In this document: piece after piece, positions 1 to 38,601 of the stretch
Layout: each line of letters starts with the position of its first letter
How positions within the stretch are numbered: the first letter of the stretch is position 1
Assembly: GCA_027619975.1 (NCBI GenBank)
Contig: JAQCGX010000032.1
Coordinates: 1 to 38,601 of the forward strand
Source of the DNA: Nitrospinota bacterium
GTDB lineage: Bacteria; Nitrospinota; Nitrospinia; Nitrospinales; VA-1
Reading direction: 5' to 3'
Length of the DNA: 38,601 nucleotides
Made by a program: the position numbers and the translations under genes
The notes under the pieces: generated by a model
Database searches by the model: none
Told to the model about the DNA's origin: nothing
What the model saw: the letters and a program-made list of their open reading frames with translations, nothing else

Positions 1-22
1 TAAGGATAGGTCGCCTGTGCTA
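1..22. repeat. short terminal repeat, left copy
   Basis: Positions 8-18 read AGGTCGCCTGT. The reverse complement of this 11-mer occurs at 38588-38598, at the extreme right end of the window, and the flanking bases also partly match (ACT three bases further in). The motif is close to a palindrome of the form CAGG-N3-CCTG. Inverted copies at both ends suggest that the window is an assembly piece that stopped at a dispersed repeat. Identity of the repeat family is unknown. Confidence 0.4.
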
Positions 23-178
23 CTTGGTTTTCTTAAATTAACAGTAAACTTGAAATTAACATTTTAAGGCCCCAAAAGTAGTTTTTCAGCAACCTGCTAA
101 AACACTTCCCTATAGTCCTGTATCACTGACATTTAGGGTGTACCCATTTTGTCCGGGATAAGTTTTTATATTACAGTG

Positions 179-390
179 AGGTCTATCTCTAATGGTAGGA
201 AAGAAGGAGGCTGTTTTGATTAAATTTCTGCTCTCCTGCCGTGACCAGTAAGTCTGCAATTTTTAATGCGGACAGCCAAAGCCCATTAGAAACCTATAAA
301 GTTAAGAAGCGATAGGTCTGGCATAAAGGGAGACTAAACGCAAAAATAAAGATGGGTTTAAAAATGAAGACTGCATGTCTTCGTTTTTTT
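179..390 (+). ncRNA. candidate structured RNA with intrinsic terminator
   Basis: No protein gene is seen in 1-420, but nested complementary segments are. 179-187 pairs with 311-319 (nine pairs, two of them G-U). CTAATGG at 189-195 pairs with 283-289, GGCTGT at 209-214 with 272-277, and ATTAAA at 219-224 with 262-267; the last two are separated by a symmetric 4x4 internal loop. ACCTAT at 292-297 can instead pair with ATAGGT at 312-317, competing with the outer helix. A -10-like TATATT lies at 167-172 with no good -35, and a strong terminator ends at 390. It does not match the cobalamin, c-di-GMP or other riboswitch consensus I know. It could also be a fragment of a mobile intron or IS end. Expression and strand are inferred. 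Confidence 0.3.
361..390. terminator. strong intrinsic terminator, probably bidirectional
   Basis: GAAGAC (366-371) and GTCTTC (377-382) form a stem with a five-base loop. A T-G wobble and four A-T pairs extend it to about eleven pairs, and T7 follows at 384-390 on the plus strand. On the minus strand the same stem is followed by a T5 tract, so it can also end the slipin transcript, whose stop codon lies 31 bases away. Confidence 0.7.
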
Positions 391-420
391 CTCTTCATCT
401 CAACAGTTTTCAAAATCCCC

Positions 421-1176
421 CTATTCCTCCTTTTTAGGTCTGGTCTTCTGGAACTGGTCGAACAGATCCATGGGGATGGGGACGAAGGTCGTGGTACTGC
501 GCTCGGTGGACATGTCCACGAGGGTCTGCAGAAACCTCAGTTGCAGAGCCGGGGGATGCGCGCCGATCAGGTCCGCCGCTTCGCCGAGTTTCTGCGCCGC
601 TTCGAATTCACCTTGGGCGTTGATCACCTTTGCCCGCCGTTCCCGTTCCGCTTCCGCCTGTTTGGCTAAGGCCCGCTGCATTTCCTGTGGCAGGTCCACA
701 TTCTTGACTTCTACATTAGCCACTTTTACGCCCCAGGGTTCGGTTTGCTCGTCGATCACCTTCTGCAGGTGCCCGTTGATCTCATCCCGCCGCGACAACA
801 AATCATCCAGCTCGCTTTGCCCGAGGACGCTTCGGAGCGTCGTTTGCGACAATTGCGACGTGGCATAGAGGTAGTCCTCCACCTCGATGATGGCGCTTCG
901 GGGGTCGATCACGCGGAAGTAAACCACGGCATTCACCTTCACCGTCACGTTGTCTTTGGTGATGATGTCCTGAGGCGGCACGTCCATGACCACGGTGCGC
1001 AAGCTGACTTTGACCATTTTCTGAATTCCGGGGACCACGATGATGAGGCCGGGGCCTTTGACTTTCCAGAATTTCCCCAAGAGAAAGATGACACCTCGCT
1101 CGTATTCCCGCAGGATTTTGACCGCGCTGAAGATCAGAAGGGCCAGTACAACGATTATTACCATGAAGCCATCCAT
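421..1176 (-). CDS. slipin / stomatin-like Band 7 protein
   Basis: A 251-residue SPFH (Band 7) membrane scaffold protein of the stomatin/slipin group. These proteins oligomerise at the inner membrane and associate with NfeD-type proteins and membrane proteases. One N-terminal membrane segment (about residues 4-20) is followed by the typical [13 protein letters not shown] start of the Band 7 domain, the [15 protein letters not shown] segment, and a coiled coil rich in Ala/Glu/Arg ([18 protein letters not shown]) near residues 180-200. The start at 1176 is chosen because AAAGGAG lies seven bases upstream; the longer open frame to 1290 has no such site and adds non-conserved sequence. The usual NfeD partner is not adjacent, which is a little unusual. 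The terminator at 361-390 lies just downstream. Confidence 0.9.
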
Positions 1177-1228
1177 AAGATTTCTCCTTTGAAATTTTCC
1201 GGGAACGGACCCCACCATAATAGCAGTT

Positions 1229-1254
1229 TTCAATTTCCTTATGTTAAAATTGAA
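1229..1254. promoter_or_regulatory. dyad between divergent genes
   Basis: TTCAATTT (1229-1236) and AAATTGAA (1247-1254) are perfect inverted arms separated by ten bases, in the gap between the divergent slipin and the gene at 1291. One helical turn between arm positions suits a dimeric regulator. Binding protein unknown; the AT-rich arms could also be chance. Confidence 0.3.
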
Positions 1255-1290
1255 GGGATGTGAAACTCCCGGAAAAATCAGGATCGTCAA

Positions 1291-2121
1291 ATGATTTCAC
1301 CGTTATTTAGATTGGCAATAGGCTTCGTTTTTTTATCGGGTTTGATTATTGCCCAGCCTGTGCTTGCCAATGAATCGCTCCTTCAAGTGTCCACAAAAAG
1401 TCAGGTGGATGACAGGGGAGGGGTGACGGTTTTTTTGACCCTTAAAAATACCGCCAGCAAACCTCTGTTTCACATTCATCCCATGTTCCATTTTCATCAC
1501 ACGAATGTGATGCTGCCGATGATCCCGAAACTGGAACCGGGACAAACGGTGACTCTGGAAAATAACGATCACCCCGCCGTGATGCGTGCAGGCCGCTATC
1601 CGCTGGTGGTGATGGCGCATTACAAGAGCGAGAAGGAACAATCGGTTGCATCCACTGTATTGCATACCGATTCGTTTTACTTTCAGGAGCCGGTGGTGTC
1701 GGTGGTCGAGGGCAGGATCGAATCTTCCGTTGAGTCGGGAGGGTCGGTTTTAAATGTCCTTTTGCAGAACAATTCCCAGGCGCTCAAAAATGTGCGCATG
1801 ATGCTCTTATTGCCTCCGGGATTGATCGCGGAAAACTTCAAGGGGATGATGGGCTTCACTCTACAGGGCGGTGAGAGGAAATTTTTTCAAGTGCCGGTGG
1901 TCAAGGCGGCGGAAAGCCTGAACGGCAGTTACCCGGTGCATCTGATGATCGAATACGGGGAGAAACTGAAACACTACACGGGGGAGATTCGCGGCAGGAT
2001 TGAATTCGGCCCCGTATTGGCCCCACGGGCGCTTGGTTTGCACATGGCAGTCATTGCCATTATGAGTCTGGGGCTTTATTGGATCTACCGGAAAAAATGG
2101 AAAGCGGCTCTCAATTTATAA
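1291..2121 (+). CDS. exported His-rich membrane-anchored protein, function unknown
   Basis: A 276-residue protein not assigned to a family. Residues 1-26 look like a signal peptide (hydrophobic stretch, then QPVLANE, a plausible signal peptidase I site after ALA-type VLA). A single C-terminal membrane segment (about 247-265, [16 protein letters not shown]) is followed by basic residues, so the body would lie in the periplasm. The body appears beta-rich, with two repeated blocks that each resemble an Ig-like or DUF11-type domain ([13 protein letters not shown] and [15 protein letters not shown]). The first block carries H61, H63, H67, H69 and H70 within ten residues, suggesting metal (for example copper) binding; this is inference. 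The start ATG has only a weak AGGA upstream. It is divergent from the slipin and convergent with the DUF423 gene. Confidence 0.75.
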
Positions 2122-2134
2122 CCTGAAAAAGAAT

Positions 2135-2521
2135 TTAGTTTTTTGCATTGAGCAGTTTCGCGACGACAACGGCGAGGGTGAACCAGCCGGTCATGAAGAA
2201 GAGACCGCCGAAGGGAGTTACGGGGCCAAAGAATCGCGGGCCGTCGAAGGCCAGCGCGTAGAGACTGCCGGAGAAAAGCACAATCCCGGTGGTGAAAAAG
2301 ATGCCCACTTTCTTTAAAGCTTTTTCTCCAGCTTCGCCAAGGACTAAGACGAGAATTCCAACCAGAATGAGCGCCAGGGCATGATAGGCAAGGTAGTCGG
2401 TGGCGGTGTGGAAGGTTGCGAGTTTTTGTTCTGTCAGGCGATCCTTTAAGGAATGCGCTCCAAATGCGCCGAGCAAAACACTTAATCCGCCCAATCCTGC
2501 GCCCAGTGAAATCCAGTTCAT
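2135..2521 (-). CDS. DUF423 family inner-membrane protein (YgdD-like)
   Basis: A 128-residue protein with four predicted membrane segments. It matches the small DUF423/YgdD family by its N-terminal signature MNWISLGAGLGGLSVLLGAF-GAHSLKDRL and the later FDGPRFFGPVTPFGG motif. Its cellular role is not established. The start at 2521 is preceded by GGAGG ten bases upstream; a longer frame to 2566 would run into repeat-flanking sequence and is not needed. Length is normal for the family. It ends 13 bases from the stop of the convergent gene at 1291-2121. Confidence 0.88.
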   Translation of the reverse strand: MNWISLGAGLGGLSVLLGAFGAHSLKDRLTEQKLATFHTATDYLAYHALALILVGILVLVLGEAGEKALKKVGIFFTTGIVLFSGSLYALAFDGPRFFGPVTPFGGLFFMTGWFTLAVVVAKLLNAKN

Positions 2522-2558
2522 GATTTGTATTCCTCCGTGGTCATCAGTGGTTTCCCGA

Positions 2559-2646
2559 CCCCTCACCTGACCTCTCCCCTTGAAGGGGGCGAGGGATTTT
2601 AATAATTTCCTCTCCTCTGAGAGGAGAGGATTAAGGTGAGGAGGGA
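2559..2646. repeat. dispersed palindromic repeat element (MITE-like)
   Basis: Outer inverted arms CCTCACCT (2561-2568) and AGGTGAGG (2634-2641) enclose two hairpins. One is CCCCTT/AAGGGG near 2576-2588; the other is a perfect ten-base stem, TCCTCTCCTC (2608-2617) with GAGGAGAGGA (2621-2630). It contains no reading frame. The layout is that of the small non-coding palindromic repeats common between bacterial genes. It lies between the tatD gene end and the DUF423 start. The element at 21262-21332 is of similar type but not the same sequence. Confidence 0.6.
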
Positions 2647-2678
2647 TTTAATTATTCATTGGTTCCTTTGTGCCTCCG

Positions 2679-4070
2679 CTAGCCCACCATATTGTAACGC
2701 CGGGTCCGGTAATCGACTCCGAATTCTTTTTTGACGATTTCCTCGCAGGCGGTTTCATCCACGTCTTTCTGTTGGGTGACGATGGTGGCCTGTACTTTTG
2801 GAATATATTTTTTTGCCTCGGCGATGAACTCCTTGATCTTGTCGTAAATGCCGTTGCGGAACGCCGGCAGGGGGCGGCAGATTTCGTCGTAGGCTTCGGA
2901 GGTGTCGGTGTTCAAACTGACCGAAACCTCATCGATCAGCCCCTGAAGTTCCGGGAGGATGTTTCTTTTGTTGATGACGTTGCCGTGCCCGTTGGTGTTT
3001 AAGCGCACGCGGCCTCCGGCGGCTTTTATTTTTTTGGCTACCTCTTTGACGACATCGAGCCTCAGTGTCGGTTCGCCGTAGCCGCAGAACACCACCTCGT
3101 CGTATTTGGTCGGATCATCGATCGACTCCCAGACCTCCTGGGCCGTTGGTTCGCGGTCGAGCTTGAGATTGTAGCCTTGCACCACGGGACGGGTGAGACG
3201 TGTGCAGAACACGCAATCGTCCGTGCATCGCGTTGTCAGATTGAGGTAAAGCGAGTTGCGAATCTGGTAAGAAACCGTTCCCGTTGGCGCGTTTTTACCG
3301 ATGCCGAACAATTCAAAGAAGTTCAGTTCCGTGGTCCGTTGAACGTCTTCCACCCGGAGTCCGCGTACCTCGGCAACCAACTGGGCGGTGTGGTGGACGA
3401 AAGAGGGTTCGTTGCGTTTGCCCCGGTTGGGGGCGGGTGTGAGGAACGGGCAGTCGGTCTCGACGAACAGGCGGTCGGCGGGAATGGTTTTTGCAACGGC
3501 GCGAAGCTCGTCCGATTTTTTAAACGTCACAGAGCCTGAGAAGGAGATATAAAATCCCATTTCCAGCGCTTTGTCCGCCAGTTTCTGGTCTCCGGAGAAA
3601 CAATGAAAAATGCCGGAACGGGCTCTGTTATTAGGTTTGTAGAATTCGGACAATATGGAGATCATGTCTTCATTCGCGTCCCGGCAATGGATGATGATGG
3701 GTTTGTCGAGTTCTTTAGCCAGTTCCAGTTGATTTCTGAAATGCGTGCGTTGCAGATCCTGAGGCGAATAGTTTTTGAAATAGTCGAGACCGATTTCCCC
3801 CACCGCCACCATCCTGGGGTGGGCGAGCAGACGTCTCAGTTCGGCATACGTGGTATCGTCGATCGATTTGACGTCATGCGGATGGATGCCCGCCGTGGCA
3901 TAAATGAAATCATATTGTTCCGCCAGCTCCAGCGAGCGGGCGCTACTTTCCACATCACAACCGATATTGAGGATGTAGTCCACGCCATTGGCGCGGGCAC
4001 GCTCAATGACTTCGTCGCGGTCGGCGTCGTATTGGTCCATATCGAGATGGGCGTGGGTGTCGATGATCAT
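2679..4070 (-). CDS. tatD: TatD-family metal-dependent hydrolase fused to radical SAM domain
   Basis: A 463-residue two-domain fusion. Residues 1 to about 258 form a TatD nuclease/hydrolase TIM barrel, with the H6-x-H8 metal motif, VGEIGLDY, IIHCRDA, FHCFSG and VETDCPFL. TatD proteins are Mg-dependent 3'-5' DNases. Residues about 265-463 form a short radical SAM domain with the cluster motif C282-x3-C286-x2-C289 and a GYGEPT motif (the GGE-like SAM-binding strand). A TatD-linked radical SAM family is known both as a separate neighbour and as a fusion; its reaction is not known. The ATG overlaps the metG stop by four bases (ATGA), so translation is coupled to metG. The domain is shorter than a full radical SAM barrel. 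Confidence 0.88.
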   Translation of the reverse strand: MIIDTHAHLDMDQYDADRDEVIERARANGVDYILNIGCDVESSARSLELAEQYDFIYATAGIHPHDVKSIDDTTYAELRRLLAHPRMVAVGEIGLDYFKNYSPQDLQRTHFRNQLELAKELDKPIIIHCRDANEDMISILSEFYKPNNRARSGIFHCFSGDQKLADKALEMGFYISFSGSVTFKKSDELRAVAKTIPADRLFVETDCPFLTPAPNRGKRNEPSFVHHTAQLVAEVRGLRVEDVQRTTELNFFELFGIGKNAPTGTVSYQIRNSLYLNLTTRCTDDCVFCTRLTRPVVQGYNLKLDREPTAQEVWESIDDPTKYDEVVFCGYGEPTLRLDVVKEVAKKIKAAGGRVRLNTNGHGNVINKRNILPELQGLIDEVSVSLNTDTSEAYDEICRPLPAFRNGIYDKIKEFIAEAKKYIPKVQATIVTQQKDVDETACEEIVKKEFGVDYRTRRYNMVG

Positions 4071-6025
4071 CTTACACGCACTCCAGGCGGCAGTTCCTGG
4101 TCAAATCCCGCCAGAACGAGTTTCCCATCGGCAGAGCCAGCAAGGAGCATTCCCTGAGACTCAATTCCCATCAGTTTTACAGGTTTGAGGTTGGCCACCA
4201 GAACAACCGTTCGACCGATCAACTGGTCGGGCTCGTAGCCTTCGGCGATGCCGGCCAGCACCTGCCGCGTTTCCGTGCCGATGTCCACTTTCAACTGAAT
4301 CAATTTTTTGGATTTTTTGACTTTCTCGGCTTCCAGAATTTTTCCGGTGCGAAGGTCGATCTTCATGAAATCGTCGATCGTCACCTGCTCGGCTAACCCC
4401 TCAGCCTTTGATTTCTCCGCGGCAGGTTCCCCCCCCGTTTCGGTGCCAAGGGTCACACTTTGCAGGATTTTTTCCGCATCCTTTTCTTCCATTCTCGGGA
4501 ACAATTGCTCAGCCGATTGGGTTTGACTGCCGGGTTTCAACCCGCCCCATTGGGCAATGGATTCCATCCCCTGCTCAAGGGCGGAAGTTTCAATGCCCAA
4601 TTGTTTCATCATGGATTCCGCGCTTTCCGGCATGAAGGGATAAACCAGGATGGCGATGGTTCGTAAGGCTTCGGCGCAATGGTACATCACCGTTTTGAGG
4701 CGTTCTTTGCCTTCATCGGTTTTGGCCAGGTTCCAGGGGCCGGTTTTCACGATGTACTGATTGCTGGCATCGACCAGCTCCCAGATGGTCGCGAGAATTT
4801 TGTGGTAGGCGAGTTCGTCATAGAGCGACTGCACCGCAGACAACGTTTGCGATGCTTTGCTCTTCAGCGCTTCGTCTTCCTCTCCGCCTGTGGACGGTTG
4901 CGGAATAGTCCCCTCAAAATATTTTCCGATCATGTTGGTTGTGCGGTTGAGGAGATTGCCCAGATTGTTGGCCAGATCGCTGTTGAGCCGCCCGATCAGC
5001 GCCTTGTGGGAAAAATCCCCATCCATTCCGAAAGACACTTCCCGCATCAGGAAATAGCGGATGACATCGACGCCGAACTGGTCGATCAATAAATTTGGTT
5101 CCACCACGTTGTGCAGGGATTTGGACATTTTTTGTCCGTTCACCGTCCACCAGCCATGCGCGTAAATATTTTTGGGAAGCGGCAGACCGATGGATTTGAG
5201 CATCGTGGACCAGTATACGGCATGAGTGGTCAGAATGTCTTTGCCGACCAGATGATGATCGGCAGGCCAGAATTCGCATTTGCGAATTTGATCGAGTGTT
5301 CCAAAGGTGGAGATGTAGTTGATCAACGCGTCGAACCAGACGTAGGTGACATAGCTGTCGTCGAAGGGCAGGGGGATGCCCCAGGGCATACGATCGACAG
5401 GACGGGAAATGCAAAGATCTTCCAACGGTTTGCTCAAAAACCCCAACACTTCATTTTTACGGGAAGCGGGTTGAATGAATGTTTCATTGGTCTTGATATG
5501 CTCGATCAGCCAATCCTGATACTGGCCCATTTTGAAGAAGTAATTGCTTTCGGTGATCTTCTCCACCTTGCGTCCGCATTCCGGGCAATTGCCTTTAACG
5601 AGATCCTTTTCCGTCCAGAACCTCTCATCGGGAATGCAATACCATCCCTCATAATTTTTCCGGTAGATTTCCCCTCTTTCCCAAAGTTGATTCAGAATTT
5701 CATGGACGACTTTCTTGTGCCGTTCCTCTGTCGTGCGGATGAAATCGTCATTGCAGATATTGAGACGCACCCAAAGTTCCTTAAACCGGCAATTGAGCTT
5801 GTCGACATGTTCCTGGGCATCCACACCCAGTTCTTTCGCCGCTTGATGGACTTTTTGCCCGTGCTCGTCGGTTCCGGTGAGGAAAAATACGTCGTATCCT
5901 TGCAGTTTTTTGTAACGGGAGACGACATCGGCGGCGATGGTGGTGTAGGCGTGCCCGATATGCGGCACATCGTTTACATAATAAATGGGCGTGGTGACAA
6001 AGAATTTTTTTCCGTTTTTTTGCAT
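4067..6025 (-). CDS. metG: methionyl-tRNA synthetase
   Basis: A 652-residue class I aminoacyl-tRNA synthetase that charges tRNA-Met in the cytoplasm. The HIGH-type motif is PHIGH at residues 21-25 and the KMSKS loop is at 299-303. The inserted knuckle shows only one clear Cys pair (CPEC), as in the shorter-type MetRS common in bacteria such as Thermus and Bacillus. About residues 553-652 form the C-terminal Trbp111-like tRNA-binding OB domain (KIDLRTGKILEAEKVKKSKK), needed for dimerisation. A Glu/Ala/Lys-rich linker precedes it. The start ATG has no strong ribosome site. It is the third gene of a minus-strand run with holB and ricT upstream and tatD overlapping its stop, an order familiar from Firmicutes. 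Confidence 0.97.
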   Translation of the reverse strand: MQKNGKKFFVTTPIYYVNDVPHIGHAYTTIAADVVSRYKKLQGYDVFFLTGTDEHGQKVHQAAKELGVDAQEHVDKLNCRFKELWVRLNICNDDFIRTTEERHKKVVHEILNQLWERGEIYRKNYEGWYCIPDERFWTEKDLVKGNCPECGRKVEKITESNYFFKMGQYQDWLIEHIKTNETFIQPASRKNEVLGFLSKPLEDLCISRPVDRMPWGIPLPFDDSYVTYVWFDALINYISTFGTLDQIRKCEFWPADHHLVGKDILTTHAVYWSTMLKSIGLPLPKNIYAHGWWTVNGQKMSKSLHNVVEPNLLIDQFGVDVIRYFLMREVSFGMDGDFSHKALIGRLNSDLANNLGNLLNRTTNMIGKYFEGTIPQPSTGGEEDEALKSKASQTLSAVQSLYDELAYHKILATIWELVDASNQYIVKTGPWNLAKTDEGKERLKTVMYHCAEALRTIAILVYPFMPESAESMMKQLGIETSALEQGMESIAQWGGLKPGSQTQSAEQLFPRMEEKDAEKILQSVTLGTETGGEPAAEKSKAEGLAEQVTIDDFMKIDLRTGKILEAEKVKKSKKLIQLKVDIGTETRQVLAGIAEGYEPDQLIGRTVVLVANLKPVKLMGIESQGMLLAGSADGKLVLAGFDQELPPGVRVR

Positions 6026-6061
6026 TGAGGTCGTTTCAAGTTTCAGGATTAAATTTGAGGT

Positions 6062-6931
6062 CTATTTGGGCAGTTTTTTCTGAAGGAAACCTTTCACTTC
6101 ATTCAAATCGTAGGTCATTACATTATCATCCTCCAGACGGACAATAACTTTTTGTTCAAGGATCTGGTTTTTCATCACCTTGCCTGGGCCGTCGGGTGTG
6201 TCGAGCCGTGTTCCGTATTTAGGGAGGTCTTTAAGCAGTTCCCTGTAGGTTTGATGCTCATACTGGAGACAGCACATCAGGCGTCCGCAGACTCCGGAAA
6301 TCTTGCTGGGGTTGAGTGCGAGCCCCTGATCTTTGGCCATTCTTATGGTCACCGGCGTGAACTCTTCGAGAAAGGTCGAACAGCAAAGAGACTCCCCGCA
6401 GATACCGTAACCACTGATCGATCGCGCTTCGTCCCGCACACCCACCTGTTTCATTTCGATCCGATGACGTAAATTCGAGGCCAGTTCCTTGATCAACAGG
6501 CGAAAATCAACGCGGCCTTCGGCGGTGAAAAAGAACATGGTTTTGTTGGCGGACGGAATGTGGACCACCCGGCTCAAATTCATCGGTAGTTTTAATTCTG
6601 TAATTTTTTGCAAACAAAGATGTTTCGCCCGGTTTTCCTGGGCTTCCCGTTTTTCATCTGCTTGCAGGTCATTGTCGTTAGCCGTCCGCAAGACTTTATG
6701 AAATGATTGGGGGCTTTCCTTGAGAAAATTTCCGATTTTATTGGAGGCAACAACTCCAATCTCCTGACCGTTGCCGGATTCGACGATGACCGACATGCCA
6801 ACACGGAGTTGAAGAGTGCCGGGGTCATACAGTTCGGATTTTCCCTTGTCCCGGACGCGGATTCCTATGAGGAACCGTGGGCCGGATTTTTCCTGGACTG
6901 GAGCCGGGGACTCTTGAGTTAGTAGATTCAT
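6062..6931 (-). CDS. ricT: PSP1 domain protein, RicT/YaaT-like
   Basis: A 289-residue PSP1-domain protein. In Bacillus, RicT (YaaT) works with RicA and RicF in a complex that carries iron-sulphur clusters and affects mRNA maturation and developmental phosphorelays. The diagnostic conserved cysteines are present: the CGESLCC block and the CGRLMCC block, separated by a Lys/Ala-rich segment with NPSKISG. The N-terminal 20 residues are unconserved. A GAG-rich stretch (AAAGAG) directly precedes the start. The gene begins 22 bases after the holB stop, matching the conserved holB-yaaT order in other phyla. The other Ric proteins are not in this window, so the exact role here is inferred. Confidence 0.88.
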   Translation of the reverse strand: MNLLTQESPAPVQEKSGPRFLIGIRVRDKGKSELYDPGTLQLRVGMSVIVESGNGQEIGVVASNKIGNFLKESPQSFHKVLRTANDNDLQADEKREAQENRAKHLCLQKITELKLPMNLSRVVHIPSANKTMFFFTAEGRVDFRLLIKELASNLRHRIEMKQVGVRDEARSISGYGICGESLCCSTFLEEFTPVTIRMAKDQGLALNPSKISGVCGRLMCCLQYEHQTYRELLKDLPKYGTRLDTPDGPGKVMKNQILEQKVIVRLEDDNVMTYDLNEVKGFLQKKLPK

Positions 6932-6953
6932 CTCTTTTATTTTTCAGAAGGTA

Positions 6954-7973
6954 TTAAGTGGCTTCACAAAACTGAATCAGCATATGATCAAGCGAAAGCT
7001 GCAGGTTGGCGTTGCCGGTTAATGCTGATTTGGTTTTCAGCACCGAATCAAACATGGTGGTCAGAGCTCCCAACGTTTTTTGGGCTGCCAAAGGTTGTAA
7101 ACGGTCCAAAATGTCCTGGTTGAGAATCCGGGTGTTTGCTCCTGGATTTTTCAGGACCGCCAGGTCGCGCACCAGACTCAGCATTTCGTCCAGCAAAGAT
7201 TGTATTTGGGCCGGCTGTTTGGCCCAAAGTCTAGTCCATTTGAAAATCACATCCATGCGTTTGAAAGACACTTTTTCCAACAGGTTCAATACATCTTCCC
7301 GGTAATTCTGGGTGGTCGCAATATCTTCCTCTAAAGCCTTGTTGACTTGACCCATGGATCGTAAGGCCCTCAACTCTAATCCTTCCTCATTAACGTCCCC
7401 GGTTTCTGATTCCTGGGTTTGTTGAAGGATTTGTTTGACCTCTTCCGAAGTCAAGGGGTGAAACTTTACTCCCTGGCAACGGGAGACAATCGTCGGAAGC
7501 AATCGATACGGATTTTGGGTGATCAGGATAAGGACCGTAGCCGATGGCGGTTCCTCCAGTGTTTTTAAAAAGCTATTGGCGGCCTGTGGATTCATGGACT
7601 CAGCGCCATCGATGATTGCTACCTTGGTTTTTCCTTCATAAGGCAGGTAGGCCAGCTTCTTTTGCAATTCACGAATTTCTTCGACCTTTATAAGAGCGTC
7701 TCTTCCCGAGGGCGAACTTTTTCCCGGTTCGAGAAGAAAAAAGTCAGGGTGGATGCGTTGAGCTATTTTTCGGCAGGAGGAGCAATTGTCACAGCACTCC
7801 AGTGGGCCGGAAACCTCACAATTCAAGGTTTTGGCAAATTCGATCGCAGTGAGCTTTTTCCCTATGCTTTCAGGACCATAGAATAAATAAGCGTGCGCTA
7901 CGCTATTGTCCTGAAGCGCATTTTGGATGATTCTTTTGGGCTGGTCCTGACCCAGAATCCGTTGGAATGACAT
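6954..7973 (-). CDS. holB: DNA polymerase III delta' subunit
   Basis: A 339-residue AAA+ clamp-loader subunit. The P-loop region reads FYGPESIGKK (about residues 31-40). A four-Cys zinc module follows near residues 51-68 (CEVSGPLECCDNCSSC). Then come the Walker B-type VAIIDGAESM and the LKTLEEPP segment with TQNPYRLLPTIVSRCQ, the sensor/SRC motif of clamp loaders. The C-terminal part is the helical collar domain and is poorly conserved. It is the first gene of the minus-strand run holB > ricT > metG > tatD. The upstream gap to the divergent ferredoxin is 380 bases and should hold its promoter, though none is clear on this strand. Confidence 0.93.
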   Translation of the reverse strand: MSFQRILGQDQPKRIIQNALQDNSVAHAYLFYGPESIGKKLTAIEFAKTLNCEVSGPLECCDNCSSCRKIAQRIHPDFFLLEPGKSSPSGRDALIKVEEIRELQKKLAYLPYEGKTKVAIIDGAESMNPQAANSFLKTLEEPPSATVLILITQNPYRLLPTIVSRCQGVKFHPLTSEEVKQILQQTQESETGDVNEEGLELRALRSMGQVNKALEEDIATTQNYREDVLNLLEKVSFKRMDVIFKWTRLWAKQPAQIQSLLDEMLSLVRDLAVLKNPGANTRILNQDILDRLQPLAAQKTLGALTTMFDSVLKTKSALTGNANLQLSLDHMLIQFCEAT

Positions 7974-8089
7974 TTTTCTATATAGGTTTCAATCTCTTCC
8001 ATTTTTCAGCAGAAATGAGAACGGGAATTTCCAAGGTTGATAATTTTTTATTTAAAATCGGAAAGTTAAAACGCCTTCCTCTCGCTTTT

Positions 8090-8124
8090 GAGGCGACCCC
8101 TCTTCTCTTTTGGGGCATCGCCTC
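8090..8124. other. hairpin in the holB/ferredoxin divergent gap
   Basis: GAGGCGA-CCCC at 8090-8100 is complementary to GGGG-CA-TCGCCTC at 8112-8124, giving eleven pairs with a two-base bulge and an eleven-base loop. No T-tract follows on either strand, so it is not a standard terminator. It may be a leader structure for holB or a remnant repeat. The rest of 7974-8353 holds the ferredoxin promoter and a dyad; nothing else is seen. Confidence 0.4.
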
Positions 8125-8257
8125 AGAACTCGGTTTATCTTAATACAGCCGCCAGGTGGAGTAAATGAAAAACCATCGATGCGATATGTGGGGGATTCTT
8201 TATGAGGATATTGATATTGAGAAAGAGTTGAAAACTCGAGTAACTTGATGGTTTGTA

Positions 8258-8286
8258 TTGAAAATGGATTAATAATCTGGTAATAA
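8258..8286 (+). promoter_or_regulatory. candidate sigma-70 promoter of the ferredoxin gene
   Basis: TTGAAA (8258-8263) and TAATAA (8281-8286) are spaced by 17 bases, about 68 bases before the ferredoxin ATG. Predicted start of transcription near 8293. Match is fair, not perfect. Confidence 0.4.
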
Positions 8287-8299
8287 TCGCTCTCGTTTT

Positions 8300-8318
8300 G
8301 TTACCATGTAAAGGTAAC
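8300..8318 (+). promoter_or_regulatory. dyad in the ferredoxin leader
   Basis: GTTACC (8300-8305) and GGTAAC (8313-8318) are perfect inverted arms around a seven-base centre, just downstream of the predicted transcription start. This would suit either an operator or a small leader hairpin. No known regulator consensus was recognised. Confidence 0.35.
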
Positions 8319-8353
8319 TGTTTCTCCTTATAAATATACCGATGGGATAGCTC

Positions 8354-8680
8354 ATGGCCGTTAAAGAAAAGGAAAAAAGGAGCGTACAAAGAAAACGAAA
8401 ACCGAAAATAATGGCGGTCATTAACGATGCCTGCACTGGTTGCGGTGGATCCCCGATCTGTATCACCGAGTGTCCCGTTGATAGCTGTATGTATGAGGTC
8501 GAGAACCCGGACGCTCCTATATTCAATCGTGTTGAGGTGGACGCACTTTTATGTATCGGTTGTAAAAAGTGCATCAGCAAGGGGCCCATGGACACGTTTT
8601 TGGAAGGATGCCCGTGGGATGCCATTGATATGGTTCCAATTGATGAGTATGAGGAGAAGTATGGGGTGCTTCCCTACTAA
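8354..8680 (+). CDS. dicluster 4Fe-4S ferredoxin with basic N-terminal extension
   Basis: A 108-residue electron carrier with two 4Fe-4S sites. Cysteines are C27, C30, C36, C40, C45, C67, C70, C73 and C86. By analogy to known ferredoxins, cluster I would use C27/C30/C36 plus C86, and cluster II C67/C70/C73 plus C40. The first motif is CX2CX5C instead of the usual CX2CX2C, and the last Cys follows a 12-residue insertion after CIGCKKC. Residues 1-19 are very basic (KEKEKRSVQRKRKPK) and precede the conserved MAVINDACTGCG start. A shorter start at 8411 is possible, but it lacks a ribosome site just as 8354 nearly does. Monocistronic; it is not obviously linked to a particular oxidoreductase. Confidence 0.85.
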   Translation: MAVKEKEKRSVQRKRKPKIMAVINDACTGCGGSPICITECPVDSCMYEVENPDAPIFNRVEVDALLCIGCKKCISKGPMDTFLEGCPWDAIDMVPIDEYEEKYGVLPY

Positions 8681-8734
8681 CAAGAAATTTTAGTCAAATC
8701 ACTTTCCCGTTTAGGCCATTAAGTATTCTTACCT

Positions 8735-8748
8735 TTGGTGATCATCAA
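8735..8748. promoter_or_regulatory. FNR/CRP-like box upstream of the ATP synthase operon
   Basis: TTGGT-GATC-ATCAA differs from the FNR consensus TTGAT-N4-ATCAA at one position and sits inside a longer near-palindrome (8734-8749). Its centre is about 65 bases upstream of the predicted atp transcription start, close to where class I activators bind. No T-tract follows, so it is unlikely to be the ferredoxin terminator. Whether a CRP/FNR-family protein binds is inferred. Confidence 0.4.
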
Positions 8749-8770
8749 AAAAATAATTCGGAAAACTTTT

Positions 8771-8800
8771 TTGGACAAACAAAACAGGTTGTTGTACTAT
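8771..8800 (+). promoter_or_regulatory. candidate promoter of the atp operon
   Basis: TTGGAC (8771-8776) and TACTAT (8795-8800) are 18 bases apart. The predicted start is near 8807, giving a leader of about 37 bases before the first gene. It is the best sigma-70-like match in the gap after the ferredoxin gene. Confidence 0.5.
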
Positions 8801-8843
8801 AGCCCCGCATTTTCCTTTTAGGCTGTTTCCCCAAAAAAATATA

Positions 8844-9092
8844 ATGAACAAAAGCAACGACTTCCGTCAGGGCTTGGGCGTAGCATTCAGGTTAGGGACG
8901 GAAATGACGGTTGCGACAGGCTTGGGCGCAGTTATGGGGTATGGCGTAGACCATTATTTTGGAACAAAACCCTGGGGGATTGCAGTGGGTGTTGTATTAG
9001 GGGGAGCTGCAGGGATGCTCAATGTCTACTGGGCCGCCCAGGCTATGACAAAAGAACTCGAAAACAGCGATCAAGAAAAAAATAACGACTAA
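8844..9092 (+). CDS. atpZ: AtpZ/AtpI-family ATP synthase accessory protein
   Basis: An 82-residue small membrane protein with two predicted helices (about residues 17-37 and 42-66). It carries the family signature of a Gly-rich first helix, GYGVDHYFGTKPWG in the turn, and GGAAGMLNVYWA in the second helix. Proteins of this group (ATPase_gene1, AtpZ/AtpI) sit first in atp operons and help c-ring assembly or Mg/Ca uptake for the synthase. The C-terminus is short and charged. Only a weak ribosome site is visible. It is 24 bases ahead of atpB and is the presumed first gene of the operon. AtpI and AtpZ cannot be separated by eye at this length. Confidence 0.85.
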   Translation: MNKSNDFRQGLGVAFRLGTEMTVATGLGAVMGYGVDHYFGTKPWGIAVGVVLGGAAGMLNVYWAAQAMTKELENSDQEKNND

Positions 9093-9116
9093 AGACAAGG
9101 ACGATCAAAATAAACT

Positions 9117-9848
9117 ATGGAAAGTCCCTTACATCATTTTGAACTGCATGCCATCATTCCCTTAAGCGTTATGGGGGTTGATATTTCCATCAACAAGGCG
9201 GTCATCGCCATGTGGGTGGGGTTGGTCATAGTATTCGGGTTGTTCATGCTGGTCGTGAATAGAGGGACGAAAGTGGTGCCGGGAAAACTGCAAAGCGTGT
9301 TTGAAATCGCTTTGGAGTTTATCAAGGGCATGGTGGATGAATTTATCGGCAAGGAAGAAGGCAAGAAGTATTTTTCGTTTGTGGCCACAGTGTTCATTTT
9401 TATTTTGACGTGCAACCTGATCGGGTTGGTTCCGGGGTCTTACACCATCACCAGCCAGATTGCTGTCACCGGCGTGTTTGCGGTGGGCATTTTCTTGATG
9501 ACACTGGTGATCGGGTTCGCAAAGCACGGGTTGCATTTTCTTACTATTTTGGTCCCTCCCGGAATTCCTAAAGTCATGATTCCGGTCATGATTCCCATAG
9601 AAATTATAAGTATGCTGGCCCGTCCCCTGTCCCTTTCCGTGCGGTTGTTTGCGAACATGACGGCAGGGCATACGGTTTTGGCCGTTCTGTTTGGACTGGC
9701 AATGAGTGCATCCCTGTGGATCGGGTGGATGCCATTTGGGTTTACGGTAATCATCAACGGATTGGAAATCGCGATTGCCTTTATTCAAGCCTATATCTTC
9801 ACCACTCTGACGTGTGTTTATATTGGCGACGTGATCAAGTTACATTAA
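9117..9848 (+). CDS. atpB: ATP synthase Fo subunit a
   Basis: A 243-residue polytopic membrane subunit that forms the proton half-channels against the c-ring. The essential arginine is R176 in the motif SLSVRLFANMTAGH, followed by the GLEIAIAFIQAYIFTTLT helix typical of the last two segments. The N-terminal ESPLHHFELH element resembles the usual start of bacterial subunit a. About five to six membrane helices can be seen. Length is normal. An AAGGA lies rather far (15 bases) upstream of the ATG. Confidence 0.96.
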   Translation: MESPLHHFELHAIIPLSVMGVDISINKAVIAMWVGLVIVFGLFMLVVNRGTKVVPGKLQSVFEIALEFIKGMVDEFIGKEEGKKYFSFVATVFIFILTCNLIGLVPGSYTITSQIAVTGVFAVGIFLMTLVIGFAKHGLHFLTILVPPGIPKVMIPVMIPIEIISMLARPLSLSVRLFANMTAGHTVLAVLFGLAMSASLWIGWMPFGFTVIINGLEIAIAFIQAYIFTTLTCVYIGDVIKLH

Positions 9849-9873
9849 TTATTGTGAAAAAAGGAGATTGAGC

Positions 9874-10095
9874 ATGGATGCAGGAGCAGCAGCATTTATT
9901 GGCATGGGGTTGTGTGCGGCGGGTTTTTTTGGCGCTGCTTTGGGAATTGCCTATATTTTTGCAAAAACCATTGAAACTGTTGGTCGTCAGCCAAACGCCG
10001 AAGCGCGTGTGGCGAAATACTGCTGGATCGGGTTTGCGCTGGTTGAGGCGATTGCTCTTTACGCCCTGGTCATTGCATTTATCATCATGCCTTAG
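9874..10095 (+). CDS. atpE: ATP synthase Fo subunit c
   Basis: A 73-residue hairpin of two membrane helices that assembles into the rotor ring. The polar loop carries R38-Q39-P40 and the ion-carrying carboxylate is E58 in the second helix (FALVEAIALYALV). The Gly/Ala-rich first helix (GMGLCAAGFFGAALGIA) is typical. No clear sodium-binding residue set is seen, so proton coupling is more likely. The start is ATG at 9874, with AAGGAG seven bases upstream; an in-frame TTG at 9868 overlaps the spacing region and is not needed. Confidence 0.96.
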   Translation: MDAGAAAFIGMGLCAAGFFGAALGIAYIFAKTIETVGRQPNAEARVAKYCWIGFALVEAIALYALVIAFIIMP

Positions 10096-10119
10096 ATCAG
10101 GTTTTATTTTTCTGGAAAA

Positions 10120-10141
10120 GGGTTTTCTTTTTATGAAACCC
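10120..10141 (+). other. weak hairpin between atpE and atpF
   Basis: GGGTTT (10120-10125) and AAACCC (10136-10141) form a six-base stem with a ten-base loop in the 89-base gap between the c and b subunit genes, the longest gap in the operon. It could protect or attenuate the high-stoichiometry atpE message. It has no T-tract and is too weak to be a full terminator. Confidence 0.3.
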
Positions 10142-10184
10142 GTTCCACGTTCTAACACTTCCTTTTTCGATTGAAAGGGATACG

Positions 10185-10706
10185 ATGCCACAGTTTGAGC
10201 AAGTCGAAGTTTTCAGTTCTCTTATTTTTTGGTCTTTGCTTTCTTTTGGCCTGTTGTTTGTGCTTCTGAAGAAGTATGCCTTCCCGCCAATTCTGGATGC
10301 CCTTGATGACCGTGAGAAAAAGATTCGTGCGGATATCGAAGGCGCCGAGAAATTAAAGCAAAATGCGACCGAAGTTATGGAAGACCTGGAACGGGAACTC
10401 AAGAACGCTCATGAAAAAGCCACCACCATTGTGCAGATGGCGACCGGTGAGGCCAAGAAAATTCAGGAGAAAACGCTTGAGGAGACGCAGGCCAAGGTGA
10501 AGCAGATGCAGAATGATATGGAGAGGGAGATTGAAGCCTCTCGCAATAAACTTCTGGGGGAGATTCGCAGTTACACGGCGGCTTTAACGATCGCATCGAC
10601 CGAGAAATTTCTGAAAAAAACGATGGATGCGGCGGATAGGAAAAAACTCGCCGAAGAATCCATTGAAGAGGTTATTAGAGAAATGCAGCAAGGGCGAATG
10701 AATTGA
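10185..10706 (+). CDS. atpF: ATP synthase Fo subunit b
   Basis: A 173-residue peripheral-stalk subunit. One N-terminal membrane helix (about residues 10-27, SSLIFWSLLSFGLLFVLL) is followed by PPILDALDDREKKIRADIEGAE and a long charged coiled coil, the normal b-subunit layout. AAAGGGA precedes the ATG. Only one b-type gene is present; there is no second b' copy, so the stalk is probably a homodimer. It is 42 bases upstream of atpH. Confidence 0.93.
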   Translation: MPQFEQVEVFSSLIFWSLLSFGLLFVLLKKYAFPPILDALDDREKKIRADIEGAEKLKQNATEVMEDLERELKNAHEKATTIVQMATGEAKKIQEKTLEETQAKVKQMQNDMEREIEASRNKLLGEIRSYTAALTIASTEKFLKKTMDAADRKKLAEESIEEVIREMQQGRMN

Positions 10707-10748
10707 TGGTAATGAATTCAGGTTCTGCAACTCAAGAGACTGTGAAAA

Positions 10749-11300
10749 ATGATTGAAAATTTGATAGGCAAACGATATGCCGAGGCGCTGTCCAGCAGCG
10801 TCAAGGACGATTCCCTGCTGAACTCGGTTCTGGAGAATTTGCAAGCGATTCAGAGTGCGTTTGCGGGGCAGAATCAATTGTCCGGAATTTTTGCGAACCC
10901 CGCCATCCCACTGGAAAAGAAAAACAACCTGGTCGGCGCCTTGTGCGATCGGCTGAAGGTGGAGCAGGGAGTGCGTAATTTGATGTTGATGTTGTCGGAG
11001 AGAAATAAGGTCCTCTTCCTCAAAAATATATCCGAATATTTTGAGAAAATCGTTGATCGCAGGCTGAATCAGATACGGGTATCCGTTCGTTCGGCGGACA
11101 ACTTGACAAGTGACAATATCGAGCGGTTGCGATCGGCCTTGAGCAATAATTTTGGTAAGACGGTTTTGATTGATACTCACGTGGATGAGTCTCTGATAGG
11201 CGGCGTTCAGCTGAAAATCGGAGATCAGGTTGCCGATGCGACCATCAAAAATCGCCTAACGCTATTAAAACAAAAATTGGAAAAAGAGGAGGTAGCCTAA
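10749..11300 (+). CDS. atpH: ATP synthase F1 subunit delta
   Basis: A 183-residue delta (OSCP-type) subunit that joins the peripheral stalk to the top of F1. The N-terminal GKRYAEALSSSV and the C-terminal DESLIGGVQLKIGDQVADATIKNRL match the conserved ends of the family. The helical N-domain and the small C-terminal beta domain are of normal size. The stop codon directly abuts the GTG start of atpA, which shows tight translational linkage. No strong ribosome site is seen for this gene itself. Confidence 0.93.
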   Translation: MIENLIGKRYAEALSSSVKDDSLLNSVLENLQAIQSAFAGQNQLSGIFANPAIPLEKKNNLVGALCDRLKVEQGVRNLMLMLSERNKVLFLKNISEYFEKIVDRRLNQIRVSVRSADNLTSDNIERLRSALSNNFGKTVLIDTHVDESLIGGVQLKIGDQVADATIKNRLTLLKQKLEKEEVA

Positions 11301-12803
11301 GTGAGTTTGCGAGCCGATGAGATTAGTTCTCTGATCGAAAAACAGATCCAGGGGTTTGAAGACAGTGTCGAGCTCAAAGAAACGGGTCGCGTGATTTCGG
11401 TTGGAGACGGTATTGCCCGTATCTATGGGTTGGAAAATGCGATGTCCGGCGAACTTTTGGAATTTCCTGGCGGTTTGGTCGGCATGGTGCTGAACCTGGA
11501 AGAAGATAATGTGGGCGCCATTCTCCTTGGATTCGACAGCGATATTAAAGAAGGCGATGAAGTCAAGCGCACCGGCCGCATCATGGAAGTTCCCATCGGT
11601 CCGGAGTTGATCGGTCGAGTGGTGAACGGCCTCGGAGAGCCTATTGACGGTCGCGGTCCTGTGAAGACCAGTAAGTTTGGTCCTATTGAGCGTATTGCAC
11701 CCGGCGTCATCGACCGAAAATCCGTACACGAGCCCATGCAGACCGGAATCAAGGCGATTGACGGGATGATCCCGATCGGTCGTGGTCAACGGGAATTGAT
11801 CATTGGCGATCGGCAGACCGGAAAAACAGCGGTTGCGATTGACACCATCATCAATCAAAAGGGTCAGAACGTATTCTGTATTTATGTGGCTGTTGGTCAA
11901 AAACGTTCCACAGTGGCCCGCGTGGTTAAAACCCTGGAGCAACATGGGGCGATGAAATACACCATTGTTGTTTCGGCATCTGCCAGTGAGCCGGCTCCCA
12001 TGCAGTTCATTGCACCTTATGCGGGTTGTGCGATGGGTGAATATTTCCGCGATAACGGGCAGCATTGTCTTATCGTTTATGACGATCTGACCAAACAGGC
12101 CGCGGCGTATCGCCAGTTATCCCTTTTGCTGAGACGTCCTCCGGGACGCGAAGCTTATCCGGGAGACGTGTTTTTTCTCCATTCACGATTGCTCGAACGG
12201 TCCGCCAAGGTCAGTGATGAACTGGGCGCGGGTTCCATGACGGCTCTTCCTATCATCGAAACCCAGGCGGGTGACGTTTCGGCGTATATCCCGACCAATG
12301 TAATTTCCATTACCGACGGTCAGATCTTTTTGGAAACCGATCTTTTCTTTTCGGGGGTCCGGCCTGCGATCAACGTTGGATTGTCGGTTTCCCGTGTTGG
12401 CGGCGCCGCTCAGATCAAGGCCATGAAACAGGTGGCCGGTCAGTTGCGGCTCGATCTGGCTCAGTACCGTGAAATGGCGGCATTTGCCCAGTTTGGCAGT
12501 GACCTCGACGCCGCGACTCAGTCACAGTTGTCGCGGGGCGAACGGCTGGTTGAAATCCTGAAACAGGATCAGTACAAGCCGCTTTCCGTGGCCCAGCAGA
12601 TCATTGCAATATTTGTGGGTGTGCGCGGATTGTTGGAAGACATTGCCGTAAAGGATGTTAAGAAATTTGAAAGTGGTTTGTTGAATTTTATTGGTGAAAA
12701 ATATCCTGACATCATCAGCGGCATTGAAAAAGAAAAGAAGCTGGACGATGCAACGGAAGCCAAGCTGAAGGAAGTCATCGCGGAATACAAGGGGTTATTC
12801 TAA
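11301..12803 (+). CDS. atpA: ATP synthase F1 subunit alpha
   Basis: A 500-residue non-catalytic nucleotide-binding subunit of the F1 hexamer. The Walker A motif is GDRQTGKT at residues 169-176. The alpha-type signature [21 protein letters not shown] is present, as is [15 protein letters not shown]. The N-terminal region contains the usual [14 protein letters not shown] helix that contacts delta. The start is GTG at 11301, immediately after the atpH stop, with AGGAGG ending about eight bases upstream. Length is within the family range. Confidence 0.97.
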
Positions 12804-12812
12804 ACACAAGCC

Positions 12813-15135
<2,323 letters not shown>

Positions 15136-15136
15136 T

Positions 15137-15541
15137 ATGGCCGATCAACTGACATTGAGTATCGTGACCCCCGAGAAGCTGGTGGTCAATGAGGAAGTGG
15201 ACCAGGTCAACGTCCCCGGTTCGGAAGGGGATCTGGGCATCCTTTACGGTCACGCGCCCATTATCACCAACCTGCGCCCCGGATCTCTGTCCTACGAAAA
15301 GGGAGAGCAAACCACTCAGCTTATCGTGAGCGGCGGGTATCTGGAAGTGACCGATAACCGGGTGATCATTTTGGCCGAGGCCGCCGAATTTTCCCATGAG
15401 GTCGACCGGGAACGGGCGGAAAGTGCGAAAGTCAAAGCGGAAAAAATTCTCGGTCAGACCGATCTCACCGACGAAGCGTTTAAAGAAGCCCAGGACGACC
15501 TGTTCCGCGCCGTGGCCCGTTTGGAGCATACGAAAGACTAA
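15137..15541 (+). CDS. atpC: ATP synthase F1 subunit epsilon
   Basis: A 134-residue rotor subunit with an N-terminal beta sandwich (LTLSIVTPEKLVVNEEVDQVNVPGSEGDLGIL, read here in two parts across residues 4-36, then GHAPIITNLRPG) and a C-terminal helical pair starting near residue 88 (EVDRERAESAKVKAEK). It inhibits ATP hydrolysis and couples gamma to the c-ring. It starts one base after the atpD stop, so translation is coupled. It is the last gene of the operon, and the convergent uvrA ends only 31 bases away. No convincing terminator is visible in that gap. Confidence 0.94.
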   Translation: MADQLTLSIVTPEKLVVNEEVDQVNVPGSEGDLGILYGHAPIITNLRPGSLSYEKGEQTTQLIVSGGYLEVTDNRVIILAEAAEFSHEVDRERAESAKVKAEKILGQTDLTDEAFKEAQDDLFRAVARLEHTKD

Positions 15542-15572
15542 GACCCCAGTAGGAGGCATTCCACCCTTTACC

Positions 15573-18404
15573 CTATTTCTCAAGAACTTCCTTTAAATAC
15601 TGTCCGGTGAAGGAATTTTTATTCTGACTCACCGCTTCCGGAGTTCCCTCCGCGAGAATCTGGCCGCCATTATCTCCCCCCTCAGGTCCGAGATCGATAA
15701 TATGATCCGCCGTTTTGATGACATCCAAATTGTGTTCAATGATGACCACGGTATTGCCTGCATCCACCAGTTTTGAAATAACGACGAGGAGCTGTTCGAT
15801 ATCGGCGAAATGCAGTCCCGTTGTCGGCTCATCTAAAATATAGAGGGTTTGCCCGGTACTGCGTTTGCTCAATTCTTTGGAGAGCTTCACGCGTTGCGCC
15901 TCGCCGCCGGATAGCGTGGTGGCCGGCTGGCCCAGATGGATATAATCGAGACCCACCTCGACCAGAGTTTGCAGTTTGATTTTGACGCCGGGGATATTTT
16001 TAAAAAATTCGGCGGCTTCCTCCACCGTCATCTCCAGCACATCGGCGATGTTCTTGCCTTTATAAAGAATTTCCTGAGTTTCCCGGTTGAACCGTTTGCC
16101 CTTGCAAACTTCGCAGGTGACGAACACATCGGGAAGAAAATGCATTTCGACTTTCAACACGCCGTCGCCCTGACAGGCTTCACAGCGGCCGCCCTTGACG
16201 TTAAAGCTGAATCTGCCGGGTTTGTATCCACGGACTCTGGCTTCCGGAACCTGGCTGAACAACTCGCGAATGAGGGTGAAGACCCCCGTATAAGTGGCCG
16301 GGTTGGAGCGGGGGGTTCTGCCGATGGGTGACTGATCGATATCGATTACTTTGTCGAGGTATTGAATGCCGGTGATTTTTTCAAAATTTCCGGGCTTGTC
16401 GGTGGACCTCCAGAAATGCTGGGACAGGGCTTTAAAGAGGATATCTATGATCAGGGTGCTTTTTCCGGAACCGGACACCCCGGTCACGCACACGAGAGTT
16501 CCCAGGGGAATTTCGACATGCACATTTTTGAGGTTGTTTTGTCGGGCTCCCGTGATGGTGAGGGTTTTCCCGTTGCCCTTGCGGCGGGTTTTGGGAAGCG
16601 GAATTTTCTTTCTGCCCGAAAGGTATTGCCCGGTGAGGGAATTTTTATCTTTCAGCATTTTTTCAGGTGGCCCGGTAAATACCACATGGCCTCCATGCCG
16701 ACCCGCGCCCGGTCCCAGGTCGACGACGTGGTCGCAAGCGAGAATGGTCTTTTCATCGTGCTCGACCACGATCACCGTGTTTCCCAGATCCCGAAGCCGG
16801 GTCAGGGTGTTTAACAGACGGTCGTTGTCCCGCTGGTGCAGGCCGATGCTCGGTTCATCCAACACATACAGGACCCCCATGAGACTGGAGCCGATTTGCG
16901 TCGCCAGGCGGATGCGCTGGCTCTCTCCTCCGGAAAGCGTGGCGGCGGAACGGCCCAGGGTCAGGTAGTTGAGTCCTACGTTGCACAGGAACCCGAGCCT
17001 TTCCTTGACTTCCTTGACGATTCTGCGGGCGATGGATTGTTCCTGCGTTGTCAGTTTGAGTTGGTCAAAAAAATCCGCCAGCCGGGTGATCGACAGGGCC
17101 GTCAGCGCCACGATGTTTTGGCCGCCGATGCGGACGGACAGGGCTTCTTTTTTCAAACGGGTGCCGTTGCACATTGAGCAGGGCAGGGGGCGCATGTATT
17201 TGGCGATGTCCTCGCGTATGGAATGGGAATCGGTTTCGCGGTAACGCCGTTCCAGTTCGGGGATGATCCCGTCGAAGGTTCCCGTGTAAAAGTGACGGCG
17301 ATTGTCCTTTTCATAATAATACTGGATCTCTTCCTTACCTGCGCCGTACAAAAGGGTTTTTTGTATATCTTTTGGCAGATCCTTGAATGGCTTGGTGAGT
17401 TTGAATTTAAAATGCGTGGCGATGGTGTCCAGCATTTGATGAAAGGGCATGGAGTTTTTATTTTCCCAAGGCTTGAAAGCTCCGTCACGAAGGGACAAAC
17501 CGGGGTCGGGAACCACCAGATCGGGATCGATCACCATCTTGTTTCCCAGTCCATCGCATTTCGAGCAGGCTCCATTAGGATTATTGAAAGAAAACAGCCG
17601 TGGTTCCAGTTCGGGATAACTGATGCCGCAGTAATTGCAGGCGAATTTTTCGCTGAACAGCAATTCCTTGCCGGATCCGTTTTCGCCGAGGATGGATACG
17701 ACCAGTGATCCCTCTCCCTGAATGAGGCCCATCTCCACCGAGTCTGCCAGGCGTTTGCCCATGTTTTCTTTAATGACCAGACGGTCCACCACCGCTTCAA
17801 TCGTGTGCTTGAACTTTTTATCCAGCACGATTTCTTCGTCGAGAGACACGACATTGCCATTGACCCGTGCGCGGACGAATCCATTTCTTCGCAGTCCGGC
17901 CAACTCTTTTTTAAATTCACCCTTTCGATTCTGGACCAGTGGAGAGAGGATGATGATTTTTTCTCCCAGGGGAATCTCTTGCACCTGGTCGGTGATTTGT
18001 TGCACCGTTTGCGAAGAGATGCGGCGGTCGCATCCGTAACAAAACACCTGCCCGACACGGGCGAACAAGAGCCGCAGATAATCGTAAATTTCAGTGACGG
18101 TGCCCACCGTGGACCGTGGGTTCCGGCTCGACGTTTTCTGCTCGATGGAAATGGCAGGGGAAAGCCCCTCGATAGAATCGACGTCCGGCTTTTCCATCAA
18201 TTCCAGAAATTGACGGGCGTAAGCGGAAAGAGATTCCACATAGCGGCGTTGTCCCTCGGCATAGATGGTGTCGAAGGCCAGCGAAGATTTGCCGGAACCG
18301 CTCAAGCCGGTGATGACCACCAGCTTGTTTCTCGGAAGCGTCAGGGAAATATTTTTGAGGTTGTGTTCTCGTGCGCCTTTAATTATTAGACTGTCTGATG
18401 CCAT
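15573..18404 (-). CDS. uvrA: excinuclease ABC subunit A
   Basis: A 943-residue damage-recognition ATPase of nucleotide excision repair, dimeric and partnered with UvrB. The first Walker A is GLSGSGKS at residues 33-40, and the second is GVSGSGKS in the C-terminal half. Two ABC signatures are present ([13 protein letters not shown] and [13 protein letters not shown]). Zinc-binding Cys pairs occur in CYGC, CNYC...CSKC and the C-terminal CEAC...CEVC finger. Length equals the E. coli protein. The ribosome site is weak. It follows the FRG gene by 78 bases on the same strand and may depend on a promoter in that AT-rich gap. Confidence 0.98.
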
Positions 18405-18482
18405 TTATTAAATAAGGAGTTAAGAATTTAGAATATAGAATAGAAAAAAATGGATGGAATTGAATTATACATCACCAAATAG

Positions 18483-19340
18483 CTATCGTCTCTTTTCAAT
18501 TTCCTGGTAGGCAAGTGTATCCATTAAGCTTTCTTCGTTTCCAAAAAGTGAGAAAGCGTTAATGTTCATGAGGTCAAGTTTCCTCAGAACCTTTTTTCTC
18601 TCCGTGGAGGGAATAATATACTTCCTTAGGAAGTCTTGACTGTCACCAAATGTAACTTTTTCGTGACTGGTAAAAATTCTGTTATTGGGGTTACCGTAAA
18701 CAAATCCGCTACCTGTAGGCTCAATAAAGCAAACTGTGTACTCACCTTGCTGTTGATAATGTCTTTTGTGTGCCACTACGTCAGAACCTAACCCTAAAAT
18801 TTGAGGCGTATTTGAACTCGCCGATTTAAACCAGAGCTCTTTTTCCAAAAATGAATAAATAGCAACGTCCTCATCCATCTCATCCTTTGAGTCATTGAAT
18901 GCAAAATAGCCGCTCACGTAAGGAGAACGCGTCCAATCCAATAAGGGTGATGGAAAACCATGATGCCGTATATAAATCATGAATTCATAATAAGAAGGTT
19001 CTTTAGCTAATGGATCATTGGAAAATTTTTCAAACTCAGGCTTGTTTGCCAGTGAATTAATCGCGGGCTTAACAGCCTTAAGAATATTTAAATATTCTTC
19101 CTGAGAGTATTCCCGCTTAGTCACCTTTTTATCTCTAACATATCTTTCAAGAGTTGTTTCCAATGGCCAACAAGCGTTTTTTTGGCCTCTAAATAAAAGG
19201 TTAGGAACCTTAGGGTAACTTTTTTTTAATTCCTCATGAGATTGGTATTCCTCCTCAATTGCATCTTCAAATTCTTCCCAACTTTTTAAAGGAATTTTCT
19301 TTATGCTAGAATTTTTATCTTTCTTTGATTCATGAGACAT
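18483..19340 (-). CDS. FRG domain-containing protein
   Basis: A 285-residue protein with the FRG domain, named for its conserved F/Y-R-G motif. Seen here are NLLFRGQ with W-P-L-x-T-x-x-E-R downstream (about residues 47-67) and the second signature HHGFPSPLLDWTRSPYVSGYFAF (given in parts: HHGFPSPLLDWT, then SGYFAF). FRG proteins are found widely in accessory regions and have no firm biochemical function; some occur with phage defence genes. Its base composition is about 35-40% G+C in sampled lines, against about 50-55% in ubiD and uvrA, so recent transfer is likely. The ATG starts two bases after the ubiD stop, and its AAAGGAG lies inside the end of ubiD. No signal peptide or membrane segment. 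Confidence 0.8.
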   Translation of the reverse strand: MSHESKKDKNSSIKKIPLKSWEEFEDAIEEEYQSHEELKKSYPKVPNLLFRGQKNACWPLETTLERYVRDKKVTKREYSQEEYLNILKAVKPAINSLANKPEFEKFSNDPLAKEPSYYEFMIYIRHHGFPSPLLDWTRSPYVSGYFAFNDSKDEMDEDVAIYSFLEKELWFKSASSNTPQILGLGSDVVAHKRHYQQQGEYTVCFIEPTGSGFVYGNPNNRIFTSHEKVTFGDSQDFLRKYIIPSTERKKVLRKLDLMNINAFSLFGNEESLMDTLAYQEIEKRR

Positions 19341-19342
19341 GG

Positions 19343-21178
19343 CTATCTCCTTTCCTCACCAAACAATTTTCCCCATTTCCCCTGCACCTGATCTTTAATC
19401 GCCTGGGACATGACGATTTCATCGGGCCAATCCTGCTCATAGCCTTCCTCGGGGAGTTTGCGGGTCACGTCGATTCCCAGGTTTTTTCCCACAAAATGAA
19501 AATCCCGTTTGGGGTCGAGGTTGTTGAAGAACTTCCACATGACTTGAGAATAATCCTGCAAATCGACATGGGCTTCCAGGACGATGAGGATGGATATCGT
19601 GGCAAATCCCGGATTCTTGAAAAAAGCGGAAATGAATTCCTTCGGCTGATGAGGACGGGTTTTATCGTAGGCCACGAACATCACGGGATGCCGGACTTCT
19701 AAATCCAGAATTCTGCAATCCTTCACTTCTTTGAACCGATCGACCACCGCCTTCGGGTTGGGCAGATTTGCGGATGGGCGGCGAGTCAAAAGATCTTCTC
19801 CAAACCCCGGTTCACCTTCGATTTTTGTGGTGGCGTCGATTCCCAGTTTCGAGCCATACAGGGCCTGATCGGAGCCGTGGTTCAAAACGTCGAGAATGCC
19901 TTCCGAGAAAAACAAATCACGTTTTAAATCCATGCGGTTGAGAAGCACCTTGAGAACGGCTTCAGTGCTGTGAACATCTACATCCGCATCGACCACCAGA
20001 ATGGTTTTAACAAAACTCATCTGCCCCAGGCCCCACAGGGCGCTCATCAGGCGCCGGGCCTGCATGGGATAGCGTTTGTCGATGGAGAGGATCACCGAGT
20101 TGTGAAACACGCCTTCCAGCGGCATGTCCATATCGACGATTTCCGGCAGTTGCGTGCGCATGAGCGGCAGAAAGATGCGCTCCGTCGCCTTGCCCAGATA
20201 ATAATCTTCCTGCGGCGGAATGCCGACGATGGTGGTCAGGTAGACGGGATCTTTGCGGTGGGTGATGGCGGTCACATGGAATACCGGGTAGTCGTCATCC
20301 TGCGAATAGTATCCGGTGTGATCGCCGAAGGGACCTTCCAACCGCATCTCATTGGGGTCGATATAACCTTCGAGAACGATTTCTGCCGTGGCCGGGACCT
20401 CAAGGTTCACCGTCTTACATTTCACCAGCGGCACTGCCGATTTACGGATGAAGCCCGCCAGCAGAAATTCATCGATGCCGTAGGGCAGGGGAGCGGACGC
20501 GGCATAGCACACCGCAGGATCGGCGCCGATGGCGACCGCAACTTCCATTCTCTTATTTTGACGGCGGTACTCGTGGAAAAAATGCGCCCCGTCCTTATGG
20601 ATGTGCCAGTGCATGCCGGTGGTATTTTTATCGTAGACCTGCATGCGGTAGAGGCCGACGTTTCTCAATTTATCGTCGGCACTGCGGTTGATAACGACAG
20701 GCAAGGTAATGAACCGTCCGGCGTCATCGGGCCAGCACTGGAGAATGGGAATGGTTCCAAGATCGACGGCGTCGCCTGTGTGCACCACTTCCTGACAGGG
20801 GGCCTTGCTGGCACCCACTATTTTTGGCGGGAAATTCGCCGCGTTCAATAATAGCGGAAGCAGTTTGACTTTATCCAGAAGCGTCGCAGGTGGGGCGATT
20901 TTCAGGTAACGGTCAATTTCCCGCGCGATATCTTCGATGTCGTCAACGCCAAGAGCCAGGTTCATGCGGCGCGTACTGCCGAACGCATTGATCAGCACCG
21001 GCATGGCGGAGCCTTCCACGTTTTCGAATAACAACGCTTTGCCGCCGCCGGGCATTTTGGACACCCGGTCGGTGATCTCGGCAATCTCCAGAACGGGAGA
21101 AACCGGCTCCGAGATTCGCACCAGCTCATCTTCCTGCTCGAGCGCAACGATAAATTCTTTAAGGGAGTAGAAGGCCAT
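19343..21178 (-). CDS. ubiD: UbiD-family prenylated-FMN decarboxylase
   Basis: A 611-residue UbiD-type enzyme, a reversible aromatic/unsaturated acid decarboxylase that uses prenylated FMN made by UbiX. Family features seen are the N-terminal FIVALEQEDELVRI block, TGMHWHIHKDGA, the EGPFGDHTGYY segment, and the C-terminal RPHQPKEF and KRDFHFVGKNLGIDVTRKLPEEG. Family knowledge points to ubiquinone or menaquinone synthesis, but no other quinone gene is nearby, so the substrate is open. Length is within the range of the longer bacterial members. The start at 21178 follows a short AT-rich stretch. The FRG gene begins two bases after its stop. Confidence 0.9.
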   Translation of the reverse strand: MAFYSLKEFIVALEQEDELVRISEPVSPVLEIAEITDRVSKMPGGGKALLFENVEGSAMPVLINAFGSTRRMNLALGVDDIEDIAREIDRYLKIAPPATLLDKVKLLPLLLNAANFPPKIVGASKAPCQEVVHTGDAVDLGTIPILQCWPDDAGRFITLPVVINRSADDKLRNVGLYRMQVYDKNTTGMHWHIHKDGAHFFHEYRRQNKRMEVAVAIGADPAVCYAASAPLPYGIDEFLLAGFIRKSAVPLVKCKTVNLEVPATAEIVLEGYIDPNEMRLEGPFGDHTGYYSQDDDYPVFHVTAITHRKDPVYLTTIVGIPPQEDYYLGKATERIFLPLMRTQLPEIVDMDMPLEGVFHNSVILSIDKRYPMQARRLMSALWGLGQMSFVKTILVVDADVDVHSTEAVLKVLLNRMDLKRDLFFSEGILDVLNHGSDQALYGSKLGIDATTKIEGEPGFGEDLLTRRPSANLPNPKAVVDRFKEVKDCRILDLEVRHPVMFVAYDKTRPHQPKEFISAFFKNPGFATISILIVLEAHVDLQDYSQVMWKFFNNLDPKRDFHFVGKNLGIDVTRKLPEEGYEQDWPDEIVMSQAIKDQVQGKWGKLFGEERR

Positions 21179-21261
21179 AATTTTTTTAGAAATTTTTAAA
21201 GAGACTTATGCGCAAGAGGGTTCTTAATTTTTTTCTTGCTTTTAATCAATAGGTGCAAATC

Positions 21262-21332
21262 AAAATCCCCCTGGCCCCTTTAAAAAGGGGGGAACCTGCT
21301 CCCCCTTCTACGAAGGGGGTTGGGGAGATTTT
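21262..21332. repeat. dispersed palindromic repeat element
   Basis: Imperfect outer arms begin AAAATCCCCC near 21262 and end GGGGAGATTTT near 21332. Inside are CCCCTTTAAAAAGGGG and a perfect eight-base stem, CCCCCTTC (21301-21308) with GAAGGGGG (21312-21319). No reading frame. It fills the gap between the divergent ubiD and the permease genes and is the same general kind of element as 2559-2646. Confidence 0.6.
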
Positions 21333-21419
21333 CTGGTTCGAGTATATCTTACGCCGGAAAGACGGAGCAACCCTTGTGCGTATCTGTCCGCATTCTTTTC
21401 CATGTGATAAGATGGCGCA

Positions 21420-22340
21420 ATGATTTTCTACTTTTTTAAACGCTTACTGCATGGCATTCCGGTATTGATCACGGTTATCACATTAACCTTCGGCATCATG
21501 CATCTCGTTCCCGGCGGACCGTTCGACACCGAGAAAAAACTGCCTCCTGAGATTATCGCCAATATCGAAGCCAAGTATCATCTCAATGAACCGCTGATAA
21601 CGCAATACCTGCTTTATATGAAACAGGTGTTGCAAGGTGATCTGGGGCCGTCTTATAAATACATTGGCCGGGATGTGTCCGCTATTATCGCAGAAACGTT
21701 TCCCGTGTCATTGACGTTGGGCCTCTGCGCGGTGGTGGTCATTTTAGGTTTTGGCATTCCAGCGGGAATCATATCCGCTTATTGGCGCAACTCGGCGGTG
21801 GACCGGACCTGTGTTTTTGTGGCGACGTTGGGGATTTCCGTCCCCAGTTTTGTATTGGGAACGGTACTGGTCTGGGGGCTTTCCCATAAACTGCATTGGC
21901 TGCCTCCGGCTTTATGGGAGGGGCCGCGTCATGTGGTGATGCCCGCCATCGCTTTGGGAGCAGGGTTCGCCGGATACATCGCCCGTTTGACCCGGTCCAC
22001 GGTGCTCGACGTGCTGACATCCGATTACATCCGCACGGCGCGCGCCAAGGGATTGTCGGAGCCTGTGGTGTTGTTGAAACACGCGCTTAAAAATTCCATT
22101 TATCCTATCGTTTCGGTGATGGGGCCGCTCGTGGCCGGGCTGGTGACGGGGTCGTTCGTCATCGAATTTATTTTTTCGATCCCCGGCATGGGCAGTTTTT
22201 TCATCACCGCCGTGACCAACCGCGATTATCCGCTGATTATGGGGGTGACGCTGGTGTATGCGGTGTTGATCGTTTTGGCCAATATAGTGGTCGATATGCT
22301 TTATGTTTGGCTGGACCCCAGAGTTTCATTGGGGAAATAG
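21420..22340 (+). CDS. ABC transporter permease, OppB/DppB-like
   Basis: A 306-residue inner-membrane permease of the peptide/nickel type (BPD_transp_1). Six membrane segments are visible. The N-terminal segment (FKRLLHGIPVLITVITLTF) is followed by HLVPGGPFD, and the cytoplasmic EAA loop reads RTARAKGLSEPVVLLKHALK. IEFIFSIPGMGSFF and NRDYPLIMG are typical of DppB. Substrate specificity cannot be read from a permease. AAGATGG near the start may serve as ribosome site. The ATPase subunits and binding protein are not adjacent, so the transporter is incomplete in this window. Confidence 0.92.
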   Translation: MIFYFFKRLLHGIPVLITVITLTFGIMHLVPGGPFDTEKKLPPEIIANIEAKYHLNEPLITQYLLYMKQVLQGDLGPSYKYIGRDVSAIIAETFPVSLTLGLCAVVVILGFGIPAGIISAYWRNSAVDRTCVFVATLGISVPSFVLGTVLVWGLSHKLHWLPPALWEGPRHVVMPAIALGAGFAGYIARLTRSTVLDVLTSDYIRTARAKGLSEPVVLLKHALKNSIYPIVSVMGPLVAGLVTGSFVIEFIFSIPGMGSFFITAVTNRDYPLIMGVTLVYAVLIVLANIVVDMLYVWLDPRVSLGK

Positions 22341-22373
22341 TTGAGAGGTGGACAAAAATAGCGTGATCCCTTT

Positions 22374-23180
22374 ATGAATAAATTCCCCCTATCCTCCAAA
22401 CTCAGCGCGTTGTTCTTGTTGCTTCTCTCATTAGCCGCTATTTTCGCCCCGTGGGTGGCTCCCTTTTCCTATGAAACTCAGGACACGTTAAATACCCTGG
22501 CTTCTCCCAACCCGGCGAATTGGCTGGGTACGGACCGCCTGGGCCGGGATTTATTATCCCGCATGATTTACGGAGCGCGGGTTTCTCTGTTTGTCGGGGT
22601 GGTCACCACGTTACTGGCGATCGTCATCGGCACGATTTACGGCGCGGTCTCGGGATATATCGGCAAAAGGACGGACAACGTCATGATGCGCTTCGTCGAT
22701 GTGGTCTTTGCGCTCCCCGATCTTTTGATGATCATTCTGATCACGGTGGTGATGGGCCGGGGGGTGACGGGGATCTTCATTGCCTTAACGCTTGTCAGCT
22801 GGGTGACGGTGGCCCGGCTGGTTCGTGGGGAAGTTCTGCGCATCAAGGAATTGCCCTATATAGAGGCGTCCAGGGCTCTTGGAGCCGGTCATTTGCGCAT
22901 CTTCACACGGGAAATTTTCCCCAATATGGTTGGTTTGTTGATTATTACCCTGAGCTTCCGCATCCCCGTGACCATTCTCGCCGAATCGACCCTCAGTTTT
23001 ATTGGACTGGGGATCACGCCACCTTTTAGCAGTTGGGGAACCCTGGCCAACGATGGCTGGACGGCGGTCAAGTTTTATCCGCACCTGATTCTCTTTCCCG
23101 CAATGGCCATATTTTTAACCATTCTTGCGTTTAATTTTCTGGGAGAAGGGTTACGAGACGCTTTGGACCCTCGGGCCTGA
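22374..23180 (+). CDS. ABC transporter permease, OppC/DppC-like
   Basis: A 268-residue partner permease with six membrane segments. It has the OppC signature NWLGTDRLGRDLLSRMIYGAR near residues 45-66 (shown in parts: NWLGTDRLGRD, RMIYGAR), the EAA loop IEASRALGAGHLRIFTREIF, and the final TLSFIGLGITPPFSSWG. It starts 33 bases after the OppB-like gene and is co-transcribed with it. The ribosome site is weak (GAGAGGTGG lies too far upstream). No ATP-binding or solute-binding gene follows; the operon ends at 23180. Confidence 0.93.
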   Translation: MNKFPLSSKLSALFLLLLSLAAIFAPWVAPFSYETQDTLNTLASPNPANWLGTDRLGRDLLSRMIYGARVSLFVGVVTTLLAIVIGTIYGAVSGYIGKRTDNVMMRFVDVVFALPDLLMIILITVVMGRGVTGIFIALTLVSWVTVARLVRGEVLRIKELPYIEASRALGAGHLRIFTREIFPNMVGLLIITLSFRIPVTILAESTLSFIGLGITPPFSSWGTLANDGWTAVKFYPHLILFPAMAIFLTILAFNFLGEGLRDALDPRA

Positions 23181-23351
23181 AGGTAGGATTTGGCCTGAAA
23201 AGCCTTTCCGTCGGAATGGAGACGCATTATTTTCTTTCATCGGTTTTTTGTTTAATATAAAATAAAGGTCTGGAAAAGGTGTGTTTCATACTTGCTATTT
23301 TCATGTAACCTATTGATATTTTTACAGGAACCTTGGAAAAAGAATATCGAA

Positions 23352-23380
23352 TTGACAAGTTTTTAAAATAGTTATAGATT
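23352..23380 (+). promoter_or_regulatory. candidate promoter for the 23435 gene pair
   Basis: A perfect -35 TTGACA (23352-23357) lies 17 bases from TAGATT (23375-23380). A shifted TATAGA (23373-23378) is an alternative -10. It precedes the small unknown gene and the DUF1566-like gene. The rest of 23181-23351 shows nothing clear. Confidence 0.55.
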
Positions 23381-23434
23381 GACCCCTTTTTGTGCCAAAT
23401 GGGGATGTCGCTCAATGAGAATAGAGAAATATTG

Positions 23435-23725
23435 ATGAGCCAAATCAAAGATGATCTCATATGTGAAATTATTCGCGTTTCACAGACCAATCTTTTGGGA
23501 AGAAAGCAACGCGGAGCGGGGGATCATAAGGGAGAAGAAAGTATTCTTGCCTGGATCAAATGCAACGCGGCGAATTATCGAAAGAGTTTCATGGTCGATT
23601 TAAAGGCATTCTCGGCTACCGAGTTGGGAGAAATTTTGAGTAAACTGACTAAGTCTGGAACAGACTTGAGCCAGATTCTGGAAGGATGTAGCTGGACGCC
23701 GGCCCAGACCAAACCTTCGCAATAA
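23435..23725 (+). CDS. small helical protein, function unknown
   Basis: A 96-residue soluble protein from this start, predicted mostly alpha-helical (SQIKDDLICEIIRVSQT, then SFMVDLKAFSATELGEILSKL). I recognise no family. The start is uncertain. ATG at 23405 or 23399, or TTG at 23390, would give longer forms, and no start has a strong ribosome site. 23435 is preferred because it leaves a normal leader after the promoter at 23352-23380. It stops 25 bases before the DUF1566-like gene, with which it probably forms an operon. Coding character is supported by the same strand, the promoter and close spacing only. Confidence 0.6.
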   Translation: MSQIKDDLICEIIRVSQTNLLGRKQRGAGDHKGEESILAWIKCNAANYRKSFMVDLKAFSATELGEILSKLTKSGTDLSQILEGCSWTPAQTKPSQ

Positions 23726-23750
23726 ATTTTTTAAAGAAGTGAACTGATTT

Positions 23751-24542
23751 ATGGAAGACGCGCAAGCTTCGCCCGAAAAAAAAGAGGAAGCAACCGAAGT
23801 GGCTGAAAAAGTAGCAACACCCAAACCCGCCGCCAAAGCCAAACCCGCCGCAAAAGAAAAAGCTCCCGCCAAGCCGTTGGTCGATAACGGAGATGGCACC
23901 GTCACCGATCCTAATTCTGGATTGATGTGGAAAAAAACCGATGCGTGGATTGACATGCACAAGTTTTACCTCTGGTCGAACCACCGGGAATATGTAGATA
24001 AATTCAATAAGGAAAAATTCGCAGGTTATGAAAACTGGCGCATTCCCAGTAAAGCCGAAGCGATGACGATTTTTGATAATACTAAGGAATGTATGGATAA
24101 AAACGGGACTCTGTTTCCCCTCGACCCCATATTTGAAGCCGGTGGGGCCAGTAACACCTGGATCAGCGAATGCACAGATGAAAAGATTATTCGCTTTGAT
24201 GGTAAAATAGGCGTGGATACTCCTTATCCGAATCAGGACGTTTGGTCCTCCATGCGGTTGGTTCGCAAGGAAGGGGAGGCTCCGCCTGCACCTGTTGGAG
24301 TAGATCCTGTTGCGATCGAGGCCGAAGCGGCTTCAGCCCCGGCGGAAACTGCGGATTCCAAAGCGGCCCCTGCATCTGGCAAACCGGCGGCCCCAAAACC
24401 TGCGGTAGCCAAAGCAGCATCTGGCGGTGGGACTCCGGCACCGACACCCAAAAAAGAATTCTCATCGGCAGAAAGAGCCGCCATGCTGGCAAGGGCCAAG
24501 GCGCATGCGGCGGATAAGAGAGCTCGCAAGGCAAAAGGCTAA
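23751..24542 (+). CDS. DUF1566-like domain protein with Ala/Pro/Lys-rich tails
   Basis: A 263-residue protein in three parts. Residues 1-42 are low-complexity (KPAAKAKPAAKEKAPAKP). Residues about 44-165 form a DUF1566/Lcl-C-type domain, with DNGDGTVTDPNSGLMWKK, GYENWRIPSKAEAM and a final WSSMRLVR; such domains are often in surface or secreted proteins and related to C-type-lectin-like folds. Residues about 170-263 are Ala/Pro-rich and end in a basic helix (RAAMLARAKAHAADKRARKAKG). There is no signal peptide, which is odd for this domain and suggests a cytoplasmic, perhaps nucleic-acid-associated role; that is inference. A weak AAGAAG is the only ribosome-like site. Confidence 0.78.
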   Translation: MEDAQASPEKKEEATEVAEKVATPKPAAKAKPAAKEKAPAKPLVDNGDGTVTDPNSGLMWKKTDAWIDMHKFYLWSNHREYVDKFNKEKFAGYENWRIPSKAEAMTIFDNTKECMDKNGTLFPLDPIFEAGGASNTWISECTDEKIIRFDGKIGVDTPYPNQDVWSSMRLVRKEGEAPPAPVGVDPVAIEAEAASAPAETADSKAAPASGKPAAPKPAVAKAASGGGTPAPTPKKEFSSAERAAMLARAKAHAADKRARKAKG

Positions 24543-24543
24543 G

Positions 24544-24562
24544 TCTGGTTTTCTTTACCAGA
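24544..24562. terminator. weak hairpin between convergent genes
   Basis: TCTGGT (24544-24549) and ACCAGA (24557-24562) form a six-base stem with a seven-base loop just after the stop at 24542. No T-tract follows, so termination would be weak. The convergent DnaJ-like gene ends 27 bases further on. Confidence 0.35.
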
Positions 24563-24589
24563 GAGGCTGCAATTGCGGTCGGGTAAGAT

Positions 24590-25501
24590 TCAGTCCTCTT
24601 CAATTTTGAATCTGACGACAAAGTCTCCGCGTTTTTTCCCCCAAAGAATTGCCGCTCCCAAACCGGGCAGTCGAAGTTCTTCCCCGGTGAGTGTTCCATC
24701 CTCCACCTGTATTGTTTGAACCGAATCCAACGTCTCAATTTCCAGAGGACCGCCATTTTCAGCTAACTCAGGGGAAATCAGGACTTCTGCATAGATGTCG
24801 TCTTTCATCCGCTTGAACCGGGGGTGAGGTTGCAAACACACCTGCAATAACAAATCTCCGGGAGGTCCGCCATTTTTGCCTTCCCCGCCTTCATTGTTGA
24901 TGCGGAGGGTGTAACGGTCCCCCACTCCAGGGGGGATTTTGGCGTTCACGGTCGCGGCCTTGACCACCAGACGTTTTCCCTTGCAGACGGAGCATTCCTT
25001 CTCGTCGATGCTTCCGGTTCCATCGCAATCCAGGCATTTGAAATATTTTTCATAGCTGTAGGGAATGGTGCCTCCCAAAGCGATGGTGCTGAGAGGAAGT
25101 TCGACCATGAATTGCAGGTCGAAGCCTCTAGTGGGAAATTCCGGATCGAATTTCTGCTCTTCCTCGGGAGGGGTCTGGCGAAAATCCCCGTGTTGCTCAG
25201 GCCGCCGCTTCCTGAAATTAAAATCATCCTGCGCATCGGTCCAAGTGGTTCCGCCCGGAGTTGGCCGACGCTGTTGAGATTTCTGTTGATAGGTCTGGTC
25301 GTATTCTTTGCGCTTTTTTTTGTCGCTGAGAACCGTATAGGCAACGGAGATGATCTTGAAATTGTTTTCCGCTTTTTCACTGCCATTATTAACATCGGGG
25401 TGGTGTTTCTTGGCCAGTTCGCGGTAGCGTTTTTTAATATCTGCAAATGAAGCGGATTTTTCAACGCCAAGAGTTTTGTAATAATTCTTTATCTGGCTCA
25501 T
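24590..25501 (-). CDS. DnaJ-like co-chaperone with half-size zinc domain
   Basis: A 303-residue J-domain protein. The J domain spans about residues 5-70 with HPD at 34-36, needed to stimulate DnaK. A Gln/Arg/Pro-rich linker follows (about 72-115), then the substrate-binding beta domains. Where DnaJ has four CXXCXGXG repeats, only two Cys pairs are present, C156/C159 (in CLDCDGTG) and C170/C173 (in CSVCKGKR), enough for one zinc instead of two. After it the usual [20 protein letters not shown] and a second C-terminal domain appear. It is therefore between DnaJ and CbpA in type. No dnaK or grpE is nearby. The ribosome site is weak. Confidence 0.88.
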
Positions 25502-25686
25502 AGTTCGGAAGAAAATTCAGGGAGGTAAAAGTAGCAATTAAATTCATTTACAAAAACATTTTATCGCTAATGGCCAGGCGGGACAAGAACCCATTCAAAT
25601 TAGCTTTGCGGAAAACCTCAAATATGAGTATATTTTGTTAGGTATTTCCATTAAGTACATCCAGCCACCGAACTCCAGGGTTTGCG

Positions 25687-26235
25687 ATGGAAAAAATTCC
25701 GGTAAAAATCTTAATTCCCTTCATTCTACTGACAATAGTGGCGTGTGCGCATCCTGTTTCCCAAGGCATGCGGGCGACTCTGGACCCTGGTATCAGTGTG
25801 TCTGGCCTGTTTGAATCGCCAGATAATTATGTGGGTAAAAGGGTGATGCTGGGTGGAGTCGTCGTCGAGACCCGAAATTTCCCCGAGAAAAGCGAAATTG
25901 AAGTGGTGCAGAAGGAAATCGATTCTTCCGGGCGTGTGAGTGCCAATGATGCAACTTTTGGACGCTTTATATTCCGTCAGCGGGGATATCTGGAGTCCGA
26001 AATTTATGCCAAAGGGCGGGAGGTCATTGGAGTGGGTAAAGTGGTGGGTAGTCAGCTTGGGAAAATAGGGGACCGGGAATACCTGTTTCCTGTTGTCGAA
26101 GTTGAAGAATTGCATCTCATCAAAAATTACCCGCAATCCCCTTACTATTACAACGACCCTTTTTATCCCTATTATTTTGAATTTTTTTATTACCCGTTGC
26201 ACAGACGTTATTACCGCCACCCGTATTTATATTAA
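25687..26235 (+). CDS. Slp-family outer-membrane lipoprotein
   Basis: A 182-residue lipoprotein. A signal peptide ends in a lipobox with Cys20 (TIVAC), followed by AHPVSQGMR as in the Slp family (starvation-induced outer-membrane lipoproteins). The core contains YVGKRVMLGGVVVETRN, FIFRQRGYLESEIYAKGREV and VGKVVGSQLGKIG, an OB-like beta barrel. The last 35 residues are extraordinarily rich in Tyr, Phe and Pro (YYYNDPFYPYYFEFFYY). The family's function is unclear. The 185 bases upstream, shared with the divergent DnaJ-like gene, show no convincing promoter. A paralogue follows after 14 bases. Confidence 0.87.
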   Translation: MEKIPVKILIPFILLTIVACAHPVSQGMRATLDPGISVSGLFESPDNYVGKRVMLGGVVVETRNFPEKSEIEVVQKEIDSSGRVSANDATFGRFIFRQRGYLESEIYAKGREVIGVGKVVGSQLGKIGDREYLFPVVEVEELHLIKNYPQSPYYYNDPFYPYYFEFFYYPLHRRYYRHPYLY

Positions 26236-26249
26236 GACAAACTGTTGCC

Positions 26250-26753
26250 ATGAAATTCCGACTCAACCGCAATTTCCTTTGGATGATTCTCATTTTATGC
26301 GGCTGTGCACCCGTCCTGTCGCAGGCTGTCACTGATGCGTCCGACCGCAATGTTCTATTCGGAGATTTGCAGCGCAACACTGACAGGTACATCGGTAAAT
26401 CGGTTTTGTTTGGCGGAACCATCATTCGGGTGGGTAATGACCCTGAAGGGGGTTGGGCGAAAATTCTGCAAAGACCGCTGGGGTTCCGAATGGAACCGGA
26501 AATGGATGACCAGACCGGTGGGCGTTTTTTATTGCTGACCAACGAAATTCTGGACGAGCAGATTTTTTCCAAGGGACGAAAAATCACCCTGGTTGGAAAA
26601 GTGGAAGGCAAAGAACCCCGGTCCCTGGATAAAATCAGCTATGACTACCCTCTACTGCGCGTTCAGGAATACCATCTCTGGCCCTTAAGCCAAAATCGCA
26701 CGGGTCCCGGACCCGACTTTCATTTCAGTCTGGGAATATTTGGTTCTTTCTAG
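26250..26753 (+). CDS. second Slp-like lipoprotein
   Basis: A 167-residue lipoprotein with a lipobox at Cys19 (ILCGC-APV). The core has DRYIGKSVLFGGTIIRV, then FLLLTNEILDEQIFSKGRKI and LVGKVEGKE, aligning block by block with its neighbour at 25687, though sequence identity is modest. The two are probably diverged tandem duplicates expressed together; the gap is 14 bases. It lacks the Tyr-rich tail of the first copy and has a different short tail (PDFHFSLGIFG). It ends nine bases from the convergent birA gene. Confidence 0.83.
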   Translation: MKFRLNRNFLWMILILCGCAPVLSQAVTDASDRNVLFGDLQRNTDRYIGKSVLFGGTIIRVGNDPEGGWAKILQRPLGFRMEPEMDDQTGGRFLLLTNEILDEQIFSKGRKITLVGKVEGKEPRSLDKISYDYPLLRVQEYHLWPLSQNRTGPGPDFHFSLGIFGSF

Positions 26754-26762
26754 CTCAATCGT

Positions 26763-27578
26763 TCAGGGGTTATGAGCGGTCGACCCGAGGCTGACCTCCC
26801 CGGAATCGAAGGCTATCTCTTCGCCACTTTTTGTGCGCATCAATAATCTGCCCTCTGAGTCAAGCCCCAGTGCGGTTCCATGAATTACCGACTTGCCCTT
26901 GGTGACAGAGATTTTTTTGCCGAACATGTCGGAATGGTTCGCCCATTTATTAATGACATCCGGACTCCTGTTCTGGAGATACGCGTCGTACTCCTGATCC
27001 AGATGACGAATGATAGCGGTGGCTAAAGCCTGCCGGTCCACAGGGCTTCCGGTTTCAATCATGAGGGAGGTGGCGATTGGCCTTAAATCTTCAGGGAAAT
27101 CATTTCGGGAGTGATTGACATTGACCCCGATGCCGATGATTACAGCGCTTTCACCGCTTTGAGTTGCGTGATACTCCGAAAGGATGCCGCATAATTTTTT
27201 CCCGTTTAACAGAATATCGTTGGGCCATTTTAATTGCACCTTCTGGCTTGAAAACTCATTGATCGCCTGCACTGAGGCCAACCCCGCCAACAATGTCAGT
27301 TGAGGCAGGCGTTGCGGCTGAATCTGTGGTTTTAACAGAACGGACATGTAGATGCCGGTTCCTGGTGGAGACACCCAGGATCGTCCCATACGTCCGCGTC
27401 CGCGCGTCTGCGACTCAGCAATCAGGACCAGCCCCTCCAAGGCTCCTTCTTCAAGGTACTTCTGAGCCAGGTCATTGGTTGAGTCTATCTCATCAAAAAC
27501 AAGGATATAAGAACCCAGACGAACGGGTCTCAGGTCATTTCGGATTTTTTCTGCATCCAGCGGGGAAGAGTTTGACAC
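26763..27578 (-). CDS. birA: biotin--[acetyl-CoA-carboxylase] ligase
   Basis: A 271-residue ligase that makes biotinyl-AMP and attaches biotin to BCCP of acetyl-CoA carboxylase. The catalytic domain shows DEIDSTNDLAQ, the GRGRMGRSW biotin/AMP loop near residues 61-69, LKWPNDILLNGKKLCGIL and IGIGVNVNHS, then a C-terminal SH3-like cap. The N-terminal winged-helix DNA-binding domain of E. coli BirA is absent, so this is a ligase without repressor function. The start is GTG at 27578; a weak GAGG precedes it, and no later Met lies ahead of the conserved domain. Confidence 0.94.
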   Translation of the reverse strand: MSNSSPLDAEKIRNDLRPVRLGSYILVFDEIDSTNDLAQKYLEEGALEGLVLIAESQTRGRGRMGRSWVSPPGTGIYMSVLLKPQIQPQRLPQLTLLAGLASVQAINEFSSQKVQLKWPNDILLNGKKLCGILSEYHATQSGESAVIIGIGVNVNHSRNDFPEDLRPIATSLMIETGSPVDRQALATAIIRHLDQEYDAYLQNRSPDVINKWANHSDMFGKKISVTKGKSVIHGTALGLDSEGRLLMRTKSGEEIAFDSGEVSLGSTAHNP

Positions 27579-27693
27579 AACGGCCTCAGGTTTCAGGGGT
27601 GTGATTTTATTGTCCGATTCACGATTGTAAGGAAAAAATGTAAAAAATTCATTGAATTATTGGAGAAATATTGCTAAAAAGCTAAATCTAAAA

Positions 27694-27722
27694 TTGGCAG
27701 GTTCAATTTTTTTTGATAGCAT
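27694..27722 (+). promoter_or_regulatory. candidate promoter of the small lipoprotein gene
   Basis: TTGGCA (27694-27699) and TAGCAT (27717-27722) are 17 bases apart, with the lipoprotein ATG 29 bases downstream of the -10. The region 27579-27693 is AT-rich and shows nothing else. Confidence 0.4.
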
Positions 27723-27751
27723 GTGCGTCAAAATAAAAAGGAGAGAGTTGG

Positions 27752-27877
27752 ATGAAAAAGGTTTTGTTCTTGTTGGTTTTAACGATTGGTTTGATGGCTA
27801 TTACCTCATGTTCGATGGAAAACAAGTATCCCCACGGTCAGCAGGTTAAACCGGAAACCGTAGAAGAAAAAAAATAA
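27752..27877 (+). CDS. 41-residue small lipoprotein
   Basis: A very short but well-supported gene. AAGGAG (27738-27743) sits eight bases before the ATG. The product begins with two lysines, a hydrophobic stretch (VLFLLVLTIGLMAIT) and a lipobox ITSC with the lipid-bearing Cys at residue 20. The mature part is only 22 residues, hydrophilic and ending in Glu/Lys-rich sequence (KPETVEEKK). This resembles the small entericidin-like or Lpp-like class in size only; no family is recognised. It would be anchored to the inner or outer membrane facing the periplasm. A nested hairpin begins at the base after its stop codon. A 65-residue frame overlapping it is an out-of-frame shadow. Confidence 0.75.
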   Translation: MKKVLFLLVLTIGLMAITSCSMENKYPHGQQVKPETVEEKK

Positions 27878-27931
27878 CAGGCTTTTTTTAATTGACTGAT
27901 ACCCGCCTCACCTGTGAGGCGGAAAAGCCTG
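27878..27931. other. nested double hairpin after the small lipoprotein gene
   Basis: An outer stem of nine pairs, CAGGCTTTT (27878-27886) with AAAAGCCTG (27923-27931), encloses an inner nine-base perfect stem, CCGCCTCAC (27903-27911) with GTGAGGCGG (27914-27922). The two 3' arms are contiguous while the 5' arms are separated by 16 bases, forming one long helix with a bulge. No T-tract follows, so it is either an mRNA-stabilising structure, a small RNA, or a repeat element. Confidence 0.55.
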
Positions 27932-28276
27932 AACTTCCTTCGGCTAAAGTATGCCCTTGCCTCCATTCTGCGGGGCTCATTTTCTAATGAAAAAAGGGTT
28001 CTTTTTTTTCAATCACTCGGTCCCACGGGTGTCACTCCTTTTAGCAAAACATTCCTAACTTCTTGACAATTCTGGTTTGCAGGATGATAGAATAGCTGGA
28101 AATTTCCCCACGCCTGTAATCATTCTGGATTATTATTTCTGATCCGAGTTGCAGCGGAAGCGGACCGCAGGGCGGAATCGCGCGGTATTGAGGAATTTTT
28201 TGGAACCGTTCCTTTTTGCAAAGGTGCGTTTGTTTCGTATTACTATTTTGCTCAATGATCAATGGAGATATGAATA
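27932..28276 (+). promoter_or_regulatory. gene-free region with candidate promoter and long leader
   Basis: No credible gene is seen here. An A/T-rich hairpin, TGAAAAAAG paired with the C-T8-CA run, occupies 27988-28011 and may act as a terminator for upstream transcripts. A perfect -35 TTGACA lies at 28063-28068, with GATAGA (17-base spacing) or TAGAAT (19-base spacing) around 28086-28093 as -10. From there a leader of about 170 bases precedes the GTG start at 28277. The leader has G/C-rich stretches (28145-28190) but no riboswitch motif that I can name. Confidence 0.4.
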
Positions 28277-28600
28277 GTGGGACCTGTAACGGTAGAGGCA
28301 GTCCGAGAGGCTCAGGAACTCCTCAAAAGCGGAATGAGTCATCACGAGAAAAAAGACTTCAGCGAAGCGGTTGAGGATTTTAAGAAGGTAGCGTTAATTC
28401 ATCCTTTTGATGAAAATCATCTTCCCGAACTTGAAAAAAAATTAAAGGCGGGTGGTTATAAAAAACAGCAGGAAAGTATTGCCTTCATGGGATGCGCTTC
28501 GGTACACCTGCAGCATTTAGCTCAGCAATTGAGCAATGACCAAAAAGCTGAAGTGCCTATCGATGAACAGTTTGTTGAAATTTTCAAAGAATGGGAGTGA
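28277..28600 (+). CDS. small TPR-like helical protein next to radical SAM gene
   Basis: A 107-residue protein, mainly alpha-helical. Residues about 9-45 (EAQELLKSGMSHHEKKDFSE, then AVEDFKKVALIHPFDENH) resemble one tetratricopeptide repeat plus a capping helix. The C-terminal half (LQHLAQQLSNDQKAEVPIDE) is a further helical pair. No family is recognised. The start is GTG at 28277 with GGAG nine bases upstream; an ATG at 28270 is out of frame. It precedes the radical SAM gene by 75 bases on the same strand and may supply a substrate-binding or adaptor role. That role is inference only. Confidence 0.68.
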   Translation: MGPVTVEAVREAQELLKSGMSHHEKKDFSEAVEDFKKVALIHPFDENHLPELEKKLKAGGYKKQQESIAFMGCASVHLQHLAQQLSNDQKAEVPIDEQFVEIFKEWE

Positions 28601-28675
28601 CTGGATTCGAATCTCCAGCTCATGGCAGTGCGTCGATGAGAATTGATCTTAAAAGACAGGGAAGGAAGGTTGGCA

Positions 28676-29878
28676 GTGGATAAAGAATTTCTTCATAACG
28701 TTTTCAGAGCCGAAATCAAGGATCGGAAGATTCCTTTAAGCCTGGGTAAAACCTGCCCGGTGAAGTGTGCATTTTGTTACGAGAAAGACCACAGCTACCG
28801 AACAACCTTCGATACCCCCCGCTCCACTCAGGAAGATTGGGATTTCATTTTTAATGAGATTCAGAAATACCCCACCAAGAAGGACGAATCGTGGGTCCTG
28901 GGTGGCAACGAATATATGGAATGGACGGATCTGCCTCTGCATCCCAAGGCTTTGGATTGGGTCGAGGAGTTTCTTGAGAAGACCGATAAAAATATCATCA
29001 TGTTTACCGTTGGGTACACGGACCCGGTACGAATCAATAAACTGGCCGAAAGATTCCCCGGCAGAATAAATTTTGAATTGTCGGTGATCACCCTGGGCGA
29101 AGCCCGGAAAAAGCTGATGCCCAATGGCCCCAGCGTTAAACAGGTGCTTGAAATACTGGATGGTCCGGCGGTGACATCCGCCAATTTTTATTCCTTCGGA
29201 GCGAACACCATGTCGGAGGACGCCCGAACGATTTCTAAGATCAATCCCAATGTTTTGCTCTGGATGGGATGCCTGACGCCCCTGAAATATATCGATCCCG
29301 ACACCACCGCCCTGATGCGGTACGGAAAAAAATTCCTTGCAGAGGAAGCACGGAAAATTTACGGTTTTGATCTTCCCAATATCATGATGTTGCATACGGA
29401 ATCGGATATCACTTCCTTTTTGAACCGTAAAAAAATCATAAAAGTTTTTGACGCCTGTGAGTTGGATAAAAAAGATACCGTGGTGATGGCCGGGAATGTT
29501 TACAAGGTTTTGACGATGTTCCGTCAGAATCGAGCAAAATTTCTTTATGTGCCCAACAGTACCCTCGGCGGGGATTCCAATTGCACGACACTATTGACGT
29601 TCAGCGATGTTGCCAAGCGATTGACGGGGCAAACCCGAGTTTATTTACCCAAAGTCATACTGGAAAAGTCGTCTCAAGAGGAAATGGACATTTCGGGAGA
29701 AACTTTTGACGAATTCAAAGCCAAATTTCCCCGTTGCACTTTCAAAGTCTTGAATAAAGTGAATTCCAAGCTATCCAATAAAAAATTGTATGAAAAAGGA
29801 TATTTGAAAAATTACGTGGAAGATTATCTGGGGGACCCCTTGTCAAAGAAATTTGAAATGATGGCCTCTCCGAATTGA
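28676..29878 (+). CDS. uncharacterised radical SAM enzyme
   Basis: A 400-residue radical SAM protein. The 4Fe-4S motif is C27-x3-C31-x2-C34 (CPVKCAFC). WVLGGNEYMEW occupies the place of the SAM-binding GGE strand, though the Glu is displaced. The rest reads as a full TIM barrel, ending with a basic helical tail. Two later Cys (in MGCLTP and DSNCTT) are not in a SPASM-like array, so only one cluster is certain. The start is GTG at 28676, six bases after GGAAGGAAGG; a TTG at 28643 lacks a site. The substrate is unknown. It lies between a small TPR-like protein and a 60-residue protein. Confidence 0.85.
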   Translation: MDKEFLHNVFRAEIKDRKIPLSLGKTCPVKCAFCYEKDHSYRTTFDTPRSTQEDWDFIFNEIQKYPTKKDESWVLGGNEYMEWTDLPLHPKALDWVEEFLEKTDKNIIMFTVGYTDPVRINKLAERFPGRINFELSVITLGEARKKLMPNGPSVKQVLEILDGPAVTSANFYSFGANTMSEDARTISKINPNVLLWMGCLTPLKYIDPDTTALMRYGKKFLAEEARKIYGFDLPNIMMLHTESDITSFLNRKKIIKVFDACELDKKDTVVMAGNVYKVLTMFRQNRAKFLYVPNSTLGGDSNCTTLLTFSDVAKRLTGQTRVYLPKVILEKSSQEEMDISGETFDEFKAKFPRCTFKVLNKVNSKLSNKKLYEKGYLKNYVEDYLGDPLSKKFEMMASPN

Positions 29879-29921
29879 ATCCTGCCCCTGGTCTTTAGGT
29901 CAAATTGGAAAAGGAGAAAGC

Positions 29922-30104
29922 ATGCAGTACAGGTTGAAAGTGGTGTTTGTCGATAATCAGGAATTGGAATGCGAGCAGACGGAAAAGCACGGCTTCAGTG
30001 ACGATTTGGAATTGTTCGAAATTACCACAGCGGACGAGGTCATTGTGGTGCCTCTCAAACAGATAAAATACATCTCCTGTGATTCCAAAATATTTAAAAA
30101 TTAG
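29922..30104 (+). CDS. 60-residue protein downstream of radical SAM gene
   Basis: A 60-residue protein with an excellent ribosome site (AAAAGGAG, then AAAGC before the ATG). It is predicted as a small beta-rich fold (YRLKVVFVDNQELECEQTEK, then EVIVVPLKQIKYISCD), with two Cys at residues 17 and 53. It looks like a folded domain and not like a RiPP precursor with leader and core. It follows the radical SAM stop by 43 bases, and a strong terminator lies 91 bases beyond it, so it is the last gene of the cluster. I do not recognise the family. Confidence 0.68.
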   Translation: MQYRLKVVFVDNQELECEQTEKHGFSDDLELFEITTADEVIVVPLKQIKYISCDSKIFKN

Positions 30105-30194
30105 AGGAGTTGCCGGTCAAGAAACCGGTTGCAAGCAAGGCGGATTTGAAACAGGTGGCTGATTGGTTTGATGGCTTCACCCTCGTTCAGAGCA

Positions 30195-30224
30195 AAAATG
30201 ACAGAAGTTGATCTTCGTCATTTT
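30195..30224. terminator. bidirectional intrinsic terminator
   Basis: AAAATGAC (30195-30202) pairs with GTCATTTT (30217-30224), and GAAG (30204-30207) with CTTC (30213-30216), leaving a single bulged A and a five-base loop. Twelve pairs with flanking A and T runs make this a good terminator for the cluster ending at 30104 and for the opposing gene at 30267-30656. The short stretch 30105-30194 carries only a 33-codon TTG-started frame with a badly placed ribosome site. Confidence 0.7.
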
Positions 30225-30266
30225 GCCGTGAACAGAGAAGTACGATGCGGTGAAATGATTGCAGGC

Positions 30267-30656
30267 TTAAAATTTTAATCCCACTTTTTTAAGCCACTTA
30301 TCGGCGTCAAATTTTCCCTGGAAAAACCTCTCGAACAGAATTTCATTTGGGGTCAAATTCCTGCCATCAACCTTAAAAGGATTGGGTGATTCAATTTTTG
30401 CTGGTTTTTCGGCTGCCTTAGAGGCAAATTCATCCGACTGGGGCTCATAACTGGAAGAATCATCGTCTGTGAAAACTAAATCCGAAAGCTCTTCCAGGCT
30501 GAGAATTAAATTCAGAACGGAAAGATTGTTGATCATATCTTTTTCTTTAAAATCCGCCAGAACGGTCCTGACATCCTCTGAGGATACGATTGCATTCATG
30601 ATTGCCTTGTTGAGTTTTTCATACGCCTTATCCAGATGAGAATCGAAAGGGTCCAT
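30267..30656 (-). CDS. acidic protein, function unknown
   Basis: A 129-residue soluble, acidic protein. The N-terminal half is helical (SHLDKAYEKLNKAIMNAIVS, then RTVLADFKEKDM and LNLILSLEELSDLVF). A flexible Asp/Ser-rich stretch (TDDDSSSYEPQSDEF) follows, and the end has a compact motif, NLTPNEILFERFFQGKFDADKW (shown as NLTPNEILFERFF and DADKWLKKVGL). No family recognised. AGGAGA lies nine bases upstream of the ATG, which supports the start. It faces the radical SAM cluster across a shared terminator. Composition is similar to neighbours. Confidence 0.7.
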   Translation of the reverse strand: MDPFDSHLDKAYEKLNKAIMNAIVSSEDVRTVLADFKEKDMINNLSVLNLILSLEELSDLVFTDDDSSSYEPQSDEFASKAAEKPAKIESPNPFKVDGRNLTPNEILFERFFQGKFDADKWLKKVGLKF

Positions 30657-31100
30657 GACAGCTTTCTCCTAAAAAATATTAATCAGCTCTATGCGTAGTT
30701 ATAATTACTGGGAAAACAATTGTTATCGGAGCAAGAGTTGTGCCATCTAACGACGTGGATTCTCTAATTTATCAAGGCTTTTAAGTAAAAAGAGTTCTGG
30801 GGGGTAAGTTTTTTTGGGGGAGTCAAAAGATCTGAATTTTGGCGTTTAATTTCAATAGATTGTGTCAAAAAATTAACACCTGTGATTAAAAAAAGAGTCA
30901 GTCTTTGCATTTTGATTTTCAATAGACCGTTCTTTTTTGAAAACTGCCAAGGGGCAAATTTTTCCTCAGATGGGCAGGTAACGGGTTCAAGGGATTCAAT
31001 AATTTGAAGGTTGGTGGAGACCTGTGATAGTCTTTCTCTGTTTGCGACCCTAAGGATGGTTTTTGGGGGATATAATTAAGAAGCTTAACGAAACCCTTTT
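30657..31100. other. 444-base gene-free gap upstream of hemB
   Basis: No credible reading frame. A perfect ten-base palindrome AACAATTGTT is at 30715-30724. The ten-mer TTTCAATAGA occurs twice in direct orientation (30850-30859 and 30917-30926, 67 bases apart), within a wider match of about 16 bases. A TATAAT at 31071-31076, about 25 bases before the hemB ATG, is a likely -10, but no good -35 is found at the right distance. Confidence 0.4.
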
Positions 31101-32075
31101 ATGGCATTTCCAGTACATAGATATAGACGATTGAGGGCCAAGGCAGGAATTTTACGGTTGGTTCGGGAAACCCATCTTTCTGTGGATGACCTGATCGACC
31201 CGATGTTTGTCTGCGAAGGGAAGGGGGTTCGGCAGGAGATTTCTTCCATGCCGGGGATCTTTCGTTGTTCTATCGATAACCTTGTTAAAGACGTCAGAGA
31301 AAGCCAGAGTTTGGGGATACCCGCCGTAGTATTGTTTGGCATTCCAGATAAAAAAGACGCGCGTGGTTCGGAAGCTTATAATCCTGATGGAATCGTCCAG
31401 CGGGCGGTGAGGGAAATCAAGTCTGCCTGCCCGGAAATGATCGTGATCACCGATGTGTGCATTGATGAATATACAGATCATGGACATTGCGGTTTGGTGG
31501 AGGGCAATCGGATTTTAAATGACCCGACTCTCGAACTGTTGGCGAAAATGGCGCATACACATGCCGAGGCAGGGGCGGACATTGTGGCTCCATCGGACAT
31601 GATGGACGGAAGGGTTCAGGCGATCCGGAGGATCCTGGATCAAACAGGCCACGAAGACACGATTATTCTTTCCTACGCCGCGAAATACGCTTCCGCCTTT
31701 TATGGTCCCTTCAGGGAAGCCGCCGATTCGTCTCCAAAATTTGGAGATCGCTGTTCGTACCAGATGGACCCTGCAAATTCTGATGAAAGCATACGAGAAG
31801 TTTTACAGGACATCGAAGAGGGAGCGGATATAGTGATGGTCAAGCCGGCTCTGTCCTATTTGGATATCATCCGCAGGGTCCGCGAGGAGGTCCAGGTTCC
31901 TGTGGCCGCTTATAATGTGAGTGGGGAGTATTCCATGGTCAAGGCGGCCGCCGAGAAAAACTGGGTGGACGGAGAACGGGTGATGATGGAAATTCTGTTG
32001 AGCATCAAACGCGCTGGTGCGCAGATGATCTTGACCTATTTTGCCAAAGAGGCGGCAAAAGTCCTCAATGCCTGA
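31101..32075 (+). CDS. hemB: porphobilinogen synthase
   Basis: A 324-residue cytoplasmic enzyme that condenses two 5-aminolevulinate to porphobilinogen in tetrapyrrole synthesis. The two active-site lysines are K195 (SYAAKYAS) and K248 (VMVKPAL). The zinc site reads D-V-C120-I-D122-E-Y-T-D-H-G-H-C130: the outer two cysteines of the E. coli C120/C122/C130 set are kept, but the middle one is Asp. The allosteric Mg-site region ([15 protein letters not shown] type) is present. N-terminal [18 protein letters not shown] is the normal arm. Length is normal. The ribosome site is weak. It appears monocistronic. Confidence 0.97.
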
Positions 32076-32159
32076 TCCCAGGGCGCCATTAATGTCCCAA
32101 TTTAATGACAAAAACTTAAATCAATATTTTATTTTAACTTCATGTTTGGTAATATCCGT

Positions 32160-32189
32160 TTGAAAATGAAAGTTTCATTTGTTTATAAT
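32160..32189 (+). promoter_or_regulatory. promoter with embedded palindromic operator
   Basis: TTGAAA (32160-32165) and a perfect TATAAT (32184-32189) are 18 bases apart. Between and touching them lies the palindrome AAATGAAA-G-TTTCATTT (32164-32180), so a bound regulator would block polymerase. It drives the XRE-type gene at 32229, suggesting autoregulation. Confidence 0.6.
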
Positions 32190-32228
32190 ACAGTGGTAGA
32201 GTCACTTTTCGGTTAAGGAGAAGATTGA

Positions 32229-32801
32229 ATGTCAATTATGGCCAAAAACCTTAGGATGATTCGCAAGGAACTCCGGTGCACCCAGGCGATGATGTCGGAT
32301 ATCCTGAAGGTAGGGTTTCGAACTTATGTCAGGTATGAAGCAGGCGAAAGGGACGCTCCGGTTTCGGTTCTTGTCAAAATCGCCAGATTGGGAAACCTGT
32401 CCCTGGAGCAGTTTCTCACCAATGAGGTCGCGAAAAGTTTGATTTCGCCTGTAAAGACGTTAACGAAAAGTTCGACGCCTCCAGCGGTCGGGCTCGTTGA
32501 TTTCAGTGCGGGGCAAATAAATTTTAAAACCCCTGCGAAGAAAGAGCTTATTACGATTCATCCGTCGGAGAGAAAGTTGCTGTCTCTGTTTCGAAAAATG
32601 GACCCGGAGTTGCAGAAAGATAGTTTAGACAATATCGGTAAGGTTTTAAAGGGAAAAGGGAAAGAAGCCAGCTCTTCCCCTGCGACAAAGAAAGAAACTG
32701 CGGGCCGCACCGAAAAGACCGCCAGCGCTAAAAAAGTGGTGAAGGGGGCAAAGTCCAAAGCCTCCAAACCGAAAAAGCAAACTCGCCGAAAAGGTCGTTA
32801 A
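32229..32801 (+). CDS. XRE-family regulator with histone-H1-like basic tail
   Basis: A 190-residue protein. Residues about 5-60 form a Cro/XRE helix-turn-helix (KNLRMIRKELRCTQAMMSDI, then GFRTYVRYEAGERDAPVSVL). A middle segment (about 70-135) includes IHPSERKLLSLFRKMDPELQ. The last 50 residues are almost entirely Lys, Ala, Ser, Thr and Arg (KGAKSKASKPKKQTRRKGR), like histone H1-type tails in some bacterial proteins. AAGGAG is seven bases upstream of the ATG. Its promoter contains a perfect palindrome (32164-32180), so it likely represses itself. Targets elsewhere are unknown; the flanking hemB and envelope genes are candidates by position only. Confidence 0.85.
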   Translation: MSIMAKNLRMIRKELRCTQAMMSDILKVGFRTYVRYEAGERDAPVSVLVKIARLGNLSLEQFLTNEVAKSLISPVKTLTKSSTPPAVGLVDFSAGQINFKTPAKKELITIHPSERKLLSLFRKMDPELQKDSLDNIGKVLKGKGKEASSSPATKKETAGRTEKTASAKKVVKGAKSKASKPKKQTRRKGR

Positions 32802-32804
32802 AAA

Positions 32805-32831
32805 AACTTATTCGAGGAAACTCGGTAAGTT
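32805..32831. terminator. GNRA hairpin after the XRE gene
   Basis: AACTTA (32805-32810) pairs with TAAGTT (32826-32831), and CGAG (32813-32816) with CTCG (32821-32824), closed by a GAAA tetraloop. On the plus strand it follows the stop codon and an A-run but has no T-tract. On the minus strand it is followed by seven T, so it is a good terminator for antisense transcription. It may simply stabilise the 3' end of the XRE message. Confidence 0.45.
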
Positions 32832-32880
32832 AAAAATGATGGCCCGTTGTCCCCAATAATCTATTGTGAGATAAAATTCT

Positions 32881-33783
32881 GTGAAATCCGCCGAAGTTTC
32901 AAGGCAATGGCAAGGCGCGATACTGCTTGCTCTGCTTGTTGGGGTGGGCGGCTTGGAGTTTTACGGGAAGGTTTTCGAGCGCGGCATTGGCCACTACCTC
33001 AAGTGGCAGAACCATGAGCGACCTCAGTTGGGCCGTATCTGGGAGCGGGACCGCGAGGCCATTGTGGCGCAAGCCAAGATTCAATCGATTCGCTCGGTTC
33101 TGAACCTTCAAGAAAACTCAGCAGAGTCCATTCAAACTTTCAAGCAGTTGTTTGAAAAGGTGGAGCCTGCCTTTCCCTTGGTTGTATCCCGGAAAAAATT
33201 TATCGACTTGTATTTCGATTTTCCAGGCCCCTGGTCCGAGCGCATTGTTTCTCCGTATGAGTTGCTGCAAATCGATGCGGAAAAAACCTGGGATCGCGTC
33301 TTTCTAAAAAGATTTGGTCCCTGGATCACCATTGGATTTCTCGATCTCCAGGGAGTTCCCCTCCGGGAAATTTTTCTTTCCGTAGACACCTTGTTTGAAG
33401 TGAATTCGACCCGTACCATCAAGCGTGGGCGGTTGGATGAAATGGGATTCAAGGATGCCCGGATTTTTTCCAGAGAGCAGGTGGTTTCGATCATCGAGAC
33501 ACTGGATGCCCGAACCCAGAAAGCTGTCTTTCCGGAGCCCCGATGGTTTCTTGCGAAAGATTATCACGTCACCCGCATCGGAATTTCTGATCAGGCTTCC
33601 AGCTCAAATAACCATATGGTGTTTGGAATTGAATACACCACCGACTATTACATCGGTGTCCTTTTGATTCCGGTGCCTTTGGATATTGCGTACAACATGC
33701 TTTCTCAAATTGAAAAAACGGAGGGTGAAAATTCGACCGGAGATTTAACTTCCCTGGCGATTCCTTCCGGAGGAAACTTTTGA
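32881..33783 (+). CDS. membrane-anchored protein coupled to PBP1A, function unknown
   Basis: A 300-residue protein. One N-terminal membrane segment (about residues 12-28, GAILLALLVGVGGLEFY) leaves a large body, probably in the periplasm, with no clear family. It contains a charged helical stretch (REAIVAQAKIQSIRSVLNLQ) and a mixed alpha/beta region (FGPWITIGFLDLQGVPLREI). The start is GTG at 32881 with a weak ribosome site. Its TGA stop overlaps the TTG start of the PBP1A gene by four bases (TTGA), and GGAGGA for that gene lies inside its end. Such tight coupling suggests a physical or functional partnership in cell-wall synthesis; that is inference. Confidence 0.75.
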   Translation: MKSAEVSRQWQGAILLALLVGVGGLEFYGKVFERGIGHYLKWQNHERPQLGRIWERDREAIVAQAKIQSIRSVLNLQENSAESIQTFKQLFEKVEPAFPLVVSRKKFIDLYFDFPGPWSERIVSPYELLQIDAEKTWDRVFLKRFGPWITIGFLDLQGVPLREIFLSVDTLFEVNSTRTIKRGRLDEMGFKDARIFSREQVVSIIETLDARTQKAVFPEPRWFLAKDYHVTRIGISDQASSSNNHMVFGIEYTTDYYIGVLLIPVPLDIAYNMLSQIEKTEGENSTGDLTSLAIPSGGNF

Positions 33784-35819
33784 CCCGCCCCCTGATTGAG
33801 AAATTTTATTTCTTCCTGTACACGGTTCTGCTGTTTGTGGTTTTAGCTGGAATGGGCGTTTACTTTGTGCTCAGCAAAGACCTTCCTCAACTTCCCGCCA
33901 ATCTGGAAAATATCAATCTGAGCCTGCCGACCGAGATTTACTCCTCCGATGGAGAAAGGATTAAGGTATTAGGCGAGAGGCTGCCCGTTTCCATTGGCGA
34001 TATTTCTCCAAACTTTTTAAATGCCATTGTAGCCGTTGAAGATGCAAATTTCTTCAAGCATCAGGGATTGGACCATGTAGGGCTCCTTCGTGCGTTCCTG
34101 GCCAATATCCGAGCCAGACGGGTCACTCAGGGCGGCAGCACCATCACGCAACAATTGTCGAAGAATTTGTTTTTTTCTTTTGAGAGAAACTTTGTCCGCA
34201 AGATCAAAGAACTCCTTATCGCTTTACAACTTGAAGCTACGTTTACCAAGGAGATGATCCTGGAGGCCTATTGCAATCAAATTTATTTTGGCAGTGGCGC
34301 TTATGGAGTTGAGGAAGCTTCTCAGGTTTATTTTGCTAAACGGGCACAGGATTTGACCCTTTTACAGGCGGCATTATTGGCCGGACTGCCCAACTCTCCA
34401 AACAGCTCCAATCCTTTTAATAATATGGAACGCGCCATGAACCGGGCCCGTTTCGTGTTGAAACGTATGGAGAGCGAGGGTTGGATCACCGCTGGACAAA
34501 ATGAGGAAGCTGTTCAATCCGACCTCGAACTGCGAAAACCAAAGGATTTCTCCGATCCTAATCTCTATTTTTTAGATTTCGTGATCGATAAACTTGAAAA
34601 AGACTATGGCAAAGAGTTTGTCCATTTCGGGGGTTTGAAAATTTACACCACTCTGGACAGCCTGCAGCAATCATTGGCTTTAAAAGCGGCCCTCTCGCAT
34701 CTGGAAGGTCTGGAAGAGGGTATGCGAAAACGTGAATCCAAAGATCCCTTACAGGTGGCGTTGGTCTCCGTGGAAAACAAGAGCGGTGCAGTTCGAGCTT
34801 TCTTGGGCGGGAAAAACTATTCCCATAGCCAGTTCAACCGCGCGGTATCCAATAACCGCCTTCCAGGTTCTTCTTTCAAGCCGTTTGTTTATCTGACGGC
34901 CATGGAAGAGTTAGGCTACTCCCCGGCCACGGTGGTGAAGGATGAACCCATCTCTATTGAGGTTCCAGGAAACGAACCCTGGGAGCCGAAAAACTTTGGT
35001 GAAAAATTTGCCGGTGATATCATCCTCAAAAAGGCCTTGATGCAATCCATCAATGTTGTCTCCGCGAAACTCATACAGGCAGTGGGACCGGATAAGGTAA
35101 TCCAAACCGCACGACGGTTTGGCATCAAAAGCCCTTTGGGAAATCATCTGTCTCTGGCGTTGGGAACTTCCGGTGTCTCCCCCCTGGAAATTGCTTCGGC
35201 TTTTAGCGGTATTGCCAACCTGGGAATTTATAACGAACCCTACTTTATCGAGAAAATTGAAGATTTTCACGGCAACCAGCTGTATGAACATTTTTACCAG
35301 GGGGTTCAGAGATTTCCACAAAAAGTCATGTATCCCTTGCTGGATATGATGCAGGGAGTGGTGGAGGCAGGTTCGGGAAGCGTGGTTCGCCGAATGGGTT
35401 TTTTACCTCCAGCCGCTGGAAAAACAGGAACCACGAACGATTTTAAGGATGCCTGGTTCAATGGATTCACGAAAGACTTTTCGGTTTCTGTCTGGGTGGG
35501 GTACGACAATAATGAACCGATGCTGGATCGCAATGGTAGAGGGCTGACAGGAGGGAGAGCGGCGGCGCCTATCTGGGTGTTTTTTCTGCAAAAGGTATTG
35601 GAGGGGAAAAATATAGTGAAGTTTCCCGTTCCTGCAGGAATCAAATTTGAAACCGTGGATACTCAAACGGGGTTCCTCGCCGATGGGAAATCCGAGGAAA
35701 CCATGCGGGTCGCCGTCAAAGAGGAATTGGATCTCAGTCCTCCTCCAACTGATTTCATGCAGAAACTGGATGAGGCAATTTCCGCCACCTCAGATCTATT
35801 TTTTGGTTCGGATAATTAA
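33780..35819 (+). CDS. mrcA: penicillin-binding protein 1A (bifunctional)
   Basis: A 679-residue class A PBP that polymerises and cross-links peptidoglycan at the outer face of the inner membrane. One N-terminal membrane segment (about 8-30) is followed by the GT51 glycosyltransferase domain, with EDANFFKHQGLD, GGSTITQQLSKN and EAYCNQIYFG. The transpeptidase domain has S364-x-x-K367, the S-x-N motif in SINVVSAKL and KTGT at 548-551. It is shorter than E. coli PBP1a (about 850), lacking part of the linker domain. The start is TTG with GGAGGA five bases upstream, overlapping the stop of the preceding gene. Confidence 0.95.
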   Translation: MTRPLIEKFYFFLYTVLLFVVLAGMGVYFVLSKDLPQLPANLENINLSLPTEIYSSDGERIKVLGERLPVSIGDISPNFLNAIVAVEDANFFKHQGLDHVGLLRAFLANIRARRVTQGGSTITQQLSKNLFFSFERNFVRKIKELLIALQLEATFTKEMILEAYCNQIYFGSGAYGVEEASQVYFAKRAQDLTLLQAALLAGLPNSPNSSNPFNNMERAMNRARFVLKRMESEGWITAGQNEEAVQSDLELRKPKDFSDPNLYFLDFVIDKLEKDYGKEFVHFGGLKIYTTLDSLQQSLALKAALSHLEGLEEGMRKRESKDPLQVALVSVENKSGAVRAFLGGKNYSHSQFNRAVSNNRLPGSSFKPFVYLTAMEELGYSPATVVKDEPISIEVPGNEPWEPKNFGEKFAGDIILKKALMQSINVVSAKLIQAVGPDKVIQTARRFGIKSPLGNHLSLALGTSGVSPLEIASAFSGIANLGIYNEPYFIEKIEDFHGNQLYEHFYQGVQRFPQKVMYPLLDMMQGVVEAGSGSVVRRMGFLPPAAGKTGTTNDFKDAWFNGFTKDFSVSVWVGYDNNEPMLDRNGRGLTGGRAAAPIWVFFLQKVLEGKNIVKFPVPAGIKFETVDTQTGFLADGKSEETMRVAVKEELDLSPPPTDFMQKLDEAISATSDLFFGSDN

Positions 35820-35871
35820 TGACCACCGGGATTTAAAGGGTTAATCCTTTTTGGTATTGGCGATCGTCAGC

Positions 35872-35886
35872 CCCTGAACTTCAGGG
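35872..35886. promoter_or_regulatory. palindrome upstream of the SPOR gene
   Basis: CCCTGAA-C-TTCAGGG is a perfect seven-base inverted repeat around one base, 38 bases before the ATG at 35925. It might be an operator or a small hairpin between the PBP and SPOR genes. No T-tract follows. Confidence 0.3.
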
Positions 35887-35924
35887 AAACTTCTACATAA
35901 GGCTGTAGTTTTCGAGATACCGTT

Positions 35925-37481
35925 ATGTTTCAGACCTTAAAATTTTTTATACTGCGAACCGGGATTTCACTTTTCCTGTTTATATTTCTGGGTTTTTTTA
36001 CCCTTTATCTGGTTCACGAGATCGCCCTTCCAACAGCAGGGTTCGATGATGGAATGATCCAGTGGACACTGCTATTTATCAGTGTCTTTTTCGGTTTTTT
36101 TGCCACCGGACAGATTGGCGATCAGCGGTTCCAAAATGCCTTTCATGCATTGAAAGGGGTCGGTCCCTTAAACGACAAGCAATTGATCACCCTGCAATTT
36201 GAGAAATTGATTCTTTTCACAGAGTCCTCCTTTTTTCTTCCCGGTCAGGCTCGCCGCTTCAGAGGATTGGTGGTGCGTAAATACGCCGATTTTCTTTTGT
36301 CCATTGGCCGTGAAGAACCGGAAGCCCTCAAGATCTATTTAAAAGCGTTTTTGCAGAACCCACAAAATTCAAAGTTTCGCTCGCCGTTGCTATCCATCCT
36401 CCGGCAGGGAGGGGATTTGACCGAAAATGAAATCGACTTGCTCATGGTGATGCTGAGAGCGGAAGACTATAAAGACGCTTTCATCATTAACCATCTAGCG
36501 GCAATTTTCTTACAAAAACAAAAACTGTCCGCAAAAACGGAACCGGTGCTTTTATATGCCGTGGAAAATCATTCCAACGTCGCTCCTGAAATTTTGCAAT
36601 TTGTGGTCCCCATTTTATTGGAAAATGATCGGGCGGACATGAATGCCCTGCGTTTTTATTTGCAGGCACTGCCTCTGCAATTGACCGAAGACCGTAGGAT
36701 GCGGGAAATCCTCGGAAAAATTTATTGTCAGGAGTTGTTTGAAGGAATCGATCCGGTTTTGCATGAAAAGTGCGGGCAAACGTTTTCCCAGTTGGAGCCC
36801 GGCAAACAGGCTGAAATCAGGCAGGCTGTGGAAGATAGCCGGATTTTCGGACATCTGAAAAAAATCAATCTGTTCAGTCGTGACGACGTTCAAGAAATCA
36901 GCCGCCTGAAAGTCCGGCTGGGAATGGAGCATTCGATCCTTCACAGGCTGGGAAATGGAATACTGGGGATTGGTAAGTTTTTCCAAAGGATGGTTAAAAG
37001 GCTTTTTCTAAAGCTGATTGATGGGGTAATTTATTTTGGTCAAGCCCGGTTGTGGGTAAAACTGGGTTCCCTTTCTGTGCTTTTCTTTTTGGTGGTGGTA
37101 GGGCTTGGGCTGATACAATGGAGGACCGGCCATAAAGACCTTATTGAAGAAAAAGTAAAACCGCCTGAGGCTGTTGCACCGAGTTCCAAGCCGGTCGCAA
37201 CCAAACAAAATAAAGTGCATTCCATCCAAGTTGCCGCTGTGACTTCTTCCAAACAAGCGAATCAGCTTATAAAATTTCTTAAGCAAAAGGGCGTGAAGGA
37301 TATTTTCATTGTCAAATCGCCTCGCCAGTCGGGAGGTGATTGGTACAAGATTCGTGTTGGCCCTTTTGATGCGAAAGATGCCGCGTTGCAAATGGCAAAC
37401 CGGATGATGGACGATAAGCTGATACAAAACTATTTTTTGATATCGACACCCAAACCAGAAGTCACAAAGAAGAAGCCTTGA
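35925..37481 (+). CDS. polytopic membrane protein with C-terminal SPOR domain
   Basis: A 518-residue protein. Two N-terminal membrane segments (about 8-28 and 43-60) precede a large helical cytoplasmic-type domain with repeat-like character (about 90-340). A third membrane segment (about 383-401, LGSLSVLFFLVVVGLGL) is followed by a Pro/Lys-rich linker and a SPOR domain at about 432-505 (HSIQVAAVTSSKQANQLIKF, then WYKIRVGPF). SPOR domains bind denuded glycan strands at septa, so the C-terminus should be periplasmic. Membership in a cell-division or wall-remodelling complex is likely, given PBP1A immediately upstream. The middle domain is unrecognised. The gap to PBP1A is 105 bases. Confidence 0.82.
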   Translation: MFQTLKFFILRTGISLFLFIFLGFFTLYLVHEIALPTAGFDDGMIQWTLLFISVFFGFFATGQIGDQRFQNAFHALKGVGPLNDKQLITLQFEKLILFTESSFFLPGQARRFRGLVVRKYADFLLSIGREEPEALKIYLKAFLQNPQNSKFRSPLLSILRQGGDLTENEIDLLMVMLRAEDYKDAFIINHLAAIFLQKQKLSAKTEPVLLYAVENHSNVAPEILQFVVPILLENDRADMNALRFYLQALPLQLTEDRRMREILGKIYCQELFEGIDPVLHEKCGQTFSQLEPGKQAEIRQAVEDSRIFGHLKKINLFSRDDVQEISRLKVRLGMEHSILHRLGNGILGIGKFFQRMVKRLFLKLIDGVIYFGQARLWVKLGSLSVLFFLVVVGLGLIQWRTGHKDLIEEKVKPPEAVAPSSKPVATKQNKVHSIQVAAVTSSKQANQLIKFLKQKGVKDIFIVKSPRQSGGDWYKIRVGPFDAKDAALQMANRMMDDKLIQNYFLISTPKPEVTKKKP

Positions 37482-37520
37482 ATCAAAATTTGATGGCGGG
37501 CAATAGGGGTCTGTGGAGGA

Positions 37521-38126
37521 TCACACGGGTTGTTTGACTCCTTCAATAGCTTTCACGATGTCCAGGTAGACGTTTTGTTCCGACTGAACTTTGAATCCCG
37601 CTTTGCGGACATTTGCTACGGTATCGCGGTCGAGGTGGGTTCCTTCCAGTGCCTCGGTGAACAAGGACATGAATTTGAGGCTCAACCCATAAACGAGGTT
37701 TTTACTCATAACGTGTTCAAACATCAATAATTTTCCGCCTGGTTTCAGTACCCGGCGACACTCCTGCAATCCTGCGACCGGGTGGGTCACGGTGCAGAAC
37801 ACACAGACCGTAACGATGGTGTCAAAGGTGTTGTCGGGAAAAGCCAGGGATTCCGAATTCATCAGGCAAAATCGGATTTTACCCTGATATTGTTCCGCTC
37901 TTAAGAGAGCGCGTTTCAGCATTTGCGGGCTGAGGTCGATGCCGGTGATGTCGAGACCGGGAGGAAAATTGATGACCTCCATCCCGGTGCCGACGCCGAT
38001 ATGCAAAACTTTCCCCTGCATTCTTTGGAAAAGATTTTTTTGCGCATCGCCCCATCGACGCATGTCTCCCTGGCGAAAAAAGTCGAAAACTCGGGCGAGC
38101 CCATCGTAATTTTTATGTTTGGCCAT
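37521..38126 (-). CDS. class I SAM-dependent methyltransferase
   Basis: A 201-residue methyltransferase of the UbiE/Methyltransf_11 type. Motif I is VLHIGVGTGME near residues 40-50, followed by ITGIDLSPQMLKRA, an acidic-loop NSESLAFPDNTFDTIVTVCV, and the later VLKPGGKLLMFEH. The substrate cannot be deduced; relatives act on quinones, lipids or small metabolites. No membrane segment. It ends 39 bases from the convergent SPOR gene and begins three bases after the stop of the membrane-protein gene upstream on this strand, so the two are probably co-transcribed. Confidence 0.9.
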   Translation of the reverse strand: MAKHKNYDGLARVFDFFRQGDMRRWGDAQKNLFQRMQGKVLHIGVGTGMEVINFPPGLDITGIDLSPQMLKRALLRAEQYQGKIRFCLMNSESLAFPDNTFDTIVTVCVFCTVTHPVAGLQECRRVLKPGGKLLMFEHVMSKNLVYGLSLKFMSLFTEALEGTHLDRDTVANVRKAGFKVQSEQNVYLDIVKAIEGVKQPV

Positions 38127-38129
38127 GAG

Positions 38130-38486
38130 TTAAGTGGAGCGCAGCAGTTTTTTATTAGAAAAATATATGAGCAACGCCACGGTGAAACCCAAAACTCCGC
38201 CAACGGCTACAATGCACTCAACAGGAACACTGCCCTGAGCGGCGCCCATGCCGCTTAGCATGCCGACCATCATGGCAATGAGGCTCACCGGAATCATGAC
38301 TTCAAAGGCCCCGAAAAAAGGCGCCAAAAGAATCAGCAACATGAACTTCAAAACCATGCCGATGACTCCGCCCACCGCCATTGCTAGAAACATATTCCAA
38401 TGGGCGGGGATGATTTGACTGACGGCAAAGGCTATAATGGCTCCTGAACACGTTCCGATAAGAAGATCGATAACTTTAAAGTTCAT
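38130..38486 (-). CDS. small four-helix membrane protein, function unknown
   Basis: A 118-residue inner-membrane protein with four predicted helices (about 5-24, 30-55, 62-80 and 88-108). Gly- and Met-rich segments (MAVGGVIGMVLKFMLLILL, MMVGMLSGMGA) fill much of the length. No family is recognised with confidence. It lies upstream of and close to the methyltransferase gene, with its stop three bases from that start, so the two are likely a pair. The start at 38486 has no clear ribosome site. Confidence 0.7.
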   Translation of the reverse strand: MNFKVIDLLIGTCSGAIIAFAVSQIIPAHWNMFLAMAVGGVIGMVLKFMLLILLAPFFGAFEVMIPVSLIAMMVGMLSGMGAAQGSVPVECIVAVGGVLGFTVALLIYFSNKKLLRST

Positions 38487-38583
38487 CGTTTAAATTAGGC
38501 ATAAGAAAATCTAACATAAGGGCACTTCTAAAAATTGACAACGGCACCGAATCGCCAATTCAAAGAAGCGTCTTTTGTTTTAG

Positions 38584-38601
38584 TGGAACAGGCGACCTGC
38601 C
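38584..38601. repeat. short terminal repeat, right copy
   Basis: ACAGGCGACCT at 38588-38598 is the exact reverse complement of 8-18, and the adjacent AGTGGA also partly matches ACT near 22. 38487-38583 holds no gene. The copies face each other across the whole window, which suits a repeat boundary of an assembled piece. Confidence 0.4.

Follow-up and report, generated by a model that had tools for sequence, protein, structure and literature searches.

A conserved gene cluster of marine nitrite oxidisers looks as though it encodes an apparently undescribed vitamin-B12-dependent radical enzyme together with a tiny partner protein. The cluster lies in the window, by which the whole stretch of 38,601 nucleotides analysed here is meant, and which is one contig of a 72-contig genome. 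The enzyme (rSAM) may be a class-2 cobalamin-dependent C-methylase acting on its 60-residue partner (B60), or on a target or protein that B60 presents, a reading whose chances we put at about even. Its narrower form, in which the enzyme is a class-2 cobalamin radical SAM methylase not described before and has B60 as its dedicated substrate, with a C-methylated residue in its SDDxE loop, is offered only tentatively. The family placement, the co-inheritance of enzyme and B60 and the predicted folds were obtained by calculation, and all structural statements on the two proteins rest on predictions.

Gene order and conservation in Nitrospinota

The arrangement of three genes on one strand, as given in a preliminary description of this DNA, is borne out by plus-strand reading frames of 107, 411 or 400, and 60 residues (Table 1), which are separated by gaps of 42 and 43 bases when rSAM is counted from its TTG start. 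The GTG at 28676 seems a likelier start for rSAM than the TTG at 28643: it is preceded by GGAAGGAAGG, a good ribosome site, and the alignments of the relatives in the 60 nearest genomes begin, fragments aside, at residues 5-16 of the 411-residue form. The 400-residue form reproduces the C27/C31/C34 numbering of the earlier account; these cysteines correspond to C38/C42/C45 of the 411-residue form, whose numbering is used below unless the shorter form is named. The flanking signals had been rated too highly. In place of a good promoter there is a perfect TTGACA at 28063 whose sole good -10 element, TAGAAT, lies at a 19-base spacer, with no promoter listed there by the scan, and the supposed strong terminator has neither a hairpin with a T tract nor an entry in the scan. 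The sequence 3' of the cluster folds somewhat better than its shuffles (z -2.1; 6 of 200 shuffles equal or better).

Table 1. Features of the cluster, with positions in the window.
Feature	Position	Strand	Basis
TPR-like small protein, 107 aa, GTG start	28277..28600	+	ORF; relatives in nearest genomes; weak TPR matches; invariant columns
rSAM, radical SAM protein (Mmp10/DUF512 superfamily), shorter form of 400 aa, probable GTG start at 28676	28676..29878	+	ORF, family scans, alignment, model, profile
rSAM, longer form from the TTG start, 411 aa	28643..29878	+	ORF
B60, 60-aa predicted Sm/Hfq-like barrel protein, conserved partner	29922..30104	+	ORF; relatives; predicted fold
Weak promoter-like site: TTGACA, 19-base spacer, TAGAAT	28063..28093	+	Absent from scan list
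Hairpin 3' of the cluster without T tract, approximate bounds, not a standard terminator	30180..30240	+	

At E <= 1e-20, a relative of rSAM is present in 59 of the 77 genomes of Nitrospinota, a conservation far above chance. Among the 60 nearest genomes rSAM is present in 51, and the TPR-like gene and B60 in 49 each. B60 is missing from two genomes with rSAM: G023, where the contig stops shortly after rSAM, and G025, which gives only a match to the first half of rSAM. The two rSAM genomes that lack the TPR-like gene are G035, with an rSAM match that lacks its start, and G056. In all nine of these 60 genomes in which rSAM is missing, both the TPR-like gene and B60 are missing as well.

A wider search with exact back-translated 8-mers of the window's rSAM protein, which distant relatives would escape, gave 117 relatives, the best 80 of which were analysed. 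By title or identity all of these 80 belong to Nitrospinota or Nitrospirota, and the named records closest to the window are Nitrospinaceae and other Nitrospinota. Identity and synteny place 53 of the loci in Nitrospinota, including three (L104, L147, L148) whose records are titled Nitrospirae or Nitrospirota. B60 was detected in 52 of the 53 and the TPR-like gene in 51, and in the loci that miss B60 (L128) or the TPR-like gene (L113, L149) rSAM stands at the locus end. The three genes are found together in other genomes, and neither this result nor the family scans described below refute the earlier account. Nonetheless, the wider region is also largely syntenic, with a gene upstream that we take to be BirA and, downstream, a helix-turn-helix protein (domain match) and what are presumably HemB and a penicillin-binding protein, so that gene order within Nitrospinota alone is no proof of a system.

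With regard to the first gene, the label "TPR-like" is fair but weak, since the Pfam TPR_1 match of the window protein lies below the cut-off; such matches occur at E <= 0.1 in 16 of 25 aligned rows (best 3.5e-6). The alignment has invariant residues at K62, Q65, E66, G72, C73, A74 and H77. The gene was not found in G056, a 96% complete genome of another Nitrospinota family, nor in the surroundings of rSAM in the 27 Nitrospirota loci among the best 80 of the 117 relatives. From these comparisons it appears to be a constant neighbour inside the Nitrospinota order, and it is as a Nitrospinota neighbour that it finds support.

The radical SAM protein and its relation to Mmp10 and DUF512 enzymes

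In the alignment of 55 rSAM rows, the window protein included, the CX3CX2C motif (C38/C42/C45) and the Tyr after the third cluster Cys are invariant. The Glu of the GGE motif had been described as displaced, and it is so by one residue: the motif reads GGNE, with both glycines and the Asn invariant and the Glu present in 53 rows. The remaining cysteines are C314 (55/55), C210 (54/55), C272 (37/55) and C365 (14/55). Only C210 and C314 are thus strongly conserved beyond the cluster, which agrees with the remark that a SPASM Cys array is lacking, and the C-terminal Cys array for auxiliary clusters that marks SPASM/Twitch RiPP maturases was not found in the 55 rows. C314 lies three residues ahead of L317 and is invariant in all 55 rows.

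By motif, per-row matches and fold, rSAM carries CX3CX2C in a radical SAM core and belongs to the radical SAM superfamily. The Pfam Radical_SAM score of the window protein is 27.8 bits, just under the cut-off of 29.5, and matches at E<=1 occur in 53 of the 55 rows. For DUF512 (PF04459) the score is 13.8 bits, under the gathering cut-off of 25, with matches at E<=1 in 29 of the 55 rows (best 1.8e-4). The window protein reaches the cut-off of no curated family, characterised ones included, in keeping with its description as an uncharacterised radical SAM enzyme. Furthermore, sequence searches of the PDB with rSAM or its profile returned no radical SAM match, and its kinship is consequently visible only by fold and by profile-profile comparison.

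The AF2 model built from the 55-row alignment (pLDDT 84.6) comprises a radical SAM core at about residues 26-240 and a putative cobalamin-binding domain at about 245-400, bounds that were read from the model. With E values from 3.6e-8 to 2.5e-6, the six best Foldseek matches in the PDB are one DUF512 enzyme, from Pyrococcus furiosus, and five Mmp10 chains; DesII follows in seventh place (E 8.1e-4). In VIA-align the model superposes on pfDUF512 (9cg2) with Z 18.2 over 298 residues (rmsd 4.4, model 26-374) and on Mmp10 (7qbs) with Z 17.3 over 320 residues (rmsd 4.3, model 26-386). Spore photoproduct lyase reaches Z 13.3 with the radical SAM half only, and the second DUF512 structure, 9cg1, is level with it at Z 13.1. 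The TM-scores of the structural matches are moderate (0.44-0.54).

A DUF512 profile was made from 25 fetched Nitrospirota loci, of which 17 proteins passing a motif filter were aligned. Its hhalign comparison with rSAM gave Prob 96 and E 1.7e-9, the E being that of a single pair comparison, and the reverse direction gave Prob 95.5 and E 1.5e-8. Most of this signal comes from the N-terminal radical SAM part, which alone gives E 2.1e-10. The C-terminal part alone gives E 1.4e-4 (Prob 52.9), as against 0.053-0.65 for eight column shuffles, 0.38 for the reversed profile and 0.051 for a class-1 B12 radical SAM family, the profile of which matches whole rSAM at E 0.005 as a control. The suggestion that the pathway had no link with known radical SAM systems finds no support, given that fold and profile tie rSAM to the cobalamin-dependent Mmp10 and DUF512 enzymes. 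True DUF512 proteins are held by 112 of 188 searched Nitrospirota genomes, with none among the 68 that bear rSAM.

The DUF512 enzymes (PF04459; csDUF512 9CG1, pfDUF512 9CG2) provide the best structural match, the profile homology and a common LLT..D corrin segment. Passages of two papers report that DUF512 domains bind cobalamin and that the four DUF512 enzymes studied form methylcobalamin from SAM (PMC11659888, PMC13331322), and in the former L366 of csDUF512 is described as the Leu below the cobalt (PMC11659888). This residue maps to L317 of rSAM, invariant in all 55 rows, as is the corrin-facing LLT..D segment with its lower-axial Leu. In contrast to DUF512 proteins, rSAM has no PDZ domain, has DHS in place of DDD and, in the profile alignment, a shorter cluster loop. 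The Thr that hydrogen-bonds the DMB tail of cobalamin aligns to M282, which is Met in 45, Val in 9 and Ala in 1 of the 55 rows, in an alignment that may be a few residues off; since the Thr is not kept, the tail must be bound in another way, unless the ability to bind cobalamin has been lost. An enzyme without cobalamin might carry out another reaction on a protein, such as epimerisation or crosslinking, and the DUF512 score under the cut-off would suit this too, yet such a loss appears distinctly improbable in view of the invariant LLT..D segment with its lower-axial Leu, a C-terminal domain kept whole in the fold and a profile signal above its controls.

Mmp10, the methyl-coenzyme M reductase arginine C-methyltransferase (PDB 7QBS-7QBV), is the closest characterised enzyme and acts on a protein, one that is central to methanogens. 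According to passages of PMC8828468 it has 411 residues, compared with 400 or 411 for rSAM, and a four-Cys iron loop; no such loop is present in the window's rSAM, which has no Cys between C45 and C210. Both enzymes are made of two domains, with CX3CX2C followed by Tyr, a C-terminal corrinoid-type domain (predicted in rSAM) and a Leu below the cobalt. They differ in that identity is only 12%, GGD in Mmp10 is replaced by GGNE, and rSAM has a partner, B60, unlike Mmp10. The rSAM position best matching the cluster-binding Tyr of Mmp10 (Y125, placed by model position) is Tyr in 41 of 55 rows and Phe in 14. Methyl-coenzyme M reductase is not known from Nitrospinota or Nitrospirota. The class-1 cobalamin radical SAM methylases (TsrM, TokK; NCBIfam PhpK, rSAM_ocin_1) presumably have their chemistry, methylcobalamin and radical SAM, in common with rSAM, but their cobalamin domain is N-terminal in the passages concerned (PMC11659888, PMC13331322), as opposed to the putative C-terminal one of rSAM.

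By prediction, then, rSAM has the C-terminal four-stranded corrinoid domain after a radical SAM core that defines class 2, and it forms a new family next to Mmp10 and DUF512 rather than within either of them. We infer that it would bind cobalamin, use methylcobalamin chemistry and methylate its target.

B60 and its co-occurrence with the enzyme

B60 is modelled as a compact small barrel (pLDDT 91), with five strands like the small barrels of Hfq/Sm and DUF903-type proteins. Its fold neighbours are small DUF903-type and other uncharacterised lipoproteins as well as Hfq proteins, at Z about 6-7 and Foldseek E >= 0.008, and the likeness may reflect only a common small-barrel arrangement. In sequence B60 is set apart from these proteins, as it reaches no Pfam cut-off and its profile finds nothing in the PDB at E <= 10. 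Thirteen positions are reported as invariant in 32 sequences from both phyla; they include H23, S26, D27, D28, E30 and E33, located in or beside one loop (H23..S26-D27-D28-x-E30..E33), and C53 is likewise invariant. The invariant loop argues for a site of recognition or modification and against a RiPP precursor. The preliminary description had also excluded a precursor, and the predicted compact, strongly conserved barrel is indeed far from a short unstructured leader with a variable core.

The Hfq proteins among the best fold matches raise the alternative that the same class of enzyme has an RNA target, with a Sm/Hfq-like B60 that binds the RNA and guides rSAM to methylate it. The Rho modulator ROF, with sub-threshold matches in 8 of the 32 B60 rows (best E 0.028), would be in line with this. 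Nevertheless, such a role seems quite unlikely considering the low fold scores, the acidic nature of the invariant D27, D28, E30 and E33, which is unlike an RNA-binding face, and the protein substrate of Mmp10.

The 27 Nitrospirota loci among the best 80 of the 117 have rSAM identities of 54-59% and surroundings that differ from those in Nitrospinota. B60 directly follows rSAM in five of them (L154-L156, L162, L163); of three of these five that were inspected, ProC is just upstream in L163 (family match) and L154 (by eye), not in L156. In all eight Nitrospira-type loci in which the pattern showed it (10 were fetched), B60 lies behind ProC, away from rSAM. Adjacent pairs of rSAM and B60 hence occur in three different gene contexts: Nitrospinaceae, G056 and the five Nitrospirota loci. 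At the genome level, B60 was found in 16 of the 17 Nitrospirota genomes behind these loci, and not in G077. The PhzF-like, alcohol dehydrogenase and ProC neighbours in Nitrospirota were treated as bystanders.

The co-occurrence was followed in 345 Nitrospirota genomes, sampled from the phylum to which G088 belongs; G088 is the genome behind locus L169 and is titled Nitrospira sp. In these, rSAM is present in 68 and B60 in 70: 67 have both, one has rSAM alone (G401), three have B60 alone (G370, G376, G422) and 274 have neither. Linkage is not the cause, since the two genes are adjacent (<2 kb) in only one of the 67 genomes with both; they share a contig in 23, that one included. Fisher p values on such counts disregard the common descent of the genomes and carry no weight here. 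To allow for that descent, a proxy tree was built from one class-1 radical SAM protein; of 102 genomes with the gene, 100 entered the tree, which is a quick gene tree rather than a species tree. It requires at least five changes of the rSAM state, three of them forced by well-supported branches, and B60 follows rSAM in about 2.9 of these three independent contrasts and does the opposite in none (sign test p 0.25, not significant, as three contrasts cannot reach significance). The co-occurrence thus rests on few independent events. Taken together, the comparisons support well a unit of rSAM and B60, with B60 as what appears to be its firm partner. The earlier idea of one system is supported for these two genes, which are found in the same genomes of two phyla, also where they are not linked; it does not extend to the TPR-like gene, missing from G056 and from the 27 Nitrospirota rSAM loci.

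Thirteen Nitrospirota loci were inspected, and in seven of them rSAM comes after two genes for class-1 B12-binding radical SAM proteins; three others are cut or were misread by the simple ORF caller, and three have another context. This order, together with the presence of homologues at E <= 1e-30 in 67 of the 77 genomes of Nitrospinota, could mean that the Nitrospira rSAM works with the two enzymes encoded just upstream in a small-molecule or lipid pathway. That this is so we regard as unlikely: among the 100 Nitrospirota genomes from which the class-1 gene was taken, 36 have neither rSAM nor B60, no class-1 gene is among the mapped Nitrospinota neighbours (window genes), and B60 would be left unexplained. 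A single pathway with the class-1 enzymes has been kept as a rival only, as the distribution profiles differ.

The best 80 of the 117 loci come from lineages that include known nitrite oxidisers (Nitrospinaceae, Nitrospira), and rSAM might conceivably serve in the maturation of nitrite oxidoreductase (NXR), in the way that Mmp10 does for methyl-coenzyme M reductase. For a co-occurrence test the query was a protein of the window's genome that we take to be NxrA-like, so named by length and recall. Close NxrA-like matches were counted in 97 Nitrospirota genomes, in G235 and G302 without the identity; 53 of the 97 have both rSAM and B60, three have one, and 41 have neither. Conversely, 14 of the 68 rSAM-bearing genomes are without a close match, some perhaps through assembly gaps. 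In Nitrospinota, G056 holds rSAM and B60 but reaches only E 3.6e-6 in the DMSO-reductase-II search, and G055 and G059 have long DMSO-reductase-II matches like those of Nitrospinaceae, yet no rSAM. NXR maturation is disfavoured by this test, within the bounds of that query, and is very improbable.

Proposed reaction and significance

For the preferred reading, a C-methylase acting on or through B60, rSAM would share the build of Mmp10 and the DUF512 enzymes, in which a four-stranded domain that binds the corrinoid comes after the radical SAM barrel. A first SAM would methylate cob(I)alamin, and a second would be reductively cleaved to a 5'-deoxyadenosyl radical that abstracts a hydrogen from the target carbon. 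The target radical would then receive the methyl group from methylcobalamin, with two SAM consumed per turnover by analogy with Mmp10. The target is probably a protein. B60 would be the dedicated partner, either as the substrate that is methylated, most obviously in its invariant H..SDDxE..E loop, or as an adaptor presenting the target. The TPR-like protein may be an accessory in Nitrospinota.

With regard to the literature, a search on nitrite oxidisers and radical SAM enzymes gave, by title, no paper about such a system. In PMC8026999 and PMC8115632, the term "radical SAM" is absent from the main text. Which reactions the DUF512 enzymes catalyse is asked in a 2025 review, and its pertinent passages name no partner or substrate for them (PMC13331322). 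With a relative of DUF512 enzymes and Mmp10 that has a tiny co-inherited partner, the question of the substrate can be put to a simple test in vitro. If B60 is the substrate, rSAM would be the first enzyme of DUF512-like type to have its target identified, and the system would constitute a previously unrecognised reason for the vitamin B12 need of the ocean's main nitrite oxidisers.

Other genes of the window

In the window, a TatD-type nuclease and a TatD-linked radical SAM domain share a single ORF, with both scores above cut-off. The gene for the FRG-domain protein lies between what are presumably uvrA and ubiD.

Features in the window and at other loci (L numbers)
Feature	Location	Strand	Family match
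TatD-type nuclease and TatD-linked radical SAM domain, single ORF	window 2679-4070	-	TIGR00010, 303 bits; TIGR04038, 256 bits
FRG-domain protein	window 18483-19340	-	PF08867
Two adjacent Slp-family outer-membrane lipoproteins	window 25687-26235, 26250-26753	+	Pfam PF03843
Paired B12-binding radical SAM genes, Nitrospira	L169:5520-7406, 7412-9364		
Paired B12-binding radical SAM genes, Nitrospinota	L239:7052-10688		
RiPP-maturation-type B12 radical SAM gene, contig C17 of the window's genome	L240:10268-12115	-	TIGR03975, 608 bits
107-aa Cys-containing ORF beside it, contig C17	L240:9902-10225	-	
Divergent small-protein gene	L167:9510-9812	-	

Small proteins and B12-binding radical SAM genes

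In the Nitrospira-type loci, a protein of ~83-148 aa is encoded divergently, directly 5' of the gene for the radical SAM enzyme, as seen at L167 and also at L151, L153, L161, L166, L172 and L174. By eye, its sequence appears somewhat J-domain-like; the L167 protein has no match in either Pfam or NCBIfam. For the L169 gene pair, every NCBIfam score falls below cut-off. A B12-binding radical SAM homologue is present in 67 of the 77 Nitrospinota genomes (E <= 1e-30), and the genome of the window holds five matches to such genes. On its contig C17, the TIGR03975 gene and the neighbouring 107-aa ORF, which lacks a family match, lie ~5.5 kb from a gene that we take to be NxrA-like.

The enzyme, DUF512 and C314

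Among Nitrospirota, a DUF512 protein scores above the Pfam cut-off in 112 of 188 genomes searched and the enzyme is present in 68 of 345; the two were not found together in any one of the genomes searched. C314 of the enzyme (411-aa numbering; codon at window 29582-29584) is invariant in all 55 aligned rows; the aligned DUF512 position is mostly Val. The Leu predicted to be lower-axial follows three positions after this cysteine, which could face the corrin.
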